Shown piece after piece: positions 1 to 64,000 of a stretch of DNA of 64,000 nt (position 1 is the first letter of the stretch; every line of letters starts with the position of its first letter). The notes under the pieces are model-generated. The model was not told the DNA's origin and did not search any database. It saw nothing but the letters and a program-made list of their open reading frames with translations. A program made the translations under genes and the position numbers. The stretch is from Pseudomonas sp. W4I3 (lineage in GTDB: Bacteria; Pseudomonadota; Gammaproteobacteria; Pseudomonadales; Pseudomonadaceae), in the NCBI RefSeq assembly GCF_030816195.1, contig NZ_JAUSXS010000001.1:1139501-1203500 (forward strand), in the 5' to 3' direction.

Positions 1-224
1 ACCACGAGTTGGTCGAGATCCAGCGGATCAGCGGCGAGGCCATGGAGTCGTACCGCAACCACTTGCAGCACGTGCTGGACGAGTACGTTGAGGAAACCGG
101 CAGCGAATGGGGTCGTAACCTCGCCGAGAACCTCGATGATTACCTGCGTCGTTTCTGGCTGGTCAAGCCCAAGGCTGCCAACCTGAAATCGTTGCTTTCC
201 AGCATCCGTGCCAACCCGCAGTGA
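1..224 (+). CDS. gltB: Glutamate synthase large subunit, C-terminal end (partial)
   Basis: Only the last 73 or so codons are in the window; the gene enters from the left and the frame is open from base 3 to a TGA at 222-224. The peptide (HELVEIQRISGEAMESYRNH near its start, then a Trp- and Arg-rich segment ending LLSSIRANPQ) reads as the tail of the GltB alpha subunit. GltB carries the glutaminase and FMN/iron-sulfur glutamate synthase centres of the NADPH-dependent GOGAT cycle. The assignment rests partly on the gltD gene that follows 32 bp downstream in the same direction, the normal gltBD operon order. Confidence 0.9.
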   Translation, partial: HELVEIQRISGEAMESYRNHLQHVLDEYVEETGSEWGRNLAENLDDYLRRFWLVKPKAANLKSLLSSIRANPQ

Positions 225-247
225 TATGCGCCTGAAGAGTTTGATGA

Positions 248-1675
<1,428 letters not shown>

Positions 1676-1702
1676 CCCCGATCCCTGCTTGAAATGGGAT
1701 CA

Positions 1703-1798
1703 AAATGTGGGAGGGGGCTTGCCCCCGATGGCGGAGTATCAGTCACCAGATTCACTGGCTGACACACTGCAATCGGGAGCAAGCCCCCTCCCACATTT
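1703..1798. repeat. REP pair (REPIN), GTGGGAGGGGGCTTGC type
   Basis: Two REP arms face each other: AAATGTGGGAGGGGGCTTGC at the left and its near-exact reverse complement ending CCACATTT at the right, with a spacer of about 50 bp. It lies between gltD and hemE. This is the commonest REP pair in the window (others at 2998, 23882, 24479, 37282 and 47185). Such elements are non-autonomous and are thought to be mobilised by a RAYT transposase encoded elsewhere in the genome; none is in this window. Confidence 0.93.
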
Positions 1799-1843
1799 GT
1801 TTTGTGCTGTGTTCAAGCTGGCGCGACAAATTGACCCGATAGA

Positions 1844-1873
1844 CAAAAGGCACGGCGCATTCCGTGCCTTTTG
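1844..1873. terminator. Bidirectional hairpin terminator between gltD and hemE
   Basis: A perfect 12-bp stem (CAAAAGGCACGG ... CCGTGCCTTTTG) with a 6-base loop ends in a T-run, with a matching A-run on its other side. It fits a rho-independent terminator for gltBD readthrough past the REP pair, and could work on both strands. Confidence 0.65.
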
Positions 1874-1919
1874 CGTCGCGCTCTGAGAAAATGCCCGCAC
1901 TTTTTTTGCGGATGCCGAC

Positions 1920-2987
1920 ATGACTGCCCTCAAGAACGACCGTTTCCTTCGTGCCCTGCTCAAGCAGCCCGTAGACGTCACCCCCGTGTGGATGATGCGT
2001 CAAGCCGGTCGCTACCTGCCGGAATACCGCGCCAGTCGCGCCAATGCCGGCGACTTCATGAGCCTGTGCATGAATCCTGCGTTCGCCTGCGAAGTCACGA
2101 TGCAACCGCTGGACCGCTACCCACAACTGGACGCGGCCATCCTCTTCTCCGACATCCTCACCATCCCGGACGCCATGGGCCAAGGCCTGTACTTTGAGAC
2201 CGGCGAAGGCCCGCGTTTCAAGAAAGTCGTCAGCACCCTGGCCGATATCGAAGCCTTGCCGATCCCCGATCCGCACAAAGACCTCGGCTACGTGATGGAT
2301 GCCGTCAGCACCATCCGCCGCGAGCTCAACGGCCGCGTGCCGCTGATCGGCTTCTCCGGCAGCCCATGGACCCTGGCCACTTACATGGTCGAAGGCGGCT
2401 CGTCGAAAGACTTCCGCAAGACCAAGGCCATGCTCTACGACAACCCGCACGCCATGCACCTGCTGCTGGACAAGCTGGCGCAGTCGGTCACGTCCTACCT
2501 CAATGGCCAGATCATGGCCGGCGCCCAAGCGGTGCAGATCTTCGATACCTGGGGCGGCAACCTGTCGGCTGCGGCATACCAGGAATTCTCCCTGGCCTAC
2601 ATGCGCAAGATTGTCAGCGGCCTGATCCGTGAACACGAAGGCCGCAAAGTGCCGGTCATCCTGTTCACCAAGGGCGGTGGCCTGTGGCTGGAAAGCATCG
2701 CCGATGCCGGTGCCGATGCATTGGGCCTGGACTGGACGTGCGATATTGGCGAAGCGCGCCGTCGCGTCGGCAACAAGGTTGCGCTGCAAGGCAACATGGA
2801 CCCCACCGTGCTCTATGCCAAGCCGGAAGCGATTCGCACCGAAGTCGGCCGCATCCTCGCCAGCTACGGCAAAGGCACCGGCCACGTGTTCAACCTGGGT
2901 CACGGCATCACGCCGGAAGTGAACCCGGAGCATGCCGGTGCGTTCTTGCGCGCGGTGCATGAACTGTCCGCCCAGTATCACGAGTAA
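1920..2987 (+). CDS. hemE: Uroporphyrinogen decarboxylase
   Basis: HemE removes four carboxyl groups from uroporphyrinogen III to give coproporphyrinogen III in cytoplasmic haem synthesis. The 355-residue length is normal. The N-terminal signature [15 protein letters not shown] (about residues 23-37) carries the conserved Arg residues that bind substrate carboxylates. Other family segments are [38 protein letters not shown], and [14 protein letters not shown] near the end. The ATG follows a short leader after the 1844 hairpin. It is a single gene between two REP pairs, so probably monocistronic. Confidence 0.97.
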
Positions 2988-2997
2988 ACGCAAAACC

Positions 2998-3090
2998 AAT
3001 GTGGGAGGGGCTTGCCCCCGATAGCGGTGGATCAGTGACAGATACTGAGCCTGACACACCGCCATCGGGGGCAAGCCCCCTCCCACATTT
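2998..3090. repeat. REP pair (REPIN), GTGGGAGGGGGCTTGC type
   Basis: The left arm AATGTGGGAGGGGCTTGCCC has one G fewer than the common form; the right arm (GGGCAAGCCCCCTCCCACAT) is complete. It lies between the convergent genes hemE and the MFS transporter, where it may also act as a transcription or mRNA end barrier. Confidence 0.92.
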
Positions 3091-3104
3091 AAAGCCAGAA
3101 AACC

Positions 3105-4379
3105 TCAGGTTTTCACATGGCTCAACGGCGCCAACTTCGCCAGCTTCAACGCCACCAACAGCGCCCCGGTCAACAACACCACGATAAACGCGCCAATCCC
3201 GTTCCACCCGGCAAAGTGCCAGAAAAACCCGCCTGCCGTCCCCGCAACGCTCGACCCCACGTAATAACAAAACAGATACAGCGACGACGCCTGTCCCTTC
3301 GCCTTCAGCGCACGGCGGCCGATCCAACTGCTGGCCACCGAATGGGCGGCGAAGAAGCCAAAGGTAAAGATCAGCATGCCCGGCACCACCAGCCATAGGG
3401 GGGTGAACAGTGTCAGGAGCATGCCGGCGAGCATCAGCACAATGGTGCCCCACAGCACGCGGCGGCGGCCCAGGCGGTCGGCGAGGGCGCCAATTTTCGC
3501 CGAGCTGTAGATGCCGGACAGGTACACCAGCGAAAGCAGGCCGACCACGGCCTGGCTGAGGTCATAAGGGTCGGCCAGCAGGCGATAGCCGATGTAGTTG
3601 AACAGGGTCACAAACGCACCCATCAGCAGGAAGGCTTCCAGGAACAGCCACGGCAGACCCGCGTCCTTGAAATGCATCACGAAGCCGTCCAGCAGGCTGC
3701 GCGGCTTTAGGCTGCTGGCGCGGAAGTTGCGCGATTCAGGCAGGATTTTCCAGAACACCGTCGCGGCGATCAGCGCCAGGCCGCCGATGATCAGCATTGC
3801 GGTGTGCCAACTGACGAAGTCAATCAACACGCCGATGATCAGGCGCCCGCTCATGCCGCCAATCGCATTGCCGCCGATGTACAAGCCCATGGCCAGGCCG
3901 ATGTGCTGCGGGTGGATCTCTTCGCTCAGGTAGGTCATTGCCACCGCGGCCAAGCCGCTCAAGGACAGGCCCACCAGCGCACGCATCAGCAGAATGCCCT
4001 CCCAGTTGGGCATCAAGCCGCTGGCAATCGTAGCCAGCGCCGCACAGAACAGCGCAGCGACCATCACTGGCTTGCGCCCCAGCGTGTCGGAAATCGGCCC
4101 GGTGATCAGCAGGCCGAAGGCAAGCATGGCCGTGGCGATCGACAGGATCAGGCTGCTTTGTGCGGCATTGATGGAAAACTCGTGGGACAGCGCCGGCATC
4201 ATCGGCTGTACGCAATACAGCAGGGCGAAGGTCGCAAACCCGCCGGAGAACAGCGCCAGCACCGTGCGCATGAACATCGGCGTGCCTTTTTCGATGTAGC
4301 CGTCGTTGAGCTGGGCGACGACCTCATCCAGGGCAGTGGGCGGGGCTTCTTGAGCGTGTGCAGCAACGGCAGATTTCAC
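3105..4379 (-). CDS. MFS transporter, YnfM-like
   Basis: A major facilitator protein of about 424 residues with 12 predicted membrane spans (for example TVLALFSGGFATFALLYCVQ and AMLIIGGLALIAATVFW). The family motif between spans 2 and 3 is visible as GPISDTLGRKPV, with a second half copy GALADRLGRRRVLWG. I chose the GTG at 4379 because GAGGT sits five bases upstream; a longer TTG-started form reaching 4415 has no ribosome site. It is divergent from a LysR gene, the arrangement known for ynfM/ynfL in E. coli. The substrate cannot be read from sequence; drug or sugar-acid efflux is typical of this branch. Confidence 0.85.
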   Translation of the reverse strand: MKSAVAAHAQEAPPTALDEVVAQLNDGYIEKGTPMFMRTVLALFSGGFATFALLYCVQPMMPALSHEFSINAAQSSLILSIATAMLAFGLLITGPISDTLGRKPVMVAALFCAALATIASGLMPNWEGILLMRALVGLSLSGLAAVAMTYLSEEIHPQHIGLAMGLYIGGNAIGGMSGRLIIGVLIDFVSWHTAMLIIGGLALIAATVFWKILPESRNFRASSLKPRSLLDGFVMHFKDAGLPWLFLEAFLLMGAFVTLFNYIGYRLLADPYDLSQAVVGLLSLVYLSGIYSSAKIGALADRLGRRRVLWGTIVLMLAGMLLTLFTPLWLVVPGMLIFTFGFFAAHSVASSWIGRRALKAKGQASSLYLFCYYVGSSVAGTAGGFFWHFAGWNGIGAFIVVLLTGALLVALKLAKLAPLSHVKT

Positions 4380-4501
4380 GGGGGACCTCGGGGAAAAGAC
4401 GGCCACGGCCGGCAATACGAAAAAGAATATAGCTGGCTAATGATTCTTTCCAATATATTGTTCGACCTGTTTGATAGCTTTGACGACCTAATGAGGCTTG
4501 C
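4380..4501. promoter_or_regulatory. Shared control region of MFS and LysR genes
   Basis: The 122-bp gap between divergent start codons is locally AT-rich. It holds AATATA at 4426-4431 and its complement TATATT at 4454-4459, the latter inside a perfect 8-bp palindrome AATATATT. This is a plausible LysR-type operator overlapping the divergent promoters. The site is inferred from position and symmetry only. Confidence 0.4.
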
Positions 4502-5395
4502 ATGGAATTACGTCACCTGCGCTACTTCATCGCCGTCGCCGAAGAGCTGCATTTCGGCCGCGCCGCGCAAGTACTGGGGATTTCGCAACCGCCGTTGAGC
4601 CAGCAGATTCAAGCGCTGGAACAGGAACTGGGCGCGCGGTTATTCGAGCGTACTAATCGTCGGGTCGAGTTGAGTGAGGCGGGGCGCCTGTTCCTGAACG
4701 AAGCGCGCCTGGTGCTGGCCCAGGTCGATAAAGCGGCGGACGTCGCTCGGCGGGCGCAGATGGGAGAACTGGGAGAGCTGAAGATCGGCTTTACCTCGTC
4801 GGCGCCGTTCACCGCCAGCATCCCGCAGGCGATCTTTGCGTTTCGCCAGGCGTTTGCGGCCGTGCATTTGAGCCTGCAGGAGATGAGCAGCACCCAAGTC
4901 GCCGAATCTTTGGTGGATGAGACAATCCAGGTCGGGTTCATGCGGCCATTGCCGTTGCCGGACTCCCTCAGTGTGATCGAGCTGATGCGCGAGCCGTTGG
5001 TGGCGGTATTGAGCGCCGGGCATCCGCTGGCGCAAGGTAGCGAGCGCGGTTTGCACCTGGCGCAGTTGGCTGAGGAACCCTTTGTATTCTTCCCGCGCAG
5101 TTATGGTAGCGGCCTCTATGCGCAATTGCTCAACCTGGCCCGCGACGCCGGCTTCAGCCCGCGCTTTTCCCAGGAAGCGGGTGAAGCGATGACCATCATC
5201 GGCCTGGTGGCGGCGGGGCTGGGGGTGTCAGTGCTGCCCGCTTCCTATCAGCGTATCCGCATCGACGGCGTGGTGTACCGCACCTTGCTGGACCCGGAGG
5301 CGGTAACGGCGGTATGGCTGGTGCAGCGCAAAGGCCCGCAGTCGCCCATGGCGCAGGCGTTTGTGGAACTGCTGACACGTAAGGCTTCTGTGTAA
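4502..5395 (+). CDS. LysR-family transcriptional regulator
   Basis: A 297-residue protein of normal LysR length. The N-terminal winged helix-turn-helix spans about residues 1-60 (MELRHLRYFIAVAEELHFGR, then AAQVLGISQPPLSQQIQALE), followed by the linker helix and a periplasmic-binding-protein-like effector domain (about residues 90-290). It is transcribed away from the MFS gene and probably controls it and itself from the gap between them. The effector is unknown. The E. coli parallel is YnfL beside YnfM. Confidence 0.9.
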   Translation: MELRHLRYFIAVAEELHFGRAAQVLGISQPPLSQQIQALEQELGARLFERTNRRVELSEAGRLFLNEARLVLAQVDKAADVARRAQMGELGELKIGFTSSAPFTASIPQAIFAFRQAFAAVHLSLQEMSSTQVAESLVDETIQVGFMRPLPLPDSLSVIELMREPLVAVLSAGHPLAQGSERGLHLAQLAEEPFVFFPRSYGSGLYAQLLNLARDAGFSPRFSQEAGEAMTIIGLVAAGLGVSVLPASYQRIRIDGVVYRTLLDPEAVTAVWLVQRKGPQSPMAQAFVELLTRKASV

Positions 5396-5407
5396 CGCCG
5401 CAGATCC

Positions 5408-5433
5408 GATCGTTCCCACGCGTGGGAACGATC
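5408..5433. repeat. 26-bp perfect palindrome, probable bidirectional terminator
   Basis: GATCGTTCCCACG is followed immediately by its exact reverse complement, so every base pairs in the ideal stem. It sits 13 bp after the LysR stop and 14 bp before the end of the convergent lipoprotein gene. The core CGTTCCCACG...CGTGGGAACG resembles a Pseudomonas REP arm family, here as a single element without the usual loop. Confidence 0.75.
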
Positions 5434-5446
5434 CAAACAATCAGCG

Positions 5447-5842
5447 TTACTGCATGCCCGCCGAGCGCAAGCCCGCCATGATGTCGCGATCCAGCATGCT
5501 CACCCAACGGTTGTAGTTACGATGGATCTTGCCGTCCTTGTAGCCCAGGTCGCGGCTGTCGCGGTAGGTGATGGCGTAGCTGTTGCGGGTGTAGCGGATA
5601 TCGATGGCCGCATAGAACTGGTTGCGCACGGTGATCTCGGCCTGCACCCGTTGCGGGCTCAGGCGTTGTACCGTCCACTCGCGTTTTTGCAGGGCGGCGA
5701 CGATCACCTGTTTCATTTTTTCTTCGCTGACCTGGGTGGTGGCCGGCAGCTCGTGCTGGGTGTTAAGCACCGGCTTGTTGGTGCAGCCGGCGGTGGTCAG
5801 CAGGGCCAGGGTGACCAGGGTGGCGCGTAGCAGGGAAGACAT
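5447..5842 (-). CDS. Small putative lipoprotein of unknown function
   Basis: A 131-residue protein with a signal peptide and lipobox (LALLTTAGC, Cys at residue 20), so it is predicted to be lipidated and membrane-anchored. The mature part is a single small domain (residues about 38-125) with alternating charged and aromatic residues (ITVRNQFYAAIDIRYTRNSY, then YKDGKIHRNYNRWV). I do not recognise a named family with a known function. It lies 26 bp downstream of the pigment operon in the same direction, so it could be read by readthrough, but its content does not tie it to pigment synthesis. Confidence 0.75.
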   Translation of the reverse strand: MSSLLRATLVTLALLTTAGCTNKPVLNTQHELPATTQVSEEKMKQVIVAALQKREWTVQRLSPQRVQAEITVRNQFYAAIDIRYTRNSYAITYRDSRDLGYKDGKIHRNYNRWVSMLDRDIMAGLRSAGMQ

Positions 5843-5868
5843 TCCGTTTTCTCCAATCGATTAAAAAG

Positions 5869-7095
5869 TCAGGACCAGCGGCGGAAAATCAGCGAGGTGT
5901 TGACGCCGCCAAAGGCAAAATTGTTGTTCATCACGTAGTCGTGGTGCATCTCGCGAAAGCCACCTTGCAGGTAATCCAGCTCGCCGCATTGCGGGTCGAC
6001 GGCGTCCAGGTTGAAGGTGTGCACGTACTGGTCGCGGTTCATCATCTCGATGCTGAACCACGATTCCAGCGCCCCGCACGCGCCCAGGGTGTGGCCCAGG
6101 AAACTCTTCTGCGAACTGATGGGCATGCGGCTGCCGAACAGGCTGCTGGTGGCCAGGGTTTCAGCGATGTCGCCCTGGTCGGTGGCGGTGCCGTGGCCGT
6201 TCACGTAGCCGATGGCGGATGGCTCAAGCCCGGCATCTTCCAGGGCCAGTTCCATGGCGCGGCGCATGGTTTTCTGTTCCGGGCGAGTGGTGTGCTGGCC
6301 GTCGGCATTGCTGCCAAAGCCGACCAGTTCGGCATGAATATGCGCACCCCGTGCCAGTGCGTGTTCCAGCTCTTCCAGCACCAGCATGCCGCCGCCTTCA
6401 CCGATCACCAACCCATCGCGACCGCTGTCATAAGGGCGTGGGCTGGTTTGGGGGGCGTCGTTTTTCAGACTGGTGGCGTAGAGCGCGTCGAACACCATCG
6501 CCTCGGTGGGGCACAGCTCTTCGGCGCCACCGGCGAGCATCAAGGGCAGGCGGCCGAACTTGATCGCCTCATAGGCATAGCCGATGCCCTGGCTACCGCT
6601 GGTGCACGCGCTGGAGGTGGGGATCAAACGGCCGGTCAGGCCGAAGAAGATGCTGATATTCGCCGCGGTGGTGTGCGGCATCATGCGCACATAAGAGTTG
6701 GCGTTGAGCCCTTCGGCCACCGAGTTCAGCAGCATATTGCCGAACGCCTTGATCTCATCGGTGCTGCCGGTGGACGAGCCGCACGCCACACCCATGCGCC
6801 CGTCTTTGATCGACGCGTCACCGAGCAAGCCGGCGTCCTGCAACGCCTGCTCCGCAGCCCACACCGCCAGGCGCGAGACGCGGCCCATGCTGCGCAACTG
6901 CTTGCGCGTCCAGTGCGCCGGTACGACAAAATCGTCAATCGGCCCGGCCAGGCGCGTGTTCAATTCGGTGAAACGGTCCCACTCGTCCATGCGCCGGATG
7001 CCGCTGCGGTTGGCGCGAAAATTGGCCGCGATGGTGTCCCAGTCGCTGCCCAGGGAGGTCATGCCGGCCATGCCGGTGACAACAACGCGCTTCAT
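5869..7095 (-). CDS. apeR: Aryl polyene beta-ketoacyl-ACP synthase (ApeR-like)
   Basis: A 408-residue ketosynthase of the FabF/type II PKS fold with the full Cys-His-His triad: Cys in SSACTSGSQGIGYAYE, His in NGHGTATDQGD and His in FLGHTLGACGALE. It catalyses decarboxylative condensation of malonyl-ACP in polyene elongation. It is the last gene of the pigment operon. The ATG at 7095 overlaps the ketoreductase stop (TGATG); a GTG two codons upstream is the alternative. In the E. coli aryl polyene system the terminal ketosynthase gene is named apeR, and this gene matches it by place and type. Confidence 0.88.
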   Translation of the reverse strand: MKRVVVTGMAGMTSLGSDWDTIAANFRANRSGIRRMDEWDRFTELNTRLAGPIDDFVVPAHWTRKQLRSMGRVSRLAVWAAEQALQDAGLLGDASIKDGRMGVACGSSTGSTDEIKAFGNMLLNSVAEGLNANSYVRMMPHTTAANISIFFGLTGRLIPTSSACTSGSQGIGYAYEAIKFGRLPLMLAGGAEELCPTEAMVFDALYATSLKNDAPQTSPRPYDSGRDGLVIGEGGGMLVLEELEHALARGAHIHAELVGFGSNADGQHTTRPEQKTMRRAMELALEDAGLEPSAIGYVNGHGTATDQGDIAETLATSSLFGSRMPISSQKSFLGHTLGACGALESWFSIEMMNRDQYVHTFNLDAVDPQCGELDYLQGGFREMHHDYVMNNNFAFGGVNTSLIFRRWS

Positions 7096-7823
7096 CAGCA
7101 CAGGCCCCCGTTCACGGCCAACACCTGGCGCGTGATATAGCCGGCCTCGGCCGACATCAGGAAGTTCACGGCGCCTGCCACTTCTTCAGGCGTGCCCATG
7201 CGCTGTGCCGGGATCATTTTCATCAGTTCCTGCACCGGTACGTTTTCGTCGAGCATGGCGGTATCGATCAAGCCCGGTGCCACACAGTTGACGGTGATCT
7301 TGCGCTTGCCCAGCTCGATGGCCAGTGCCTTGGCTGCGCCGATCAGGCCCGCCTTGGACGCGCTGTAATTGACCTGCCCACGGTTGCCGATCAGCCCGGA
7401 GACCGAGGTGATGCACACGATGCGCCCGGCGGCGCGACGACGGATCATCGGCATCATCACCGGGTGCAGCACGTTGTAGAAACCGTCGAGGTTGGTGCGC
7501 ATCACCACGTCCCAGTCCTCTTCGGACAGGGCCGGAAAGGCGCCGTCGCGGGTCAGGCCGGCATTGAGCACCACACCGTAATAAGCGCCATGCTGCTCAA
7601 CGTCGGCTTCCAGGATCTGCTTGCACGCCGCGCGATCGGCTACGTCGAATTGCAGCACCCGCGCCTGGCGGCCCAGCGCTTGAATCTGGGCCTGTACCGC
7701 GCAGGCTTCGGCGCGACCACTGCGGCAATGCAGCACGATGTCATGCCCGGCCTGGGCCAGGCGCAGGGCAATGGCGCGGCCGATGCCACGGCTGGAGCCG
7801 GTGACCAGTACGGATTCAGTCAT
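7095..7823 (-). CDS. apeQ: Aryl polyene 3-oxoacyl-ACP reductase (ApeQ-like)
   Basis: A 242-residue short-chain dehydrogenase of the FabG type. The nucleotide site is VTGSSRGIGRAIA at the N-terminus. The catalytic set is visible as VLNAGLTRDG, CITSVSGLIGNRG (Ser) and NYSASKAGLIGAAKA (Tyr and Lys). It reduces the 3-keto group formed after each condensation in the polyene cycle. Its start overlaps the dehydratase stop by 4 bp, and its own stop overlaps the next start, so translation is probably coupled on both sides. Confidence 0.9.
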   Translation of the reverse strand: MTESVLVTGSSRGIGRAIALRLAQAGHDIVLHCRSGRAEACAVQAQIQALGRQARVLQFDVADRAACKQILEADVEQHGAYYGVVLNAGLTRDGAFPALSEEDWDVVMRTNLDGFYNVLHPVMMPMIRRRAAGRIVCITSVSGLIGNRGQVNYSASKAGLIGAAKALAIELGKRKITVNCVAPGLIDTAMLDENVPVQELMKMIPAQRMGTPEEVAGAVNFLMSAEAGYITRQVLAVNGGLC

Positions 7824-8281
7824 GGCGTTTCGTCCTTCGATTCATCTAAATAGTTGGCCGCCTGGGGCGGTCGAAATACGTTCAAGCGTGCGCTGGCCTG
7901 GATCCCGTCGCCGGTGAGGTGGCATTCGAACACCCCCATGCCGTTGTCGTCTTCCAGGGAGCGCAGGCCGTGGATGTTCAGTTCGGCGCCTGCGGGAAAA
8001 TGCTCCACGTTGCACTCGAATTTACGCGTGCCCAACAGGAAGCCCAGTTCCACCGCCCGGCCTTGCTGGCGCGCGCGGCAACCGGCGTAGGCGGCGACGC
8101 TTTGCGCCATCAACTCGATACCGACCCAGGCCGGCAGGCTGCCGTCAGCCCGGTTGAACAGGCCGCCGGGCTTGACGGTGAGGCGGGTGTGCACGCGCTC
8201 TTCATCGAACGACAGCACCTGGTCGATCAGAATCATGTCGCCCGCGTGGGGCAGCAGTTCGGCGAGTGGCCAATCGGTCAT
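7820..8281 (-). CDS. apeP: Aryl polyene 3-hydroxyacyl-ACP dehydratase (ApeP-like)
   Basis: A 153-residue hotdog-fold protein that begins MTDWPLAELLPHAGDMILID; the His in PHAGDM matches the catalytic His position of FabA/FabZ-like proteins, and WVGIELMAQSVAAYAG forms the hotdog helix. It would dehydrate the 3-hydroxy intermediate to leave the conjugated trans double bond. The E. coli system uses two dehydratase components, ApeI and ApeP; the second one here is the C-terminal domain of the ligase encoded at 18547-20217. The ATG overlaps the ketosynthase stop (ATGA). Confidence 0.85.
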   Translation of the reverse strand: MTDWPLAELLPHAGDMILIDQVLSFDEERVHTRLTVKPGGLFNRADGSLPAWVGIELMAQSVAAYAGCRARQQGRAVELGFLLGTRKFECNVEHFPAGAELNIHGLRSLEDDNGMGVFECHLTGDGIQASARLNVFRPPQAANYLDESKDETP

Positions 8282-9444
8282 GGGGCCTCTCCAATAATCA
8301 GGCTGACGTTGTTGCCGCCGAAGGCAAACGAGTTGCTCATCAGGCAGGGTGTTTTCAAGGTGTCGCCCGTGCGTGCCCACTGCAACGCGGGCAGCGCCGG
8401 GTCCGCTTGGCCGTCCCACACGTGGGGCGGGACCAGGCCGTGGGTCAGGCTCAACCAGCAGAACGCCGCTTCCAATGCGCCCGCCGCGCCGAGGGTGTGG
8501 CCGCTCATCGGCTTGGTCGACGAACAGGCCACGCCGCCCGGAAACAGGCTGTCGACGGCCAGGCTCTCCATGGCGTCGTTGTGTTGGGTGGCGGTGCCGT
8601 GCAGGTTCAGGTAACCGATCTGTTCGGGCGTAAGTTTTGCGCAGGCCAAGGCCTTGCGCATCGCCTGCAACGCCCCTTTGCCGGTGGGCTCGGGCGCGGA
8701 GATATGGTGCGCGTCGCAACTGGCGCCGCTGCCCAGCAGGGCGACCGGTGCTGCCTCGCGGCTCATCACGAACAGCACCGCCGCTTCGCCGATATTGATA
8801 CCGTTGCGGTTCACCGAGAACGGATTGCAGCGCTCGGCAGACACCGCTTCCAGTGCGGTAAACCCGTTGAGCGTCAGCCTGCACAAGCTGTCGACACCAC
8901 CGCAGATCACCGCATCGCACACGCCCAGGTCGAGCAGGCGCTGGGCACTCATCAAGGCGCGGGCGCTGGAGGTGCAGGCGGTGGAGATCACATAGGCCGG
9001 GCCGCTCAATTGCAGCCAGTCGGCGAGGAAATTCGCCGGGGCGCTGAGTTCCTGCTGCTGGTAGTCGTAGTCGCCGGGAAACGCATTGTCGCGCAGGTAG
9101 TGGGCGATGCCGCGACTGGCTTCGTCGATGCCCGAAGTGCTGGTGCCCAGCACCACGCCCACCCGTGAGCCACCGTAGGTGTGGATTGCCTGGCGGATTT
9201 GCGCTTCGATCTGCAACGCGGCTTCCAACAGCAGCTGGTTATTGCGGCTGCTCTGCGGCCCCAGTTGCGCGGGAATGGCCGCCAGCTCGCCGCGCACAGC
9301 CGCCACCGGCACCACACGCTCAGGCACCCAGCCGCTCTCGGCACGCATGCCGGAGCAGTCACCGGCAAACAGGCTGCGGCTGACCTCGGCCTGGCCGCGG
9401 CCCAGAGCGCAGATCACACCGAGGGCATTGAGGTAGGCCGTCAT
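8278..9444 (-). CDS. apeO: Aryl polyene beta-ketoacyl-ACP synthase (ApeO-like)
   Basis: A 388-residue ketosynthase with an intact triad: Cys in STACTSSARALMSAQ, His in LNLHGTATQHND and His in PMSGHTLGAAGALE. In the studied E. coli system ApeO pairs with the chain-length-factor-like ApeC to form the elongating heterodimer; the ApeC counterpart here is the first gene of the operon (22055-22774). The ATG at 9444 overlaps the lipoprotein gene's stop codon as ATGA, which fixes the start over a longer upstream reading frame. Confidence 0.88.
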   Translation of the reverse strand: MTAYLNALGVICALGRGQAEVSRSLFAGDCSGMRAESGWVPERVVPVAAVRGELAAIPAQLGPQSSRNNQLLLEAALQIEAQIRQAIHTYGGSRVGVVLGTSTSGIDEASRGIAHYLRDNAFPGDYDYQQQELSAPANFLADWLQLSGPAYVISTACTSSARALMSAQRLLDLGVCDAVICGGVDSLCRLTLNGFTALEAVSAERCNPFSVNRNGINIGEAAVLFVMSREAAPVALLGSGASCDAHHISAPEPTGKGALQAMRKALACAKLTPEQIGYLNLHGTATQHNDAMESLAVDSLFPGGVACSSTKPMSGHTLGAAGALEAAFCWLSLTHGLVPPHVWDGQADPALPALQWARTGDTLKTPCLMSNSFAFGGNNVSLIIGEAP

Positions 9445-9923
9445 TTGCCGACCCCCAGCGGGGTAATGCGATAGCTCAACGGTTGGCCCGCCATGTTCAC
9501 GCTGAACACCTCTGAGGACTGATAGACGATTTGCCAATGACCCGGCAGCGTTCGCGTGAGGTCCATGGCTTGGGCCGAAGGATACAGCGCGCGCACGTCA
9601 TCCGCCGAGGTCAGGGCAAAGAGCAGCGCGGCGAACAATTCCCGCGCCTGGGGATTGGGCGGCAGCAAGCCATCGGCCTGCCACTGCCCGTCGATCAGCT
9701 TCTGCCGGGCCTGGGGAATGCCCAGCGGGTCCATCATCGACCAGCGAAGCGCCGCCCCTTCACGCTGGATCACCAGCAGCCAGTCCTGGCTGCGGTCGCC
9801 CTCCAGGCGCTGCACATGCAATTGCATCGGCAAGGCCAGGGCCGGGATTTTTTCCGGCAGCGGCGTCTGGCTGGCGCATGCGCCGAGCAACAACAGGCAA
9901 CCGATCAACAACCAGCGCATCAT
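9441..9923 (-). CDS. DUF3261 lipoprotein of aryl polyene cluster
   Basis: A 160-residue lipoprotein: MMRWLLIGCLLLLGACASQT gives a short signal peptide with lipobox LLGAC. The mature part has the beta-strand pattern and VQRLEGDRSQDWLLVIQREG segment typical of the DUF3261 proteins that always travel with aryl polyene genes (apeN position in E. coli). Its exact job is not established; with the LolA-like protein and MMPL pump of this operon it probably helps place the lipidated pigment in the outer membrane. Start and stop both overlap neighbours by 4 bp. Confidence 0.82.
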   Translation of the reverse strand: MMRWLLIGCLLLLGACASQTPLPEKIPALALPMQLHVQRLEGDRSQDWLLVIQREGAALRWSMMDPLGIPQARQKLIDGQWQADGLLPPNPQARELFAALLFALTSADDVRALYPSAQAMDLTRTLPGHWQIVYQSSEVFSVNMAGQPLSYRITPLGVGK

Positions 9924-10654
9924 AAGCTCGCGCTCTCCAGCGGCTTGCGCGCCACGCAGTTGACCAGGGTTTCCTCACGCTGGCCCACCGGTGGCGCCTG
10001 GCGCAGGCCCCAGCGTTCGAGCAGGCCAAAATCGCTGGAACGGCTCCACCACAAATAGGGGTACGAGACGTTCCCCGCGCCGAATTCAAAGCCTTGCTCG
10101 CGCAGCATGTCCAAATACTCCTCAGCGCTTTTCTGCACGTGCATCGGGTGACGGAACAGCCAGCGAATCACCCAGGTATCGATATAGGCCTCAGTGGATT
10201 CGGCAAACAGCAAATAGCCGCCCGGCTTGAGCACCCGATAGAACTCCTTGAGGGAGCGGTGTTGCTCGACCAAGTGGTGAAAGGTCTGGTGGCAAAACAC
10301 GATATCGACGCTGGCGTCGGCGACGTCGAGGGTGGCGCAGTCACTGGCGATCAACTCCACGTCCAGGCTCTGGCGAGCGGCTTCTTCGCGGCTCAGCGCC
10401 AGGCTGTGGGGGTCGGCATCCAGGCCGATCAGGCGCGAGGGTGCAAAGACCTGCTGCAGCAACTTGAACGACTTTCCCTGGCCGCAACCGGCGTCGAGCA
10501 ATACCGGCGCGGCCGGCAGCGGTTCGCTGAACAGGCTGCGCAGGTCGTTGATCGCCACGCGCAATACATGGTGCTGCCAGGTGTGGCTGCGCAGGAACCA
10601 GAAGCCGAATCGGGTTTCCTCGACGTAGTTTTTACTCAGGTATTGGCCGCTCAT
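9920..10654 (-). CDS. SAM-dependent methyltransferase of aryl polyene cluster
   Basis: A 244-residue class I methyltransferase with the glycine-rich motif I VLLDAGCGQGKSFKLLQQ (about residues 52-69), the acidic residue after strand 2 (IGLDADPHSLALS), and VDIVFCHQTFHHLVEQHRS as motif II region. It is a candidate for methylating the aryl head group or the pigment carboxyl; the sequence does not decide which. It is coupled to the flavoprotein gene upstream and the lipoprotein gene downstream by ATGA overlaps. Confidence 0.83.
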   Translation of the reverse strand: MSGQYLSKNYVEETRFGFWFLRSHTWQHHVLRVAINDLRSLFSEPLPAAPVLLDAGCGQGKSFKLLQQVFAPSRLIGLDADPHSLALSREEAARQSLDVELIASDCATLDVADASVDIVFCHQTFHHLVEQHRSLKEFYRVLKPGGYLLFAESTEAYIDTWVIRWLFRHPMHVQKSAEEYLDMLREQGFEFGAGNVSYPYLWWSRSSDFGLLERWGLRQAPPVGQREETLVNCVARKPLESASL

Positions 10655-11898
10655 GCCGTCTCACTCGCACAGATTTGCGACAACATCCGCAGGCGCCGCT
10701 TGGGCTCGCTGACAAACGGGTTGCGTTCGTCCCAGGCGTAACCGGCCAGAATCGAGCTGATCATGCGGCGAATCTCCGGCGAACTGCCTGCGTGGAAAAT
10801 CACATCCTGGAAGGTGCCGGCATACCAGCCCTCCACGTAGCAACGGAAGGTGTCGACACCGCGCTTCAGCGGTTCGGCAAACTCGGTTTGCCAGTCCACC
10901 GTTTCGCCCTGCAGTTGGCGATGCAGCAAGCCTGCGGCCATGCTCGCCGAACGCATGGCGATGGTCACGCCGGAAGAGAACACCGGGTCGAGAAATTCCG
11001 CCGCGTTGCCCAGCAGCGCAAAACCAGGGCCGTGCAGGGTTTTGACGTTGGCCGCATAGCCGCCGATGCTGCGCGCCGGAGTGTCCCACACAGCATGTTG
11101 CAGCACGCCGGACAGGCTTGGGGTTTGCTCGATAAAGCCGCGCAGGCAGGCGTCGAGGTCGCCGTCCTGGCCGTCAAAATGTTCCTGGGCCGCGACCACG
11201 CCCACCGAGCAGCGGCCGTTGCTGAACGGGATGGTCCAGAACCAGATGTCGCGCTTCTCGGGATGGGTCGTCACCAGAATCTTGGTGCGGTCAAAGCCTG
11301 GGTGTTCGATGCCGTCTTCGACGTGGGTGAACACGGCCTTGCGCAGCGGGAAATTCGACGGCGCTTCAAGGTCCAGCAGGCGCGACAGCACGCGGCCGTA
11401 GCCACTGGCATCCAGCACGAACTTGGCCTTGAGGTGGTACTCGCTGCCGTTCTGGCGGCGTACGTGCAGGTAGCGACACTCGCCGGAAAAGTCCACGCCG
11501 ACGATGCTTTCGCCGTAGCGGATTTCCACACCCTGCAACGCTGCCTGATCCGCCAGCAGCTTGTCGAACTCGGCGCGCTGCACCTGGAAGGTCGTCGGCT
11601 TGCCGTTGCTGAACGTGTCACCGAAATCGAACGCACTGTAGCGCTCGCCCCAGGCGAACGCGGCGCCGGTTTTCAGTTGAAAGCCGGCAGCCTGCACGGC
11701 CTCGAGCATGCCGGCTTCTTCGATAAAGTCGATGCAGTGCGACAGCAGGCTTTCGCCAATCGAGAAACGCGGAAAATGCTCGCGCTCGATAATCAATACA
11801 TCATGCCCTTTGCGTTTGAGCAGCGCGGCCGCGATGGCGCCGGATGGGCCGGCACCGATCACCACCACCTGGCGACGTTCCATTTCAACTGTGGGCAC
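10651..11898 (-). CDS. FAD-dependent halogenase-like oxidoreductase of aryl polyene cluster
   Basis: A 415-residue flavoprotein of the tryptophan-halogenase/monooxygenase superfamily. FAD motif VVVIGAGPSGAIAAALL lies at residues 11-27. Residues 219-224 read WFWTIP, matching the WxWxIP motif used to mark flavin-dependent halogenases, and Lys76 in FQLKTGAAFAWGE sits where that family has its active-site Lys, as far as I can align by eye. The second FAD segment is FALLGNAAEFLDPVFSSGV, with Asn where Asp is usual (GDAA). The GTG start has AAGGAG five bases upstream. It could halogenate, hydroxylate or only dehydrogenate the pigment; a reductase/halogenase gene is also known from the Xanthomonas pigment cluster. 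Confidence 0.8.
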   Translation of the reverse strand: MPTVEMERRQVVVIGAGPSGAIAAALLKRKGHDVLIIEREHFPRFSIGESLLSHCIDFIEEAGMLEAVQAAGFQLKTGAAFAWGERYSAFDFGDTFSNGKPTTFQVQRAEFDKLLADQAALQGVEIRYGESIVGVDFSGECRYLHVRRQNGSEYHLKAKFVLDASGYGRVLSRLLDLEAPSNFPLRKAVFTHVEDGIEHPGFDRTKILVTTHPEKRDIWFWTIPFSNGRCSVGVVAAQEHFDGQDGDLDACLRGFIEQTPSLSGVLQHAVWDTPARSIGGYAANVKTLHGPGFALLGNAAEFLDPVFSSGVTIAMRSASMAAGLLHRQLQGETVDWQTEFAEPLKRGVDTFRCYVEGWYAGTFQDVIFHAGSSPEIRRMISSILAGYAWDERNPFVSEPKRRLRMLSQICASETA

Positions 11899-11931
11899 GA
11901 AGGCTCCTTGCCACTTTGGCGATATTCACAT

Positions 11932-14262
11932 TCATAAGGCGTGTTTCTGTTGCCCGGCCCAAGGCGCCAGCATAAAGCTGAAGGCCAGGCCGAGGCTGAC
12001 CGACAGGCCGAAATTGCTCACCGCCGGGGTACTGGAAACGGCCAGCAGGCCGAATGACAACCAAGTCGTCAGCGCGGCCAGTAAGGTTCCCAGCAGGCTG
12101 ACGGCGGCACCGCCAATCTGCTCGCGCATCAGGATCGCATAATCGACGCTGATCGCCGTGACCAGCAGCAGGCCGAACAGGCTGAACAGCGTCAGCGGCT
12201 GGCCCAGCCAACCGAGGCTGGCGAGGCTGCACAGCGCCGCCAACAACGGCAGCGCGACGATGCGCACGGCGCCGGTGAAGCCGAAGGGCAGTATCAACAG
12301 GACCACAATCAAAACACAGGACAGCAGCTTCAATTCGGCGGCGCTGATTTGGGTGTCGGCAAACACGCGGTTCAGGTCACCCAGGCGATCCACCAGTTGC
12401 ACGCCCGGCAAATCCAACGCCTGCACCCGCAGCAACGCCGGGTGGTTCAAGCCTTGCAGGCTGACCATCGCCGCCACGCCGCCGTCTACCGGGCCCAGCC
12501 ACAACGTGCGCCACGGCTCGGCCAGGGGGCCTTTGAGCGCGGCGTCGATGTCTTCGGTGGGCAGCGCCTGCAGCTGCGCGACTTCAGCTTGCAGCGCGCT
12601 GGCGGGAACGCCGAGGTCCAGCAGCGGTTGCCAGTGTTGCGCGAGGGTATTGAGCGCATCGCGCAGTTGCTGCTGCTCGGCGGGCAGGTTGACCAGTTGA
12701 TTCAACGCCAGGTAACCCTGCAGCTTGTCCATGTTCACCAGTTGATCCAGGCGTTGACCCAGAGCAGCCTGGCGTTCCAGTAGCTGCTGCTGAGTGTCGG
12801 CACGCACCAGGAAGAACTGACTGGTGGGTTGGAACCCGGTAATGCGCGCCACGGCCTGGGCTTCTTGCAGCAACTGCGGCGGCGCGCCGATCCATTGGCG
12901 AATATCGTTTTTACTGTTCAGTTGCCACAGGCCGCCGGCGCAGAACACCAGCACGCCCACCAGCAGCAACGCGCCTGGCACGCGCTTGATCAATGCCGCT
13001 CGCCACTGCCACAAGCGTTCGGCGATGCGCAGCGGCCATTGCGCAGGGCGCAGTTCGACACCGCTGAGCAGCGCCGGCAGCAGGCACACGGCCGACAGAT
13101 ACGCGCCGACCAGCCCGGCGGCGGAGAACACCGCGATTTGCGTCAGCGCCGGGAACGGTGTCCAGGCCAACGCCAGATAGCCGATGCAACTGGTGGCCAG
13201 GCTCAGGCTCAGCCCCGGCAGGGTCAGGCGCAATGCCGGCCAACTGCGCCACGGTTGCAGGCTCCAGCTTTTCGACAGGTAGTGCAGCGGGTAGTCCACC
13301 GCCACGCCGATCAGGCTCGAGCCCAGCACCAGGGTCATCACATGCATATGGCCAAACAGCGCCACGCAGGCCACTGCGCCAAACAGCATGCCGACGATGA
13401 CCGGCACGAACGCCAGCAGCACCCGCCAGCGCCGGAACGCCAGCAGCAGTAACAGCAGGATGCCCACGGTGGCGCCGCCGCCGACCCAGGTGATTTCTCG
13501 GGTGGCTTGCTGCTGCCCGCTGGCCGCGTAGAGCAAGCCGCTGGCGGCGAGCACTTGCACACCTTGCCTGCCGGCCTCGGTGCGGCTGGCCTGGAGCAAA
13601 TCCGCCACTTGCAGCGGCAGCTTCATGTCGAAGGCATTGCCGGTGGTGCGCGCCCGCAGGAGCACCCAGCTTTTGCCGTCGGCATCGGCAATCAACGCGC
13701 CGCTGCCGATATCCAGCTGTACCGCACCGTGTTGCGGCTGGCTGTTCTGGATGCGCCCGGTCAGGCCCAGCCAGTCGTCCTGGCTCGGCACCAGACTGAA
13801 GCCGGTGAAGGGGTCGAACAGTGACTGCACACGCTGCTGGATGAAGGCGTCAGGCTGCTGGATCAACTGCTCGCGGTCCTTGGCCGAGAGCATCGCCAGT
13901 CGACCGCGCAGCAGTTGCTCGCGCAGCGCCGGCAAGTCGGCTTGCAGGTTCCATTGCACCTTTTCAAACAGGCCGCTGGCTTGCCATTGCTCGGCCAGTT
14001 GCTGCGCCACAGTCAGCGCTTGCTGGCGGTCGGCATGCCCCACCAGCACCAGCATTTCGCGGTTCAGCGGTTCCTGCATGCGCTGCTCGGCTTGCAACTC
14101 CAGAGCGTCCGGCGTACTGCCGGGCACCAGCTCCATCAGGTTGGCCGACAGTGGCGCACCGTCGCGCCACTGCCAGCCGGCCAGGGCCAGCACCGCCACC
14201 AGCAGGATCAGGAACAGGCGCGGCAGCAGGCGCTCACTGGGCAAAGTCGTGTTGCTCCGCAT
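11932..14262 (-). CDS. MMPL-family exporter of aryl polyene cluster
   Basis: A 776-residue RND/MMPL-type membrane protein: one N-terminal span (LFLILLVAVLALAGWQW), a large periplasmic loop (about residues 35-245), five to six spans with an MMPL signature (MTLVLGSSLIGVAVDYPLHY), a second loop, and a final helical bundle (LTLFSLFGLLLVTAISVDYA). It most likely flips or exports the aryl polyene lipid across the inner membrane (apeM position in E. coli). The start overlaps the LolA-like gene by 29 bp. A 33-bp gap with a good ribosome site separates it from the next gene, one of few gaps in the operon. Confidence 0.88.
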   Translation of the reverse strand: MRSNTTLPSERLLPRLFLILLVAVLALAGWQWRDGAPLSANLMELVPGSTPDALELQAEQRMQEPLNREMLVLVGHADRQQALTVAQQLAEQWQASGLFEKVQWNLQADLPALREQLLRGRLAMLSAKDREQLIQQPDAFIQQRVQSLFDPFTGFSLVPSQDDWLGLTGRIQNSQPQHGAVQLDIGSGALIADADGKSWVLLRARTTGNAFDMKLPLQVADLLQASRTEAGRQGVQVLAASGLLYAASGQQQATREITWVGGGATVGILLLLLLAFRRWRVLLAFVPVIVGMLFGAVACVALFGHMHVMTLVLGSSLIGVAVDYPLHYLSKSWSLQPWRSWPALRLTLPGLSLSLATSCIGYLALAWTPFPALTQIAVFSAAGLVGAYLSAVCLLPALLSGVELRPAQWPLRIAERLWQWRAALIKRVPGALLLVGVLVFCAGGLWQLNSKNDIRQWIGAPPQLLQEAQAVARITGFQPTSQFFLVRADTQQQLLERQAALGQRLDQLVNMDKLQGYLALNQLVNLPAEQQQLRDALNTLAQHWQPLLDLGVPASALQAEVAQLQALPTEDIDAALKGPLAEPWRTLWLGPVDGGVAAMVSLQGLNHPALLRVQALDLPGVQLVDRLGDLNRVFADTQISAAELKLLSCVLIVVLLILPFGFTGAVRIVALPLLAALCSLASLGWLGQPLTLFSLFGLLLVTAISVDYAILMREQIGGAAVSLLGTLLAALTTWLSFGLLAVSSTPAVSNFGLSVSLGLAFSFMLAPWAGQQKHAL

Positions 14263-14917
14263 CGCTCAGTGGCTGGTCGGCGGTGCTGTCCTGCATGCGC
14301 AGTACCGTGCTGTCGCCCTGGGTTTCCAGCAGCTCGATGGCGTTCACCAGTGCGCCGCCGTCGATATTTATCTGGGTGAACACTTGCTTGAGCAACAGCG
14401 AACGCGGGATCAGTGTGAGCTTCCATTGTTGAGCCTCGCCTTGCAGTTGCAGCTCGAAGTCGCGCTGCAAACCGCTGCTGTCGCCCCCAAGCACGGCGAG
14501 GAACAGACGATTCTGCTCGGTACCGGCGCTCTTGGTGGGCAGTAATTGCCAACCGTTGGCGTCACGCCGAGCGATGCCCTGGGCGCTGATGCGGTAGTCC
14601 TGCTGCAGCGGGGTTTTGAGCAGCCACAGCAAACCGTGGTCCTTGGCGAGCACGAAGCTGCCTTTGCTGACCAGTGGCTGGGGCAGGGCGCGTAGGTGTT
14701 TTTCCTGGGTGAAGTGGCCGTGGATCACGCTGGGTTTGGCGAGCTGCTCGCTGAGCTGTTGCAGGTCGAAGGCGTGGGCGCTGAAGCTCAGCAACGCGGC
14801 GGCCACTGTAGGAGCGAGCTTGCTCGCGAAAAACCTGAGGGCGCTGCGGGGCGTCAGGTGGCCCGCGTTATCGTTGGCGATCTTCGCGAGCAAGCTCGCT
14901 CCTACAGGGGGGGTCAT
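14234..14917 (-). CDS. LolA-like carrier protein of aryl polyene cluster, signal peptide partly built from a REP pair
   Basis: A 227-residue periplasmic protein of the LolA/outer-membrane lipoprotein carrier type (mature segments QQLSEQLAKPSVIHGHFTQ and DYRISAQGIARRDANG). It probably shuttles the pigment lipid through the periplasm. The ATG at 14917 overlaps the thioesterase stop as ATGA. From codon 5 to codon 37 the coding sequence is an entire REP pair read in frame (VGASLLAK ... FFASKLAPT). Only after it comes the hydrophobic core VAAALLSF and a cleavage site at SAHA. The signal peptide is thus about 20 residues longer than usual. Confidence 0.85.
   Translation of the reverse strand: MTPPVGASLLAKIANDNAGHLTPRSALRFFASKLAPTVAAALLSFSAHAFDLQQLSEQLAKPSVIHGHFTQEKHLRALPQPLVSKGSFVLAKDHGLLWLLKTPLQQDYRISAQGIARRDANGWQLLPTKSAGTEQNRLFLAVLGGDSSGLQRDFELQLQGEAQQWKLTLIPRSLLLKQVFTQINIDGGALVNAIELLETQGDSTVLRMQDSTADQPLSDAEQHDFAQ
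14807..14906. repeat. REP pair (REPIN), GTAGGAGCGAGCTTGCTCGC type, inside a coding region
   Basis: Arms TGTAGGAGCGAGCTTGCTCG and its reverse complement enclose about 55 bp. The element starts 11 bp inside the LolA-like gene, keeps the reading frame open, and supplies residues 5-37 of its product. It is the only repeat inside the pigment operon. Confidence 0.92.
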
Positions 14918-15339
14918 TTCAGGGCCCTTTCTACGGCGTCGGTGAAGACTTTGGGGGAGGCCAATTGCATCTCGCGGCTGGCGATTTCTACCGCCACTTG
15001 CACGGTGCTGGCGCGGGTCAGGCGTTCGCCGCTGGCCAGGTCGGTGATCAGGTAGTTGACCTTCAAACGGTTCTCCCATTCCACCAGGCTGGCGCGTACG
15101 TTGATCGTTTGGCCGAACGTGGCGCCGCGCACATAGCGCAACTGCATGTCGATCACCGGCCAGGCGTAGCCGGCTTCGAGCATCGCTGTGTAGTTGTGGC
15201 CGATTTTGTCCAGCAGCGCGCAGCGCGCCACTTCCAGGTACTTCACGTAATGCCCGTGCCACACCACGTTCATGGTGTCGACATCGAAAAACGGCACGAG
15301 GATGTGCGTGTCGCAGTGCAGCACGCCGGGGCTACGCAT
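14914..15339 (-). CDS. apeK: Acyl-CoA/ACP thioesterase of aryl polyene cluster (ApeK-like)
   Basis: A 141-residue 4-hydroxybenzoyl-CoA-thioesterase-type hotdog protein. The signature FFDVDTMNVVWHGHYVKYLE (about residues 16-35) has the catalytic Asp of this family. The ATG at 15339 has GGAGG five bases upstream and overlaps the end of the ammonia lyase gene by 8 bp, so it is preferred to longer forms. It would release aberrant or finished chains from the carrier protein. Its stop overlaps the LolA-like start. Confidence 0.85.
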   Translation of the reverse strand: MRSPGVLHCDTHILVPFFDVDTMNVVWHGHYVKYLEVARCALLDKIGHNYTAMLEAGYAWPVIDMQLRYVRGATFGQTINVRASLVEWENRLKVNYLITDLASGERLTRASTVQVAVEIASREMQLASPKVFTDAVERALK

Positions 15340-16873
15340 GCAGCCTCCAGTGTTGCTCGGCAATGCGTTGCAGGCACAGGCGCAGTTCGCCTTCCAACGC
15401 GCGGTCTTCAATGACCGGCGCAAAGTCCTTGGCCAGCTCTTCATGCATCGCCGCCAGCGCTGGCGGCAACGGCCGGGCATCCTCGGCCTGGGCACGCAGC
15501 CACACGCCCTGGTGGGCCGCGAGCAAGGTGGCGGCGGCCACCTGTTCGGTCAGCTCCAGCACGCGCACAGCGTCGCGGGCGGCGATGGTGCCCATGCTCA
15601 CTTTGTCCTGGTTATGGCATTCGGTAGAGCGCGAAAACACGCTGGCCGGCATGGTGTTTTTCAGCGCTTCGGCAGTCCAGGCGCTGGTGCCGATCTGCAC
15701 GGCCTTGAAGCCGTGGTTGAGCATGGCGCGGTCGGCCGGCGCGCCCGACAGGTTGCTCGGCAGGCCGTGGTTGTAGCGCACGTCCACCAGCAGCGCCAGT
15801 TGGCGGTCGAGCAGGTCGGCGACGTTGGCCACCAGCGTCTTGAGGCTGTCCATGGCAAAGGCAATGTGCCCGCCGTAGAAGTGCCCGCCGTGCAGCACGC
15901 GTTCGGCTTCGGCGTCGATGATCGGGTTGTCGTTGGCGCTGTTCAGCTCGATCTCGATAAACGAGCGCAGCCAGTTCAGGCTGTCGGCCAGTACGCCGAG
16001 CACATGGGGCGCGCAGCGCAGCGAATAGCGGTCCTGCAGGCGGTGCAGCGGGGCCGTCGGTGCATCAATGGCCAGGTCTTGGCGCAACCAGGCGGCGACT
16101 TGCATCTGCCCTGGATGGGGCTTGGCGGCGAACAGGCGCTCGTCGAAGTGTTCCGGGTTGCCTTGCAGCGCCACCACATTCAGCGCGGTAATACGCGTGG
16201 CCAGGTGCAGCAGGTAATCGGCGCGGGCGAAGGCCAGGCACGCGATGCCGGTCATCACCGCCGTGCCGTTCATCAACGCCAGGGCTTCCTTGGGCCGCAG
16301 CACCAACGGTTCCCAGCCCAGTTCGCGATGAACGTCGGCGGCTTGGCGGCGTTCGCCACGAAACAGCACTTCACGCTCGCCGGACAAGGTCGCCGCGACG
16401 TAGGACAGCGGCGTCAGATCGCCGCTGGCGCCTACCGAGCCTTCTTCCGGGATCAGCGGCAGCACGTCGTGTTCAAGGAAACCCTGCAGGCGCTCCAGCA
16501 GTTCCACGCGTACCCCGGACACGCCATGGCACAGCGACTGCAAGCGCGCCGCCAGCACGGCGCGGGTGGCCTGGGCGTCGAGCAACTTGCCCAGCCCGCA
16601 GCCGTGGAAAGTGTACAGATGACGCGGCAGCGCTTCGACATGGTGCAAGGGCACCGCGACCACGCACGAGTCGCCGTAGCCGGTGGTCACGCCGTAGATC
16701 ACGCCTTCCTTGTCCAGCAGCGAGTCAAGGAACTGCGCGCCCTTGGCGATGCGCTGGCGATACGTGGCATCGTCCTGCAAGCGGGTGGGCACCTGACGGT
16801 TGGCCAGGGCCAGTACGTCTTCGATGCGCAGGGGGCGTTCGCCAAAGGTGATCGGCTCAAGAGACGTGGTCAT
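15332..16873 (-). CDS. Aromatic amino acid ammonia-lyase (HAL/TAL/PAL family)
   Basis: A 513-residue lyase with the Ala-Ser-Gly that cyclises to the MIO cofactor (GSVGASGDLTPLSYVAA, about residues 146-162) and the family loop VIYGVTTGYGDSCV with the catalytic Tyr. It would deaminate tyrosine, phenylalanine or histidine; in this cluster a coumarate- or cinnamate-type acid feeding the aryl starter is the likely product. The selectivity pair (RsTAL His-Leu, HAL Ser-His, PAL Phe-Leu) reads Phe-His here (YTFHGCGLG), so substrate cannot be called. The start overlaps the acyltransferase stop by 17 bp. Confidence 0.88.
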   Translation of the reverse strand: MTTSLEPITFGERPLRIEDVLALANRQVPTRLQDDATYRQRIAKGAQFLDSLLDKEGVIYGVTTGYGDSCVVAVPLHHVEALPRHLYTFHGCGLGKLLDAQATRAVLAARLQSLCHGVSGVRVELLERLQGFLEHDVLPLIPEEGSVGASGDLTPLSYVAATLSGEREVLFRGERRQAADVHRELGWEPLVLRPKEALALMNGTAVMTGIACLAFARADYLLHLATRITALNVVALQGNPEHFDERLFAAKPHPGQMQVAAWLRQDLAIDAPTAPLHRLQDRYSLRCAPHVLGVLADSLNWLRSFIEIELNSANDNPIIDAEAERVLHGGHFYGGHIAFAMDSLKTLVANVADLLDRQLALLVDVRYNHGLPSNLSGAPADRAMLNHGFKAVQIGTSAWTAEALKNTMPASVFSRSTECHNQDKVSMGTIAARDAVRVLELTEQVAAATLLAAHQGVWLRAQAEDARPLPPALAAMHEELAKDFAPVIEDRALEGELRLCLQRIAEQHWRLHA

Positions 16874-17792
16874 CGGTCTTCCAGAAAGGGTAAAAGTTGA
16901 ACCATTGTTGAGGCGCTTGCAGGCAGAACTGGCCCAGGCGCGCGGCGTAGCGGGCGGTCCACAGCGCAATGACCTGCTCGCGGGTGCTGCGCTTCCATTC
17001 GATCAATTGCGCGAAGGGCTCGATGGTCAGGTGATAGCGGCCCTGGTGCTTGAGGCACATCAGCAAGTTGACCGGGCATTTGAGCAAGCCGGCCAGCAGC
17101 CATGGGCCTTGGGGAAACGCAGCCTCATGCCCGAGGAAATCGACGCGCACCGTACGCCCGCCGTGCAGCGGGATGCGGTCGCCGGCAATCGCCAGCCATT
17201 CGCCATCGTCCAGGCGCTGGCTGAGCAGCAGCATGGTGGCCGGGTCCAGCTCGCTGACTTGGATCAGGCGCAAGTGGGTCGCCCCCGCTTCGCCCAGCAG
17301 TCGATTGAAACGCTCGGCATGCTTGGTGTGCACCAGCACGTTCATGGTGACTTGCTCGCCGATCTCCGCCAGCGCGCGGCACACTTCCAGGTTGCCCAGG
17401 TGCGCGCCCACCAGCATCTGCCCGCGCTCGCCACGCAGTTGGCCGCGCAGTTGCGCCGGGTCGTTGATTTCGATCTGCTCCAGGCGCAGCTTGCCGTTCC
17501 ACACGTCCAGTTTGTCGAGCAGTGAGTCGGCGAACGCCATGAACTGGCCAAAGACCTTTCTGTGGGTTGGCAGCAAGTCGTCGCGCGCGCTCCACTGCGC
17601 CAGGCGCTGCTGGTATTGCCAGGCACTCTGGCGCGCGGTGCGGCCAAACAGGAAAAAGTAAAACACGATGCTGTACAGCAGCGGGCTTAGCAGGCGGCGG
17701 CCAAGCACTTTGGCCGCGACTGCGGTGAATTTCATCAGCCAGAAGCTGCCGCGTTCCTCGCGGTCGGCCCAGTGTTTGCCGCTGTCGCTCAT
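16857..17792 (-). CDS. LpxL/HtrB-like lipid acyltransferase of aryl polyene cluster
   Basis: A 311-residue membrane-anchored acyltransferase (N-terminal hydrophobic stretch LLYSIVFYFFLFG near residue 40). The catalytic H-x4-E is seen in VGAHLGNLEVCRALAEIG, and GDRIPLHGGRTVRVDFLG is a second family block. It likely adds fatty acyl chains to the glycolipid that carries the polyene. In E. coli the glycosyl- and acyltransferase activities are, to my memory, one protein (ApeJ); here they are two genes whose ends overlap by 4 bp (ATGA). Confidence 0.85.
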   Translation of the reverse strand: MSDSGKHWADREERGSFWLMKFTAVAAKVLGRRLLSPLLYSIVFYFFLFGRTARQSAWQYQQRLAQWSARDDLLPTHRKVFGQFMAFADSLLDKLDVWNGKLRLEQIEINDPAQLRGQLRGERGQMLVGAHLGNLEVCRALAEIGEQVTMNVLVHTKHAERFNRLLGEAGATHLRLIQVSELDPATMLLLSQRLDDGEWLAIAGDRIPLHGGRTVRVDFLGHEAAFPQGPWLLAGLLKCPVNLLMCLKHQGRYHLTIEPFAQLIEWKRSTREQVIALWTARYAARLGQFCLQAPQQWFNFYPFWKTDDHVS

Positions 17793-18523
17793 GCCTGCCA
17801 CCGACGCCACAGGATAGCCGGCGCGCGCACCAGCATGCCGAAGAACAGTCGCGTGTGCATGGCGCTGATGCGCACGTTGTCGCGGAACAAGCGAAAGTGC
17901 GACAGGCCGTCGGCCGGGTAATGCACCTGGGTGGGCAGCCAGCGCATGGGCTGGTTGCGCCAGGCCAGGCGCACAAGAATGTCTGAGTCGAAATCCATGT
18001 GCGTGCCGATGTAGGCCGAGTCCATCAGCGCCAGCGTGGGGGCCAGCGGGTACACGCGAAAGCCGCACATCGAGTCGCGAATCTGCAACGACAGCGTGTT
18101 GATCCACACCCACACGTGGGTCAGGTAGCGTGCGTAGAGGCGACCCTTGGGCACGCTGTCGTCGTATTCGGGGTAGCCGCAGATGATGGCGTCGGGGTGC
18201 CGGCGGGAGGTGTCGATAAAGGTCTCGACTTCGCGCAGGTCGTGTTGGCCATCGGCATCGACCTGCAGGGCATGGGTGTAACCCAGTCGCGCAGCTTCGC
18301 GAAAGCCGGCCATGGCCGCGCCGCCCTTGCCCTGGTTGCTCGGCAGGGTCAGCAGGGTAACGTTGTCCAACAGCGCCAATTGCGCCAACACCGCTGCGCA
18401 GGCCGCGCTGCTGCCGTCGTCCACCAACAGGCACGGCAGGCCGCTGTTCAGCAGGCTGCGGACCACGGCGGGCACGGCGGCTTCATGGTTGTAGACCGGG
18501 ATCAGGGCGCAGGGGTTATGCAT
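17789..18523 (-). CDS. Family 2 glycosyltransferase of aryl polyene cluster
   Basis: A 244-residue GT-A glycosyltransferase. The nucleotide-sugar site is CLLVDDGSSAACAAVL (about residues 33-48) and the metal-binding DXD region is ALQVDADGQHDLREVE. There is no membrane tail. It would build the sugar part of the aryl polyene lipid anchor and hand on to the acyltransferase encoded directly downstream with a 4-bp overlap. A 23-bp gap separates it from the ligase gene upstream. Confidence 0.87.
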   Translation of the reverse strand: MHNPCALIPVYNHEAAVPAVVRSLLNSGLPCLLVDDGSSAACAAVLAQLALLDNVTLLTLPSNQGKGGAAMAGFREAARLGYTHALQVDADGQHDLREVETFIDTSRRHPDAIICGYPEYDDSVPKGRLYARYLTHVWVWINTLSLQIRDSMCGFRVYPLAPTLALMDSAYIGTHMDFDSDILVRLAWRNQPMRWLPTQVHYPADGLSHFRLFRDNVRISAMHTRLFFGMLVRAPAILWRRWQA

Positions 18524-18546
18524 GATGAGCGTCTCGCCACAGAAGA

Positions 18547-20217
18547 CTATTCATTCGGCGCCTCCAGCACGATTCGGCCGCTGGAGCACGCGGCGTTGCC
18601 ATTGCGGTAGGCGAAATACAACTTGCCGCGTTCCTGGTCGAAGCGCAGGTGCAGTTCGATACGGTCACCGGGGCGCACCAGTTGCTGGAACTTGAGCACT
18701 TCCATACCGGCGAATGTCGGCGGCAGGTCCAGCAGCTGCTGGCCCAGGTTGAAGGCCCATTCCACCTGCACCACCCCCGGCAGTACTGGCGTTACCGGGA
18801 AGTGCCCGCTGAAATAGGCCAGGTCCGGCGCAATGCTCAGTTGCAACGTCCATTCGCCGTCGGTTTCGACCTGCTCCAGCACCTCCGGCGCCTTGGGCCG
18901 CGGCGCCAGCAACAGGGCCTCGATATCGGCCTGGGGCAGCTTGCCCTGGCTGTTGAGCGGCAGTTGGCGCAGCAAGCGCCAGCGGCGGGGCAGGGCCAGG
19001 GCTTCGCAATGCTGGCTCAGGTGCTCGCGCAGGGTTTGGGTCAGCGTGCGCCGGCCCTGGTTGCGCAGCGCATGCAACCCTGCCGCGCTCAGCACCACCA
19101 GGGCACCGAGCGAGGCGCGGTTTTCCTGCACCACGCCCAGGCGCGTTTCGGCGACCCAGGGGTGGGTCATCAACGCCTGTTCGAGCATCGGCAGGGAGAT
19201 GCGTTTTTCTTCCAGCTTGACGATGCGGTCCAGGCGGCCAAGCAGTTCGAAGCGGCCATCGGCATGGATGCGCGCGGCATCGGCGGTCTGTTCGACATGC
19301 CCGTCGGGCAGGTACGGCGAGGCAATTCGCAGGGCGCCGTCGGCATCCTGGCTCAGTTGCACATCGGCAAACGGCTGCCAGGGCTGGGCCCCCTGGCGCC
19401 AGGCGATACCGCCGGTTTCCGAGCTGCCAAGAATCTCCGTCGGCCATTGCTGCAAGCGGTCATAGAGGCTGCCGGCGGCCTCGACAGGCAAGGCGCCACC
19501 GGAGGAAAACACCCGTGCCACCTGGCTCAGTGCCGGCCAGTCGAGGTTATCGCCCATGCGCTTGAGCAGTGCCGGGCTGGCCACCCAGGCAAATTGCGCA
19601 TGCTCGCGACTGGCGCGCTGCATGTCCTCGGGAAAGGCCAGTTGCCTGCGTACGAAGGTACGACCGGCGCACAGCGGCCACAGCACGCGAAACAGCAGCC
19701 CGTAGATATGTTGGGTGGCGACGCTGCCGATGATGCAGGCGTCCTTCAGGTCGACGCCCCACAGCGCTTCCAGCGCCTGGACCTCATTGGCCAGCTGGCG
19801 CAGGGACTTGTCGATCCGCTTGGGTTCGCCGCTGGAGCCGGAGGTGCACAGGCTCAGTTGGCAGCTATCCAGGTCGAGTGCGGCGGGGCTCAAGGGCGCC
19901 TGATACAGGGCCTCCAGTTCCGACGCTTGCGTCAGCCAGGCATCGACAGCGTCGGCCCAGCGTTGACGGGTCTGGGGCTGCAGGTCGGCGGGCAGTAGCA
20001 CGCTGACTCCGGCACGCCAGGCGCCGAGCAAGGCAATCGCCAGTACGCCCGCGTCTTCCAGGTGCACCGCCAGGCGCTGTATGCCACGCGCTTGCAGGCC
20101 TGCCGCCAGGCGCAGCGATTGCTCCACCAGTTGTGCATGATTCAGCGCCGGCTCAGTCGTGACCTGGCGGTGTTCCTGCGGCTCGAGCAGCAGATGCTCA
20201 AGTTTCAAACCTTTCAT
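18547..20217 (-). CDS. Acyl-AMP ligase fused to FabZ-like dehydratase (ApeH-ApeI type)
   Basis: A 556-residue two-domain protein. Residues about 1-440 are an adenylate-forming ligase: phosphate loop [20 protein letters not shown], then [13 protein letters not shown], and the lysine-bearing tail [14 protein letters not shown]. Residues about 445-556 are a hotdog dehydratase with the FabZ-type motif [20 protein letters not shown]. The ligase loads the aryl acid onto a carrier protein; the dehydratase acts in elongation. In E. coli these are separate genes (apeH, apeI). The ATG overlaps the stop of the membrane protein gene as ATGA. Confidence 0.87.
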
Positions 20218-20759
20218 ATGCGGCCTCGAACCCTTTGTCGTACCAGCCATTCCACGGCAAACAACAGCCCCATCAGCCCGTAGGCGATCAAGCCGTTGTA
20301 CAACGTCCACCAGCTCAATGGCGCCCATAAGGTGAGGGCGGCAGCGAGCAGGCCATTACACAGAAAAAACACACTCCACACGACGGTGACCTGGCGGGTG
20401 TACACAATCGCCTGCGGCGGCAACTGCGCCTCGCTCATGCGCGCCAGGCGCTCGACCATCGGCGGCCCGTAGATAAGGCTCAGGCCGAACAGTGCCAGCA
20501 TGAACGCGCTGACCAGGCTGGGGTACCAACGCAACCACTGTGGGTTGTCGAACCAGGCCAGCGCCAGGCAGAACACGATCACCACCAGCGCCATCCAGCG
20601 GCTGCCGGGGCGTCGCGCAGCGGTGAACGCGCGCAGCAGCCACAGGCTGCCCAGCAGCAGGCCGAATTGCCAGGGCGCAAAATGCTCGGTGCCGTAATAC
20701 ACCGCAAAGGGGTACAGCAGCCCCGCCAGCAACAGACCAAGGCCGATCAGCCGGCTCAT
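20214..20759 (-). CDS. COG4648-type membrane protein of aryl polyene cluster
   Basis: A 181-residue integral membrane protein with five or six predicted spans (LIGLGLLLAGLLYPFAVYYG at the start, ALVVIVFCLALAWF, TVVWSVFFLCNGLLAAALTLW). No catalytic motif is visible. Members of this family sit at the same place in aryl polyene clusters (apeG in E. coli) and their function is not known; a role in anchoring or moving the lipid is a guess. It overlaps its neighbours by 4 bp on both sides. Confidence 0.82.
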   Translation of the reverse strand: MSRLIGLGLLLAGLLYPFAVYYGTEHFAPWQFGLLLGSLWLLRAFTAARRPGSRWMALVVIVFCLALAWFDNPQWLRWYPSLVSAFMLALFGLSLIYGPPMVERLARMSEAQLPPQAIVYTRQVTVVWSVFFLCNGLLAAALTLWAPLSWWTLYNGLIAYGLMGLLFAVEWLVRQRVRGRI

Positions 20760-21010
20760 GCGGCGGGTTGGACCAGACGGTACACCGCCTCAACCACGTC
20801 ATTCACGGTGCGAACTGCCTTGAATTCTTCAGCGGCGATCTTCTTGCCGGTCTGACGCTTGATATGGTCGATCAGGTCCACGGCATCGATGCTGTCGATT
20901 TCCAGGTCCTGGTACAGGTTGGCATCAAGGGTGACGCGTTCAGGTTCCAGTTCAAACAGTTCCACCAAGGCGTCGCGCAGGGTGTTGAAAATATCGTCAC
21001 GAGTTTGCAT
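20756..21010 (-). CDS. apeF: Acyl carrier protein (ApeF-like)
   Basis: An 84-residue carrier protein; the phosphopantetheine Ser lies in YQDLEIDSIDAVDLIDHIKR (Ser38). It is acidic in the first half and helical throughout, as expected. One of two tandem ACP genes; in the studied E. coli system the two carriers (ApeE and ApeF) are distinguished by loading of starter and extender. The name follows gene order, so which carrier does which here is inference. Confidence 0.85.
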   Translation of the reverse strand: MQTRDDIFNTLRDALVELFELEPERVTLDANLYQDLEIDSIDAVDLIDHIKRQTGKKIAAEEFKAVRTVNDVVEAVYRLVQPAA

Positions 21011-21019
21011 GGTCCGGTC

Positions 21020-21289
21020 TCAAGCTGCCTGTCTGGCCGTGACGAATGCCGCAAGGCTGGCCACGTTGGTGAAATGATTGCGCGTGTCCTTGGCGTCGGC
21101 GTCGATCTTGATGCCGTACGTTTTCTGAATGGCCAGGCCCAGCTCCAGGGCATCGACCGAGTCCAGGCCCAGGCCTTCGCCGAACAGGGTCTGGTCGCTG
21201 CCGATGTCGTCGACGCTGATGTCCTCCAGGCCCAGGGCCTCGATGATCAGCATCTTTATGTCGTGCTCAAGGCGGTGTTGGTCGCTCAT
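21020..21289 (-). CDS. apeE: Acyl carrier protein (ApeE-like)
   Basis: An 89-residue carrier protein with the phosphopantetheine Ser in EGLGLDSVDALELGLAIQK. The ATG at 21289 starts MSDQHRLEHDIKMLIIEALG; longer upstream in-frame codons overlap the acyltransferase gene too far and add nothing family-like. It overlaps the acyltransferase stop by 23 bp and ends 9 bp before the second ACP start. Confidence 0.85.
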   Translation of the reverse strand: MSDQHRLEHDIKMLIIEALGLEDISVDDIGSDQTLFGEGLGLDSVDALELGLAIQKTYGIKIDADAKDTRNHFTNVASLAAFVTARQAA

Positions 21290-22079
21290 CTTCGGCGAGC
21301 TCCTTAATGAAATAGTGATGCAGGTAATCGTTGAGCTTGCGTGACGCCTGGGGGGCGGGGCCCTGTGCGGCAAACACGTGTGGTTCTATATCGGCACCTA
21401 CGCGCAAACTGAAGTGGAATCGGCATTTGGGTATGCGATACCAGGGCTCGGCCTTGGTCAGGGTGGTGGGGCTGACCTTGATCACCACCGGGGTGATGAT
21501 TGTCGCACCGCGCAACGCAATGGCCGCGCCGCCGCGATGAAAGGCAGGTGCCGCGCCGGGTGTGGTGCGGGTGCCTTCGGGAAAGATGATCAGGGTCTGG
21601 CCGGCGCGCAGCGCATCGGCGGCCGCATCCAGCATGTCGGCGCTGCCGTCGTTGCTGATGTAACCCGCGTCGCGCACTGGGCCACGGGTGAACGGATTTT
21701 GAAACAGGCTCTGCTTGACCACGCAATTGGTCTGGCGCATCAGGCCGATCAGGAACACCACGTCGATCAGCGACGGATGGTTGGCGACGATCATCTGGCC
21801 AGGGCGGCCGAGCTTTTGCTCACCCTCGACGCTGTAGGTGAGGATGCCCAGAAATTTCATCAGCCGAATAAAAAACCAGAACAGGCAACTGATGGTGTGA
21901 CGCGCACGTCGTTGATGTTGCCCGGCGTCGCCCGGCAGGCAACTGAGCAGCGGGAATACCAGCAAACGCAGGCACAGCCCGCCGACACCGAACACAAAGA
22001 AGCTGGTGGCCGTGGCGAACAGGCGCCAGTAATAGGCCTGCCGTGGTTTGTCGGTCAGGGCTTGCGTCGCCAGTTCCAT
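21267..22079 (-). CDS. Lysophospholipid-type acyltransferase (ApeD-like)
   Basis: A 270-residue PlsC-type acyltransferase with the NHPSLIDVVFLIGL block (H-x4-D) and the substrate block IIFPEGTRTTPGAAPAFHRG. An N-terminal hydrophobic region (FVFGVGGLCLRLLVFPLLSCLPG) anchors it to the membrane. It probably attaches the polyene acyl chain, or a fatty acid, to the lipid anchor. The ATG at 22079 overlaps the chain-length-factor gene by 25 bp. A longer frame upstream lacks family similarity. Confidence 0.87.
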   Translation of the reverse strand: MELATQALTDKPRQAYYWRLFATATSFFVFGVGGLCLRLLVFPLLSCLPGDAGQHQRRARHTISCLFWFFIRLMKFLGILTYSVEGEQKLGRPGQMIVANHPSLIDVVFLIGLMRQTNCVVKQSLFQNPFTRGPVRDAGYISNDGSADMLDAAADALRAGQTLIIFPEGTRTTPGAAPAFHRGGAAIALRGATIITPVVIKVSPTTLTKAEPWYRIPKCRFHFSLRVGADIEPHVFAAQGPAPQASRKLNDYLHHYFIKELAEDERPTPP

Positions 22080-22774
22080 ACTCGGTTCTTCCAGGCATGT
22101 TGGCAGGCACCCTGTTCGGTCAACAAGGTGCGCAGCAGGTTCAGGGCGTGGGGCCACTGGGTTGGAGTGAGTTGGACAGTGCCGCTGTTTAGTTCCAGCT
22201 GCCACTCGTCGCCCGGTGTGAGCAAAAGGCCGAGGGCGTAGGGGAAGGGCACGTCAGCGATCCAGTTGGCATACGCCTGGGGCGGTTGTTCTTCGGTGAT
22301 CACCAGCAATACGGCTGGAGCGCCTTCGTTGAGCAGCGCGGCGGCTTCGAGCAGGCCATGTTCGAGGCCATCACCGGCGGCGGCGAGGGCCGTCATTTCG
22401 CTGGTTTCATTGCGCAGGATCGACCACAGGCCAATCACCGCGTTATGCACTGACAGGCTGAACTGGGTCGGCGACAGCGGTTGCTCGTTGGCCAGGTCGC
22501 TGAGGATGTCGAGGGTGCGCGGGGTTTCGCCGTGGCGGGAGATAAACACCAGTGGCAGCGCTTCAAGGCCCTCGGCCAGCGGCCAGCCCACGCTGAACGC
22601 CATGCGCGCCAGACGGCTCAAGCGTCGGCGCTGCATGGCTGGCAGAAATGACACATCCGGGGATGCGTCGCTGACGGGCAGCAACACCGGGTCCCGACAC
22701 CAGGCGTGCCAGTCGTGCGCGCTCTCCAGGCCAGGAGCCCAGGCGCGCCATTGGGCGATGTTGAAGTTGATCAC
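22055..22774 (-). CDS. apeC: Beta-ketoacyl synthase-like chain length factor (ApeC-like)
   Basis: A 239-residue protein of the short ketosynthase-like family (ketoacyl-synt_2). It matches the first half of a thiolase fold (FLPAMQRRRLSRLARMAFSV, FISRHGETPRTLDILSDLA, FSLSVHNAVIGLWSILRNET) and has no active-site Cys context, as in chain length factors. It likely pairs with the ApeO-like ketosynthase and sets polyene length. It is the first gene of the 19-gene operon. The start is a GTG (CAGTGATCAAC) with only a weak ribosome site, so the exact start is less sure. Confidence 0.83.
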   Translation of the reverse strand: MINFNIAQWRAWAPGLESAHDWHAWCRDPVLLPVSDASPDVSFLPAMQRRRLSRLARMAFSVGWPLAEGLEALPLVFISRHGETPRTLDILSDLANEQPLSPTQFSLSVHNAVIGLWSILRNETSEMTALAAAGDGLEHGLLEAAALLNEGAPAVLLVITEEQPPQAYANWIADVPFPYALGLLLTPGDEWQLELNSGTVQLTPTQWPHALNLLRTLLTEQGACQHAWKNRVWNWRRKP

Positions 22775-23089
22775 TGAGAAGTTATCCCGCCCCTGCGGGC
22801 TTCCGTGTGCGGCCGATGGCCCCGGATTCCGGGACAGAGGGCAATGGCCGAATGGCGCGCATTATCCCGGTGCCGCTGGGTTCTAGCAAACATTGGTAAA
22901 AATTTGTTCACGGGCGATCACAAATTAGTTGGACGAATTTACAGATTGTGCGCGCTAGAGGGCTGGACCGGATTGTCGGAGCGTTCCCATTCATTTGTGG
23001 GCCAGACACCGCCGATGGATGAACGAGGTAGCTAACCGGCGCTTTTGCGCTCTACACTCGGTCATTCATTGATACACGGAGGTTTTTCC
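22775..23089. other. Divergent intergenic region of pigment operon and parA
   Basis: This 315-bp gap must hold the only obvious promoter of the pigment operon (minus) and that of parA (plus). I see a GC hairpin (CCCGCCCCTGCGGG, about 22787-22800) just before the operon start and an AT-rich patch at about 22890-22950 (GGTAAAAATTTGTTCACGG). I cannot assign -35/-10 boxes with confidence, and no regulator gene lies next to the operon. Confidence 0.5.
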
Positions 23090-23860
23090 ATGCGGCGCGT
23101 GGTGTTCAATCAGAAAGGCGGCGTGGGCAAGTCCAGCATCGCCTGCAACCTGGCGGCGGTCAGCGCCAGCGAAGGCTATCGAACCCTGTTGGTGGACCTC
23201 GATGCACAGGCCAACTCCACCCAGTACCTCACCGGGCTGACCGGCGACGATATTCCCATGGGAATCGCCGATTTTTTCAAGCAAACCCTGTCTTCCGGGC
23301 CGTTTTCGAAGAAGAACAAGGTGGATATCTACGAGACGCCGTTCGACAACCTGCACGTCATCACCGCCACGCAGGAACTGGCGGACCTGCAGCCCAAGCT
23401 TGAGGCCAAGCACAAGATCAACAAGCTGCGAAAGCTGTTGGATGAGTTGAGCGAGGATTACGACCGGATTTACCTGGATACGCCGCCGGCCCTGAATTTC
23501 TATGCGGTTTCCGCGCTGATTGCCGCTGATCGCGTGCTGATTCCCTTCGACTGCGACAGCTTCTCGCGCCAGGCCCTGTATGGCCTGTTGGCCGAAATCG
23601 AAGAATTGAAGGATGACCATAACGAAGGCCTGGAAGTGGAAGGTATCGTGGTCAACCAGTTCCAGGCCCGGGCGAGCCTGCCGCAGCAGATCCTGGATGA
23701 ATTGATTGCCGAAGGCTTGCCGGTATTGCCGGTGTACCTGGCCAGCTCCGTGCGCATGCGCGAGTCGCACCAGGAGAGCAAGCCGCTGATCCATCTGGAC
23801 CCACGGCATAAGCTGACGCTGCAGTTTGTGGAACTGCATAACCTGCTGGAAAGTGCCTGA
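23090..23860 (+). CDS. Orphan ParA-family ATPase
   Basis: A 256-residue P-loop ATPase of the ParA/MinD group. The deviant Walker A is FNQKGGVGKSSIACNLAAVS at the N-terminus, with DLDAQANSTQYL (switch I) and IYLDTPPALNFYAVSAL (Walker B) following. The ATG at 23090 has ACGGAGG six bases upstream; a longer frame adds 15 unlike residues. There is no parB or centromere-like repeat nearby, so it is not a chromosome or plasmid partition operon. Its cargo is unknown. Confidence 0.88.
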   Translation: MRRVVFNQKGGVGKSSIACNLAAVSASEGYRTLLVDLDAQANSTQYLTGLTGDDIPMGIADFFKQTLSSGPFSKKNKVDIYETPFDNLHVITATQELADLQPKLEAKHKINKLRKLLDELSEDYDRIYLDTPPALNFYAVSALIAADRVLIPFDCDSFSRQALYGLLAEIEELKDDHNEGLEVEGIVVNQFQARASLPQQILDELIAEGLPVLPVYLASSVRMRESHQESKPLIHLDPRHKLTLQFVELHNLLESA

Positions 23861-23881
23861 CCTCAAGCACTGCACAGATCC

Positions 23882-23974
23882 AATGTGGGAGGGGGCTTGC
23901 CCCCGATAGCAGTGTGTCAGCTACAGATAAGCTGGCTGACATACCGCAATCGGGAGCAAGCCCCCTCCCACATT
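23882..23974. repeat. REP pair (REPIN), GTGGGAGGGGGCTTGC type
   Basis: Complete arms AATGTGGGAGGGGGCTTGCC and the complementary GCAAGCCCCCTCCCACATT with a 50-bp spacer, 21 bp after the parA stop. Confidence 0.93.
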
Positions 23975-24011
23975 TTTTTGGATTGCATTCCAGCTGGGTT
24001 TCTGGGACTTG

Positions 24012-24030
24012 TCCTACGCAGTCTGTAGGA
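24012..24030. repeat. Short inverted repeat
   Basis: TCCTAC and GTAGGA flank seven bases (GCAGTCT). The right half continues GTAGGAGCGG, like the edge of a GTAGGAGCGAGC-type REP. Probably a decayed single REP. Confidence 0.4.
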
Positions 24031-24142
24031 GCGGTCTGGCAGCAGGGGATTGGCCTTGTAACCTTGCCTACAGCTACGCCAGAATCCGCCGGCTTGTGCG
24101 TCTGGATGGGCGTCTCTAAGGTTTGCCGGTCGCTGAATGTTC

Positions 24143-24340
24143 AGTGATCGGGTTTAGTAGCCCTAACGACCAAAGTATTTGTACCGCTTCAACAGCATGG
24201 CGTTTACCGCCTACCTGATGGTGGCTGTATGCAGGGCACCTTCGGGTGCGCCGGTCTTTGCTTTGTTCCCCGGTCTACTAACCTGCGTACAGCTGCCACC
24301 CTTCGTTTAGTAGCGAAGTGGTAGCAGCCCTATCAGGGAA
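24143..24340 (+). ncRNA. Candidate structured RNA or leader with twin TTTAGTAG hairpins
   Basis: No intact gene fits here, but the plus strand folds strongly. GGG-TTTAGTAG-CCC lies at 24150-24163 and CTTCG-TTTAGTAG-CGAAG at 24301-24318: two hairpins with the same 8-base loop. Between them a 16-bp stem (GGTGGC..TGTATGCAGG with CCTGCGTACA..GCCACC, 24220-24300) encloses a GCACC-TTCG-GGTGC tetraloop hairpin (24236-24249) and a GC stem (CCGG/CCGG). The single-stranded CTACTAA at 24275-24281 is complementary to both loops, so loop-loop pairing is possible. A CCCT-ATC-AGGG hairpin at 24328-24338 contains the ribosome site of the small gene remnant that follows. It may be a cis-regulatory leader or an sRNA. 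Confidence 0.5.
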
Positions 24341-24343
24341 CAA

Positions 24344-24469
24344 ATGCATGTCTATCAGTCTTTTCAATGTGGCACCCAACCTCCCTACCGAAACCCTCGT
24401 GCTCAACAGCTTGGCGTCATGCTGGTCAGCCAGATGATGGACCGCCAAGCCCCACTGGCCCAAGGCTAA
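24344..24469 (+). pseudogene. Remnant of a small protein gene downstream of the structured leader
   Basis: Two frames each hold part of what looks like one small protein. From ATG 24348 the frame reads SLFNVAPNLPTETLVLNS then stops early. From ATG 24344 the other frame ends with QLGVMLVSQMMDRQAPLAQG and a TAA at 24467. Together they resemble the start and end of the short Pseudomonas proteins I know as DUF6124/DUF3077-type, with the middle lost and a frameshift. AGGGA lies just before the start codons. A genuine 41-residue product from 24344 cannot be excluded. Confidence 0.4.
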
Positions 24470-24478
24470 AACGCGGTC

Positions 24479-24573
24479 AAATGTGGGAGGGGGCTTGCTC
24501 CCGATGGCGGTGTGTCAGTCCTGTACTTGGCAACTGATCCACTGCTATCGGGGGCAAGCCCCCTCCCACATGG
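24479..24573. repeat. REP pair (REPIN), GTGGGAGGGGGCTTGC type
   Basis: Arms AAATGTGGGAGGGGGCTTGC and GCAAGCCCCCTCCCACAT with a spacer of about 50 bp, between the small gene remnant and the end of trxC. It may shield the 3' end of the trxC mRNA. Confidence 0.93.
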
Positions 24574-24597
24574 TTTGGTGTTGTTCTGATGGGCCGG

Positions 24598-25032
24598 TTA
24601 CACGCCTTGGCTGCGCAACCAGCTCATCAACTGCGGCAACGGAAACGCCCCGCTCTGGCGCGCCACTTCGCGGCCATTCTTGAACAGGATCAAGCTGGGA
24701 ATCGAGCGAATCCCCAATTGCGCCGACAGCTGTTGATTAGCCTCGCTGTCGAGCTTGGCCAGCCGGCACTTGCCTTCCAACTGCCCGGCGGCCTGCTCGA
24801 ATACCGGCGCAAACGACTTGCACGGCCCACACCAATCCGCCCACACATCCACCAGCAACGGCAGGTCGCCCTTGATCTGGCTGGCGTAGTCGCCTTGTTT
24901 CAATTCAAAGGGCTTATTCAACAACACAGGCTGCTTGCAGCGCCCACATTTCGGCGCATCGCCCAGGCGTTCGCCGGGGATGCGGTTGAGAGCGTTGCAA
25001 TGAGGGCAGGGGATTACGAGAGGTTCAGACAT
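24598..25032 (-). CDS. trxC: Thioredoxin 2 (zinc-binding thioredoxin)
   Basis: A 144-residue thioredoxin with the active site WADWCGPCKSFAPVFEQ (about residues 64-80) and the N-terminal zinc site of the TrxC subgroup: two CxxC pairs, CPHC (residues 9-12) and CGRC (about 29-32). It reduces protein disulfides in the cytoplasm and is usually induced by oxidative stress. The ATG at 25032 has GGAGG upstream (GGAGCCTCCGATG). A longer upstream frame is not thioredoxin-like. It stands alone, divergent from the toxin-antitoxin pair. Confidence 0.94.
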   Translation of the reverse strand: MSEPLVIPCPHCNALNRIPGERLGDAPKCGRCKQPVLLNKPFELKQGDYASQIKGDLPLLVDVWADWCGPCKSFAPVFEQAAGQLEGKCRLAKLDSEANQQLSAQLGIRSIPSLILFKNGREVARQSGAFPLPQLMSWLRSQGV

Positions 25033-25189
25033 CGGAGGCTCCTGGGGACTGGCCAATAGATGGTATCTGGTGGCGGGGCTGAGATTTATCAAGGCTGGGT
25101 GCAGAGACTCATTCGCTCACATTTTTGCCGGCGCCCCGGTGAGTCGGCTGTCTAGGCTATTTCGTGTGCGCCACTGGTCTGTTTGCGGC

Positions 25190-25206
25190 TATAGCAAATT
25201 GCGATA
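25190..25206. promoter_or_regulatory. HigA-type operator, distal copy
   Basis: TATAGCAAATTGCGATA is a near-perfect palindrome around its central A (only the fourth positions do not pair). A related copy lies 39 bp downstream. Position before a toxin-antitoxin pair suggests an autoregulatory operator. Confidence 0.6.
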
Positions 25207-25228
25207 GTTCGAATTCAGGTTTAACCTT

Positions 25229-25245
25229 CATAGCAAGATGCGATA
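25229..25245. promoter_or_regulatory. HigA-type operator, proximal copy
   Basis: CATAGCAAGATGCGATA matches the distal site at 14 of 17 positions and ends 10 bp before the toxin start, so a bound repressor would cover the promoter or start region. Confidence 0.55.
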
Positions 25246-25255
25246 AGGACGTTGC

Positions 25256-25552
25256 ATGCGAGTCATCAGTGAAAGCAGGATCTGGGAAGCAAAGGGAAAA
25301 TGGCCGCGCTCGGCAACAGCTTTGGATCAGTGGTATCGCGTGATCAAACGCAACGCTCCCAAGGACTTCGCTGCAATGAAAGCCATGTTTCCCGCCACGG
25401 ATAAGGTAGGTGAATTTCATGTATTTGATATTGGCGGTAACAAGCTGAGGTTGATTGCGTCGGTGCAGTATCGAATGCAGCGCGTTTACATCAAGCACCT
25501 GCTTGACCATCGCGATTATGAGAAGGACAAATGGAAGGAAAAAATCAGATGA
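25256..25552 (+). CDS. higB: HigB-type mRNA interferase toxin
   Basis: A 98-residue basic protein of the HigB (PF09907-like) family: MRVISESRIWEAKGKWPRSA, the KVGEFHVFDIGGNKLRLIAS core strands, and a C-terminal VYIKHLLDHRDYEKDKWKEK helix with the conserved His and Asp/Tyr. Such toxins cut mRNA at the ribosome. The ATG has AAGGA six bases upstream. Toxin precedes antitoxin, as is usual in HigBA pairs, and the genes overlap by 4 bp. Confidence 0.9.
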   Translation: MRVISESRIWEAKGKWPRSATALDQWYRVIKRNAPKDFAAMKAMFPATDKVGEFHVFDIGGNKLRLIASVQYRMQRVYIKHLLDHRDYEKDKWKEKIR

Positions 25553-25950
25553 GCGCGCTTATGCGAGTAGCGGCAGAGCATTGGGAGTTCGTTGCGCCTG
25601 TGCTGTGCAAGCCGCAAAACGAGGCAGACTACGACGCACTGGTCTGCGGTTTGGATGAGCTGTTGAGCCTGGTGGGCGATGACGAAGACAGTCCGCTGAT
25701 GAGCCTGGTCGATATTTTCAGCGACTGGATCGAAGCCTACGACCGTGAACATCGTCCAATGCCAGTGGCCAGCGGTGTCGATGTGCTGCGCTACATGATG
25801 CGCGAGCACAATCTCACTCAGAGCGACCTTCCGGGGGTTGGGGCGCAATCAGTCGTCTCTGAGATATTGAGCGGAAAACGCCAGCTTAACGTGCGCCAAA
25901 TTCGGTGGTTGGCCGAGCGCTTTGGGGTCTCCGTGGAGACCTTTATCTAA
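25549..25950 (+). CDS. higA: HigA-type antitoxin with helix-turn-helix
   Basis: A 133-residue protein with an acidic N-terminal region (DALVCGLDELLSLVGDDEDS) and a C-terminal Cro/CI-type helix-turn-helix (LRYMMREHNLTQSDLPGVGA, SVVSEILSGKRQLNVRQIRW, residues about 78-120). It should neutralise the toxin and repress the operon through the palindromes at 25190 and 25229. The ATG at 25549 overlaps the toxin stop as ATGA. Confidence 0.9.
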   Translation: MSALMRVAAEHWEFVAPVLCKPQNEADYDALVCGLDELLSLVGDDEDSPLMSLVDIFSDWIEAYDREHRPMPVASGVDVLRYMMREHNLTQSDLPGVGAQSVVSEILSGKRQLNVRQIRWLAERFGVSVETFI

Positions 25951-25954
25951 GCGC

Positions 25955-27466
<1,512 letters not shown>

Positions 27467-30400
27467 TTAGTCGAGTTTGCTCGGCGGTGGTTCAGGCGCG
27501 TCTTCGACCTTTCCGGCGGGCGGCTCGGGGGTATCCTGCTCGGGCGCGACGAGGGTCTTGCGCTCGTCTTCCACCGGCACCAGTTTGTATTCCTGGCCGT
27601 GCATGTTCTTCAAGTACACCTCCATCTGTCGGAACGAGATGTTGATGTGCTGCTTCTTGAACTCACGGTTGATATAGCGATTGACCTCGTCCAGCACCGG
27701 GTTGCGGTCGCCCAGGTCGCGCACATGCATGCGCAGCTCATGGTCGAGGGTGCTTTCGCCGAAGTTGAGGAAGTACACGTGGGGTTCCGGTTCTTTCAGT
27801 ACCCGCGGGTTTTCCCTGGCGGCCTTGAGCAGCAGTTCCCTCACCAGGTCCAGGTCGGAGCCGTAGTCGACGCCCAGCTTCAGGGTGACCCGGGTGATGG
27901 TGTCGGTCAGCGACCAGTTGATCAGTTGCCCGGTGATGAACGTCTTGTTCGGGACAATGATGTCCTTGCGGTCGAAGTCGGTGATGGTGGTGGCGCGGAT
28001 GCGGATCTTGCTCACCGTGCCCGATAGGTTGCCGATGGTAATGGTGTCGCCGATGCGCACCGGGCGCTCGAACAGAATCATGATGCCGGAGATGAAGTTG
28101 GCGAAGATCTCCTGCATGCCGAAGCCCAAGCCTACCGACAACGCCGCCACCAGCCACTGCAACTTGTCCCAGCTGACGCCGAGGGTGGACAGCGTCGAGA
28201 CGAAACCCACGCCGGCGATCACATACGACAGCAACGTCGTGGTGGCATAGGCGCTGCCTTGGGCAAGTTCCAGTTTGGACAGCACCAGCACTTCGAGTAA
28301 GCCTGGCAGGTTGCGCGCCAGGGCGAAGGTGATGCCAATGATGATCAGCGCGCCGAGCAAGTCGCCGATGCTGATCGGCACCATGCTGATATTCGCACCG
28401 GTACCGCTGGTGTATTCGTACAGCGTGACGTTGTCCAGGTAGGAAAATACCGAAATCAGGTCCGACCATACCCAGTACAGCGCTGCGATAAAGCCGCCGA
28501 GCAAGGCCAGGCGGATCAGGCGCAGGGATTGTTCGTTGACCTTTTCGATGTCCAGGGTGGGTTCTTCAACCACCGCTTCGCCTTCGCCGGCTTCCTTGGC
28601 GGCCTGGCGTTTGGCCAGGGCGCGGGCATAGGCCAGGCGTCGGGCGGCGACGCTCAGCCAGCGGACGAAGGTGGCTTCGATCACCAGCCAGAACATCAGC
28701 AGGTACAGGGTGTTGATCAAGCGATCACTGAGCTTGAGCGCGGTGTAGTAGTAGCCGAAGCAAACCGCGATAAACAGCGCAATGGGCAGGGCGGTGAACA
28801 ACAGGCCCACGGCTTTGCGAAACAGCGAGGCTTTCTCATGGGTGGGGCTGTTCAGCAGCAGGCGGCTGAGCAACCACGCCATCAAGGCGTAGCAGGTGAG
28901 TACCACGGCGATACCCAGCACGTCTTCGGCGAGTGCCGCCGGTTGGTGCTCGGCAATGGCCACTACGGCCACCAGCGCCAGTACTACCAGCCCGAGCTTG
29001 CGTACCCAGCCTTGCAGGAATTCGACCTGGGGTTTTTCCCAGCGAAAGTGCAGTTCGGCCACACCGCCGGGCGCCAGGATGCGGTAAGCGGTGTAAAACA
29101 CCAGCCACGCCTGGGCGATCTGCAGCAGGGCCGAGCCCAGGTTGGCGTTTTGCCCACGGGCGTCGATCTGCAGCGCATAGCCGCACAGCGCCAGGCCCAG
29201 GGACACCGGCATCGCCAGCAGGATGTTGATCAGGATCGCCTGCGGCGTGTGCCACTGGCTGTCGCGCTTGAAGTGACCTATGTCCAGGTGGACTTTGTTG
29301 AGGCGCTGATACAGCGCCTTGCGCCGCCACAACAGCGCGCCGATCAACAGCAGCAGCGGCAGGAACAGCAAGGGGCGCTGGGTCAGGCCGTCATACAGTT
29401 CGCTGACGCTGGAAGCCCAGGGCAGGGTGGTGATTTGCTTGCTCAGGTGCGCCGGTACGGTTTCCAGCCACTCGGTGTCCAGCGGCTTGTTGCTCGGGAT
29501 CCAGAACATCTGCTCATCGAGCGTGGCGCGCAGGGTGGTGGCGGTGCTGAGCAGTTGTTTCTGGTTCAGTTGCAGGGTGATGGATTCGTTGAGCAGCGCG
29601 CTCAGTTCCCGGCTCAGGCGCTCCAGCAAGTCGCTGCGGGTGATTGCCAGTTCCAGCAGGGTGCGGCGCAATTGCGGGGTGATGTCGTCCGGTGGCTGGT
29701 TGGCCAGCAGGTTATCCACATACGCGCTGGGGGAGCTGATCAGCTCGCGCTGCTGGTTGACCTCGAACTGGTACAGGCGAATGTTGGCGATGTCGTCGGC
29801 CAGGTCACGGTCGACGGTCAGGCGTGGCAGGGCCTGTTTCTGTTTGTAGAGGATCTTGGACAGCAACAGGCTGCCCTTGAGCACGTTGATCTGTTCGTCC
29901 AGCGCCGAATCGCTTTGGGTGACGGTGTCCAGTTGCTGCTTGGTCTGCAGGTTTTTCTGGGTCAGGTCGTTGAGGCGGTCGGTGCTCTTGAGCAGGTAGT
30001 CGGAGAGCTTCAGGTTGGCCGCGCTTTCCGTGGCCAGCAGGCTGCTGCCGCCGGCCTTCTGCGCTTCGATGGACTGCTGGGTCACCGTCTGCTGGGACTG
30101 GGCCAGGCGTTTCTGGTTGATCAGGGTTTGCAGGTCCTGGATTTCTTGCTCCAGGCGCGCGGTTTTTTCCTGGATCAGGTCGTGCTGGCTGTTGCCCAGG
30201 TCCTGCAGCTGGCTGTTGCCGGCCAGCTCCTGACGGCGCAGGGGAATCAGTGCGTTGAGGGCGGCGAGTTCGGCGTTGAGCTGGTTGCGCTGGTCGCTGC
30301 TGAGGGCTTTGCCGTTGTCTTTGCCCGCTTTGAGAGTCGCATTGATTTGCTGGATACGCGTCTGGCTGCTGCTGATTTCGGTCTGCGCGCGCTCGGGCCG

Positions 30401-30844
30401 GGTTTGGGCGGCGATGGTCAGGCTGTTGGCGTCGGCCAGCTCTTTTTGCAAGTCACCCTGCTGGGTGGTGCGCTGGACCAACAACTGTTCAAGCTGCGGC
30501 ACGGGCAGGCTGGCGTAGCGTTGGGCCACCGGGATGACTTTGGTGGCCTTGAGCCGAGTCAGCTCGCGCTGGTTGTCCGTGGTTTGGCGCGGGGCATCTT
30601 CCAGCTGACGCTTCAGATCTGCCAGGCGCTGCTCGTAGTCCTGCTTGTTGGCCAGGTAGGTCAGGGTCTGTTGCAGGATGCCCTGCAACGCTTTCATGTC
30701 GGCGTCGGGCAGCTTGCGATCGGGCAGTTTGTCCAGGGTTTGCTGGACAGCGTCGGCGCTGGGCGGGTCGGCCGCGTGAACGGTGCCGACACAAAGGGTC
30801 AGGCCCAGCAGGGCAGTGGCGAGAAAAGTGCGCAGGGTTGGCAT
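27467..30844 (-). CDS. mscK: Mechanosensitive channel MscK/KefA type
   Basis: A 1125-residue inner membrane channel, close to the E. coli MscK length (1120). It has a signal peptide (MPTLRTFLATALLGLTLCVG, cleaved near VHAADP), a long periplasmic coiled-coil region (residues about 30-480) rich in Gln and Leu, about ten membrane spans from 530, and the MscS pore-lining and beta domain near 890-1080 (ALSVGLGFGMQEIFANFISG, GDTITIGNLSGTVSKIRIRA). It opens on membrane tension to release solutes; MscK also responds to potassium. It follows the CvrA-type potassium antiporter by 49 bp, suggesting a joint osmotic role. The ATG at 30844 opens a good signal peptide. Confidence 0.93.
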   Translation of the reverse strand: MPTLRTFLATALLGLTLCVGTVHAADPPSADAVQQTLDKLPDRKLPDADMKALQGILQQTLTYLANKQDYEQRLADLKRQLEDAPRQTTDNQRELTRLKATKVIPVAQRYASLPVPQLEQLLVQRTTQQGDLQKELADANSLTIAAQTRPERAQTEISSSQTRIQQINATLKAGKDNGKALSSDQRNQLNAELAALNALIPLRRQELAGNSQLQDLGNSQHDLIQEKTARLEQEIQDLQTLINQKRLAQSQQTVTQQSIEAQKAGGSSLLATESAANLKLSDYLLKSTDRLNDLTQKNLQTKQQLDTVTQSDSALDEQINVLKGSLLLSKILYKQKQALPRLTVDRDLADDIANIRLYQFEVNQQRELISSPSAYVDNLLANQPPDDITPQLRRTLLELAITRSDLLERLSRELSALLNESITLQLNQKQLLSTATTLRATLDEQMFWIPSNKPLDTEWLETVPAHLSKQITTLPWASSVSELYDGLTQRPLLFLPLLLLIGALLWRRKALYQRLNKVHLDIGHFKRDSQWHTPQAILINILLAMPVSLGLALCGYALQIDARGQNANLGSALLQIAQAWLVFYTAYRILAPGGVAELHFRWEKPQVEFLQGWVRKLGLVVLALVAVVAIAEHQPAALAEDVLGIAVVLTCYALMAWLLSRLLLNSPTHEKASLFRKAVGLLFTALPIALFIAVCFGYYYTALKLSDRLINTLYLLMFWLVIEATFVRWLSVAARRLAYARALAKRQAAKEAGEGEAVVEEPTLDIEKVNEQSLRLIRLALLGGFIAALYWVWSDLISVFSYLDNVTLYEYTSGTGANISMVPISIGDLLGALIIIGITFALARNLPGLLEVLVLSKLELAQGSAYATTTLLSYVIAGVGFVSTLSTLGVSWDKLQWLVAALSVGLGFGMQEIFANFISGIMILFERPVRIGDTITIGNLSGTVSKIRIRATTITDFDRKDIIVPNKTFITGQLINWSLTDTITRVTLKLGVDYGSDLDLVRELLLKAARENPRVLKEPEPHVYFLNFGESTLDHELRMHVRDLGDRNPVLDEVNRYINREFKKQHINISFRQMEVYLKNMHGQEYKLVPVEDERKTLVAPEQDTPEPPAGKVEDAPEPPPSKLD

Positions 30845-30893
30845 AGAGACCGGTTGAGCTGGATGAAGAATCGGGGCGTTATCGCCCCGCAGT

Positions 30894-32636
<1,743 letters not shown>

Positions 32637-32755
32637 AGGCAGTACTCCAGAGCAGGATAAGCAGGGCGCAAACTGACCATGCAGTCTGCGTGCCAGCGAT
32701 TCTAACCTGTTGAATTGCTGCCCTGTCAAAAAGCTTTTTCTGATGTGCGCAGAAC

Positions 32756-32942
32756 AAATGTGGGAGGGGGCTTGCCAGTCAGTTAAGCGAACGATGTTCA
32801 TTGTAGGAGCGAGCTTGCTCGCGAAAAGCGCCCAGGCAGCGCGTTCATTCTGAATAAACGCGGGGGGCCTGAGTTCTTCGCGAGCAAGCTCGCTCCTACA
32901 AAAAAAGCCTGACTGGCATTAGGGCAAGCTCCCTCCCATATT
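32756..32942. repeat. REP pair interrupted by a second REP pair (outer element)
   Basis: The outer arms are AAATGTGGGAGGGGGCTTGC on the left and GGGCAAGCTCCCTCCCATAT on the right. Inside them a further inverted repeat, GCCAGTCAG / CTGACTGGC, and then a complete element of the other REP type (32802-32900). The whole is a nested palindrome of 187 bp between cvrA and the chemoreceptor gene. Confidence 0.85.
32802..32900. repeat. REP pair, GTAGGAGCGAGCTTGCTCGC type (inner element)
   Basis: TGTAGGAGCGAGCTTGCTCG at the left and its exact complement ending CTCGCTCCTACA at the right, about 55 bp apart, sitting inside the loop of the GTGGGAGG-type pair at 32756-32942. Confidence 0.92.
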
Positions 32943-32944
32943 TT

Positions 32945-34570
32945 TTAGAGCCGGAAGCGGCCCACCATTCCGTTGAGGTCCACCGCCAGGCGCGACAGCT
33001 CGCTGCTCGCCGCGCTGGTCTGGCTGGCGCCTGTGGCCGATTGCACCGACAGATCACGGATATTCACCAGGTTACGGTCCACTTCACGCGCCACCTGCGC
33101 CTGTTCTTCCGCCGCGCTGGCGATCACCAGGTTGCGCTCGTTGATCTCGATGATCGCCGTATTGATGGTGTCCAGCGACATCCCTGCGCCCTTGGCGATG
33201 TTCAACGTCGATTCGGCGCGCTCGGTGCTGTTGCGCATCGAATCCACCGCATGCTCGGTGCCGGCCTGGATGCTGCCGATCATGCGCTCGATCTCGCTGG
33301 TGGATTGCTGGGTGCGATGGGCCAACGCCCGCACTTCGTCGGCCACCACCGCAAAGCCACGTCCGGCCTCACCGGCCCGCGCCGCTTCGATGGCCGCGTT
33401 AAGGGCCAGCAGGTTGGTCTGGTCGGCCAGGCCTCGGATCACGTCCAGCACTTTGCCGATATCGCGCGATTCATTGGCCAACTCACCAATCAGGGTGGCT
33501 GTGGCTTGCACGTCGCCGCTCATGCGCTCGATGGCGCTGACGGTTTCCTGCACCAGGTCACGGCCGTCACCGGCGGAGGTGGTGGCGTTGCGCGAAGCTT
33601 CGGAGGTGCTCACGGCATTGCGTGCGACTTCCTCGACCGCGCTGGTCATCTCGTTGACGGCGGTGGCGGCTTGTTCGATTTCGTTGTTCTGCTGGGTCAG
33701 GCCGCGGGCGCTTTCGTCGGTCACGGCGTTGAGCTCTTCGGCGGCCGATGCCAGTTGCGTGGCGGAGCCGGCGATGCGCTGCAGGGTATCGCGCAGTTTG
33801 TCCTGCATCTTGGCCATGGCGGCGAGCAGGCGGCCGGCTTCGTCGTTGCCGTCAACCTTGATTGGGCGGGTGAGGTTACCTTCGGCCACCTCTTCGGCGG
33901 CTTCCAGCGCCTGGGAAATCGGCCCGGTGATGCTGCGGGTCAGCAGCCAGGCGAACAGCAGGGTCAGCGCGGTAGCAATCACCAGCAGGCCCACGACCAT
34001 GTTAAAGGCCAGGTTGTACTGGTCTTTGGCCTGTTGGTTGGTGGCCAGGGCCATGGTGTTGTTGATTTCCAGTAGGCGGTTGAGCACCGCATTGACCTGC
34101 TCGGAGTTGTTCAACAGCTCGGTGTTGAGCAGGCCGCGTAACTCGTCGACCTGATTGGCCCGTGACAGGCTCTTCATGCGCTCTTCGATCTGGTGGTATT
34201 GAGCCAGCAGCTGCACGTATTCATTGTAGGCCGCGCGTTCTTCGCTGCTCTCGATCAGCTTCTCGTAGATGCCTTGAGCAGTACGGATCTGCTGGTTGCG
34301 CACGTCGAACGCTTCGAGGGTTTTTTGCTGTACCTCTGGCTCGCGGTTGGTCAGCAGGCGGTAGGACAGCACGCGCAGGCGCAAGGTGAGTTGGGTAAAT
34401 TCGTCGAGGGCGCGGATGCTGGGCACGCTGGACAAGGTGATGTCTTCGGTGGCGCCGCGGATCTTGCTCATCTGGTTCAGGGCGAACACGCCGAGAAACA
34501 ACATCAAGGCGCCGATAAACGCGAAGCCGAGGAAGGCCCTCGGTGCGATATTCATATTACGAAGAGACAT
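32945..34570 (-). CDS. Methyl-accepting chemotaxis protein
   Basis: A 541-residue chemoreceptor: first span near residues 12-31 ([19 protein letters not shown]), a four-helix-bundle periplasmic domain to about 187, second span ([20 protein letters not shown]), HAMP domain (about 212-265), and a signalling domain with the hairpin tip [20 protein letters not shown] and [20 protein letters not shown]. The ligand is unknown. The ATG at 34570 has AGGA in place. A candidate FliA promoter lies 57 bp upstream, which fits co-regulation with flagella. Confidence 0.95.
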
Positions 34571-34626
34571 GCTGGAATCCTGGGAGAAGCGCGATCCGTG
34601 CGGCCATGAGACGGGGTGTGCATCGC

Positions 34627-34653
34627 GTATCGGCCCTGCGACTAAAGTCTTAA
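34627..34653 (-). promoter_or_regulatory. Candidate sigma-28 (FliA) promoter of the chemoreceptor gene
   Basis: On the minus strand TTAAGACT, 11 bases, then GCCGATAC. The -10 half matches the FliA consensus GCCGATAA at 7 of 8 and the -35 half TAAAGTTT at 5 of 8, with the correct spacing of 11. Confidence 0.6.
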
Positions 34654-34846
34654 GGGTGCGCGCGCTTTTGTCGCACCTGACCAGGGGTTGCACGGATTCA
34701 GGAACCAGATCGGGTAATTGCAGTCACTAAGGCTCGAAAGTGCGGCCCGGCCCATAAGAATCGGGCTGCGCGCCGGGGGATAACCCTGGCATCCGAGGTG
34801 AATTTTCTTTATCGTCACCGCCCTTTTAAAAGCCAGAGAAATCAAA

Positions 34847-35077
34847 ATGTTAGAAGCATCCCTCAGCCAACTGGAACAACTGGTCAGCGACCTGGTACAA
34901 CACAATCAAGACCTGCTGGGCAGCAACGAATCCCTCAAGGCGCAACTGGCCCAGGCCAAGGACGAAAACGACAGCCTGCAACTGAACCTGATGGAACAGG
35001 AAGAAAAGCATGGCGCCACCGCTGCGCGCATTCAGGCACTGGTTGAGCGTGTGAGCGCAGGCCCTGTCAGCGCATGA
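34847..35077 (+). CDS. TIGR02449-type coiled-coil protein (ZapB-like)
   Basis: A 76-residue protein that is almost wholly a heptad coiled coil (LEASLSQLEQLVSDLVQHNQ, then SNESLKAQLAQAKDENDSLQ). It resembles the small TIGR02449/ZapB-like proteins that stand just before zapA. It probably partners ZapA at the division ring in the cytoplasm. The ATG follows TAAAAGCCAGAGAAATCAAA with a weak GAG site. It overlaps zapA by 4 bp. Confidence 0.82.
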   Translation: MLEASLSQLEQLVSDLVQHNQDLLGSNESLKAQLAQAKDENDSLQLNLMEQEEKHGATAARIQALVERVSAGPVSA

Positions 35078-35364
35078 GTGAAGGGATAAAGGTCGTTTCG
35101 ATTCTCGGAGAGGATTACTCGATCAAGGCGCCGGCCGGGGAAGACCAGACCCTGATGCACGCCGTGACCATGCTCAAGGCCTCCCTGGCGACTACCAAGA
35201 AAAAGTACCCGACCCTCATCGGTGACAAACTATTGGTATTGGCCGCGCTGAACCTGTGCGCCGAGCAGATCGAAATGCAGCAGGCCCACCAACAGGAACT
35301 CGACCGTTACCAAGAGCAAGTCAGCGCCACGGTCGAGGTGATTTCCAAGGCGATCCAGCCTTAG
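35074..35364 (+). CDS. zapA: Cell division protein ZapA (paralogue)
   Basis: A 96-residue ZapA-family protein (IKVVSILGEDYSIKAPAGED beta hairpin, LLVLAALNLCAEQIEMQQAH helix and a C-terminal coiled coil). ZapA bundles FtsZ. In pseudomonads the main zapA is followed by 6S RNA and a 5-formyltetrahydrofolate cyclo-ligase gene; here neither follows, and the stop overlaps that of a convergent acyl-CoA dehydrogenase gene. I therefore read this as a second, divergent copy. Confidence 0.82.
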   Translation: MSEGIKVVSILGEDYSIKAPAGEDQTLMHAVTMLKASLATTKKKYPTLIGDKLLVLAALNLCAEQIEMQQAHQQELDRYQEQVSATVEVISKAIQP

Positions 35365-37163
35365 AACCACGCCTCCTGCATCCCCAGGCACGTATCGTCG
35401 CGTGCCTCCAGAATCGCCAGTTCATGATGGCAGCTTGGTACTTCCCAGGTCAGGAAGTACCGGGCGGCCTGGAGCTTGCCTTTATAGAAGGCCACGTCGG
35501 CCGCATTGCCCTGGGCCAGCCCTTCTTCGGCGCGAATCGCCTGTTCCAGCCAACGCCAGCCAATCACCGTATGCCCGAACACTTTCAGGTACAGCGCCGA
35601 GTTCGCCAGGCTGCTGTTGACTTTGCCCTGGGCAAGATCGCCCAGCAGGCCGAGGGTGACGCCTTGCAGGCGATCAACCAATTGCTCCAGCGGTTGCCTT
35701 AATGCAGTGAGCGAGGGGTAGTGCTGGGCTCGAGCGCCTGTCTCTGCGATCAGTCGAATCAACTGCTTGAGCCCGGCACCGCCGTTCTGCGCCAGCTTGC
35801 GCCCAAGCAGATCCAGGGACTGGATGCCATGGGTGCCTTCGTGGATCGGATTCAGGCGGTTATCGCGGTAATACTGCTCCACCGGGTACTCGCGGGTATA
35901 GCCATGCCCGCCGAGAATCTGGATCGCCAGTTCGTTGGCCTTGAGGCAGAACTCCGACGGCCAGGATTTGACGATAGGGGTGAGCAGGTCCAGCAATTCA
36001 TGGGCCTGTTTGCGTTCGGTTTCGCTGGGCAATGTGGTGGTGTCGTCGAACAGGCGCGCAGCGTACAGGCCAAGGTCGAAGGCGCCTTCCACGTAGGCTT
36101 TTTGCGTGAGCAACATGCGCTTGATGTCGGCGTGCTGAATGATCGACACCGGCGCGGTGCTCGGATCCTTGCTGTCCGGCAGGCGGCCTTGTGGACGTTC
36201 GCGGGCGTACTCCAGCGAATAGAGGTAACCCGCGTAGCCAAGCATCACCGCGCCCATGCCGACGCCAATCCGGGCTTCGTTCATCATCTGGAACATGCAG
36301 CTCAGGCCTTGGTGCGGTTTGCCCACCAGATAGCCGACACAGTGGCTGTTATCGCCAAAGTTGAGCGCTGTGGAGGTCGTGCCGCGCCAGCCCATCTTGT
36401 GAAACAGCCCGGCCAGCAGCACGTCGTTGCGCTCACCCAGGCTGCCGTCATCGTTGACCAGGAATTTGGGCACGATAAACAGCGAAATGCCCTTCACCCC
36501 GGCCGGCGCATCGGGCAGCTTGGCCAGCACCATGTGCACGATGTTCTCTGACAACGGGTGGTCGCCGCCGGAGATGAAGATCTTGTTGCCCTTCAGGCGA
36601 TAGGTGCCGTCAGCCGCAGGCTCGGCCCGGGTACGAATATCCGACAGGGACGAGCCGGCGTGGGGCTCGGTCAAGGCCATGGTGCCGAAGAAGCGGCCTT
36701 CGATCATCGGTTGCAGGAAGCGTTGCTTCTGCTCTTCGGTGCCGAAGCTTTCAATCAGGTTGGCGGCGCCCATGGTCAGAAACGGATAGGACGTCGACGC
36801 GGCGTTGGCCGCCTGGAAATGCGCGAAGCACGCCTGGGACAGCAGGGTCGGCAGTTGCATGCCTCCCGCTTCAAAACTGCGGGCGGCGTTGAGAAAGCCG
36901 GCTTCAAGGAAGGCGTCCACGGCCGGTTTGACTTCCGGAATCAGGATCGCTCGGCCGTCTTCATAACGCGGTTCGTTTTCATCGTTCTTGCGGTTGTGGG
37001 GCGCGAAGTATTTTTCCGCGATGCTGCGCGCTGTACCGATGGCGGCATCGAAGGTCTCGCGGTTGTGCTCGGCAAACCGCTCGCGCTGGGTCAGGCCCTC
37101 GGCATCGAGGACTTCGTACAGCTCGAAAGCCAGATTGCGGGAACTGAGCAGCGTCTCGGACAT
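35361..37163 (-). CDS. Acyl-CoA dehydrogenase
   Basis: A 600-residue member of the large acyl-CoA dehydrogenase group with a C-terminal extension. The FAD/substrate segments are FGTMALTEPHAGSSLSDIRT (about residues 160-179) and KIFISGGDHPLSENIVHMVL, and ILGGHGYTREYPVEQYYRDN is the helical domain signature; the Glu at EGTHGIQSLDLLGRK is near the catalytic base position. It catalyses the first step of beta-oxidation for an unknown, perhaps long or branched, acyl-CoA. It is monocistronic by context. The start at 37163 gives the expected MSETLLSSRNLAFELYEVL. Confidence 0.92.
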   Translation of the reverse strand: MSETLLSSRNLAFELYEVLDAEGLTQRERFAEHNRETFDAAIGTARSIAEKYFAPHNRKNDENEPRYEDGRAILIPEVKPAVDAFLEAGFLNAARSFEAGGMQLPTLLSQACFAHFQAANAASTSYPFLTMGAANLIESFGTEEQKQRFLQPMIEGRFFGTMALTEPHAGSSLSDIRTRAEPAADGTYRLKGNKIFISGGDHPLSENIVHMVLAKLPDAPAGVKGISLFIVPKFLVNDDGSLGERNDVLLAGLFHKMGWRGTTSTALNFGDNSHCVGYLVGKPHQGLSCMFQMMNEARIGVGMGAVMLGYAGYLYSLEYARERPQGRLPDSKDPSTAPVSIIQHADIKRMLLTQKAYVEGAFDLGLYAARLFDDTTTLPSETERKQAHELLDLLTPIVKSWPSEFCLKANELAIQILGGHGYTREYPVEQYYRDNRLNPIHEGTHGIQSLDLLGRKLAQNGGAGLKQLIRLIAETGARAQHYPSLTALRQPLEQLVDRLQGVTLGLLGDLAQGKVNSSLANSALYLKVFGHTVIGWRWLEQAIRAEEGLAQGNAADVAFYKGKLQAARYFLTWEVPSCHHELAILEARDDTCLGMQEAWF

Positions 37164-37281
37164 GGCGGCTTACCTTTGAAGGAATTGGCCTGAGTCTAAG
37201 TGCGCGAATGGAGGGTGGATAGCAAGATTGATCTGGGTGATGGAGGGCCAGAACACAAGAAGGGGAAATTGAAATGCGATC

Positions 37282-37375
37282 AAATGTGGGAGGGGGCTTG
37301 CTCCCGATAGCAGTGTGTCAGTCAAAGATAAGTTGACTGGCCCACCGCTATCGGGGGCAAGCCCCCTCCCACATG
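37282..37375. repeat. REP pair (REPIN), GTGGGAGGGGGCTTGC type
   Basis: Arms AAATGTGGGAGGGGGCTTGC and GCAAGCCCCCTCCCACAT, between the acyl-CoA dehydrogenase start and the end of putA. Confidence 0.93.
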
Positions 37376-37390
37376 GTTGAACTGCGTTTG

Positions 37391-40300
37391 TTAGCCGATG
37401 GTCATCAGGCTCGCATTACCGCCGGCCGCAGCGGTGTTGACGCTCAACGCACGCTCGATCACCAACCGTTCCAAGGCAATGGATGTCTCACCCTGGGACA
37501 AACCATGCACCCCAACAATCGCACCGCCGCGCTGCGCCACTTGCTTGCACACCGCGCGCAGTTGGTCGGAGTCGCCGTGGTGCAAGACCGCGTCGAACAC
37601 CACCTCGTCCTTGGTCCAGTCGGCCACACGCTTGATCTTCGCCTGAATATCCTTCGGCAGGCGTGGGAACAAGGCCTTGGTCAGCTCGGTTTCCGGCCAT
37701 ACCGCTGAACCGCCTACTGCCAATACCGCGGCCAGTTGGGTCAGCAGGTCACCTTCGACTTCCGCCAGGCACAGTACGTGTTCACGCGGCAGGATCGCGT
37801 AGCTGTTGCGCTCGCCGGTCGGGCCGGCCAGTTGGCGGGTGATACCGCTTTGCGACTGTGCGGCGAATTGCGTGCACAGGGCGCTCAGTTCGCTGAACTT
37901 TTGGCTGTCGGCCCAGGTTTTCAGGGCGGTCAGCGGTTGGCTCATGGCGTCGCGCAGGCGCAGGTCCGGTGCCGTCAATGCGTCGCCACGTACGAAGGAT
38001 TGCTCGATCGCATCGGTAGGACGAGTCGACAACAGGCGGTACAGGTACAGCGGGCCACCGGCTTTCGGGCCAGTACCCGACAGGCCTTCGCCGCCGAACG
38101 GCTGCACGCCGACCACGGCACCCACGATGTTACGGTTGACGTAGACGTTACCGGCATTGACGTTGTCGATCACCTTGGCGATGGTCTCGTCGATGCGGGT
38201 GTGCACGCCCAATGTCAGGCCGTAGCCGGACGCATTGATCTGGCCGATGAGCTGGTCGATCTCTTTGCGCTTGTAACGCACCACGTGCAGCACCGGACCG
38301 AAGATTTCGCGTTGCAGCTCGTCGAAGCTTTCCAGCTCGATCAGGGTAGGCATCACGAAGGTGCCACGCTTGATCTCTTCGCCGTCGGCAATCGCCACTT
38401 GGTAAACGTTGCGGCCTTTGTCGCGCATGGCCTGGATGTGTTTCTCGATGCCCGCCTTGGCTTCGGCGTCGATCACCGGGCCGATGTCCACCGACAGGCG
38501 CTCCGGGTTGCCCAGGCGGCATTCCGCCATGGCGCCCTTGAGCATTTCGATCACGCGGTCTGCCGAATCTTCCTGTAGGCACAGTACGCGCAGGGCCGAG
38601 CAGCGCTGGCCGGCGCTGTCGAAGGCCGACGACACCACGTCGATGACCACTTGTTCGGTGAGCGCCGAGGAATCCACGATCATCGCGTTCTGGCCGCCGG
38701 TTTCGGCGATCAGCGGAATCGGACGGCCCTGGGCATCCAGGCGGCCGGCGACATTGCGTTGCAGCAAACGGGCAACCTCGGTAGAGCCGGTGAACATCAC
38801 GCCTTTGACGCGCTCATCACCGACCAGGCGGGCCCCGACGCTTTCGCCCTGGCCCGGCAGCAATTGCAGCACGCCTTGTGGGATACCGGCTTCGAGCAGG
38901 ATGCGTACCGCCTGGGCGGCGACCAGCGGGGTTTGTTCGGCAGGCTTGGCCAGTACCGGGTTACCGGCGGCCAGTGCCGCAGCAACCTGGCCGCTGAAGA
39001 TCGCCAGCGGGAAGTTCCATGGGCTGATGCACACCACCGGGCCCAATGGGCGGTGGGCGTCGTTGGTGAAGTCGTTGCGCGCCTGCACCGCGTAGTAGCG
39101 CAGGAAATCCACGGCTTCGCGTACTTCAGCGATGGCGTTGGCGAAGGTCTTGCCGGCTTCACGGGCCAGCAGGCCCATCAGTGGCTGGATTTCACCTTCC
39201 ATCAGGTCAGCGGCGCGTTCCAGGATCGCGGCGCGTTCTGCAGGTGGGGTGGCCTGCCAGATCGGGCCGGCGCTGATGGCGCACTGGATGGCATTGTCGA
39301 CGTCTTCGACGGTGGCTTCCTGAACGTGACCGACCACATCGCGCAGGTCGGACGGGTTCAGCACCGCGGCAGCCGGTTGTTCGCTGGAGGCGCAACCGAG
39401 CATCGGCGCGGCTTTCCAGTTGTTGTGCGCGGTGGCAAGCAGGGCGCAGGACAACGACGCCAGGCGATGCTCGTTGGCCAGGTCGATACCGGCCGAGTTG
39501 GCGCGGTCGCTGCCATACACGTCACGCGGCAGCGGGATACGCGGGTGCGGCAGGCCGAAGCCGCCTTCCACCGTGGCCATCTGCTCGATGCTCGCCACCG
39601 GATCGGCCACCAGCTCCTGAATCGAGATGGATTGGTCGGCAATGCGGTTGACGAACGAGGTGTTCGCACCGTTTTCCAACAGGCGACGCACCAGGTACGC
39701 CAGCAGGGTTTCGTGCGTGCCGACCGGTGCGTACACGCGGCACGGGCGGTTCAACTTGCCTTCGGAAACCTTGCCCACCACTTGTTCGTACAGCGGTTCA
39801 CCCATGCCGTGCAGGCATTGGAACTCGTACTGGCCAGGGTAATAGTTCTGACCGGCGATGTGATAAATGGCCGACAGCGTATGGGCGTTGTGCGTGGCGA
39901 ACTGCGGATAGATGACTTCCGGTACCGACAACAGTTTGCGTGCGCAGGCGATGTAGGAAACGTCGGTGTACACCTTGCGGGTGTACACCGGGTAGCCTTC
40001 CAGGCCTTCGACTTGGGCGCGCTTGATTTCGCTGTCCCAGTACGCGCCTTTTACCAGGCGGATCATCAGGCGGTGGCGGCTGCGGCGTGCCAGGTCGATC
40101 ACGTAGTCGATCACATAAGGGCAACGCTTCTGGTAGGCCTGGATCACGAAACCGATACCGTTCCAGCCGGTCAGTTGCGGCTCGAAGCACAGGCGCTCGA
40201 GCAGGTCCAGGGACAATTCGAGGCGGTCGGCTTCTTCGGCGTCGATGTTCAGGCCGATGTCGTATTGCTTGGCCAGCAGGGTCAGCGACAACAGGCGCGG

Positions 40301-41344
40301 GTACAGCTCGTCCATCACACGCTCGTACTGGGCGCGGCTGTAGCGCGGGTGCAGGGCGGAAAGCTTGATGGAAATGCCTGGGCCTTCATAGATACCACGG
40401 CCGTGGGAGGCTTTGCCGATGGAGTGAATGGCTTGTTCGTACGAGGCCAGGTACTTCTGGGCATCGTGTTCGGTCAGTGCGGCTTCGCCGAGCATGTCGT
40501 AGGAATAGCGGAAACCCTTGGCTTCGAACTTGCTCGCGTTGGCCAGCGCTTCGGCAATGGTTTCGCCGGTGACGAACTGCTCGCCCATCAGGCGCATGGC
40601 CATGTCGACGCCCTTGCGGATCATCGGCTCGCCGCTTTTGCCGATGATGCGGCTCAGGGACGAGGTCAAACCTGCTTCGTTATGGGTGGCAACCAGTTTG
40701 CCGGTCAGCAGCAGGCCCCAAGTGGCCGCGTTGACGAACAGCGACGGGCTGTTGCCCAGGTGCGGCTGCCAGTTACCGGTGCTGATCTTGTCGCGAATCA
40801 GCGCGTCGCGGGTGCCTTTGTCCGGGATGCGCAGCAGCGCTTCGGCCAGGCACATCAGCGCTACGCCTTCCTGGGACGACAGGGAAAATTCCTGCAGCAG
40901 GCCCTGAACGATGCCGGCACGGCCGCCGGCGCTCTTCTGGTTGCGCAGTTTTTCGGCAATCGTGGCGGCCAGCTTGTTGGTGGCTTCGGCCATGGCCGCC
41001 GGCAGGCGAGCCTGCTCGATCAACATCGGCACCACTTCCGGCTCAGGGCGACGGTAAGCGGCGGTGATCGCGGCGCGCAGTACCGATTGCGGCAGGATGC
41101 TCTCGGCGAACTCTAGGAAGCACTGATGAGCGTGGTCATTTTGGACTTCGCCCGCATCATCGGCGTCTTTGCTGCCCGAACCATTGAGCTCGGAAAGGGT
41201 TGCACCACCCTCGAGTTTCTCCAGGTAATTGAAAATTGCCTGTTTGATCAGCCAGTGCGGCGTGCGATCAATGGAGGACGCGGCGGCCTTCAGACGCTCG
41301 CGGGTTGGGTCGTCGAGTTTGACCCCAAGGGTGGTCGTAGCCAT
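37391..41344 (-). CDS. putA: Trifunctional proline utilisation protein PutA
   Basis: A 1317-residue protein: a ribbon-helix-helix DNA-binding domain (MATTTLGVKLDDPTRERLKA, residues 1-47), a proline dehydrogenase barrel (about 190-570; IRLVKGAYWDSEIKRAQVEG), and a pyrroline-5-carboxylate dehydrogenase (about 650-1120) with Glu in AETGGQNAMIVD and catalytic Cys in SAGQRCSALRVLCLQ, then a C-terminal flap domain. It oxidises proline to glutamate at the membrane and represses put genes when proline is scarce. The ATG at 41344 has GAGG upstream. It is divergent from putP. Confidence 0.97.
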   Translation of the reverse strand: MATTTLGVKLDDPTRERLKAAASSIDRTPHWLIKQAIFNYLEKLEGGATLSELNGSGSKDADDAGEVQNDHAHQCFLEFAESILPQSVLRAAITAAYRRPEPEVVPMLIEQARLPAAMAEATNKLAATIAEKLRNQKSAGGRAGIVQGLLQEFSLSSQEGVALMCLAEALLRIPDKGTRDALIRDKISTGNWQPHLGNSPSLFVNAATWGLLLTGKLVATHNEAGLTSSLSRIIGKSGEPMIRKGVDMAMRLMGEQFVTGETIAEALANASKFEAKGFRYSYDMLGEAALTEHDAQKYLASYEQAIHSIGKASHGRGIYEGPGISIKLSALHPRYSRAQYERVMDELYPRLLSLTLLAKQYDIGLNIDAEEADRLELSLDLLERLCFEPQLTGWNGIGFVIQAYQKRCPYVIDYVIDLARRSRHRLMIRLVKGAYWDSEIKRAQVEGLEGYPVYTRKVYTDVSYIACARKLLSVPEVIYPQFATHNAHTLSAIYHIAGQNYYPGQYEFQCLHGMGEPLYEQVVGKVSEGKLNRPCRVYAPVGTHETLLAYLVRRLLENGANTSFVNRIADQSISIQELVADPVASIEQMATVEGGFGLPHPRIPLPRDVYGSDRANSAGIDLANEHRLASLSCALLATAHNNWKAAPMLGCASSEQPAAAVLNPSDLRDVVGHVQEATVEDVDNAIQCAISAGPIWQATPPAERAAILERAADLMEGEIQPLMGLLAREAGKTFANAIAEVREAVDFLRYYAVQARNDFTNDAHRPLGPVVCISPWNFPLAIFSGQVAAALAAGNPVLAKPAEQTPLVAAQAVRILLEAGIPQGVLQLLPGQGESVGARLVGDERVKGVMFTGSTEVARLLQRNVAGRLDAQGRPIPLIAETGGQNAMIVDSSALTEQVVIDVVSSAFDSAGQRCSALRVLCLQEDSADRVIEMLKGAMAECRLGNPERLSVDIGPVIDAEAKAGIEKHIQAMRDKGRNVYQVAIADGEEIKRGTFVMPTLIELESFDELQREIFGPVLHVVRYKRKEIDQLIGQINASGYGLTLGVHTRIDETIAKVIDNVNAGNVYVNRNIVGAVVGVQPFGGEGLSGTGPKAGGPLYLYRLLSTRPTDAIEQSFVRGDALTAPDLRLRDAMSQPLTALKTWADSQKFSELSALCTQFAAQSQSGITRQLAGPTGERNSYAILPREHVLCLAEVEGDLLTQLAAVLAVGGSAVWPETELTKALFPRLPKDIQAKIKRVADWTKDEVVFDAVLHHGDSDQLRAVCKQVAQRGGAIVGVHGLSQGETSIALERLVIERALSVNTAAAGGNASLMTIG

Positions 41345-41804
41345 TTTCTTATCCTCATGGGTGCCACTACCGAGTGGCATCTGCTGGCGGCAAGATTAGC
41401 TTTGCCCATGAAGAGGTGCAACCGGGTGCAACCCTTTTGTTCAGGAAATTTTCGACGGTTGATCGGAAAAAAACCGGCCTTGCCTGGAATCGGCTTCACG
41501 CTGGTGCATTTACTTCTGAGATGGCCTGCTCTTGCTCCGAAAAGGAGCAAAAACTCGGCGTTTTTGTTGAAAATCACGTGGGTGCAACTTATTCGCAAGA
41601 AACTGGTTGCACCTTATTTGCTTTGTTGAATAGCATTCGCGCATCAAGGTGCAACCACCCTCACGGGTGCGTTCATCGGCTGGCGGCTTTCCTGGGGAAA
41701 CGCTAGTCATAAATGCGCGGCACGCCGCCTCGTTTATCCGGTATCAACGGGTAGCGGGGTGACAGACCGTCGCCACATAAAAACAAAGCCAGGGCGTCAC
41801 TCCT
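41345..41804. promoter_or_regulatory. put control region with PutA-type GTTGCA sites
   Basis: The 460-bp gap between putA and putP has five copies of GTTGCA or its complement TGCAAC, at 41417, 41427, 41583, 41606 and 41650; a sixth lies inside putA at 41199. GTTGCA is the core recognised by the PutA ribbon-helix-helix domain in E. coli. A perfect 7-bp stem (TTGCTCC-GAAAA-GGAGCAA, 41532-41550) sits in the middle. No gene is seen in this gap. Confidence 0.65.
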
Positions 41805-43289
41805 ATGAGCGTTAGCAATCCTACCCTGATCACGTTCGTGATCTACATCGCAGCAATGGTGCTGATCGGCCTGATGGCTTATCGCTCCACCAACAATCTT
41901 TCCGATTACATCCTGGGCGGTCGCAGCCTCGGTAGCGTGGTGACGGCTTTGTCCGCCGGTGCTTCCGATATGAGCGGCTGGTTGCTGATGGGCCTGCCGG
42001 GCGCCATCTACATGTCTGGCTTGTCGGAAAGCTGGATTGCCATCGGCCTGATCGTCGGTGCCTACCTCAATTGGCTGTTCGTGGCCGGCCGCCTGCGCGT
42101 GCAGACCGAACACAACGGCGACGCCCTGACCCTGCCGGATTACTTCTCCAGCCGCTTCGAAGATAAAAGCGGCCTGCTGCGGATCATTTCTGCGGTGGTG
42201 ATCCTGGTGTTCTTCACCATTTACTGCGCCTCCGGCATCGTGGCGGGTGCCCGCCTGTTCGAAAGCACCTTCGGCATGTCCTACGAGACCGCGCTGTGGG
42301 CCGGTGCCGCAGCGACTATTGCCTACACCTTTATCGGCGGTTTCCTGGCGGTCAGCTGGACCGACACCGTACAAGCCACGCTGATGATCTTCGCGTTGAT
42401 CCTGACGCCGATCATCGTATTGCTGGCCACCGGTGGCGTTGACACCACCTTCCTGGCCATCGAAGCCAAGGATCCGACCAGCTTCGACATGCTGAAAAAC
42501 ACCACCTTTATCGGCGTTATCTCGCTGATGGGCTGGGGCCTGGGTTACTTCGGCCAGCCGCACATCCTCGCGCGCTTCATGGCAGCGGATTCGGTGAAAT
42601 CGATTGCCAAGGCGCGTCGCATCTCCATGACCTGGATGATCCTGTGCCTGGGCGGCACCGTGGCAGTGGGCTTCTTCGGCATCGCTTACTTCTCGGCACA
42701 CCCGGAAGTGGCAGGCCCAGTGACTGAAAACCCTGAGCGTGTGTTTATCGAACTGGCCAAGATCCTGTTCAACCCATGGGTTGCCGGCGTATTGCTGTCG
42801 GCCATTCTGGCGGCCGTCATGAGCACCCTGAGCTGCCAATTGCTGGTGTGCTCCAGCGCCCTGACCGAAGACTTCTACAAGGCTTTCCTGCGCAAGGGCG
42901 CCTCCCAGCTTGAGCTGGTGTGGGTCGGTCGCCTGATGGTGCTGCTGGTGGCGTTGATCGCCATCGCCATGGCCGCCAACCCGGAAAACCGCGTACTGGG
43001 CCTGGTCAGCTACGCCTGGGCCGGTTTCGGTGCCGCTTTCGGTCCGGTGGTGCTGATTTCGGTGATCTGGAAAAACATGACCCGCAACGGCGCACTGGCC
43101 GGCATCCTGGTTGGCGCGATCACTGTGATCGTGTGGAAACACTTCGAGTTGCTGGGCCTGTACGAAATCATCCCAGGCTTCATCTTCGCCAGCCTGGCGA
43201 TCTACTTCGTCAGCAAGATGGGCGCGCCGACGGCTGGTATGGTCGAGCGCTTTGATGCGGCGGAAAAAGACTACAACCTCAATAAGTAA
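41805..43289 (+). CDS. putP: Sodium/proline symporter PutP
   Basis: A 494-residue sodium:solute symporter with 13 predicted spans. The N-terminal block YILGGRSLGSVVTALSAGAS and DMSGWLLMGLPGAIYMSGLS contains the conserved Asp and Ser/Gly positions of the sodium site; GWGLGYFGQPHILARFMAAD is the family signature. It imports proline for PutA. An AGGG site lies before the ATG. It is followed by a strong terminator, so it is monocistronic. Confidence 0.97.
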   Translation: MSVSNPTLITFVIYIAAMVLIGLMAYRSTNNLSDYILGGRSLGSVVTALSAGASDMSGWLLMGLPGAIYMSGLSESWIAIGLIVGAYLNWLFVAGRLRVQTEHNGDALTLPDYFSSRFEDKSGLLRIISAVVILVFFTIYCASGIVAGARLFESTFGMSYETALWAGAAATIAYTFIGGFLAVSWTDTVQATLMIFALILTPIIVLLATGGVDTTFLAIEAKDPTSFDMLKNTTFIGVISLMGWGLGYFGQPHILARFMAADSVKSIAKARRISMTWMILCLGGTVAVGFFGIAYFSAHPEVAGPVTENPERVFIELAKILFNPWVAGVLLSAILAAVMSTLSCQLLVCSSALTEDFYKAFLRKGASQLELVWVGRLMVLLVALIAIAMAANPENRVLGLVSYAWAGFGAAFGPVVLISVIWKNMTRNGALAGILVGAITVIVWKHFELLGLYEIIPGFIFASLAIYFVSKMGAPTAGMVERFDAAEKDYNLNK

Positions 43290-43325
43290 CAGCGCTGGGC
43301 GTTGATCGCCCGGTACATGAAAAGA

Positions 43326-43360
43326 AGGCCCACGTCCTAAGGATGCTGGGCCTTTTTTTA
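43326..43360 (+). terminator. Rho-independent terminator after putP
   Basis: AAGGCCCA ... TGGGCCTT with an inner GTCCTAAGGAT fold, followed by TTTTTTT. It lies 37 bp after the putP stop. Confidence 0.88.
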
Positions 43361-43498
43361 TGGAGAGGATCAGCCCCCTGGAGTTCTGAGGATTTCGGCA
43401 CTGCCGACGTAGGACCTTACTGATTTGCCGGCGCAGCGCTCGAATCGGCAAACGGCTGATGCAGAATCGCTCGTCCACCCTTCGCAGAGAAACACCGG

Positions 43499-45517
43499 AT
43501 GTTCGCTCCTGCCAATGAAAGTGCCTTTAACCTGACCCTGGATGGGGAACCTTGTGATCTGAAGGTTCAAGGGTTCATGGGCGATGAATTTATCAGTCTG
43601 CCCTTTCGCTTTGACCTTGAGTTGGTCAGCGAGCAGCCCGATCTGGACCTGGACAGCCTACTGCACCGTCAGGCGTTCTTGGGGTTCGATACTCAGGGCC
43701 ACGGTATTCATGGCCGGGTGTACCGGGTCGCGCAAGGCGATTCGGGTAAGCGGCTGACCCGTTACCAGATCACCCTTGTGCCCCAATTGGCCTATCTGGA
43801 GCACAGCACGCACCAACGGATCTTCCAGAACAAGACGGTGCCGCAGATCATTGCACGAGTGTTGGAGGCTCAGGATATTCAGGGTGATACCTTCGTGTTT
43901 CGCCTCAGCAGCGACTATCCCGAGCGCGAGTACTGTGTTCAGTTCGACGAAACCGATCTGCAGTTCATCCAGCGCTTGTGCGTTGAATCGGGCATCCACT
44001 ATCACTTTCAGCACAGTCCCGAGCGTCACCTGTTGGTGTTTGGCGATGACCAGAGTGTGTTTGGCCAACCGGACCAGGTCACACCCTACCTGGCCGGCTC
44101 CGGCATGGTGGCTGAAGCGCCTGCGATCAAGCGCTTTATCCTGCGGCTGGAAACCCGTACCGCCGGTGTCAACCTGCGGGCCTACGACTTCAAAAAGCCC
44201 AGCCTGGTATTGGAAAGCACAGCTTCCAGCGGGCAACGCCTGCCCTTGGACGAGCAGCGCTATCCTGGAAACTTTACCGATCGCGCACACGGCAAGTACC
44301 TGGCGCAGCGCGTGTTGGAGCGCCATCGCAGCGATTTTCGCCAGGCCAGCGGTATCAGCGATCAGCCGGCACTGGTCACCGGGCAATTTCTGAAGATGGC
44401 TGGCCACCCGCGTCAGGATTGGAATGACCTGTGGCTGGTGACCCAGTTGCACCATACGGGGCGGCAGCCGCAAGTGCTGGAGGAGTCTGCGCCTGACGTT
44501 TATGGGGATGATTTGCCGGCGGGCTATAGCAACGATTTTGTGGTGACGCCTTGGGATGTGCCGTTTCGAACGCCTCTGGTCATGCCCCGGCCGCACCTCG
44601 CCGGCTACCAGAACGCGGTGGTCACCGGGCCTGTGGACAGTGAAATCCATTGCGACGAATACGGCCGTGTCAAAGTGCAGATGGCCTGGGATCGCGACGG
44701 TGAGCACAACGATCATTCCAGCTGTTGGTTGCGCGTGGCGAGCGGCTGGGCCCATGACCGTTATGGGGCGGTACTGATCCCGCGGGTCGGCATGGAAGTG
44801 CTGGTGGGCTTCGTCGATGGCGACATGGACATGCCGCTGGTCATGGGTTGCCTGCCCAACGCGGCAAATCGTTCGCCTCTCGACCTGCCGGCGGACAAGA
44901 CCCTCAGTATTTTTCGCAGCCAGAGCAGCCCCGGTGGCGGGGGCCACAACGAACTGCGCATCGAGGACCGCAAGGGCGCCGAGGAAATCTACCTGCGTGC
45001 CCAGCGCGACTGGACCCAGCACGTGTTGCATGACCAGCATGTGCAGGTCGATCACCAGCGCCGGGTAAAGGTGGGCGGCGAGTCGCACCATGAGTTGCTG
45101 GGCGAAGAGCAGCGCATCACCCATGGCAACCGCATGACTGAACTCAAGCAGGATGACCACCTGGTGGTCGGCGGTTCGCAGCATCTGCGTGCTGGTCGTA
45201 CCCTTCAACTGGCGGCCGGGCAAAGCATCGTCATCGACGCGGGAGCCAGCGTTACGATTCAGGCGGGAGGGCAGTCGATCACGCTCTCGGCGGGCGGCAT
45301 TTTCAGCAGCGTGCCGATCCAGCTTGGCGGGGCGCCAGCCGTTGCGACGGCGCCATTGAAGCCGGGTTTGAAGGAGGCGGCACTGGCGGCCGTCCCGCTT
45401 CCTCTGAGCGCTGTGCAGATAGCGAGCCTGAAACGCAGCGCGCCTTTTTGTGAAGAGTGCGAACGCTGCCGAAATGGGCAGTGCGATATTGCCGAGCATG
45501 CAGGGAGTGTTAACTGA
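43499..45517 (+). CDS. vgrG: Type VI secretion spike protein VgrG (TssI), orphan
   Basis: A 672-residue VgrG. The gp27-like part spans residues about 8-370 (FMGDEFISLPFRFDLELVSE; FQNKTVPQIIARVLEAQDIQ), the OB-fold/gp5 part about 380-470 (VVTGPVDSEIHCDEYGRVKV, SSCWLRVASGWAHDRYGAVL, IPRVGMEVLVGFVDGDMDMP), and then repeat-rich beta-helix to about 610. A short tail has a Cys cluster (FCEECERCRNGQC) and no recognisable enzyme domain. It forms the puncturing tip of the secretion tube. No other type VI gene is in the window; only a DUF4123 adaptor follows, with a TGATG overlap. Confidence 0.94.
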   Translation: MFAPANESAFNLTLDGEPCDLKVQGFMGDEFISLPFRFDLELVSEQPDLDLDSLLHRQAFLGFDTQGHGIHGRVYRVAQGDSGKRLTRYQITLVPQLAYLEHSTHQRIFQNKTVPQIIARVLEAQDIQGDTFVFRLSSDYPEREYCVQFDETDLQFIQRLCVESGIHYHFQHSPERHLLVFGDDQSVFGQPDQVTPYLAGSGMVAEAPAIKRFILRLETRTAGVNLRAYDFKKPSLVLESTASSGQRLPLDEQRYPGNFTDRAHGKYLAQRVLERHRSDFRQASGISDQPALVTGQFLKMAGHPRQDWNDLWLVTQLHHTGRQPQVLEESAPDVYGDDLPAGYSNDFVVTPWDVPFRTPLVMPRPHLAGYQNAVVTGPVDSEIHCDEYGRVKVQMAWDRDGEHNDHSSCWLRVASGWAHDRYGAVLIPRVGMEVLVGFVDGDMDMPLVMGCLPNAANRSPLDLPADKTLSIFRSQSSPGGGGHNELRIEDRKGAEEIYLRAQRDWTQHVLHDQHVQVDHQRRVKVGGESHHELLGEEQRITHGNRMTELKQDDHLVVGGSQHLRAGRTLQLAAGQSIVIDAGASVTIQAGGQSITLSAGGIFSSVPIQLGGAPAVATAPLKPGLKEAALAAVPLPLSAVQIASLKRSAPFCEECERCRNGQCDIAEHAGSVN

Positions 45518-46242
45518 TGCAGACGTCCATGGACCCCGGCACCTGGCTGGCGCAGTTTCCGCTGCTTGCCGGTGAACGGCTCTTTGCTGTGCTGGGCACT
45601 GCCAGCGACGCCAAGCCACTCGCCGCCTGGCAAACCATGACGGCGGGGCCGGCGCCGCGGGCGATTTGGGCCGGTACGGCCTACGCGGCTTGGGCTGAGG
45701 TGATGCCTTACGTGGGCGTCGTCGAGCCGGGCAGCGCCTTTCTCGATTGGGTCGCCACTGTGCACGCCGAGGATTGGGGTTGGCTGGCAGTATCCTCCAG
45801 CCCTTTGGAAACGGTGATTGCCCACCTGCAAAGCCTGACCCAGGTTTTCATGCCCAATGACCAGGCGGTGTTTTTACGCTTCTGGGATGGCGCTCAGTTT
45901 CAGCCGATGTGGCAGCACTTGGGCGATGAGGCAGGGGCGGTGTTGCCGGTGTTTGGGCGTTATTTGATCAATGGCCGGCCGCTGACAGTGACGACTGCCC
46001 CGGTGACACCCGCGAAAGCCTGGCCCTGGTGGCGAGTGCCTGAACCGTTGCTCAGGCACCTGGCTGAGCAGTCGCCGCAGGTACTGGTCGACAACCTGCT
46101 GCAATGGCTGCAAGAGCAGCGCCCGGACCTGTATGCCGCCTTCACACCGGCCACCTTGCGGCACAAACTCACCTGGCTCGCGCGCAGGCCGGGGATCAGC
46201 CATGCGGCGCTGGTCGATTACCTCGCCGCGCAGTTGAGCTGA
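45517..46242 (+). CDS. DUF4123 type VI adaptor/chaperone
   Basis: A 241-residue DUF4123 protein: LFAVLGTASDAKPLAAWQTM start, AEVMPYVGVVEPGSAFLDWV, WGWLAVSSSPLETVIAHLQS, and NDQAVFLRFWDGAQFQPMWQ, the usual order of blocks. These adaptors load a specific effector onto the VgrG tip. Normally the effector gene comes next; here the next gene, 79 bp on, is rlmJ. The start overlaps the vgrG stop (TGATG). Confidence 0.87.
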   Translation: MQTSMDPGTWLAQFPLLAGERLFAVLGTASDAKPLAAWQTMTAGPAPRAIWAGTAYAAWAEVMPYVGVVEPGSAFLDWVATVHAEDWGWLAVSSSPLETVIAHLQSLTQVFMPNDQAVFLRFWDGAQFQPMWQHLGDEAGAVLPVFGRYLINGRPLTVTTAPVTPAKAWPWWRVPEPLLRHLAEQSPQVLVDNLLQWLQEQRPDLYAAFTPATLRHKLTWLARRPGISHAALVDYLAAQLS

Positions 46243-46321
46243 ACACCATCACCACCCGCCATGCGGCCCTGCACCTTTGCGCCGGTAGAAGGTAAACTTC
46301 GCCCCCTGCGCAGGAGCAACC

Positions 46322-47158
46322 ATGAATTATCGTCACGCCTTTCACGCCGGCAACCACGCCGATGTCTTCAAACACCTGACCTTGACCCGCCTCATCGCCC
46401 TGATGTCGCGCAAGGAGCAGCCGTTCGCCTACCTCGACACCCACGCCGGCATCGGCCTGTACGACCTGCAGGGCGACCAGGCCAATCGCACCGGTGAATA
46501 CCTGGAAGGCATCGCCCGCCTATGGGGCGCAAACGACCTGCCGCCGCTCACTGCCGATTACATGCGCGTGCTGCACGAGATGAATCCGGATGGCCAGTTA
46601 CGCTACTACCCAGGCTCGCCGGAACTGGCGCGGCGCCTCACGCGTCCCCAGGACCGTGTATTGCTCAACGAAAAGCACCCGGAAGACGGCGTGTTGCTCA
46701 AGGACAACATGAAGGGTGATCGCCGGGTCAAGGTGCACCTTGGCGAAGGCTGGCATGTACCACGCGCCCTGTTGCCGGTGCCGGAAAAACGCGCGCTGAT
46801 GCTGATCGATCCGCCGTTTGAAAAACTCGACGAAATGCAGCGTTGCGCGGCGTCCCTCAAGGAGGCCGTCAGCCGCATGCGCCAGACGGTCGCGGCGATC
46901 TGGTATCCGGTGAAAGACCAGCGCATGTTGCGCCGCTTCTACCAGGACCTGGCCGGCACCGGTGCGCCGAAACTGTTGCGCGTGGAATTGCTGGTGCACC
47001 CATTGGATACGCCCAACACCCTGACCGGTTCGGGCCTGGCGATTGCCAACCCGCCGTGGGGCCTGGAAGAAGAGTTGCGTGAATTGCTGCCGTGGTTGTC
47101 CAAGCAGCTTGGCCAGACCCAGGGTGGGTGGCAGATGGATTGGCTGATCGCGGAGTAA
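46322..47158 (+). CDS. rlmJ: 23S rRNA adenine-2030 N6-methyltransferase RlmJ
   Basis: A 278-residue protein that starts MNYRHAFHAGNHADVFKHLT, the hallmark of RlmJ (YhiR). The SAM-binding segment is FAYLDTHAGIGLYDLQGDQA and the catalytic D-P-P-F is in ALMLIDPPFEKLDEMQRCAA. It methylates A2030 of 23S rRNA. CAGGAG lies seven bases before the ATG. It is unrelated to the vgrG unit upstream. Confidence 0.96.
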   Translation: MNYRHAFHAGNHADVFKHLTLTRLIALMSRKEQPFAYLDTHAGIGLYDLQGDQANRTGEYLEGIARLWGANDLPPLTADYMRVLHEMNPDGQLRYYPGSPELARRLTRPQDRVLLNEKHPEDGVLLKDNMKGDRRVKVHLGEGWHVPRALLPVPEKRALMLIDPPFEKLDEMQRCAASLKEAVSRMRQTVAAIWYPVKDQRMLRRFYQDLAGTGAPKLLRVELLVHPLDTPNTLTGSGLAIANPPWGLEEELRELLPWLSKQLGQTQGGWQMDWLIAE

Positions 47159-47184
47159 CTCATCTCAAGCCAAACACAGGACCC

Positions 47185-47278
47185 AATGTGGGAGGGGGCT
47201 TGCCCCCGATAGCGGAGTGTCAGTCAGTACATCTGTCACTGATACACCGCCATCGGGAGCAAGCCCCCTCCCACATTT
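47185..47278. repeat. REP pair (REPIN), GTGGGAGGGGGCTTGC type
   Basis: Arms AATGTGGGAGGGGGCTTGCC and GCAAGCCCCCTCCCACATT between the convergent ends of rlmJ and msrA. Confidence 0.93.
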
Positions 47279-47295
47279 TTGAGCGGTGTCGCCCG

Positions 47296-47943
47296 TCAGA
47301 TCGGGCAGGTCACGCCAGTGCCGCCGATGCCGCAGTAACCCTGCGGGTTTTTTGCCAGGTATTGTTGGTGATACGCCTCGGCGAAGTACACCGTTGGCGC
47401 CTCTTCGATTTCGGTGGTGATCTCACCCAGGCCGGCCTTCGTCAGCTCTTGCTGATACGCCTGGGCACTGGTTTTGGCCGCCGCCAGTTGCTCCGGCGTA
47501 GTGGTGTAGATGACCGAGCGGTATTGGCTACCGATATCGTTACCCTGGCGCATACCCTGGGTCGGGTTGTGCAGTTCCCAGAACATTTTCAACAGGTCTT
47601 CGTATTTCACTTTGGCCTGGTCATACACCACCAGCACCACTTCGCTGTGGCCGGTCAGGCCTGAGCAGACTTCTTCGTAGGTCGGGTTCGGCGTGAAGCC
47701 GCCGGCGTAGCCCACCACGGTGCTGACCACCCCGTCGCGCTGCCAGAACTTGCGTTCCGCACCCCAGAAGCAGCCGAGACCGAAGATCGCGAAGCCGACG
47801 TCGTCGGTGAACGGGCCCAGCAGCGGGTTGCCGTTGACGAAGTGCGTTTCCGGCAGGGCCATTGGGGTTTCACGGCCAGGCAGAGCTTGTTCTTGAGTAG
47901 GCAGCACGTTTTTGTTCACCAGAATTTCCGAGCGCAAGACCAT
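47296..47943 (-). CDS. msrA: Peptide methionine (S)-sulfoxide reductase
   Basis: A 215-residue MsrA with the catalytic Cys in [20 protein letters not shown] (about residues 49-68), the substrate block [20 protein letters not shown], and C-terminal resolving cysteines in [14 protein letters not shown]. It repairs oxidised methionine. The ATG at 47943 has AGAGGA upstream; a longer frame overlaps dipA coding in the wrong frame. msrA next to dipA is the P. aeruginosa order (PA5018-PA5017). Confidence 0.96.
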
Positions 47944-48016
47944 GATCAGTCCTCTCGTCAGGTTTGAGTAGCAGTAAATTGTCAGACAGCCAGTGTGCCC
48001 GAGTGTTACAGCGCTG

Positions 48017-50710
48017 TCAGGCGATTGGCCCGCGTGGGTAGCGTTTAAGCTTCTCCAGCAGCTCTGCGCCAGGGATTGGCCGGTCGAACAGGTAGCCCTG
48101 GCCCACGTCGCAACGATGCCGGCGCAGGAACGCCAATTGCTCGGCGGTCTCGATGCCCTCGGCCACCACCTTGAGCTTGAGGTTGTGCGCCATGGCAATA
48201 ACCGCCGAGGTGATTTCCATGTCGTCCTGGTTGTCCGGGATTTCGTGGATAAAGCTGCGATCAATCTTAATGATGTCGATGGGGAATTTTTTCAAGTAGC
48301 TCAGCGACGAATAACCGGTGCCGAAGTCGTCCATGGCCAGGGTCAGGCCAAAACTTTTCAATTGGTCCAGCTGCAGGCGCGTGTCTTCGGTGGCCTCCAG
48401 CAGCAGGCCTTCGGTCAGCTCCAGCTCCAGCAGATTGGCCGGCAGTTGTTCTTCCTTGAGGATGGTGGCAATCGAGGCCACCAGGTCCGGGTCGGAAAAC
48501 TGCTTGGGCGAGAGGTTGATCGCCACCTGCAGATTGCCCAGGCCCGCCGCCGTCAACTGCCGGCTCATGCGGCAGGCCTGGCGTGCGATCCATTTGCCGA
48601 TGGGGATGATCAAGCCGGTTTCTTCGGCCACGCTGATGAACTGATCGGGGCGGATCATGCCCTTTTCCGGGTGGTTCCAGCGCAGCAGCGCTTCCATGCC
48701 CAGCAGACGGCCACTGCGCAGGCACAGCTTGGGCTGGTAGAACACGTCCAGCTCGTTCTGGGTGAGGGCGCGGCGCAGGTTGTTTTCCACAAACAGCTTA
48801 TAGCTCGCCTCGGCATTCAGGGCTTCGGTAAACACCTGCACCTGGTGTTTGCCGTTGGCCTTGGCCTTGTGCAAGGCCAGCCCGGCGTTGCGCATCAGGG
48901 TTTGCGGGTCGCGCCCGTGCAGCGGCGCGCAGGCCAGGCCCACGGAGCCGGTCACGCTGATCAATTGGTTGTCGACGAACATCGGCTTGTCGAGGGTGGC
49001 AAGCAACTGGCTGGCCACCTGCTGGCCGGTCTCCAGGTCGGTATCGTCCAGCAGCACCGCAAACTCGTTACTGGCAAAGCGCGCCAGGCTGCCGCCGCTG
49101 CTCAAACTGTTGCGCAGACGACGGGCCAGGCTGATCAGCAGCTTGTCACCGGTCTGGTGGCCGAGGCTGTCGTTGATCCGCTTGAAGTTGTCTATGTCCA
49201 CCAGCAGCAGGCTGATCGGGCTGTCGCTGTCGCGGGCAAAGCGCTCGTCGAGGTTGCGGATGAAGGCCGGACGGTTGCCCAGGTTGGTCAGGTTGTCGGT
49301 GTAGGCCAGGCGTTCGATGCGCTGTTGCGCCAGCTTGGTCTGGGTGATGTCTTCGTAAATGCCGATGTAGTGGGTCAACTCACGGTTGTCGCCATACACC
49401 TTGGAAATCGACAGCTGGCCCCAGTAGGGTTCCAGGTTTTTGCGCCGGCTTTTGAACTCACCTTGCCAGCTGTTGCTCTTGGCCAGGCTCGACGGCGCAT
49501 CGAACAGCAACTCGCTGAGGTTCTCCAGGGCCGGCAATTGCGCCAGGCGGTGGCCGTGCACCTCTTCGGCGCTGTATTGGGTAATCGCGGTAAAGCTGGG
49601 GTTGACGTACTCCACCACACCATCGCAATTGACCAGCAGAAAGGCGTTGGCGCTCTGTTCCACCGCACGCTGGAACAGGTGCAGGGCGCTGGTGGCGGTG
49701 CGTCGGTTGTGGTTGTTGATCACTTGGGCGAACTGGTCTGCCAGCTCGCCGGCAAAGGCGATTTCATCGGATTGCCAGGCACGCGCACTGCCGCTTTGTT
49801 CAAGGCACAGCACGCCGACGACCTGGCCATCCACCCGGATGCTCGCGTCGAGCATGGCGTGAACGTCCTTGGCGAGTAGGCTTTCGGCCATCTCCCGGGT
49901 GCGCGGGTCGCGCATGGCATTGGTGGCATCGATCGCGCGGCTGCTGTGCAAGGCCTCAAGGTAATCGGGGAAGCAACCGGCGTCGATCGCTTCAGGCAAA
50001 TGGTGCTGTTGGTCGGCGCGGTGATAGGCCGAAATCGGCACCAGGCGCTGACCTTCCAGGTTCCAGATACTGGCGCAGTCGATCTGATAGATATCGCAGG
50101 CGCTGCGGGTGATCAGTTCAGCGGCTTCCTGCAGTGAGTTGGGCGTGGTGTAGCGTTGACGGGCCAGCAGCAGAATCAGCTCCTGCTGGGCGCGTACCCG
50201 CTCCAGGTGCTGCAGCTGTTCCTGCTGTGCGCGCTGGTTGAGTTCCAGGGCGATTTGCAGGCGGCTGTTCTGGTTTTCCAGATCGGCGGTCGGCACCGTG
50301 GCGGGAATTTCGCTGAACAGGCCATCGACCGCCATCAGGTAGCCGCGCAGCAAATGACGGTTGTGTTGTTTGTAGGCCTCGCCCATTTCCAGGAGGCTCA
50401 GCGGGCCATCGTTGGTGTGCAGGGTGTAACGCACTAGATAGTGGGGGCTGTGGGCCAGTTGCTGCTGGATCGCGTCGTGCAGTTGATAGCGCGCCTGGGG
50501 CTCCATCAGGCTGGCGTATGGCGTGCCGATCAGGGCGCAGAGTTCGACCGCCGGCAGGCCGAATTGACGCTCGCAATTGGGGTCGAGGTAGAGCAGTGCC
50601 CAACTTGCCTCATTAAGCCGCTCGAAACGCAGCATACCGAGGCGCGAAGGCACCGGTAACTGCGTCACTACCTCGGTCGCCATTCGGGCAACATCGGGTT
50701 GGCTTTTCAT
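48017..50710 (-). CDS. dipA: c-di-GMP phosphodiesterase DipA (PAS-GAF-PAS-GGDEF-EAL)
   Basis: An 897-residue cytoplasmic protein with no membrane spans: an N-terminal PAS-like domain (about 20-130), a GAF domain (about 165-310), a second PAS (about 325-440), then GGDEF (about 450-610) and EAL (about 620-890). The GGDEF site is degenerate: [19 protein letters not shown] reads ASNEF. The EAL domain is complete ([65 protein letters not shown]). So it should break down c-di-GMP; DipA promotes biofilm dispersal in P. aeruginosa. Position beside msrA and aceF supports orthology. Confidence 0.92.
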
Positions 50711-50861
50711 GGGGGAGACTCGCTTGGGAAAATGCGCACGGCGCCGGGCTCACGCCCTCTTTACGGTTACCTGCGGCAAGGTTGCATCATGCGGCACGCA
50801 CTGACAAGAGAGGATGAAGGCTAAGTGCTATAACGTTGTTATCGGCCGCGCGGGGGATTTC

Positions 50862-50961
50862 TGTAGGAGCGAGCTTGCTCGCGAAGATCGTCAACGATAA
50901 CGCAGGTCTTCTGGATAAACGCAGTGCCCCGGAGTTTTTCGCGAGCAAGCTCGCTCCTACA
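50862..50961. repeat. REP pair (REPIN), GTAGGAGCGAGCTTGCTCGC type
   Basis: TGTAGGAGCGAGCTTGCTCG and its complement ending CTCGCTCCTACA, about 55 bp apart, 12 bp from the aceF terminator. Confidence 0.93.
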
Positions 50962-50972
50962 AAGGTCAGCGC

Positions 50973-51000
50973 AAAAAAAGCCCCGCCAAGTGGCGGGGTT
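50973..51000 (-). terminator. Rho-independent terminator of aceEF
   Basis: On the minus strand AACCCCGCCACTTGGCGGGG followed by CTTTTTTTGC: a 7-bp GC stem and a T-run, 68 bp after the aceF stop. Confidence 0.9.
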
Positions 51001-51038
51001 GAGGTACGAGCGTGGCACTCGGAAATCGATACGGCAAG

Positions 51039-51060
51039 GGCCTCCCGGTAAGGGGAGGCC
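51039..51060. terminator. GC hairpin just after aceF
   Basis: GGCCTCCC and GGGAGGCC pair perfectly around GGTAAG, with no T-run. It lies between the aceF stop and the main terminator and may guard the mRNA 3' end. Confidence 0.5.
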
Positions 51061-51068
51061 GCTGCGGC

Positions 51069-52721
51069 TTACAGCAGGATGGTGCGGATGTCGTTCAGCA
51101 GCTGGCTCAGGCGCTGGGTGAAGCGTGCCGCCGCGGCGCCGTTGATCACGCGGTGATCGTAGGACAGCGACAGTGGCAGCATCAGCTTCGGCTGGAACGC
51201 CTTACCGTCCCAGACCGGTTGGATAGTTGCCTTGGACACGCCCAGGATCGCCACTTCCGGCGCGTTGACGATTGGCGTGAAGCCAGTGCCGCCAATGTGC
51301 CCAAGGCTGGAGATGGTGAAGCACGCGCCCTGCATGTCGTCCGGGGTGAGCTTCTTGTCGCGGGCCTTGGCGGCCAGCGCAGCAGCCTCGGCGGCCAGTT
51401 GCAGCAGGCTCTTCTGGTCGACGTTCTTGATGACCGGTACCAGCAGGCCGTCAGGCGTGTCGACGGCAAAGCCGATGTTCACGTATTTCTTGCGAATGAT
51501 CGCTTTGCCGCTTGGCGCCAGCGAGCTGTTGAAGTCCGGCAGTTCCTTGAGCAGGTGCGCACAGGCCTTGAGCAGCAGGGGCAGCACGGTCAGTTTCACA
51601 CCGGCTTTCTCGGCCACGGCTTTCTGTGCAACGCGGAACGCTTCCAGGTCGGTGATATCGGCCTGGTCGAACTGAGTCACGTGCGGGATGTTCAGCCAGC
51701 TCGCGTGCAGACCTGCCGCGCCGATCTGCATCAGGCGGGTCATCGGCACTTCTTCGATTTCGCCGAAACGGCTGAAATCCACAGTGCGGATCGGCGGAAT
51801 GCCCGAGCCGCCGGTAGCGCCGCCAGCAGCTGGCGCTTCCTTGGCCTTCTGCATCATGGCTTTGACGTAAGCCTGCACGTCTTCTTTCAGCACGCGGCCG
51901 TGGGGACCACTGGCCGAGACGGCGCTCAGTTCGACGCCGAATTCACGGGCCAGCTGACGCACGGCAGGGCCGGCATGCACCTTGGCACCGCTTGGCGCAG
52001 GCGCGGCAGCGGCTGGAGCCGGTGCAGCCTCGGCTTTTGCAGCAGGAGCTGGTGCAGCAGCAGCGGCCGGTGCCGCTTCAGCCTTAGCCGCAGCCGGAGC
52101 GGCGGCAGGTGCTGGAGCAGCAGGCGCAGCGCCCTGTACTTTCAGCTTGAGAATGAAATCGCCAGTGCCGACTTCGTCTTCCAGCTTGACCGCAATGCTT
52201 TCCACCACGCCGGCAGCCGGCGATGGGATTTCCATGGAGGCCTTGTCGGACTCCAGTGTGATCAGCGACTGGTCGGCTTCGACGGTGTCGCCCACCTTGA
52301 CCAGCAACTCGATAATCTTGGCCTTGCCCGACGAGCCGATGTCCGGAACGTGGATGTCCTGGACGGTGGCGGCGGCAGGTGCGGCGGCCGGGGCTGGAGC
52401 AGCCTCGGCAGCAGCGGCAGGCTTTTCAGCAGCAGGCGCAGGCGCAGCGGCGGCCGGAGCGGCAGCCGCAGGGGCTGCATCGGCAGCACCTTCGATTTCC
52501 AGCTCCAGCAGTTCGTCGCCTTCTTTCAGGCGGTCGCCCAGCTTCACTTTCAGGCTTTTGACCACGCCGGCCTTGGGAGCAGGGATTTCCATGCTCGCCT
52601 TGTCCGACTCCAGGGTCAGGATGCTCTGGTCGGCTTCGACGGTGTCGCCGACCTTCACAAACAGCTCGATTACTTCACCTTCACCGCTGCCGATGTCAGG
52701 TACGCGAATGAGTTCGCTCAC
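51069..52721 (-). CDS. aceF: Pyruvate dehydrogenase E2, dihydrolipoamide acetyltransferase
   Basis: A 550-residue E2 subunit with two N-terminal lipoyl domains (lipoyl Lys in LESDKASMEIPAPKAG, about residue 42, and LESDKASMEIPSPAAG, about residue 160), each followed by a long Ala/Pro linker. A peripheral-subunit-binding domain (VRQLAREFGVELSAVSASGP) and the catalytic core follow, with the active-site His in LSYDHRVINGAAAARFTQ. It transfers acetyl groups from E1 to CoA. It starts 11 bp after aceE in one operon. Confidence 0.97.
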   Translation of the reverse strand: MSELIRVPDIGSGEGEVIELFVKVGDTVEADQSILTLESDKASMEIPAPKAGVVKSLKVKLGDRLKEGDELLELEIEGAADAAPAAAAPAAAAPAPAAEKPAAAAEAAPAPAAAPAAATVQDIHVPDIGSSGKAKIIELLVKVGDTVEADQSLITLESDKASMEIPSPAAGVVESIAVKLEDEVGTGDFILKLKVQGAAPAAPAPAAAPAAAKAEAAPAAAAAPAPAAKAEAAPAPAAAAPAPSGAKVHAGPAVRQLAREFGVELSAVSASGPHGRVLKEDVQAYVKAMMQKAKEAPAAGGATGGSGIPPIRTVDFSRFGEIEEVPMTRLMQIGAAGLHASWLNIPHVTQFDQADITDLEAFRVAQKAVAEKAGVKLTVLPLLLKACAHLLKELPDFNSSLAPSGKAIIRKKYVNIGFAVDTPDGLLVPVIKNVDQKSLLQLAAEAAALAAKARDKKLTPDDMQGACFTISSLGHIGGTGFTPIVNAPEVAILGVSKATIQPVWDGKAFQPKLMLPLSLSYDHRVINGAAAARFTQRLSQLLNDIRTILL

Positions 52722-52732
52722 AAAAAATCTCC

Positions 52733-55378
52733 TCAGCAGTCCAGTGGGTTGCGTTTTTCCGGGTTGATCCCGAACTTGACGATGGCGTCAGCCACCACCT
52801 TGGGTTCGATCTCACCACGGTCAGCCAAGGCTTCCAGGGCTGCCAACACCACGAAGTGACGGTCGACTTCGAAGAAGTGACGCAGCTTCTTGCGGCTGTC
52901 ACTGCGGCCGAAACCGTCGGTGCCCAGGACTTTGAATTCCTTGGACGGGACCCACTGGCGAATTTGTTCAGCAAACAGTTTCATGTAGTCGGTAGAGGCG
53001 ATGACTGGACCTTTACGGCCGGCCAGGCACTCTTCGACGTAGCTCTTGGCTGGCTTCTGGCCAGGGTGCAGACGGTTGCTGCGCTCCACGGCCAGGCCGT
53101 CGCGACGCAGTTCGTTGAAGCTGGTAACGCTCCACACGTCGGCGCCCACGTTGAATTCGTCACGCAGGATCTTCGCCGCTTCACGCACTTCGCGCAGGAT
53201 GGTGCCGGAGCCCATCAGTTGTACGTGGTGCGCTGCTTCCTTGGTGTCTTCTTCGAGCAGGTACATGCCCTTGATGATGCCTTCTTCCACGCCGGCCGGC
53301 ATGGCTGGCTGCTGGTAGGACTCGTTCATCACGGTGATGTAGTAGAAGACGTCCTGCTGCTCTTCGGTCATCTTCTTCATGCCGTCCTGGATGATCACCG
53401 CCAGCTCATAGCCGTAGGTTGGATCGAAGGTGCGGCAGTTAGGGATGGTGGCAGCCAGGATGTGGCTGTGACCGTCTTCGTGTTGCAGGCCTTCGCCGTT
53501 GAGCGTGGTACGGCCGGCGGTACCGCCGATCAGGAAACCACGGGTACGGCTGTCGCCTGCTGCCCAAGCCAGGTCGCCAATGCGTTGGAAGCCGAACATC
53601 GAGTAGAAGATGTAGAACGGCAGCATCGGCTGGTTGTGGCTGGAGTACGAAGTACCGGCAGCGATGAAGGAGCTCATGGCGCCCGCTTCGTTGATGCCTT
53701 CTTCGAGGATCTGGCCCTTCTTGTCTTCCTTGTAGAACATCACCTGGTCTTTATCGACTGGCTCGTAGAGCTGACCGACGGAGGAGTAGATGCCCAACTG
53801 ACGGAACATGCCTTCCATACCGAAGGTACGGGCTTCGTCCGGGATGATCGGGACGATGCGTGGGCCGATGTCCTTGTCCTTGACCAGCTGCGCGAGGATC
53901 CGCACGAAGGCCATGGTGGTGGAAATTTCACGGTCGCCCGAGCCGTCAAGGATAGCCTTGAGGGTGCTCAGGTCCGGCGTCGGGACGCTGAAGCTGTTGG
54001 CGCGGCGCTGGGGTACGAAACCGCCCAGTGCGGAACGGCGCTCGGCCAGGTAACGGGCTTCGGCGCTGTTTGGCTCCGGCTTGAAGAACGGCAGGTTTTC
54101 CAGCTCTTCGTCCTTGACCGGGATGTCGAAGCGGTCGCGGAACAACTTCAGGCTGTCGACATCGACTTTCTTGGTGTTGTGCGCGGTGTTCTTCGCTTCG
54201 CCGGCACCGGTGCCATAACCCTTGATGGTCTTGGCCAGGATGACGGTAGGCTGTTCCTTGTGGTTGACCGCTTCGTGGTACGCCGCGTAGACCTTGTACG
54301 GGTCGTGGCCGCCACGGTTGAGCTTCCAGATCTCGTCGTCGGACAGGTCGGCAACCATCGCCTTGAGTTCAGGCGTGTTGAAGAAATGTTCACGCACGAA
54401 CGCGCCGTCTTTGGCCTTGTAGTTCTGGTACTCGCCGTCGATGACTTCGTCCATGCGACGTTGCAGGATACCGTCGACGTCCTTGGCCAGCAGTGGGTCC
54501 CAGAAACGGCCCCAGATGACTTTGGTCACATTCCAGTGGGCACCGCGGAACACGCCTTCGAGTTCCTGGATGATCTTGCCGTTGCCGCGAACCGGGCCGT
54601 CGAGGCGCTGCAGGTTGCAGTTGATGACGAAGATCAGGTTGTCCAGCTTCTCGCGGCCGGCCAGGGAGATGGCGCCCAGGGATTCCGGCTCGTCGCACTC
54701 GCCGTCGCCCAGGAAACACCAGACTTTCTGCTTGCCTTCAGGGATGAAGCCACGGGCTTCCAGGTACTTCATGAAGCGTGCCTGGTAGATCGCCTGGATC
54801 GGGCCCAGACCCATGGAAACGGTCGGGAACTGCCAGAAGTCAGGCATCAGCCAAGGGTGCGGATAGGACGACAAGCCGCCACCGTCCACTTCCTGGCGGA
54901 AGTTGTTCATCTGGTCTTCGGTGATGCGACCTTCCATGAACGCGCGGGCGTAGACGCCTGGCGAGGTGTGACCCTGGAAGTAAATCAGGTCGCCGCCGTG
55001 TTCGTCGGTCGGGGCCTGGAAGAAGTAGTTGAAGCCGATGTCATACAGGGTTGCGCTGGAAGCGAAGCTGGAGATGTGACCGCCCAGGTCCGAATCTTTC
55101 AAGTTCGTGCGCATTACCATCGCCATGGCGTTCCAGCGTACCAGCGAGCGAATGCGGCGTTCCATGAACAGGTCGCCAGGCATGCGTGCTTCGTGGGTAA
55201 CGGGGATGGTGTTGCGGTATGGCGTGGTGATGGCGTAAGGCAACTGCGAGCCGCTGCGGGTCGCGAGTTCGCCCATACGGGTCATCAGGTAGTGAGCACG
55301 GTCTTCGCCTTCTTTGTCGAGAACCGATTCCAGGGCGTCCAGCCATTCCTGGGTTTCGACGGGATCGAGGTCTTGCAT
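52733..55378 (-). CDS. aceE: Pyruvate dehydrogenase E1 component
   Basis: An 881-residue homodimeric E1. Thiamine diphosphate binding is shown by FLGDGECDEPESLGAI followed by NLIFVINCNLQRLDGPVRGN. Other blocks are GHTSPGVYARAFMEGRITED and SFIAAGTSYSSHNQPMLPFY. It decarboxylates pyruvate and passes acetyl groups to AceF. I chose the ATG at 55378 (MQDLDPVETQEW) because GGAG lies upstream and the known Pseudomonas proteins start there; an ATG at 55453 would add 25 residues with a weak ribosome site. Confidence 0.95.
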   Translation of the reverse strand: MQDLDPVETQEWLDALESVLDKEGEDRAHYLMTRMGELATRSGSQLPYAITTPYRNTIPVTHEARMPGDLFMERRIRSLVRWNAMAMVMRTNLKDSDLGGHISSFASSATLYDIGFNYFFQAPTDEHGGDLIYFQGHTSPGVYARAFMEGRITEDQMNNFRQEVDGGGLSSYPHPWLMPDFWQFPTVSMGLGPIQAIYQARFMKYLEARGFIPEGKQKVWCFLGDGECDEPESLGAISLAGREKLDNLIFVINCNLQRLDGPVRGNGKIIQELEGVFRGAHWNVTKVIWGRFWDPLLAKDVDGILQRRMDEVIDGEYQNYKAKDGAFVREHFFNTPELKAMVADLSDDEIWKLNRGGHDPYKVYAAYHEAVNHKEQPTVILAKTIKGYGTGAGEAKNTAHNTKKVDVDSLKLFRDRFDIPVKDEELENLPFFKPEPNSAEARYLAERRSALGGFVPQRRANSFSVPTPDLSTLKAILDGSGDREISTTMAFVRILAQLVKDKDIGPRIVPIIPDEARTFGMEGMFRQLGIYSSVGQLYEPVDKDQVMFYKEDKKGQILEEGINEAGAMSSFIAAGTSYSSHNQPMLPFYIFYSMFGFQRIGDLAWAAGDSRTRGFLIGGTAGRTTLNGEGLQHEDGHSHILAATIPNCRTFDPTYGYELAVIIQDGMKKMTEEQQDVFYYITVMNESYQQPAMPAGVEEGIIKGMYLLEEDTKEAAHHVQLMGSGTILREVREAAKILRDEFNVGADVWSVTSFNELRRDGLAVERSNRLHPGQKPAKSYVEECLAGRKGPVIASTDYMKLFAEQIRQWVPSKEFKVLGTDGFGRSDSRKKLRHFFEVDRHFVVLAALEALADRGEIEPKVVADAIVKFGINPEKRNPLDC

Positions 55379-55466
55379 GGCTTGCTCCAGGGCGGAAAGG
55401 CTACCAGAATCGGTTGCCTGAAGTTTGCGACTGGCCTTGTGGGCAGACGACATAAATTCTTGGATG

Positions 55467-55484
55467 GCCGAAGGTTGCTTCGGC
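55467..55484. repeat. Hairpin in the aceE leader
   Basis: GCCGAAG-GTTG-CTTCGGC is a perfect 7-bp stem with four loop bases, between the proximal operator and the aceE start. It could affect leader stability. Confidence 0.5.
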
Positions 55485-55488
55485 GTCC

Positions 55489-55503
55489 TGTAGTTTTACT
55501 ACA
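55489..55503. promoter_or_regulatory. GntR/FadR-type operator, proximal to aceE
   Basis: TGTAGTTTTACTACA is a perfect 15-bp palindrome and fits the TnGTnnnACnA pattern of FadR-subfamily GntR regulators such as PdhR and LldR. Confidence 0.6.
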
Positions 55504-55540
55504 AATCGTCGGCCATTTCAGCCTTTCGAATGTATATACG

Positions 55541-55555
55541 AGTAGTAAAACTACA
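55541..55555. promoter_or_regulatory. GntR/FadR-type operator within the aceE promoter
   Basis: AGTAGTAAAACTACA matches the reverse complement of the 55489 palindrome at 14 of 15 bases, centred 52 bp away. On the minus strand it overlaps the gap between a weak -35 (TTGTGT) and a -10-like ATACAT or TATACA. Confidence 0.58.
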
Positions 55556-55761
55556 CAAGACTGAGCGTATGGCTCGGTCTGGCTGGTGAGCATAATCGTT
55601 ATTGTTGGTCTATTGCGAACAAGAAAAGGTGAAAGTTTGATGTTGCCTGCCAAGATTAATTTAATTTCAGCTATTTCTAACTTTTGTTCGACAGTCCTTC
55701 ATCGAGCATGGCTCCTGGGTTCACAACTACACGCCATTTACCCGCCGATAAAGGATAGACC

Positions 55762-58701
55762 ATGAGCCTTCCAGTGCTGGCCGAACTACCGGCCATTCTC
55801 CTGCCTTACGCCAGCCGGGCCGAGCAGTCATTTCGTGACGCCGTGGCCGCGCTGGATGACGATCATGGCCTTTCTGAGTGGACGCCGCAACGGTGGGCCG
55901 ACTTCGCGCGGGTGTGCGCCGCCAGTGATTTCGTGATTGAACAGAGCGTTCGTGACCCTTTGATGTTGCTTGAACTGGTGGCCTGGGGCGAGCTGGACCG
56001 AGGCTTTGCGCCGGATGAGTTGTGCAGGCAGATCGCCGGTGCCGTGCAGCAAGCCGAAACGGAAGACGACATGGGCCGCATGCTGCGCCGCCAGCGTACG
56101 CGCCAGCAGGTGCGCATCATCTGGCGCGACCTGACCCGCCAGGCCGATTTGGTGCAAACCTGCCGCGACCTGTCCGACATGGCCGACGCCTGCATCGACC
56201 AGGCCTACCAGTGGCTGTACCAGCGCCATTGCGTGCAGTTCGGCACGCCGACCGGGCGGCGCAGCGGTGAGGCGCAGCACATGGTGATCCTCGGCATGGG
56301 CAAGCTCGGTGCGGTGGAGCTGAACCTGTCGTCGGACATCGACCTGATCTTCGCCTACCCCGAAGGCGGCGAGACAGTGGGGGTCAAGCGCTCGCTGGAT
56401 AACCAGGAATTTTTCATTCGTCTTGGTCAAAAATTGATCAAGGCTCTCGACCCGATGACGGTCGACGGTTTCGTTTTCCGTGTCGACATGCGCCTGCGCC
56501 CCTACGGATCGGCCGGCGCGCTGGTGCTGAGCTTCAACGCGCTGGAGCAGTACTACCAGGACCAGGGGCGCGACTGGGAACGTTACGCCATGATCAAGGC
56601 TCGCGTCGTCGCCGGTGACCAAGTGGCCGGCGCGCAATTGCTCGACATGCTGCGCCCGTTCGTCTACCGCCGTTACCTGGACTTCTCCGCCATCGAAGCG
56701 CTGCGCACCATGAAGCAGTTGATTCAGCAGGAAGTGCGACGCAAGGGCATGGCCGACAATATCAAGCTGGGTTCGGGTGGTATTCGCGAGGTGGAGTTCA
56801 TCGCCCAGGCGTTTCAGCTGATCCACGGCGGGCGTGATCTGAGCCTGCAGCAACGTCCTCTATTGAAAGTACTCGGCACGCTGGAAGGCCAGGGCTATTT
56901 GCCGGCCGTCGTGATCAGCGAGTTGCGCAATGGCTACGAGTTTTTGCGCTACACCGAACACGCGATCCAGGCGATCGCCGACCGCCAGACCCAAATGCTC
57001 CCGGACACCCCGGAAGATCAGGCGCGTATTGCCTTTATGCTGGGTTTTGCCGATTGGGCCGCGTTCCACGAGCGCCTGATGTATTGGCGGGGTCGGGTGG
57101 ACTGGCACTTCCGTCAGGTGATTGCCGATCCCGATGAAGAGGAAGGCGAAGAAAGCGAACTGGTCGTCGGCGGGGAATGGTTGCCGCTGTGGGAAGAATC
57201 CCAGGATGACGACGCCGCTTGCCGCCAGCTGAGCGAAGGCGGGTTTACCGATGCGCCCAAGGCCCTCAAAGCCCTGGCTGGCCTGCGCGGCAGCCCGCAA
57301 CTGCGCGCCATGCAGCGTCTGGGTCGCGAGCGGCTGGATGCGTTTATTCCACGCTTGCTGGCCCAGGCGGTCGAGCACGCCAACCCGGACCTGGTGCTGG
57401 AGCGCGTATTGCCGCTGGTCGAGGCCGTCGCCCGCCGTTCGGCGTACCTGGTGCTGCTCACCGAAAACCCTGACGCCCTGCGCCGTCTGCTGACCCTCTG
57501 CGCCGCGAGCCCGTGGATCGCCGAGCAGATCACGCGCTTTCCGCTGTTGCTCGATGAACTGCTCAACGAAGGGCGGCTGTTCAAGCCACCGTTGGCGCCG
57601 GAGCTGGCTGCCGAGTTGCGCGAGCGCCTCACGCGTATCCCGGAAGACGACCTGGAGCAGCAAATGGAAGCCCTGCGCCATTTCAAGTTGGCGCACCGCC
57701 TGCGCGTAGCCGCGTCGGAAATCGCCGGCAGCCTGCCGTTGATGAAAGTCAGCGACTACCTCACCTGGCTGGCCGAAGCCATTCTCGAACAGGTGCTGGC
57801 CCTGGCCTGGCGTCAGACCGTTGCCCGTTACGGTTCGCCGCAACGGCCGGATGGCAGCCTGTGCGATCCTGGGTTCATTATTGTCGGTTATGGGAAAGTC
57901 GGCGGGATCGAACTGGGGCATGGTTCGGACCTGGACCTGGTGTTTATCCACGATGGCGACCCGCACGCCGAGACCGACGGCGCCAAGCCGATCGACGGTG
58001 CGCAGTTCTTCACGCGTCTGGGCCAGCGCATCATTCACTTGCTGACCACCCAGACCAACTCGGGCCAGTTGTATGAAGTGGACATGCGCCTGCGACCTTC
58101 AGGTGCGTCCGGCTTGCTGGTGAGTTCGCTGGGCGCGTTCGACCGCTATCAGCAAAATGAAGCCTGGACCTGGGAACATCAGGCGCTGATTCGCGCACGC
58201 GTGTTGGTCGGCAGCCAGGATGTGGGCCATGCGTTCGAGCAGGTGCGCGCTAGAGTATTGGGACGTGAACGGGACTTGACCAAGCTGCGCCAAGAGGTCA
58301 GCGAGATGCGCGCCAAGATGCGTGACAACCTGGGGACCAAGAGCACAGCGGCCGGTATGGGCGCCAATGCCTTCGAAGCCACGGCGCTGTTCGACCTCAA
58401 GCAGGACGCCGGAGGTATCGTCGATATTGAATTTATGGTGCAATACGCGGCTTTGGCGTGGTCTGCGCAACATCCATCGTTGCTGCGCTATACCGACAAT
58501 ATCCGCATTCTGGAGGGTCTGGAGCAGGTCGGGCTGATGCCCGCCGCCGATGCCCATTTGTTGCGTGAGGTGTATAAGGCGTACCGCTCCGCCGCACACC
58601 GCCAAGCCTTGCAGAACGAGGCGGGTACGGTGGCCGGGGACCAGTTCGCCGACGAACGGCGTCAGGTGATGCGAATCTGGCAGGCGCTGGGTTTGAGCTG
58701 A
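55762..58701 (+). CDS. glnE: Glutamine synthetase adenylyltransferase/deadenylylase
   Basis: A 979-residue two-headed nucleotidyltransferase. The N-terminal deadenylylase site is VILGMGKLGAVELNLSSDID (about residues 173-192) and the C-terminal adenylylase site is IIVGYGKVGGIELGHGSDLD (about 711-730), both with the G-S-D-x-D type metal ligands. It sets glutamine synthetase activity in response to PII. AAAGGA stands before the ATG. The upstream neighbour aceE is divergent and the waaF operon follows after a hairpin. Confidence 0.97.
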   Translation: MSLPVLAELPAILLPYASRAEQSFRDAVAALDDDHGLSEWTPQRWADFARVCAASDFVIEQSVRDPLMLLELVAWGELDRGFAPDELCRQIAGAVQQAETEDDMGRMLRRQRTRQQVRIIWRDLTRQADLVQTCRDLSDMADACIDQAYQWLYQRHCVQFGTPTGRRSGEAQHMVILGMGKLGAVELNLSSDIDLIFAYPEGGETVGVKRSLDNQEFFIRLGQKLIKALDPMTVDGFVFRVDMRLRPYGSAGALVLSFNALEQYYQDQGRDWERYAMIKARVVAGDQVAGAQLLDMLRPFVYRRYLDFSAIEALRTMKQLIQQEVRRKGMADNIKLGSGGIREVEFIAQAFQLIHGGRDLSLQQRPLLKVLGTLEGQGYLPAVVISELRNGYEFLRYTEHAIQAIADRQTQMLPDTPEDQARIAFMLGFADWAAFHERLMYWRGRVDWHFRQVIADPDEEEGEESELVVGGEWLPLWEESQDDDAACRQLSEGGFTDAPKALKALAGLRGSPQLRAMQRLGRERLDAFIPRLLAQAVEHANPDLVLERVLPLVEAVARRSAYLVLLTENPDALRRLLTLCAASPWIAEQITRFPLLLDELLNEGRLFKPPLAPELAAELRERLTRIPEDDLEQQMEALRHFKLAHRLRVAASEIAGSLPLMKVSDYLTWLAEAILEQVLALAWRQTVARYGSPQRPDGSLCDPGFIIVGYGKVGGIELGHGSDLDLVFIHDGDPHAETDGAKPIDGAQFFTRLGQRIIHLLTTQTNSGQLYEVDMRLRPSGASGLLVSSLGAFDRYQQNEAWTWEHQALIRARVLVGSQDVGHAFEQVRARVLGRERDLTKLRQEVSEMRAKMRDNLGTKSTAAGMGANAFEATALFDLKQDAGGIVDIEFMVQYAALAWSAQHPSLLRYTDNIRILEGLEQVGLMPAADAHLLREVYKAYRSAAHRQALQNEAGTVAGDQFADERRQVMRIWQALGLS

Positions 58702-58713
58702 AACACTATTAGG

Positions 58714-58737
58714 GCGGGGAGGCATAAGCCTCCCCGC
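58714..58737 (+). terminator. Hairpin between glnE and waaF
   Basis: GCGGGGAGGC and GCCTCCCCGC pair perfectly over ten base pairs around the loop ATAA, followed by ATCGTTTG, a weak T-run. It likely ends or attenuates glnE transcription 19 bp before the waaF start. Confidence 0.65.
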
Positions 58738-58755
58738 ATCGTTTGTGGAAACTAC

Positions 58756-59790
58756 ATGAATATTCTGATCGTTGGGCCCAGTTGGGTCGGTGACATGGTG
58801 ATGGCCCAGACACTGTTCCAGTGCCTGCGGCTGCGCTATCCAGACTGCCAGATCGACGTGCTTGCCCCTGAGTGGAGCCGGCCGATCCTTGAGCGCATGC
58901 CACAAGTGCGCAAGGCCTTGAGCTTTCCGCTCGGCCACGGCGCGCTGGAATTGGCGACCCGCCGTCGCATCGGCAAAGCCATGGCTGGCCAGTACGACCA
59001 GGCGATCCTGCTGCCCAACTCGCTGAAGTCGGCGCTGGTGCCGTTTTTTGCCGGTATTCCCAAGCGTACCGGCTGGCGCGGCGAGTTTCGTTACGTGCTG
59101 CTCAACGATGTACGCACCCTGGACAAGGCGCGCTACCCGCTGATGATCGAGCGCTTCATGGCCCTGGCTTATGAGCCCGGCGCCGAGCTGCCGACGCCGT
59201 ACCCGCGCCCCAGTTTGCAGATCGACCCGCTGACCCGCGAGGCGGCGTTGGCCAAGTTCGACCTGACCCTGGACCGCCCGGTATTGGCGCTGTGCCCGGG
59301 CGCCGAATTCGGCGAATCCAAGCGCTGGCCGTCGGAGCACTACGCCAAAGTCGCCGAGACCAAGATCCGCGAAGGCTGGCAGGTGTGGCTGTTTGGCTCG
59401 AAAAACGATCACTCGGTGGGTGAAGATATTCGCCAGCGCCTGATTCCTGGCCTGCGCGAAGAAGCGGTGAACCTCAGTGGCGAGACGTCCCTGGCCGAGG
59501 CCATCGACTTGCTGTCATGCGCCGACGCGGTGGTGTCCAACGACTCAGGTTTAATGCACGTCGCCGCCGCGCTGAACCGTCCGTTGGTGGCGGTGTACGG
59601 CTCGACGTCCCCAGGTTTCACCCCACCCCTGGCCGATCAGGTGGAAGTGGTGCGCCTGGGCATTGAGTGCAGCCCCTGTTTTGACCGCACCTGCCGTTTC
59701 GGCCATTACAACTGCCTGCGCCAATTACTGCCGCAGCCGGTAACCGATGCCGTGCAGCGGTTGCAGGGCGACGTGGTCGAGGTTCACTGA
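58756..59790 (+). CDS. waaF: ADP-heptose:LPS heptosyltransferase II
   Basis: A 344-residue GT-B glycosyltransferase (family 9) that adds the second heptose of the LPS inner core. Key blocks: MNILIVGPSWVGDMVMAQTL at the start, CPGAEFGESKRWPSEHYAKV for ADP-heptose binding, and VVSNDSGLMHVAAALNRPLV. A Cys-rich end (IECSPCFDRTCRFGHYNCLR) is usual for the family. First gene of the core operon; the next gene starts one base after its stop. Confidence 0.96.
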   Translation: MNILIVGPSWVGDMVMAQTLFQCLRLRYPDCQIDVLAPEWSRPILERMPQVRKALSFPLGHGALELATRRRIGKAMAGQYDQAILLPNSLKSALVPFFAGIPKRTGWRGEFRYVLLNDVRTLDKARYPLMIERFMALAYEPGAELPTPYPRPSLQIDPLTREAALAKFDLTLDRPVLALCPGAEFGESKRWPSEHYAKVAETKIREGWQVWLFGSKNDHSVGEDIRQRLIPGLREEAVNLSGETSLAEAIDLLSCADAVVSNDSGLMHVAAALNRPLVAVYGSTSPGFTPPLADQVEVVRLGIECSPCFDRTCRFGHYNCLRQLLPQPVTDAVQRLQGDVVEVH

Positions 59791-59791
59791 G

Positions 59792-60853
59792 TTGCGGGTA
59801 CTGGTAATCAAGACCTCATCCCTGGGCGACGTGATTCACGCCTTGCCGGCACTCACCGACGCGGCGCGGGCGATCCCCGGCATCCGTTTCGATTGGGTGG
59901 TGGAAGAAGGCTTCGCCGAAATCCCGACCTGGCACCCGGCGGTGGACAAGGTGATCCCGGTGGCGATTCGTCGCTGGCGCAAGAACCTCTGGCAAACCAT
60001 CAAGAGCGGCGAGTGGCGGCGTTTCAAACAGGCTGTGCAGTCGACCAAGTACGACCTGGTAATCGACGCCCAGGGCCTGCTCAAAAGTGCCTGGCTGACC
60101 CGTTACGTGCGGGCGCCGGTCGCCGGGTTCGACAAGACCTCGGCGCGCGAGCCCCTGGCGGCGCGCTTCTATTCCCGGCGCCTGGCCGTGGCCCGTGGGC
60201 AGCATGCGGTGGAACGGTTGCGCCAACTGTTTGCCGTGGCACTGGGTTACGACCTGCCCAAAGGGCTGGGCGACTACGGCCTGAGCGTCGAGAAACTGCT
60301 GGGCCTGCCGCCGAAGAAGCCTTTCGTGCTGCTGCTGCACGGCACGACCTGGGACACCAAGCACTGGCCCGAAGTCTACTGGCGCGAACTGGCCGAACGC
60401 ATGGGCCGCCTGGGCGTGGATGTGAAACTGCCGTGGGGCAACGCCGACGAAAAAGCCCGCGCCGAGCGCCTGGCGCAAGGCTTGTCCAACGCCGAAGTGC
60501 TGCCAAAGCTGAACCTGGCCGGCGTGGCCCGTGTATTGGCCGGTGCCCGCGCCTGCGTGGCGGTGGATACCGGCCTCGGCCACCTGGCGGCTGCGCTGGA
60601 TGTGCCGACCATTTCGCTGTTCGGGCCGACCAATCCGGGCCTTACCGGTGCCTACGGCAAAGGCCAGGTCCACTTGGCCAGCGATTGGCCGTGTGCGCCG
60701 TGCCTGCAAAAACACTGCACCTATCAACCCACCGCCGATGACCTGCGGCGCTTCGACGTCAAGCGCGAGTCGCCGCTGTGCTTCACGCGCCTGAATCCCG
60801 AGCGCGTCGCCAGCCGACTGAGCGCGTTGTTACTGGCTGAGGAGCAGCACTGA
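59792..60853 (+). CDS. waaC: LPS heptosyltransferase I
   Basis: A 353-residue GT9 transferase that adds the first heptose to Kdo. Start block RVLVIKTSSLGDVIHALPAL, LLHGTTWDTKHWPEVYWREL, and VAVDTGLGHLAAALDVPTIS. I chose a TTG start at 59792, one base after the waaF stop, with GAGG nine bases upstream; without it the conserved KTSSLGD block would be at the very edge. A longer frame overlaps waaF by 44 bp with unrelated residues. Confidence 0.95.
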   Translation: MRVLVIKTSSLGDVIHALPALTDAARAIPGIRFDWVVEEGFAEIPTWHPAVDKVIPVAIRRWRKNLWQTIKSGEWRRFKQAVQSTKYDLVIDAQGLLKSAWLTRYVRAPVAGFDKTSAREPLAARFYSRRLAVARGQHAVERLRQLFAVALGYDLPKGLGDYGLSVEKLLGLPPKKPFVLLLHGTTWDTKHWPEVYWRELAERMGRLGVDVKLPWGNADEKARAERLAQGLSNAEVLPKLNLAGVARVLAGARACVAVDTGLGHLAAALDVPTISLFGPTNPGLTGAYGKGQVHLASDWPCAPCLQKHCTYQPTADDLRRFDVKRESPLCFTRLNPERVASRLSALLLAEEQH

Positions 60854-61977
60854 TGCAACTGGCTTTCGTACTGTACAAATACTTTCCCTTCGGTGGCCTG
60901 CAGCGCGACTTCATGCGCATCGCCCTGGAGTGCCAGCAGCGCGGTCATGCAATCCGTGTGTACACCTTGATCTGGGAGGGCGATATTCCGCCCGGCTTCG
61001 AAGTGCTGGTGGCGCCGGTGAAGGCGCTGGTCAACCATCGTCGCAACGAAAAGCTCTACGCCTGGATCCAGGCCGACCTGGCCAAGCGCCCGGTGGACCG
61101 CGTGGTGGGTTTCAACAAGATGCCCGGGCTGGACCTGTACTTCGCCGCCGACGGCGTGTTCGAGGACAAGGCCCAGACCCTGCGCAACCCGATGTACCGC
61201 TGGTTCGGGCGTTACAAGCACTTTGCCGAATACGAGCGCGCGGTGTTCGACAAGAACGCCAAGACCCGGATCATGGTGCTGTCCGAGCGCCAGCAGCAGC
61301 TGTTCAGCCAGTACTACGGCACCCAACCCGAGCGCTTTCACCTGCTGCCGCCGGGCATCGCCCGTGACCGGCGCGCACCGCCGAACGCCGCCGACATCCG
61401 CGCGGAGTTTCGTCGTGAATTCGGTCTGGCCGAGGATGACTTGCTGCTGGTGCAGATCGGTTCGGGCTTCAAGACCAAGGGCGTCGACCGCAGCCTCAAG
61501 GCCGTGGCCGCGCTGCCATCCAAACTGAAGAAACGGACTCGGCTGTTTGTAATTGGCCAGGACGACCCCAAAGTATTCCAATTGCAGAGTGCCGCGCTGG
61601 GCCTGGGCGACCAGGTGCAGTTCTTCAAGGGCCGCAACGATATCCCGCGTTTCCTGCTGGGTGCGGACCTGCTGATTCACCCTGCCTACAACGAGGCCGC
61701 CGGCATGGTGCTGGTCGAAGCGGTGGTCGCCGGCCTCCCGGTACTGGTGAGCCAGGTCTGCGGCTACGCGTTTTACATCGACAAGGCCCAGAGCGGCCGG
61801 GTGTTGGACGAGCCGTTCGAGCAGGCCCAGCTCAACCAGTACCTGGTGGATATGCTTGAGGATCCACACGCGCGCGCGACCTGGAGTCGCAATGGTCTGG
61901 CCTTCGCTGAGACGGCCGACCTGTTTAGCATGCCGCAGTACGCTGCGGACCTGATTCTGGCGGAGCCGAACCGATGA
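60853..61977 (+). CDS. waaG: LPS core glucosyltransferase WaaG
   Basis: A 374-residue GT4 transferase that adds the first outer-core hexose to heptose II. Blocks: MQLAFVLYKYFPFGGLQRDF, FHLLPPGIARDRRAPPNAAD, VQIGSGFKTKGVDRSLKAVA and the E-x7-E donor motif in LIHPAYNEAAGMVLVEAVVA. It overlaps waaC by one base and waaP by 4 bp. Confidence 0.96.
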   Translation: MQLAFVLYKYFPFGGLQRDFMRIALECQQRGHAIRVYTLIWEGDIPPGFEVLVAPVKALVNHRRNEKLYAWIQADLAKRPVDRVVGFNKMPGLDLYFAADGVFEDKAQTLRNPMYRWFGRYKHFAEYERAVFDKNAKTRIMVLSERQQQLFSQYYGTQPERFHLLPPGIARDRRAPPNAADIRAEFRREFGLAEDDLLLVQIGSGFKTKGVDRSLKAVAALPSKLKKRTRLFVIGQDDPKVFQLQSAALGLGDQVQFFKGRNDIPRFLLGADLLIHPAYNEAAGMVLVEAVVAGLPVLVSQVCGYAFYIDKAQSGRVLDEPFEQAQLNQYLVDMLEDPHARATWSRNGLAFAETADLFSMPQYAADLILAEPNR

Positions 61978-62780
61978 AGTTGATTCTTGCCGAACCCTTC
62001 AAGACCCTCTGGGCCGGACGCGATGCGTTCGCCGAGGTCGAGAAGCTGCAAGGCCAGGTGTTCCGCGAGTTGGCCGCTCGCCGTACGTTGCGTACGGTGG
62101 TGCAGGGCGAACCCTATTTTGTGAAGATCCACCGTGGCATCGGCTGGGGCGAAATCCTCAAGAACCTGGTCACCGCCAAATTGCCGGTGCTGGGTGCGGG
62201 CCAGGAGTGGCGGGCTATCCAACGCTTGCAGGAACTCGGCGTGCCGACCATGACCGCCGTGGCCTTTGGCGAAAAAGGCAGCAACCCGGCCGACCAGCAT
62301 TCGTTCATCATCACTCAGGAGCTGACGCCGATCGTCAGCCTGGAAGACTTGACCCTCGATTGGGCCAAGCAACCGCCAGTGCCGGCGATCAAGCATGCGT
62401 TGACCGTCGAGTTGGCCAATACCGTCGGTGCGATGCACCGTGGCGGCGTCAATCATCGTGATTGCTACCTGTGCCACTTCCTGCTGCATACCGACCGGCC
62501 GATTACGGTCGACACGCTCAAGCTGTCGGTGATCGACCTGCACCGTGCCCAGGTGCGTGCGACGATCCCCGTGCGCTGGCGCAACAAAGACCTGGCCGGG
62601 CTGTATTACTCTGCCCTGGAAATCGGCCTGACCCAGCGCGACAAGCTGCGTTTTCTCAAGCATTACTTCAAGCAGCCGCTGCGCCAGATCCTGGCAGAGC
62701 AAACCGCTCTGCTGCGCGAACTGGAGCGCATGGCCGCCAAGCTCTATGCGCGCAAGCAACGCTACGGGGATGCGCTCTGA
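61974..62780 (+). CDS. waaP: LPS core heptose(I) kinase WaaP
   Basis: A 268-residue sugar kinase with a protein-kinase-like fold; it phosphorylates heptose I of the inner core, which is essential in P. aeruginosa. The catalytic loop is GGVNHRDCYLCHFLLH (His-Arg-Asp, about residues 157-172), and VIDLHRAQVRATIPVRW is the metal-binding Asp segment. It overlaps both neighbours by a few bases. Confidence 0.95.
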   Translation: MKLILAEPFKTLWAGRDAFAEVEKLQGQVFRELAARRTLRTVVQGEPYFVKIHRGIGWGEILKNLVTAKLPVLGAGQEWRAIQRLQELGVPTMTAVAFGEKGSNPADQHSFIITQELTPIVSLEDLTLDWAKQPPVPAIKHALTVELANTVGAMHRGGVNHRDCYLCHFLLHTDRPITVDTLKLSVIDLHRAQVRATIPVRWRNKDLAGLYYSALEIGLTQRDKLRFLKHYFKQPLRQILAEQTALLRELERMAAKLYARKQRYGDAL

Positions 62781-63514
62781 TGGCGGGTTGGATTCTGGAA
62801 CCTGCTTACGCCGCCCTCGCGGATGACTTTGGAAGCCTGGAAGCGGTGTTTGCCCTGCAAGGCGAGCGTCTGACCCGCGACCCGTTGTCGGAAGTGATCC
62901 GGGTAGAGCGGGGCGGAGTCAATTATTACGTCAAACGCTACATCGGCGCGGGCAAAGGGCTGCGGCGCTACCTGGGCAAGCCACGGGTGAAGTCCGAATG
63001 GCAGAACCTCAAGCGCTTCGCCAAATGGGGCATCCCCACCGCCGATGTGGTGGCCTGGGGCCTGGACCGCAAGGGCCTGGCCTATGACCGGGGTGCAATG
63101 ATCACCCGGGAATTGCCCAAGACTGAAGATTTGTCGGTATTGGCCGAGCGTAATGACCCGCGCCTGAAAGACCCTCGTTGGGTCGACGGTATCAGCCGTC
63201 AGCTCGCCGAATACACGCGCACCATGCACGATCACCGCTTCACCCATAACGACTTGAAGTGGCGCAACCTGCTGGTCGATGACCAGCGCACCCTGTATCT
63301 GATCGACTGCCCCAACGGCGATTTCTGGCGCGGTTTCTGGCTCAAGTACCGCATCACCAAAGACCTGGCCTGCCTGGACAAGGTCGCCAAATATCATCTG
63401 TCAGCCACCCAGCGCCTGCGTTTCTACCTGCAATACCGCCAGCGCACGCACCTGACGGCATCGGACAAACAACGAATTCGCCACGTGGTGAAGTTTTTCG
63501 AGGGACGCGAATGA
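62780..63514 (+). CDS. LPS core kinase, InaA/WapP-like
   Basis: A 244-residue kinase-fold protein. The ATG at 62780 overlaps the waaP stop (TGATG). The catalytic loop is HDHRFTHNDLKWRNLLVDD (His-Asn-Asp, about residues 153-171) and the metal segment is LYLIDCPNGDFW. An ATP-side Lys is in NYYVKRYIG. It corresponds by place and length to PA5008 (named wapP, as I recall), a putative core phosphorylating enzyme. Substrate unproven. Confidence 0.88.
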   Translation: MAGWILEPAYAALADDFGSLEAVFALQGERLTRDPLSEVIRVERGGVNYYVKRYIGAGKGLRRYLGKPRVKSEWQNLKRFAKWGIPTADVVAWGLDRKGLAYDRGAMITRELPKTEDLSVLAERNDPRLKDPRWVDGISRQLAEYTRTMHDHRFTHNDLKWRNLLVDDQRTLYLIDCPNGDFWRGFWLKYRITKDLACLDKVAKYHLSATQRLRFYLQYRQRTHLTASDKQRIRHVVKFFEGRE

Positions 63515-64000
63515 GTGACTTCCTGGCAGCCGAAGACCGCGCTTTGCTTGAGCGCAACGGCCTGGCTACCTTCGACTCGCTGTGGGCCAAGCAACTGGAT
63601 GCAGTGGATGAGCCGAACACCAGTGGCGATGGTTGGAGCAGCGTGTATCGCCTGGAACTTGAAGGTCAGGGTTACTACCTCAAGCGCCAGAGCAACTACC
63701 TGACGCGCACCTTGCACCGGCCGTTTGGCGAACCGAGTTTTGCTCGCGAGTTTCGCAATATCAGCCTGTACCGAAAGCTGGGCATCCCGGCCTTGCAGGC
63801 GGCGTTTTTCGGCGAGCGCAAGGTGGCGGGCGAGCGCCGCGCCATGCTGCTGACCCGTGCCCTGGACGGCTGGAATGACCTGGATTCATTGCTGGAGCAA
63901 TGGTCGCAGTTGAGCGACGCGCAGCAACACGCGATCCTGATCGCCTGCGGTAAGCTTGCGCGCCATTTGCACAGCGTCGGCCAAGTGCACGGCTGCTTTT
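63511..64000 (+). CDS. LPS core kinase, WapQ-like (partial, runs off the window)
   Basis: The gene starts at 63511, overlapping the previous stop as ATGA, and is open to the window edge (163 codons). The product begins MSDFLAAEDRALLERNGLAT and includes GEGYYLKRQSN-like ATP-site residues (seen as GQGYYLKRQSNYLTR) and AMLLTRALDGWNDLDSLL. The catalytic loop lies beyond the window. By order it matches PA5007 (wapQ, as I recall), a further putative core kinase. Confidence 0.8.
   Translation, partial: MSDFLAAEDRALLERNGLATFDSLWAKQLDAVDEPNTSGDGWSSVYRLELEGQGYYLKRQSNYLTRTLHRPFGEPSFAREFRNISLYRKLGIPALQAAFFGERKVAGERRAMLLTRALDGWNDLDSLLEQWSQLSDAQQHAILIACGKLARHLHSVGQVHGCF

Follow-up and report, generated by a model that had tools for sequence, protein, structure and literature searches.

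A C4 antisense RNA with complementary sites on both sides, upstream of a damaged DUF6124 gene in Pseudomonas

The locus studied here lies in a 64,000-nucleotide stretch of DNA from Pseudomonas sp. W4I3 (the stretch is hereafter called the window; positions are counted from its first letter). Two hairpins at this locus present the same loop, TTTAGTAG, on unrelated stems, with a single complement, CTACTAA, between them, which raises the question of what kind of RNA carries such an arrangement and on what it acts. An earlier note, made from the sequence alone, had taken the locus for a structured RNA of an undescribed kind, and all of the sequence pieces that it named were found where it had placed them. 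We hold with considerable confidence that the locus is a C4 segment with complementary target sites before and after it, which likely shuts off translation of its own downstream DUF6124 gene.

C4 antisense RNA and target sites at the locus

Using a covariance model, we identified positions 24214-24303 (forward strand) as a C4 antisense RNA (Rfam RF01695), with a score of 74.3 bits against a gathering score of 45 (E = 1.2e-12) and a match that spans model positions 1-87, the full length. The fold of positions 24128-24360 had a z-score of -5.66, with none of 200 shuffled sequences folding as well, and because of this fold and the C4 model match the structure at the locus is beyond chance. The earlier note was thus right about a structured RNA but not about its novelty, since the element belongs to a known Rfam family and the available text of PMC2864571 lists both the C4 antisense RNA and the c4-a1b1 motif in 2010.

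All of the C4 parts are present on the forward strand, namely the closing stem, the tetraloop hairpin, the b hairpin and the a loop. The closing stem (24219-24298, with 24219-24235 pairing with 24282-24298) comprises 17 pairs in the Rfam structure; the central stem and TTCG hairpin reported previously therefore exist, but with 17 rather than 16 pairs. Within it lie the UUCG hairpin (24236-24249), the b hairpin (CCGG, 24251-24273) with loop b at 24255-24269, and antisense core a, CTACTAA (24275-24281). A GGT at 24220 (forward strand) fits the GGW processing motif described for the P1/P7 C4 RNAs in the available part of PMC5320573, and would be compatible with an RNase P cut to an RNA of about 77 nt.

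Core a matches, over 7 nt each, the loops of the a1 target hairpin GGG-TTTAGTAG-CCC (24150-24163, loop 24153-24160), which precedes the C4 segment, and of the a2 target hairpin CTTCG-TTTAGTAG-CGAAG (24301-24318, loop 24306-24313), which follows it, both on the forward strand. The suggestion that one loop on two stems plus one complement implies two mutually exclusive partners holds in this form, the two hairpins being the a1 and a2 targets and CTACTAA being loop a of the C4 RNA. The earlier note had overlooked that the C4 RNA has another antisense loop, b, whose target lies at the ribosome site. Antisense core b, TTTGTTCCC (24262-24270), forms a 9-nt Watson-Crick match to the b2 target GGGAACAAA (24336-24344, forward strand), a stretch that includes the probable ribosome site of the reading frame downstream. 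In accordance with C4 membership, b' is complementary to the ribosome site and a' to sequence just upstream of that site. The pattern TTAGTAG-N12..42-GGAACAAA has a sole exact match in the genome, the locus's own b2 target, and this exact two-half search (both halves in order) returned no other own-genome target for the C4 RNA. Plain co-folding brought no energetic gain for the C4 RNA with either of its two targets (+2.3 and +3.2 kcal/mol) under a model that cannot form loop-loop contacts.

Upstream of the C4 segment, positions 24116-24168 (forward strand) resemble the c4-a1b1 motif (RF03163), with 36.5 bits, below the gathering score of 46.7, and we refer to this region as a1b1-like only. A first leader hairpin (24128-24149) precedes the a1 hairpin, and a probable b1 segment, CCAAAG (24170-24175, forward strand), is weak here, with a 5-nt match to loop b that reaches up to 11 nt in relatives. 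A promoter is predicted at 24094-24122 on the same strand (TTGTGC at 24094-24099, 17 nt, TAAGGT at 24117-24122). A TTG exactly 22 nt before the a1b1 start, accompanied by TAnnnT, recurs at 12 of the 15 loci with an a1b1 match in this genome, the background frequency of TTG being 0.017; a general promoter scan of 23600-25000 gave 0 sites.

Orthologous sites and the downstream gene

A search of the parA-trxC segment (window positions 23700-25036) against 398 genomes of the genus yielded 30 loci, our own included, and one more (L067) was added from another search. Among these 31 sites, 22 (own included) carry the C4 module and nine do not, although contig ends truncate two of these nine. Loop a and the two TTTAGTAG sites do not vary across the 22 sites, and hence offer no test of the covariation between loop and CTACTAA that the earlier note had envisaged. 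Loop b occurs in 12 forms in the same sites and co-varies with the respective ribosome sites, as in the pairs TTTGTTCCC/GGGAACAAA, TTTCGTTC/GAACGAAA and CGTCTCC/GGAGACG. The mean duplex energy between b and its own ribosome site was -13.7 kcal/mol versus -9.9 kcal/mol for swapped combinations, and the longest exact run was 7.2 versus 4.8 (0 of 50,000 permutations for either measure). The probable b1 segment upstream co-varies with the 12 forms of loop b too, with 0 of 50,000 permutations when scored by energy and 40 of 50,000 when scored by run length.

An undescribed cis switch, ligand-sensing or dimerising, as first proposed for this locus, was ruled out after the C4 match at 74.3 bits, and we regard it as extremely improbable. 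Alternative loop contacts do exist, but the score lies far above the C4 cut-off, the covariation between b and the ribosome site is what an antisense RNA predicts, and a complement that serves as antisense loop in a C4 RNA calls for neither a ligand nor a dimer.

The antisense reading also agrees with the conservation of the stems. Paired cells across the 22 sites amounted to 216 of 220 in the first leader hairpin, 343 of 352 in the closing stem (a count that leaves out row A24218-C24299, outside the Rfam stem), 110 of 110 in the UUCG hairpin, 88 of 88 in the b hairpin, 66 of 66 in the a1 hairpin and 82 of 105 in the a2 hairpin, where the outer pairs are loose. Two standard pair types differing on both sides were seen at 3 of 10 pairs in the first hairpin, 1 of 17 in the closing stem, 2 of 5 in the UUCG hairpin and 3 of 5 in the a2 hairpin (strictly counted against the commonest pair: 1, 1, 2 and 2 two-sided changes, respectively), and at none in the b (0/4) and a1 (0/3) hairpins. 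Compensatory changes, which the earlier note proposed to look for, are found in four of the stems. The note's last hairpin, CCCT-ATC-AGGG, is present at 24328-24338, but was ruled out as a conserved part, with 56 of 88 cells paired and no two-sided change in its four pairs.

The small reading frame reported behind this hairpin (24348-24437, forward strand) exists as well, but is a broken DUF6124 gene. What is left is a remnant of 29 codons plus stop whose frame is lost at a deletion, and its 16 bits against PF19619 fall below the threshold of 27 for membership of that family. The 3' end of the gene lies in another frame at 24404-24469 (forward strand), where it reads QQLGVMLVSQMMDRQAPLAQG plus stop. 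An orthologue (L110) encodes 74 aa in one frame, with 90.4 bits against PF19619. The only gap between our sequence and this orthologue spans 103 bp, a length not divisible by three, the DNA having been lost in our gene. Eighteen of the 21 relatives with the module encode the DUF6124 domain in one stop-free frame over at least 60 of 74 residues; in one of these 18 (L100) the start sits in another frame, the gene of L101 has an internal stop, and that of L067 is cut short, so that the gene is damaged in 4 of 22 orthologous loci, our own included. Loci with a damaged gene still retain the RNA parts. Because its gene is broken, the switch at the studied locus is probably a relic, though one whose main pairings survive.

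A decaying repeat with no present function at this locus, a reading compatible with our explanation for the family, is somewhat unlikely. The gene is truncated, the a1b1 score is low, and a DUF6124-like frame elsewhere in the genome (L008) is also interrupted by a stop, but neither the a address nor the 9-nt match between b and the ribosome site has been lost, and compensatory changes occur across the orthologous sites.

The DUF6124 protein is predicted to form a two-helix hairpin (mean pLDDT 83.4, pTM 0.62). Comparison of the model with PDB structures gave 192 matches, none with E ≤ 0.001 (best 0.99), the listed ones looking like generic helical hairpins, and a search of the PDB by sequence returned two matches only (E 0.97); the fold was dropped as a clue to function. 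It does bear on whether DUF6124 proteins might be toxins of type I toxin-antitoxin systems, each held in check by the neighbouring C4 RNA as antitoxin. Such systems would fit the many chromosomal copies in which an antisense RNA accompanies a small protein, and the damage to the gene in 4 of 22 orthologous loci. However, type I toxins are usually short hydrophobic peptides, unlike the modelled two-helix hairpin, and the C4 RNA lies upstream on the same strand rather than antisense to the gene. We consider this alternative distinctly unlikely and retain the C4 RNA as a probable repressor of translation.

The C4 locus is flanked by REP-type inverted pairs at 23882-23974 and 24481-24571, with arms of 39-40 nt that are 87-90% complementary. 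The two pairs are mutually 85% complementary over 93 nt, and 24481-24571 gave sub-threshold matches to miRNA families. Beside the thioredoxin gene, a probable higBA pair occupies positions 25256-25950: an ORF for a HigB-like toxin (PF09907, 82 bits) and, behind it, an ORF whose helix-turn-helix match (19 bits) stays below the cut-off of 23.

Addresses, spread and cargo genes

The genome of strain W4I3 holds 18 C4 RNAs, 14 DUF6124 matches and four DUF3077 matches, two of the latter overlapping DUF6124 ones. Among 99 sampled genomes of the genus, the covariance model detected C4 in 92 (median 13, at least 39 in eight genomes), which provides the homologues that the earlier note had looked to, and DUF6124 occurred in 78, never without C4. 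The per-genome counts of the two correlate with a Spearman coefficient of 0.89 (99 genomes, eight of them entered at at least 39 C4). Within a sample from the wider order, C4 was found in 7 of 55 other genomes, at most six in each. In five complete genomes, 99 of 142 C4 RNAs (139 above the family cut-off, three below) are followed on the same strand, at -1 to 240 nt, by a DUF6124 or DUF3077 gene, and 99 of 114 such genes are preceded by C4, against a chance expectation of about 0.001 per C4 or less. The earlier note's mention of similar leaders before DUF6124/DUF3077-type genes in other pseudomonads is borne out by these numbers.

We compared the addresses of the 17 of 18 own loci with a parsable hairpin (the segment of L018, mis-cut, was kept) and of the 29 loci with a parsable hairpin among 35 fetched from a second genome, G010, whose 36th C4 match (35.6 bits, partial) lay outside this test. 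Segments a and b fit their own upstream and downstream flanks better than foreign ones, and none of 20,000 permutations did as well in any of eight tests. In our genome 15 of 17 targets, and in G010 27 of 29, were fitted best, ties included, by their own C4 (strictly best: 14 and 24). Both halves matched over at least 6 nt in 13 of 17 own pairs here and 24 of 29 there, versus 0.74% and 2.34% of foreign pairs. An a address may be common to several loci, and from the match rates of own and foreign pairs cross-talk is predicted to be low, not nil, with incomplete insulation. Coarser comparisons gave a less clear picture. By single longest runs (with segment a of L011 read by eye and L017 lacking a clear a1b1), the own site was best or tied for 11-14 of 18 and strictly best for 4-9 of 18, and in every case 0 of 100,000 permutations reached the own mean. 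By energy over longer segments, a measure diluted by constant flanking bases, the own downstream target ranked first for 4 of 18 C4 RNAs and the own upstream target for 12 of 18. Because most comparable C4 RNAs fit their own target best or equally well, most of them are likely to act as separate private switches.

Among the remaining 43 C4 RNAs of the five complete genomes, 39 lie outside our genome and were sorted by eye: 19 precede an unnamed family of 86-118 aa, eight a Bro-N-like protein, one a QslA-like frame and one a short DUF6124-like start, and ten have no clear frame. The unnamed family, recognisable by ..IDTxAPLxxL..RIRAV..LRDGCDVLDV.. (L191-L196, L198-L200, L202-L206, L209, L215 and L224-L226, and L017 in our genome, where the frames are split), gave no Pfam match above cut-off (six members tested) and no PHROG match (three tested), and profile comparison shows no relation to DUF6124. 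The Bro-N antirepressor-like genes (L190, L197, L201, L211, L212, L214, L216 and L219, the untyped ones judged by eye) score 37-40 bits against PF02498 (L197, L201 and L212 tested) and have the anti-repressor Ant as their best PHROG match (4.5e-11 and 1.4e-11; L197 and L212 tested). Because the Bro-N protein of L197 begins with MIKVTPNPP, like DUF6124 proteins, the sequences suggest a swap of cargo behind a fixed start.

In our genome, four C4 RNAs lack a full DUF6124 or DUF3077 match: that of the studied locus, L017, L008 and L004. L008 has a damaged DUF6124-like frame with a GTG start and a stop after 52 codons, followed by the rest of the domain in frame. L004 precedes a frame with a QslA (LasR antiactivator) domain (33 bits, above cut-off), with a short overlapping leader frame, read by eye, between the two; the QslA-like frame behind L208 scores 14 bits, below cut-off (130 aa examined). 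Tandem C4 modules occur in genome G018 (for example C1:5381989-5382766, 1238017-1239101 and 1612756-1613858), which suggests local duplication as a spreading route.

Phage record EU982300 (L229) carries, at 4745-5231, a C4 match of 78.7 bits and a DUF6124-like Orf1 beside the prophage repressor gene prtR, at the record edge. Ten IMG/VR viral contigs (L231-L240) carry the C4 pattern, all six that were scanned with the covariance model matching C4; a DUF6124-like frame follows C4 in at least six of the ten by eye (L233 confirmed in Pfam), and prophage edges may include host DNA. Contig L236 also has an isrK match above cut-off, and its 214-aa frame behind C4 had no PHROG or Pfam match in the parts examined. 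A search with one further viral-contig pattern gave no matches.

Such records fit an alternative in which the target silenced by a chromosomal C4 RNA is a matching site on an invading phage or plasmid and not its own gene, chiefly where no intact gene follows. Our locus, with a broken gene and its main pairings kept, would suit this role, and according to the available part of PMC5320573 the P1/P7 C4 RNA acts in superinfection immunity, while two roles are put forward there for the C4-like RNAs of Acinetobacter baumannii, one of them the targeting of phages that enter the cell. We nevertheless judge trans-acting immunity to be unlikely: most C4 RNAs in the five complete genomes (99/142) stand directly upstream of a DUF6124 or DUF3077 gene, our genome offers no other exact two-half target, and b changes together with its own ribosome site across orthologues, something that action in trans alone would not call for.

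Proposed mechanism and known systems

For the preferred reading, in which each C4 RNA shuts off its own gene, we propose that one transcript from the TTG-N17-TAnnnT promoter (about 24094-24122) would carry a1b1, C4, a2b2 and the gene. Loop b would pair with the ribosome site at 24336-24344 and loop a with the a2 hairpin at 24306-24313, leaving no ribosome start. The a1b1 region, bearing the same address, would compete for C4, pairing of C4 with a1b1 and with a2b2 being mutually exclusive. Repression of P1 ant works through blocked translation and Rho. The C4 RNA would likely be cut out, as the available text of PMC5320573 reports for P1/P7, or act in place. We infer this mechanism, in which C4 covers the ribosome site and a1b1 competes, by analogy with P1/P7 and IsrK. 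In Salmonella, isrK RNA activates translation of the antirepressor-like anrP in trans about 140-fold (PMC4825925, in its available part, which has no mention of 'C4 antisense'), and the equation of isrK with a1b1 is likewise an analogy on our part. A separate isrK-like a1b1 transcript ended by a terminator is not supported as a general rule, terminator-like sites between a1b1 and C4 being found at just 2 of 15 own loci and 4 of 35 loci of G010.

The RNA class is known, and the interesting part is the wider self-addressed set; the studied locus alone, a C4 module with a damaged gene, is modest. In the literature searched, mostly without subscription papers and supplements, we found no description of a genus-wide, self-addressed set of Pseudomonas C4 RNAs with matched genes and no mention of DUF6124, and DUF3077 was hardly mentioned. 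Tentatively, Pseudomonas chromosomes might have captured private antisense switches from phage immunity in large numbers, often 10 to 40 of them in one genome. Their two-part address would be written three times (in C4, a1b1 and a2b2) and diversified so that dozens of near-identical RNAs coexist with little cross-talk, and their cargo would have moved from phage antirepressors to small helical DUF6124/DUF3077 proteins, maybe host-encoded antirepressors or antiactivators. The set suggests that an RNA of phage immunity has become widespread in a bacterial genus and been turned into many self-addressed switches. It provides a regulatory RNA and a testable mechanism for a very common, little-studied gene family, DUF6124/DUF3077, and its dozens of parallel antisense pairs per genome form a natural set for reading the rules of RNA-RNA specificity.

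Several known systems share parts of this arrangement. The c4-a1b1 motif (RF03163; available text of PMC2864571) has the same position, hairpins and a1 loop upstream of C4, whereas the studied locus scores below its gathering score and 5 of 15 own-genome matches pass it. The isrK-orf45-anrP arrangement of Salmonella Gifsy-1 (RF01394; available text of PMC4825925) likewise combines an upstream RNA, a complementary stretch and a ribosome site in one transcript, with an antirepressor-like gene downstream; however, our locus scores 16.9 bits against the isrK model, below the cut-off of 50, and no terminator-like site was found in it between a1b1 and C4. The C4 RNA of P1/P7, from the immI operon c4-icd-ant, has the same fold, UUCG hairpin and loops a' and b', with b' acting on the ribosome site and a' giving specificity (PMC5320573 and PMC8198154, as far as their available text goes). 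Unlike it, the Pseudomonas set is chromosomal and multi-copy, with cargo that is mostly DUF6124/DUF3077 rather than icd/ant, and at the studied locus a DUF6124 remnant stands in place of a P1-type immI antirepressor gene (ant). The C4-like Group 1 sRNAs of A. baumannii, in the available part of PMC5320573, similarly comprise many C4-fold RNAs per chromosome, and their a' loops vary; their targets in bacteria are a matter of conjecture there, whereas most Pseudomonas C4 RNAs lie directly before a matched gene, mostly of one family.
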